A stretch of DNA of 7,485 nt from Clostridiales bacterium (GTDB taxonomy: Bacteria; Bacillota; Desulfitobacteriia; Desulfitobacteriales; Desulfitobacteriaceae): assembly GCA_027357125.1 (NCBI GenBank), contig DAHVVW010000093.1, positions 1 to 7,485 of the forward strand, read 5' to 3'. Below, piece after piece: positions 1 to 7,485 of this stretch (position 1 is its first letter; each line of letters opens with the position of its first letter). Under the pieces are notes generated by a model that was not told where the DNA came from, made no database searches, and was given only the letters and a program-made list of their open reading frames with translations. The translations under genes were made by a program, and so were the position numbers.

Positions 1-384
1 CGAAGTTTGGGGCTTAACTAAGCGGGCATCGTTGGCAAAGTAAAAAGAGGCGCGGCTTTTGCCGCAGCAGGCTGAGAGAAAACGCTTGCTCATTAATTCT
101 TTCTGAAGAGGGCGGGCTTTGCCCTCGGCCCAGATGAGGTTTTCTTCAGGTTCGTAGCGCAGGGAGTAAAGATCCTTCTGCTTTTTGATAAACCCTTCAG
201 TGAGCAGGAAGCCGAGCGTAAGTTCTTCAATCTGCGCCGGAGAGCAGAGCAAAGTTACGATTTCTTCTTCATTAAAATAAACTGTTAAGGGAATTTCAGA
301 GACGACGATATCATTAGTGGCTGTAACTAACTGTCCCTGTGCTTTGAGTATGGCAAAACTTTTGATTTCATTCATGTGACTCAT
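1..384 (-). CDS. fdhD: FdhD, formate dehydrogenase accessory sulfurtransferase (3' part outside the window)
   Basis: FdhD moves sulfur from a cysteine desulfurase (IscS in E. coli) onto the molybdenum or tungsten cofactor before it enters formate dehydrogenase; it acts in the cytoplasm. The first 128 residues are visible and the rest lies beyond the left edge. Recognition rests on the early block DIVVSEIPLTVYFNEEEI (residues 25-42), SPAQIEELTLGFLLTEGFI (48-66), and the cysteine loop SACCGKSRASFYF (104-116). E. coli FdhD has a CxxC pair in this loop. Here two Cys are adjacent (106, 107) and the second CxxC position appears to be Ser110, an arrangement I associate with Gram-positive FdhD. The ATG at 384 is chosen because GGGGAGGA lies just upstream (388-395); the in-frame ATG at 375 is a possible alternative. 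The gene is divergent from the Moco operon, which supplies its substrate. Confidence 0.9.
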   Translation of the reverse strand, partial: MSHMNEIKSFAILKAQGQLVTATNDIVVSEIPLTVYFNEEEIVTLLCSPAQIEELTLGFLLTEGFIKKQKDLYSLRYEPEENLIWAEGKARPLQKELMSKRFLSACCGKSRASFYFANDARLVKPQTS

Positions 385-387
385 ATG

Positions 388-433
388 TCCTCCCCTCTGG
401 CTTAGATAATACCTGTAACAATAATTTTCACAA
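388..433 (-). promoter_or_regulatory. Candidate sigma-A promoter and ribosome site for fdhD
   Basis: Reading leftward, TTGTGA (428-433, 4 of 6 to consensus) and TATTAT (406-411, 5 of 6) are separated by 16 nt, followed by the ribosome site GGGGAGGA (388-395). Predicted transcription would start near 400, giving a very short leader. The promoter overlaps the end of the possible small ORF at 402-530. It is inferred from sequence match only. Confidence 0.4.
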
Positions 434-530
434 AAATAATACCTACAATAAAAATACCTATAAGAATCGCAGCTAAGGCATATAGAAAAAAAACCAAGCC
501 TATATTATAATAAACGATAGGGAGAGTCAT
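402..530 (-). CDS. Possible 42-aa hydrophobic membrane peptide upstream of fdhD
   Basis: On the minus strand an ATG at 530 opens 42 codons ending in TAA (402-404), 17 nt before the fdhD start. The peptide begins MTLPIVYYNIGLVFFLYALA, continues with a Gly/Ile-rich stretch of the type LIGIFIVGIIFVK, and ends IIVTGII. It would be almost entirely membrane embedded; Lys35 is the only charged residue. The same frame stays open upstream to a stop at 594-596, adding 21 codons (reading ALSDFQTLRVRNNGEILTLF then D) without any ATG, GTG or TTG. The nearest purine-rich site (GGAG, 551-554) is about 20 nt before the ATG, too far for normal initiation. GC is far below the neighbouring genes. It could be a real small protein, the tail of a decayed gene, or chance in AT-rich DNA. 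No family is recognised. Confidence 0.3.
   Translation of the reverse strand: MTLPIVYYNIGLVFFLYALAAILIGIFIVGIIFVKIIVTGII
408..463. repeat. Three near-identical 11-bp direct repeats, AATACCTRYAA type
   Basis: Plus-strand copies are AATACCTGTAA (408-418), AATACCTACAA (438-448) and AATACCTATAA (453-463). Their starts are 30 and 15 bp apart, and the only differences fall in positions 8 and 9. They overlap the candidate fdhD promoter and the 3' half of the small ORF, where they encode repeated Gly-Ile pairs. They could be regulator sites or a consequence of a repetitive membrane peptide. Confidence 0.5.
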
Positions 531-534
531 ATCA

Positions 535-560
535 AATAATGTGAGAATTTCTCCATTATT
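535..560. promoter_or_regulatory. 26-bp dyad, candidate operator between fdhD and the moa operon
   Basis: An inverted repeat has outer arms AATAATG (535-541) and CATTATT (554-560) and inner arms GAGAA (543-547) and TTCTC (549-553). The inner arms surround a single central base, and one T (542) is unpaired on the left. The near-zero loop favours a dimeric protein site over an RNA hairpin. It lies in the divergent promoter region, so a regulator bound here could affect both directions. I do not recognise the consensus; it does not look like the ModE site I know from E. coli. Confidence 0.5.
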
Positions 561-648
561 TCTTACTCTTAAAGTTTGAAAATCACTTAGCGCTTAAAAA
601 AGGGATTCAGGGTTGTTTAACGAATAAATAGCATGAAAAGCTAAATAA

Positions 649-760
649 ACTCCGAAACTGGATAACCTAAAGCTACGGCAATGGTGACCAGGCAAGTGCC
701 TCATGAAGCGGGCGCTCGGGTATGACCGGAAACGGTGATATCTCCTGATTGGAAAGGAGT
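649..760 (+). ncRNA. Candidate molybdenum-cofactor (Moco-type) riboswitch aptamer
   Basis: The moaA leader is GC-rich and structured, within AT-rich flanks. A closing helix pairs ACTCC (649-653) with GGAGT (756-760). Inside are CTGG/CCAG (658-661 with 688-691), the overlapping hairpin AGGC-AAGT-GCCT (690-701), and a hairpin ACCG-GAAA-CGGT (725-736) with a GNRA tetraloop. The GCAATGGTGACCAGG segment (678-692) and the closing GGAAAGGAGT resemble what I remember of the Moco RNA motif, which commonly precedes moaA. The location directly before moaA and an intrinsic terminator supports a regulatory RNA. Class assignment is from memory and context and could be wrong (for example the related tungsten-cofactor type). 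Confidence 0.68.
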
Positions 761-819
761 CTGTACAATAACGGACATATGTCCGCGGTTATTTGCAGAC
801 CGCGGATATTTTATTTTAG
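759..819 (+). terminator. Expression platform: intrinsic terminator with competing antiterminator helices before moaA
   Basis: The terminator stem TCCGCGGT (782-789) pairs perfectly with ACCGCGGA (799-806), followed by a T-rich run (807-817). Two upstream helices are mutually exclusive with each other, and one competes with the terminator. The palindrome CGGACATATGTCCG (772-785) ties up the 5' terminator arm. GTCTG (759-763) can instead pair with CGGAC (772-776) and free that arm. The last helix also shares bases 759-760 with the aptamer's closing helix. This gives a chain by which ligand binding could alter termination. The direction (on or off) cannot be read safely. Confidence 0.65.
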
Positions 820-833
820 AAACGAGGGCTAGT

Positions 834-1799
834 ATGCAGGACCAATTCAAAAGGCAAATTGAATATCTCCGGATCTCGGTAACGGATCGCTGCAACCTGC
901 GCTGTCGGTACTGCATGCCGGAAGAAGGGGTTAATTGGATTTCCCACGATTCTATTCTTTCGTTTGAAGAAATTTTGCGTCTGATAAACATCAGTACCCG
1001 CTTCGGCTTTCGGCGTTTCCGTATCACCGGAGGGGAGCCTTTAGTGCGCAAGGGGATTCTCTCATTTTTAGAGCAGGCATCCCAGATCCCTGGCGTGGAT
1101 GATCTAATGCTTACGACGAATGGGATTTTACTGGCTGAGCACGCTTTTGACCTGAAGCGGGCAGGGGTGCAGCGGGTAAATGTCAGTTTGGATACACTGG
1201 ACCCCAAGCGTTTTCGGCATATTACCAGGGGCGGGGATGTGCACCAAGTGTTGCAAGGAGTTTTTCGCTCCCTCGAAGCCGGACTTGATCCGGTGAAGTT
1301 GAATGTCGTAGTATCACGGAGTCAAAACCTTGAAGAATTGCCTAAGCTTACAGAGCTGGCGCGCACTTATCCGCTCCATGTACGTTTTATTGAACTGATG
1401 CCGATTGGTGCTTCCGACCGGGATGAGTTCGTGCCGATTACGGAAATGCAGGAGATCTTGGGAATCCAGGATGTGTTGGCTACCGAAGATGTCCAAGGCG
1501 GAGGCCCGGCGGAATATTACCGCCCGCCCGGATTTAAGGGCACAATCGGGTTTATCAGCGCTTTGAGCAGGCACTTCTGCCATACCTGCAACAGAGTGCG
1601 CTTGACGGCGGACGGCAAACTCAGGCCTTGCCTGCATAGCAGCTTCGAAGTGGATTTGCGTCAAGCTTTGCGCAGCGCTGCCAGTGATGCGGAAATTGGG
1701 GATTTGTTTGCTAAGGGTGTTTGGCTGAAACCAGCTGAACATCATATGAATGATGAGGAATGGCAGGACCAACGCCTTATGTCCCAGATTGGAGGTTGA
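834..1799 (+). CDS. moaA: MoaA, GTP 3',8-cyclase (radical SAM)
   Basis: MoaA carries out the first step of Moco synthesis: radical SAM conversion of GTP to 3',8-cyclo-7,8-dihydro-GTP, which MoaC turns into cPMP. The protein is 321 aa, normal for the family. The N-terminal cluster motif is DRCNLRCRYCMP with Cys20, Cys24 and Cys27 (CxxxCxxC). ITGGEPLVRKG (64-74) is the SAM-binding GGEP region. The second Fe-S cluster uses Cys249, Cys252 and Cys266 (C-x2-C-x13-C) in HFCHTCNRVRLTADGKLRPC. The C-terminus ends in the functionally important Gly-Gly. The start is the ATG at 834 with GAGGG at 824-828; a longer frame opening at GTG 735 runs through the riboswitch and terminator and is not credible. It is the first gene of the operon and its stop is 3 nt before moaC. 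Confidence 0.97.
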   Translation: MQDQFKRQIEYLRISVTDRCNLRCRYCMPEEGVNWISHDSILSFEEILRLINISTRFGFRRFRITGGEPLVRKGILSFLEQASQIPGVDDLMLTTNGILLAEHAFDLKRAGVQRVNVSLDTLDPKRFRHITRGGDVHQVLQGVFRSLEAGLDPVKLNVVVSRSQNLEELPKLTELARTYPLHVRFIELMPIGASDRDEFVPITEMQEILGIQDVLATEDVQGGGPAEYYRPPGFKGTIGFISALSRHFCHTCNRVRLTADGKLRPCLHSSFEVDLRQALRSAASDAEIGDLFAKGVWLKPAEHHMNDEEWQDQRLMSQIGG

Positions 1800-1802
1800 G
1801 AC

Positions 1803-2288
1803 ATGGAATTGACCCATTTTGATGAAGAAGGGCGCGCGCGCATGGTTGACGTGAGTGCCAAGGACGAGACGGCACGGGTGGCGGTAGCCCGCGGCCAGGT
1901 TGAGATGAAGCCTGAGACTATGAGGCTAATCAAAGAAGGGGAGATTGCCAAGGGAGATGTCCTGGGGGTTGCCCAAGTGGCGGGAATTATGGCTGCGAAA
2001 CAAACCTCAGCTTTAATTCCAATGTGCCACCCCTTAAACATTACCAGTGCCAAATTAAACTTTCATTTAGAAGGGCCCGGTACGGTCGAGATCGAAGCGA
2101 TTGTCAAAGTTGCCGGGAAAACCGGGGTGGAGATGGAAGCTCTGACTGCAGTGAGCGTGGCCGCTTTAACAATTTACGATATGTGTAAAGCAGTCGATAA
2201 GACGATGACAATCAAAGATATCTATTTAGCGGAAAAGTCCGGAGGAAAAAGCGGGCACTTTATCAGGGAAAAAAATACCTTAAAGTAG
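1803..2288 (+). CDS. moaC: MoaC, cyclic pyranopterin monophosphate synthase
   Basis: MoaC converts the MoaA product 3',8-cyclo-dihydro-GTP into cPMP, the first stable Moco intermediate. It is 161 aa, full length for this single-domain, usually hexameric enzyme. Expected active-site segments are present: [15 protein letters not shown] with Lys50, LIPMCHPL with Cys75 and His76, [28 protein letters not shown] with Glu110, Glu112, Asp126 and Lys129, and the closing KSGGKSGHF. The ribosome site GGAGG (1791-1795) lies inside the end of moaA, 7 nt before the ATG, so translation of the two genes is probably coupled. Confidence 0.97.
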
Positions 2289-2312
2289 ATTTGTATGAAA
2301 GGATGAATACTA

Positions 2313-2747
2313 ATGGGGAAAATCGTAGCCGTATGTACGAGTGAAAGGAAAGGCACCCGTAAGAAAAACGTAGAAGCAGGGGTGCTGAAAATTAATTTCG
2401 GAATCGAAGGAGATGCGCACGGAGGAGACTGGCACCGTCAGGTAAGCCTGCTGGCCTTGGAAAGCATTAAGAAGATGCAGGAGAAAGGGCTTGACGTGCA
2501 TCCGGGGGATTTTGCTGAGAATTTAACCACGGAAGATATTGATTTAGTAAGTCTGCCGGTGGGGACGAAGCTAAAAATTGGGGAGAGCAGCCTGGGGGAG
2601 GTAACTCAAATCGGTAAAGAATGCCACAATAAATGTGCTATTTACTACCAGGCCGGAGATTGCGTAATGCCCAAGGAGGGTATTTTCATAAAAGTTCTCA
2701 CAGGCGGACCGGTATACGTAGGAGATAAAATCGAGGTGGTTTCCTAA
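2313..2747 (+). CDS. Stand-alone MOSC domain protein
   Basis: A 144-aa protein made of a single MOSC domain, the fold at the C-terminus of Moco sulfurases and of mARC/YiiM-type enzymes. Family signatures are FGIEGDAHGGDWHRQVSLL (29-47), HPGDFAENL (63-71), and the cysteine region GKECHNKCAIYYQAGDCVMP (101-120) with Cys104, Cys108 and Cys117, then EGIF and GGPVYVGD. In MOSC proteins a conserved Cys is thought to bind the cofactor or carry sulfur. Short forms lacking the aminotransferase and beta-barrel domains are often found in Moco gene clusters, but their exact reaction is unsettled, so no symbol is given. Position between moaC and mogA implies a role in handling the pterin or finished cofactor. 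The stop codon overlaps the mogA start by one base. Confidence 0.9.
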   Translation: MGKIVAVCTSERKGTRKKNVEAGVLKINFGIEGDAHGGDWHRQVSLLALESIKKMQEKGLDVHPGDFAENLTTEDIDLVSLPVGTKLKIGESSLGEVTQIGKECHNKCAIYYQAGDCVMPKEGIFIKVLTGGPVYVGDKIEVVS

Positions 2748-3244
2748 TGTTCCGCGTGGGTATCATTACTGCCAGTGACAAGGGGTCGCGCGGGGAGAGA
2801 GAGGACTTGTCCGGTCCGGCTTTGCGCGAATTGGTGCGCGAGATCGAAGGGGAAGTCGTGGAATATGAGGTTTTGCCTGACGACCGGGAGTTGATCGCCG
2901 AGACGCTGAGACGCTGGGCTGATGAATTGCAGTTGGATTTGATCCTGACCACCGGCGGAACAGGATTTTCCCAGCGTGATGTTACCCCGGAGGCAACTTT
3001 GGCAATAGCAGAACGGAATGTCCCCGGCATCGCAGAGGTAATGCGTGCTGAGAGTCTTAAAGCCACGCCCAAGGCGATGCTGAGCAGGGCGGTGGCAGTT
3101 ATAAGGAAGTACACATTGATCATTAACATGCCCGGCAGTCCGAAAGCTGTGCGGGAATGTTGGCAGGCGGTCTCTCCTGCGCTTACCCATGGAATTGAGA
3201 TTCTTAAAGGGGAAGCAAGCGAGTGTGGGACGCCGACAGCTTAA
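2747..3244 (+). CDS. mogA: MogA/MoaB family molybdopterin adenylyltransferase
   Basis: This enzyme adenylylates molybdopterin with ATP, preparing it for molybdate insertion by MoeA. It is 165 aa, the usual size of stand-alone MogA/MoaB proteins. Motifs are ITASDKGSRGEREDLSGP (7-24), the molybdopterin-binding LTTGGTGFSQRDVTPEAT (67-84) with Asp78, INMPGSPKAVRE (126-137), and ALTHGIEILKG near the end. MogA and MoaB share this fold and are hard to separate by sequence; a dissimilatory MoaB is less likely here. The ATG at 2747 overlaps the preceding stop (TAATG), with GAGGTGG upstream at 2733-2739. It is the last gene of the operon, 28 nt before a terminator. MoeA is not in the window, so the cluster is incomplete on its own. 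Confidence 0.93.
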   Translation: MFRVGIITASDKGSRGEREDLSGPALRELVREIEGEVVEYEVLPDDRELIAETLRRWADELQLDLILTTGGTGFSQRDVTPEATLAIAERNVPGIAEVMRAESLKATPKAMLSRAVAVIRKYTLIINMPGSPKAVRECWQAVSPALTHGIEILKGEASECGTPTA

Positions 3245-3272
3245 AGGACATGACCTGGATTTCTGAGAGGAT

Positions 3273-3293
3273 GAGGCCGCTACGGCCTCTTTT
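3273..3293 (+). terminator. Intrinsic terminator of the moaA-mogA operon
   Basis: The perfect 7-bp stem GAGGCCG (3273-3279) with CGGCCTC (3283-3289), loop CTA, is followed by TTTT (3290-3293). It lies 28 nt after mogA and marks the operon end. Confidence 0.85.
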
Positions 3294-3362
3294 CCGTATT
3301 CTGATGCATGGGCTCAACTAATGTTGCTTGGCCTGTCACTCCTGTCCATTTCCAGCGTACAC

Positions 3363-3390
3363 TATACTAGACAAGCAGGAAACGGGGTGA
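3363..3390 (+). promoter_or_regulatory. Candidate -10 element and ribosome site for the NYN gene
   Basis: TATACT (3363-3368) is a good -10 hexamer, but no convincing -35 sits 16-18 nt upstream (TCCTGT at best). GGGGTGA (3384-3390) is a strong ribosome site 4 nt before the GTG start and decides that start. Confidence 0.4.
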
Positions 3391-3394
3391 AAGA

Positions 3395-4216
3395 GTGAAA
3401 GCCATTGCGTTTGTCGATTACGAGAACATTTGGACCGGCATGCAGGAACGAGGGTACAAACTGGCACCTGAATTGCTCGTGCAGGCTTTGCAACAGTATG
3501 CCCAGCGGACGGACAAGGACTTATTGGCTATTTATCTCTTTGCCAATTTTGATCGCGAGGAGTTCTGGCGCACCCAGACTACCTTCGAAAAAACGAATGT
3601 ATTCACCAGACATGTGTATGGAAAAAACAATTACTCAAATACAGATTTGCGTCGTAATGCTGCAGATTTGGAGCTTATGCTTGAGGCTCTGGAGATTTTG
3701 CTGACACGGCCCTCTACGGTAGATGTCTTTGTATTATTAAGCGGGGATGGGGATTTCCTGCCTTTGATCAGGAAGATCCGGGCCTGGGGGAAAGAGGTTA
3801 GGGTTATCGGAGTGGATGGCAGTGTTCACCATTCCCTGCAGCCCTATTGCGAAAGTACGGGGATTGTCACCGAGATGCTCAGCTTTGGTTCGGATGAAGA
3901 ATATCACCCGGAAGCTGACCTGGAGCAGGCACTTGGGATCCTGGCGCAAATACAAATGCGTCTGCCTTATGTTGCTTCTACCAAGGCCCGCACCGCCCTG
4001 AGTGAGCGGCTGGCGCGGCCGGTAACCCAGGTTAAAGAGCTTATCCGCTATGCTTTACGTGAGAAAATTCTAATTGAACGTGAGCATTCCGATCCCAGTC
4101 TTCGTATCGGCAGGACGAAGATTTACCTTCTTAATATTGAGCATCCTGTTGTGCAGGCCAACCTCGGACCTCTGATCGAGGAAATAAGAGAACGGTACGC
4201 GAGGCTGGAACAATAA
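3395..4216 (+). CDS. NYN domain (PIN-like) putative ribonuclease with C-terminal winged-helix-like region
   Basis: A 273-aa protein. Residues 1-160 form a NYN/LabA-type PIN-like domain: AIAFVDYENIW with Asp8 and Asn11, NTDLRRNAADLELMLEAL with Asp91, VFVLLSGDGDFLPLI with Asp118 and Asp120, and KEVRVIGV. These acidic residues are those expected to bind metal in this nuclease superfamily, so single-strand RNA cleavage is a reasonable guess, but the substrate is unknown. Residues about 175-255 (LEQALGILAQIQM, ALSERLARPVTQVKELIRYALREKILIERE) look like a winged-helix or OST-HTH-like module, plausible for nucleic-acid binding. The GTG start at 3395 follows GGGGTGA. The gene stands alone between a terminator and a long hairpin, so it appears monocistronic. 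A regulatory role in RNA turnover is inference. Confidence 0.85.
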   Translation: MKAIAFVDYENIWTGMQERGYKLAPELLVQALQQYAQRTDKDLLAIYLFANFDREEFWRTQTTFEKTNVFTRHVYGKNNYSNTDLRRNAADLELMLEALEILLTRPSTVDVFVLLSGDGDFLPLIRKIRAWGKEVRVIGVDGSVHHSLQPYCESTGIVTEMLSFGSDEEYHPEADLEQALGILAQIQMRLPYVASTKARTALSERLARPVTQVKELIRYALREKILIEREHSDPSLRIGRTKIYLLNIEHPVVQANLGPLIEEIRERYARLEQ

Positions 4217-4244
4217 CATTTCGCTATCATAGAGAAAATAACGG

Positions 4245-4275
4245 AGCTGTTCCAAGGAAGATTTGGAACAGCTTT
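4245..4275 (+). terminator. Long hairpin after the NYN gene, probable terminator
   Basis: The perfect 11-bp stem AGCTGTTCCAA (4245-4255) with TTGGAACAGCT (4263-4273) has a 7-nt loop. It lies 28 nt after the NYN stop. The T tail on this strand is short (TTT), while the opposite strand reads CCGTTATTTTC, so it may act on convergent transcription from the right as well. Confidence 0.6.
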
Positions 4276-4315
4276 GCAGTGTGCCAGCTCTCAAAAGATT
4301 TTCAGAATTAAGTAA

Positions 4316-4340
4316 AGTCGGGCAGATATTCTGCCCGGCT
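4316..4340 (-). terminator. Hairpin downstream of the 82-aa ORF
   Basis: The stem CGGGCAG (4319-4325) with CTGCCCG (4331-4337), loop ATATT, extends by three more pairs including one G-U to 4316-4340. Read leftward it follows the 82-aa gene and is succeeded by a moderately T-rich run (TTTACTTAATT). The stem sequence GCCGGGCAG is shared with the hairpin downstream of the paralogue (4755-4776), so it seems to have been duplicated with the gene. Confidence 0.55.
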
Positions 4341-4407
4341 TCTAGGGTCTAGTTAAGGCTACTTGTCCTGACGGTTAAGGAGGCTTTGTGGCTGGTTTGA
4401 AATGGTA

Positions 4408-4656
4408 TTATTGACTCACGAAAGTAACACTGCGCAGCGGGATGCGTACTACAGGGCGGATGCCGTCAATTGGGGTGCCGATGTTGGAATGGAGCAGGGC
4501 GTTTGTCAGCAATGCGACTCCGTCTTGCAAACCGCCGAAGTTGCCCAACCAGAAGCCGGAGTCCATACCTACAGCCAATCTGGTCCCTATGGGATAGGTG
4601 TCAAACAAGCCAACAACAAAAGGAACGGGTGCGAATGGAACGCCAAACAAACTCAT
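4408..4656 (-). CDS. Small uncharacterised protein, paralogue A of a tandem pair (82 aa)
   Basis: I do not recognise this family. The protein is short and neutral-hydrophobic, starting MSLFGVPFAPVPFVVGLFD, with the core YPIGTRLAVGMDSGFWLGN, FGGLQDGVALLTN, and the end GTPIDGIRPVVRIPLR then SVTFVSQ. Gly, Pro and aromatic residues are frequent, Cys and Lys are absent, and there is no clear signal peptide. It is about 80 percent identical over roughly 65 residues to the protein at 4786-5043. Minus-strand coding is favoured because protein similarity in this frame far exceeds that of the long plus-strand frames, and because both copies have AAAGGGG about 9 nt before the ATG (4665-4671 here). The upstream leader with a hairpin is also conserved. 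A structural or spore-surface role is only a guess from composition and context. Confidence 0.7.
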   Translation of the reverse strand: MSLFGVPFAPVPFVVGLFDTYPIGTRLAVGMDSGFWLGNFGGLQDGVALLTNALLHSNIGTPIDGIRPVVRIPLRSVTFVSQ

Positions 4657-4664
4657 AAACCGTT

Positions 4665-4714
4665 ACCCCTTTCTCGAGATTGATTAGCCGCGTGATGCGG
4701 CTGCAGAAGATGAG
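4665..4714 (-). promoter_or_regulatory. Conserved leader hairpin and ribosome site, copy A
   Basis: The minus-strand order is CTCATCTTCTG (4704-4714), a hairpin AGCCGC-N5-GCGGCT (4686-4702), then GAGAAAGGGG as ribosome site. The same order occurs before paralogue B, while the bases of the stem differ but still pair, which suggests the structure itself is kept. Confidence 0.5.
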
Positions 4715-4751
4715 AGGAAAACGGCTTGGAATATCTGAGAGTAATATTATG

Positions 4752-4784
4752 TGCCCGGGCAGGTTTTCCTGCCCGGCATTTTTT
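4752..4784 (+). terminator. Strong plus-strand intrinsic terminator between the two paralogues
   Basis: The perfect 9-bp GC-rich stem CCGGGCAGG (4755-4763) with CCTGCCCGG (4768-4776), loop TTTT, extends through a one-base bulge to 4752 and 4778. It is followed by six T (4779-4784) on the plus strand only. Read leftward, downstream of paralogue B, there is no T tract, so its efficient direction is opposite to the gene it follows. Confidence 0.75.
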
Positions 4785-4785
4785 A

Positions 4786-5043
4786 TTATTGGCTGACAAA
4801 GGTGATATTGCGGAGCGGAATGCGCACAACCGGACGGATGCCATCAATCGGGGTGCCCACATTCGAGAACAACTGAGCGTTTGTCAGCAGAGCGACTCCG
4901 TCTTGAAGCCCGCCGAAGTTACCGCGCCAGAATCCCGAGTCCATCCCAATGAGGAGAAGAGCGCCAATGGGGTAGGTGTCAAACAAGCCCACGATGAAAG
5001 GTTTACAATAGGGATACCCCCACCACCCAGTACCAAAGCCCAT
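4786..5043 (-). CDS. Small uncharacterised protein, paralogue B of a tandem pair (85 aa)
   Basis: Paralogue of the 82-aa gene to its left; no known family recognised. The N-terminus differs (MGFGTGWWGYPYCKPFIVGL, rich in Gly, Trp, Tyr), while FDTYPIG, IGMDSGFWRGNFGGLQDGV, ALLTNAQLFSNVGTPIDGIR and PVVRIPLRNITFVSQ match copy A closely. It has a single Cys (13). Stop-to-stop spacing of the copies is 378 bp. The ribosome site AAAGGGG (5053-5059) precedes the ATG by 9 nt. It is the first of the pair in the direction of transcription, preceded by an approximately 140-nt leader if the sigma-K-like promoter at 5188-5218 is used. The variable, aromatic N-terminus with a constant C-terminal part suggests a shared assembly or binding surface with a variable face (inference). 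Confidence 0.72.
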   Translation of the reverse strand: MGFGTGWWGYPYCKPFIVGLFDTYPIGALLLIGMDSGFWRGNFGGLQDGVALLTNAQLFSNVGTPIDGIRPVVRIPLRNITFVSQ

Positions 5044-5052
5044 AAAATATTG

Positions 5053-5099
5053 CCCCTTTCTTCTTAACTTGCCGTGAGAAACGGCGCCAGAAGATTGAG
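5053..5099 (-). promoter_or_regulatory. Conserved leader hairpin and ribosome site, copy B
   Basis: On the minus strand, CTCAATCTTCTG (5088-5099) is followed by the hairpin GCCGT-N5-ACGGC (5071-5085) and the ribosome site AAAGGGG. It matches the layout before paralogue A. Confidence 0.5.
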
Positions 5100-5187
5100 A
5101 TCGGGATTTGGTATAGGGTTTGCTTTGTCAGCCAAAGCTTACATGCGAGAAACTTTTCGTCTTACATTTGGTATTTCCTTTCTGGTA

Positions 5188-5218
5188 TAGGTTATGATCT
5201 TTGTCCCAAAAAGGTGTG
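5188..5218 (-). promoter_or_regulatory. Sigma-K-like (mother-cell sporulation) promoter candidate
   Basis: Reading leftward, CATAACCTA (5188-5196) fits the sigma-K -10 pattern CATAnnnTA. It is preceded by CACACC (5213-5218) with 16 nt between, fitting the AC-containing -35 element. It points at the 85-aa gene. This is a consensus match only, and short consensus matches occur by chance. Confidence 0.4.
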
Positions 5219-5279
5219 GAACAATGAATAAAATCAAAAAAGTTTGGTCAATATAATCGTTAGAGTTCAAATGCTGAGT

Positions 5280-5363
5280 ATGTTAACAAGAGATAATATT
5301 CCAAAGATACACGTCCTTATGTTAGAAGGTGTAAGATGAAGTATTAGGGCGATTTATATGTGA
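5280..5363 (+). pseudogene. Possible tiny remnant of an IS21-type (IstA) transposase N-terminus
   Basis: The frame from ATG 5280 reads MLTRDNIPKIHVLMLEGVR, a stop at 5337-5339, then SIRAIYM and another stop. The beginning resembles the IstA N-terminal helix-turn-helix, which typically opens with a short Met-Leu start, a Lys-Ile-His core and a Ser-Ile-Arg-Glu-Ile helix. Only about 26 codons remain, with no inverted repeats or target duplication seen. The resemblance could be accidental. Confidence 0.2.
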
Positions 5364-5412
5364 TAGTTTAGTTATTAGACGGGAAATAACCAAATTTGGC
5401 CCGTAGAGGGGG

Positions 5413-5441
5413 TTGCTTTCCTTTAGCCCCTTGCATATTAT
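5413..5441 (+). promoter_or_regulatory. Sigma-A-type promoter of groES-groEL
   Basis: TTGCTT (5413-5418) and TATTAT (5436-5441) are 17 nt apart. Transcription would start near 5448, placing the CIRCE element just inside the transcript, the usual layout for HrcA-controlled groE operons. Confidence 0.7.
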
Positions 5442-5453
5442 TATAGCTAGATG

Positions 5454-5480
5454 TTAGCACTCAACTTAATTGAGTGCTAA
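5454..5480. promoter_or_regulatory. CIRCE operator (HrcA binding site)
   Basis: A perfect match to the CIRCE consensus: TTAGCACTC (5454-5462), a 9-bp spacer, GAGTGCTAA (5472-5480). HrcA, with GroEL as its co-chaperone, represses class I heat-shock genes through this site. It lies directly after the promoter and 60 nt before groES. Confidence 0.97.
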
Positions 5481-5540
5481 CAACATATAACAGTACGCAT
5501 GAATAAATATTTAGGAAATTTTAAGGAGGGACTTACTTCA

Positions 5541-5828
5541 ATGAACATTAAGCCTCTAGGAGATCGGGTTGTGATCAAGGCACTCCCGATGGAAGAAAAA
5601 ACAAAGAGCGGAATCATCATGCCTGATACTGCTAAGGAAAAGCCGCAGGAGGGAGAAGTCGTAGCTGTCGGACCTGGAAAGATAGAAAAAGGGGAGCGGG
5701 CTGCGCTTGATGTGAAAGCGGGTGACCGCGTGATTTATTCCAAGTATGCGGGCACGGAAGTCAAGTATGACGGCCAAGAGTACTTAATTCTGAAAGAGTC
5801 CGATATTTTGGCGATCGTTGGTGAATAA
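5541..5828 (+). CDS. groES: GroES, 10-kDa co-chaperonin
   Basis: GroES is the heptameric lid of the GroEL folding chamber in the cytoplasm. It is 95 aa, full length. Visible features are [11 protein letters not shown] at the N-terminus, the mobile loop around residues 17-34 with its hydrophobic contact GIIM (24-27), [10 protein letters not shown] (38-47), and [15 protein letters not shown] at the end. The start is the ATG at 5541, because AAGGAGGG (5523-5530) is 10 nt upstream. An in-frame ATG at 5499 would add 14 untypical residues that are encoded across the ribosome site, so it is rejected. It is the first gene of the CIRCE-controlled operon, 47 nt before groEL, and should be induced by heat or misfolded protein when HrcA repression is relieved. 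Confidence 0.98.
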
Positions 5829-5872
5829 GAGTTACCTCAAATATTTAAGGTAAAAATGTTAGGGAGGAATAG

Positions 5873-7485
<1,613 letters not shown>

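What the first reader, a model, noticed from the sequence alone, without database searches (positions are those of the whole stretch)
4408..5043. Tandem paralogous small-protein family of unknown function
Two adjacent minus-strand genes (82 and 85 aa) share a nearly constant C-terminal 65 residues (YPIG, MDSGFW, NFGGLQDGVALLTN, GTPIDGIRPVVRIPLR) but differ at the N-terminus. I know no family with these motifs. The constant core next to a variable aromatic N-terminus, plus a possible sporulation promoter, would fit a small structural protein such as a spore-surface component, but that is a guess.
Basis: partly seen in the sequence, partly recalled or inferred. Interest (0 to 1): 0.7.

Follow-up and report, generated by a model that had tools for sequence, protein, structure and literature searches.

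The report
Spore-linked proteins with Sm-like fold
These two neighbouring small genes belong to a family found, in the genomes searched, only in Desulfitobacterium-type bacteria and their order; the proteins are predicted to fold like the ring-forming Sm (RNA-binding) proteins, and most of the family genes examined carry the promoter pattern of late spore formation, so they are likely building blocks of the spore's outer layers, parts that are largely unknown in these bacteria.

Summary
Two adjacent minus-strand genes (82 and 85 aa, 79% identical over 78 residues) are real, conserved, and belong to a family without a Pfam or NCBIfam entry. A profile finds it in 31 of 82 genomes of the window's class (1-5 matches each) and in 7 of 398 genomes drawn across the phylum, all in the window's order.

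The standard Sm/Hfq RNA-pocket signature is missing, lysine plus glutamate is about 1%, and the genome has an ordinary Hfq. I read the family as Sm-fold subunits made in the mother cell and likely built into the spore envelope, rather than RNA chaperones. Spore location, rings and absence of RNA binding are untested. In the window only the upstream gene has a strict promoter match.

The parts
4786..5043 (-). FAM1: 85-aa family member, predicted Sm-like fold (helix at residues 15-22, five strands between 29 and 84)
   Evidence: (ORF), AlphaFold models, fold searches
4408..4656 (-). FAM2: 82-aa paralogue, 79% identical over 78 residues
5188..5215 (-). sigma-K-type promoter of FAM1: AC-N17-CATAACCTA, -10 element 153 bases before the ATG
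   Evidence: enrichment over the family; FAM2 has no strict match
4755..4776 (.). 9-bp terminator-like hairpin just after the FAM1 stop codon, between the two genes (the scan lists it on the + strand, where the T run lies)
4319..4337 (-). 8-bp terminator-like hairpin after FAM2
3395..4216 (+). neighbour: NYN-domain protein (PIN-like nuclease family), 273 aa; found within about 10 kb of a family member in 7 of the 31 genomes that have one
   Evidence: (PF01936 E 2.5e-17)
3335..3364 (+). conserved promoter-like element of the NYN gene, GTCACTCCTGTCC-N8-CGTACACTA, related to the family's box but with CGTA for CATA in the -10

Best explanation
The two genes encode small proteins predicted to have the Sm/Lsm fold that are likely made in the mother cell late in spore formation under sigma-K and likely assembled, as rings or stacked rings, into the outer layers of the spore. 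Shown: the genes are real, paralogous and conserved; 46 of 55 family genes have a sigma-K-type promoter pattern in front, as dpaA has in the same genomes; the canonical Sm RNA-pocket signature is absent from the alignment. Predicted: the fold. Inferred and untested: transcription by sigma-K, ring formation, a structural role in coat or exosporium, and lack of RNA binding. Proposed mechanism: the conserved core makes the barrel-to-barrel ring contacts, the short variable Gly/Pro/Phe-rich N-terminus (with cysteine in 15 of 55) links rings to each other or to other coat proteins, and several paralogues per genome give mixed rings or different layers.
Against: FAM2 of the window has no strict promoter match, nor have its close relatives in G040 (L005, L030); in all 9 of 55 have none. 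Other genes at the loci carry the box more often than shuffles predict, so a single box is weak evidence. The box was partly fitted: A or G at the last base was allowed after the first test (25 of 55 with A only). In complete genome G007 the strict GTMAC pattern is not over-represented as a whole: 13 hits against 11 for the reversed control. hfq, the negative control, may often lie inside an operon, which makes it an easy one. No spore proteome or transcriptome was available. 18 of 45 genomes of the taxonomic family lack the profile match, and 13 of these 18 have a sigma-K gene over the cut-off, so the protein is not a general need of spores. Profile comparison with Hfq gives nothing, so common descent with Sm proteins rests on predicted structure alone.
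Confidence: 0.5

Rival explanations
1. A divergent RNA-binding Sm ring active in the mother cell, likely working with the neighbouring NYN nuclease on late sporulation mRNAs.
For: Predicted Sm fold. NYN gene next to or within about 10 kb of a family member in 7 of 31 genomes, spread over 6 genera. NYN genes carry a related, conserved promoter element. Precedent: KapD, a ribonuclease held in the B. subtilis spore crust that acts on sigK mRNA (PMC11736430, abstract). Arginines 70 and 74 are kept in most members.
Against: No Sm2 Arg-Gly, no Hfq Lys-His (motifs recalled). Arg74 is lost in 5 of the 6 f2 and f3 rows of alignment A4, though the other f3 members L049, L054 and L056 keep it. Almost no lysine. 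NYN has a match in 60 of 82 genomes, the family in 31, so many NYN genes occur without it.
Confidence: 0.2
2. A soluble mother-cell or spore-core factor (enzyme cofactor, chaperone or germination factor) with an Sm-like barrel, not part of a spore layer.
For: Many sigma-K genes are not coat genes (established knowledge); dpaA, which has the same box, is an example.
Against: No catalytic-type invariant residues: invariant are Gly41, Ile75, Val83, and nearly invariant Phe21, Gly27, Gly33, Trp39, Leu53, Ala56, Pro76, which look structural. Low-complexity Ser-Pro-Phe and Asn-Glu-Arg extensions in some members fit a surface layer better.
Confidence: 0.2
3. A mobile or phage-derived multicopy gene with no spore role.
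For: Scattered copies, 1-5 matches per genome.
Against: No PHROG match at a useful E-value among 42 members (best 0.061); one promoter type kept across divergent flanks; purifying selection.
Confidence: 0.05

Closest known systems
Archaeal and eukaryotic Sm/Lsm proteins (SmAP1, Lsm2-8, SmF)
   Different: 6-25% identity in the listings; no Sm2 Ile-Arg-Gly (Ile-Pro instead); no sequence-profile match; sporulation-type promoter; bacterial
Hfq (PF17209)
   Same: Bacterial; Sm fold by established knowledge
   Different: No hhalign match, no Lys-His motif, very different composition; 44 of 45 genomes of the family have a separate canonical Hfq
sigma-K-dependent spore coat and crust proteins of Bacillus and Clostridioides
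   Same: Sigma-K-type promoter, small, lineage-restricted, several paralogues
   Different: No match to any family in Pfam or NCBIfam; spore location not shown
KapD-CotY of B. subtilis (ribonuclease embedded in the spore crust)
   Same: Possible parallel: late spore protein plus a nuclease gene with a related promoter nearby
   Different: KapD is a 3'-exoribonuclease (PMC11736430, abstract); the neighbour here is an NYN-domain protein; no interaction shown

Membership tests
Sm/Lsm superfamily | N-terminal helix and five-strand bent barrel | tested here: met
   predicted models only; PDB comparison
Sm/Lsm superfamily | Sm2 motif (Ile/Leu-Arg-Gly-Asn/Asp) and Sm1 Asn of the uridine pocket (motif recalled) | tested here: not met
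   alignments A2, A4: Ile75-Pro76-(mostly Ile/Leu), and usually Asp-Gly at the turn between strands 2 and 3; placement from the ranges of the fold alignment, by eye
Sm/Lsm superfamily | sequence-profile match to Pfam Sm-family models | tested here: not met
   no Sm-family model among the matches at E<=1 of 42 members
Sm/Lsm superfamily | hexameric or heptameric ring | not testable with these tools
   only monomers can be modelled
Hfq | Tyr-Lys-His-Ala-Ile-Ser motif and Hfq profile | tested here: not met
   hhalign probability 0.4% against 12 Hfq of the same taxonomic family; motif absent
DUF2642 (PF10842) | profile similarity | tested here: inconclusive
   hhalign probability 0.7%, but the DUF2642 alignment had only 3 sequences
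sigma-K regulon | -35 AC and -10 CATANNNTR at promoter spacing upstream of the gene | tested here: met
   46 of 55 family genes against 1.39 in shuffles; of the window genes FAM1 yes, FAM2 no; controls
sigma-K regulon | loss of transcription in a sigK mutant | not testable with these tools
   needs an experiment
spore coat/exosporium proteins | presence in the purified spore envelope | not testable with these tools
   needs proteomics or imaging

The most novel reading that the evidence does not exclude
An Sm-fold family devoted to the spore: several paralogous Sm-like proteins per genome, freed from RNA binding, form mixed rings or tubes that tile the spore surface of Desulfitobacterium-type bacteria and hold a co-regulated NYN nuclease, so that the fold that organises the spliceosome was reused as a building brick of a bacterial spore.
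Probability: 0.2. Interest if true: 0.85.

Novelty: new variant of a known kind. Interest (0 to 1): 0.6.

Why it matters
In bacteria the Sm fold is known chiefly as Hfq, an RNA chaperone (established knowledge). A multicopy Sm-like family under a sporulation-type promoter that lacks the RNA pocket would be a new use of the fold. Spore coats outside the Bacillus lineage are poorly known: a comparative study reports that many B. subtilis coat proteins have a narrow distribution and expects further, still unidentified coat proteins in other firmicutes (PMC3533761, passages). This family is a concrete, testable candidate for such a protein in sulfate-reducing and dehalogenating bacteria.

Tried and rejected
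Known families by sequence: Pfam, NCBIfam (best was a fructose PTS domain at E 0.083, far below cut-off), PHROGs and PDB sequences (best E 0.49) gave nothing usable. DUF2642, which shares a Val-Arg-Ile-Pro stretch to the eye, is not supported by hhalign. Hfq is not supported. FlgV was looked up as a possible non-RNA Sm protein; the paper says it is unrelated to Hfq (PMC11607428, passages), so it serves only as a warning against calling things Hfq. Other sigma factor patterns (sigma-A, E, F, G, H) with both elements were found in 0 or 1 of 55; the bare CATNNTA element was raised (25 of 55 against 14.4), which overlaps the sigma-K -10. The first motif test used CATANNNTA (25 of 55); G at the last position was allowed after seeing the one-mismatch table, so part of the rise to 46 of 55 is fitted; dpaA, which was not used for the fit, shows the same CATANNNTG ending in its matching loci. 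A paralogue tree resolved few forks (12 of 52 starred) and was not used. Relatives of the f2 protein P0136 are rare: one hit, 99% identical. Papers: PMC11736430 outline and abstract; PMC3789822, PMC3533761 and PMC11607428 passages; all others only as search listings. A search for Sm-like with spore and exosporium found 0 papers, for DUF2642 0 papers; this covers only the open-licence library.

What was counted: the 55 upstream regions are the distinct family proteins found by a pattern with at least 250 bases upstream in the loci held at that time; identical proteins count once, and copies without a locus, or missed by the pattern (such as the fused domain at L059 4305-4949), are left out. The information profile used 45 of the 55, all chosen because they have the box, so its -10 identity of 0.73 is largely by construction; only the flanks, the spacer and the first bases after the -10 inform. 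The dpaA control used the 30 loci that the tool returned of 45 genomes, the hfq control 20 of 45. The NYN set was 20 stretches that I chose plus five genes in the loci.

Full report
What is in the window. Gene order by reading translations: moaA, moaC, a MOSC-type gene, mogA, an NYN-domain gene (3395-4216, +; PF01936 E 2.5e-17), then the two genes in question on the minus strand, then groES (5499-5828, +) and groEL.

The observation. The genes at 4408-4656 and 4786-5043 (minus) are real. They are 79% identical over 78 residues. Codon-position changes are 16/11/44 and NG86 dN/dS is 0.18/2.31; antisense frames are not kept. Terminator-like hairpins follow each gene. There are 132 homologous clusters by single sequence and 219 by profile at E<=1, and the best Pfam match of any of the 42 scanned members has E 0.059.

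Distribution. With the profile, 31 of 82 genomes of the class match: 27 of 45 in the window's family, 1 of 3 in f2 (E 7e-4), 3 of 25 in f3 and 0 of 9 in f4 (counted). In a draw of 398 genomes over the phylum, 7 match, all in the window's family or order. Matches are 1-5 per genome, some in tandem, some divergent, some far apart. The two weak f2 relatives are supported by hhalign at E about 1e-5, probability 82%.

RNA pocket. The fold alignment runs from model 15-85 to 1i4k 3-72 with 68 pairs. If it is gapless at the C-terminal end, the Sm2 signature (Ile-Arg-Gly-Asn/Asp, recalled) falls on Ile75-Pro76-(Ile/Leu)77-(often Arg)78. Ile75 is invariant and Pro76 nearly so in 28 diverse members. The Hfq Lys-His pair is absent. 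Lysine plus glutamate has a median of 1.2% in 55 members, against 14.1% in the own genome's Hfq. A canonical Hfq is present in 44 of 45 genomes of the family, the own genome included. So these proteins are not a replacement for Hfq, and the standard pocket is gone. Binding of RNA by other residues is not excluded.

Promoter. In the 55 upstream regions, AC-N14..17-CATANNNTA is found in 25, against 0.8 (sd 0.9) in shuffles, while sigma-A, E, F, G and H patterns with both elements are at 0 or 1. Allowing G at the last base, which the misses suggested, gives 46 of 55 against 1.39 (sd 1.27, largest count in 200 shuffles 6), mostly 90-120 bases before the start. Of other genes of 120 aa or more at the loci 16 of 133 have it; five of these are NYN genes, one a fused family member and one an f2 relative, which leaves 9 of 126. 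With 200-base regions the numbers are 45 of 55 for the family, 29 of 30 for dpaA, a classical sigma-K gene (established knowledge), and 0 of 20 for hfq. In 45 regions aligned on the box, mean pairwise identity is 0.27 upstream, 0.32 downstream and 0.43 in the -35/spacer stretch; the 0.73 of the -10 is largely by choice of the regions. Information also stays raised for about 8 bases after the -10 and then falls. So shared ancestry of the paralogues alone does not explain the box. In C. difficile a sigma-K promoter is given as -35 AC with -10 CATATAAT (PMC3789822, passages). In the window FAM1 has the box at 5215-5188. FAM2 has none and lies behind a hairpin, and its close relatives in G040 (L005, L030) also lack a strict match, so this branch is either read through or uses a weaker promoter. 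The same pattern matches once more in the window, on the plus strand across the start of FAM1, which I take as chance. In the complete genome G007 the strict pattern GTMAC-N15..17-CATANNNTR has 13 hits, hardly more than the 11 of the reversed control, but among the 13 are the sites before the NYN gene, a family gene, a small membrane protein gene next to it, and dpaA. The sigma-K gene itself is over the curated cut-off in 28 of the 31 genomes with the family and 36 of the 51 without (counted).

Neighbours. An NYN gene lies within about 10 kb of a family member in 7 of 31 genomes (G000, G007, G041, G042, G049, G056, G061), but NYN has a match in 60 of 82 genomes. Of 20 NYN upstream stretches chosen, the 6 of f3 carry the strict box and the 14 of f1 do not. 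The -35 part, GTCAC...TGTCC, is found in 18 of these 20 and in the window; in 12 of the 14 from f1 it is followed by CGTANNNTR in place of CATANNNTR. Five further NYN genes, all five in the loci, have the strict box. Small membrane-type proteins, mostly with Asn-rich tails, recur beside the family (10 found in the loci; 1 with the CATANNNTA box).

Reading. The likeliest account is an Sm-fold subunit produced under sigma-K in the mother cell and built into the spore envelope. Inferred steps are sigma-K dependence, rings and location. Against it stand the missing box in 9 of 55 genes, FAM2 included, and the lack of any expression or proteome data. The main rival, an RNA-binding ring acting with the NYN nuclease, has a parallel in KapD, a ribonuclease embedded in the B. 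subtilis spore crust (PMC11736430, abstract), but lacks the expected residues. I put the structural reading at 0.5 and the RNA reading at 0.2; the fold and the promoter assignment of the family each at about 0.85.

Noticed in passing
window 3335-3364 and 3395-4216: The NYN gene has its own conserved promoter-like element GTCAC...TGTCC; in the sister family f3 it ends in a sigma-K-type CATANNNTR, in the window's family mostly in CGTANNNTR. It may be a late-sporulation nuclease.
   Followed up: partly
L059 6318-7197, L067 4903-5094, L076 4081-5134, L077 1663-2223, L078 7092-7367, L062 3395-3595: Recurrent small membrane-type proteins with an N-terminal stretch like 'ETELAVIIxLL' and mostly Asn-rich tails beside the family genes; no match over a curated cut-off in Pfam or NCBIfam for those tested.
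   Followed up: partly
L059 4305-6047: One genome has four tandem family domains, the first at the C-terminus of a 214-aa protein, followed by three small membrane-type proteins and preceded by an NYN gene.
   Followed up: no
L019 723-1139 and 1387-1713, L020 1483-1815 and 2022-2372: Family members with C-terminal Asn-Glu-Arg repeats, each next to a member with Ser-Pro-Phe repeats before the core.
   Followed up: no
L074 5384-5629: A family copy sits between genes that look like scpB and a run resembling ytfJ, spmA and spmB (recognised by eye, not tested), a sporulation-type neighbourhood.
   Followed up: no
L111: An unknown 78-aa protein (MSEECTKLPGSLIRINIPGG...) follows one of the 13 strict sigma-K-type sites of genome G007.
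   Followed up: no
L059 9334-10602, L067 10212-11468: A protein beginning like NFSVLGSAGGVAKAILSILNKSA, near family genes in two genomes of different families, has the sigma-K-type box upstream in both.
   Followed up: no
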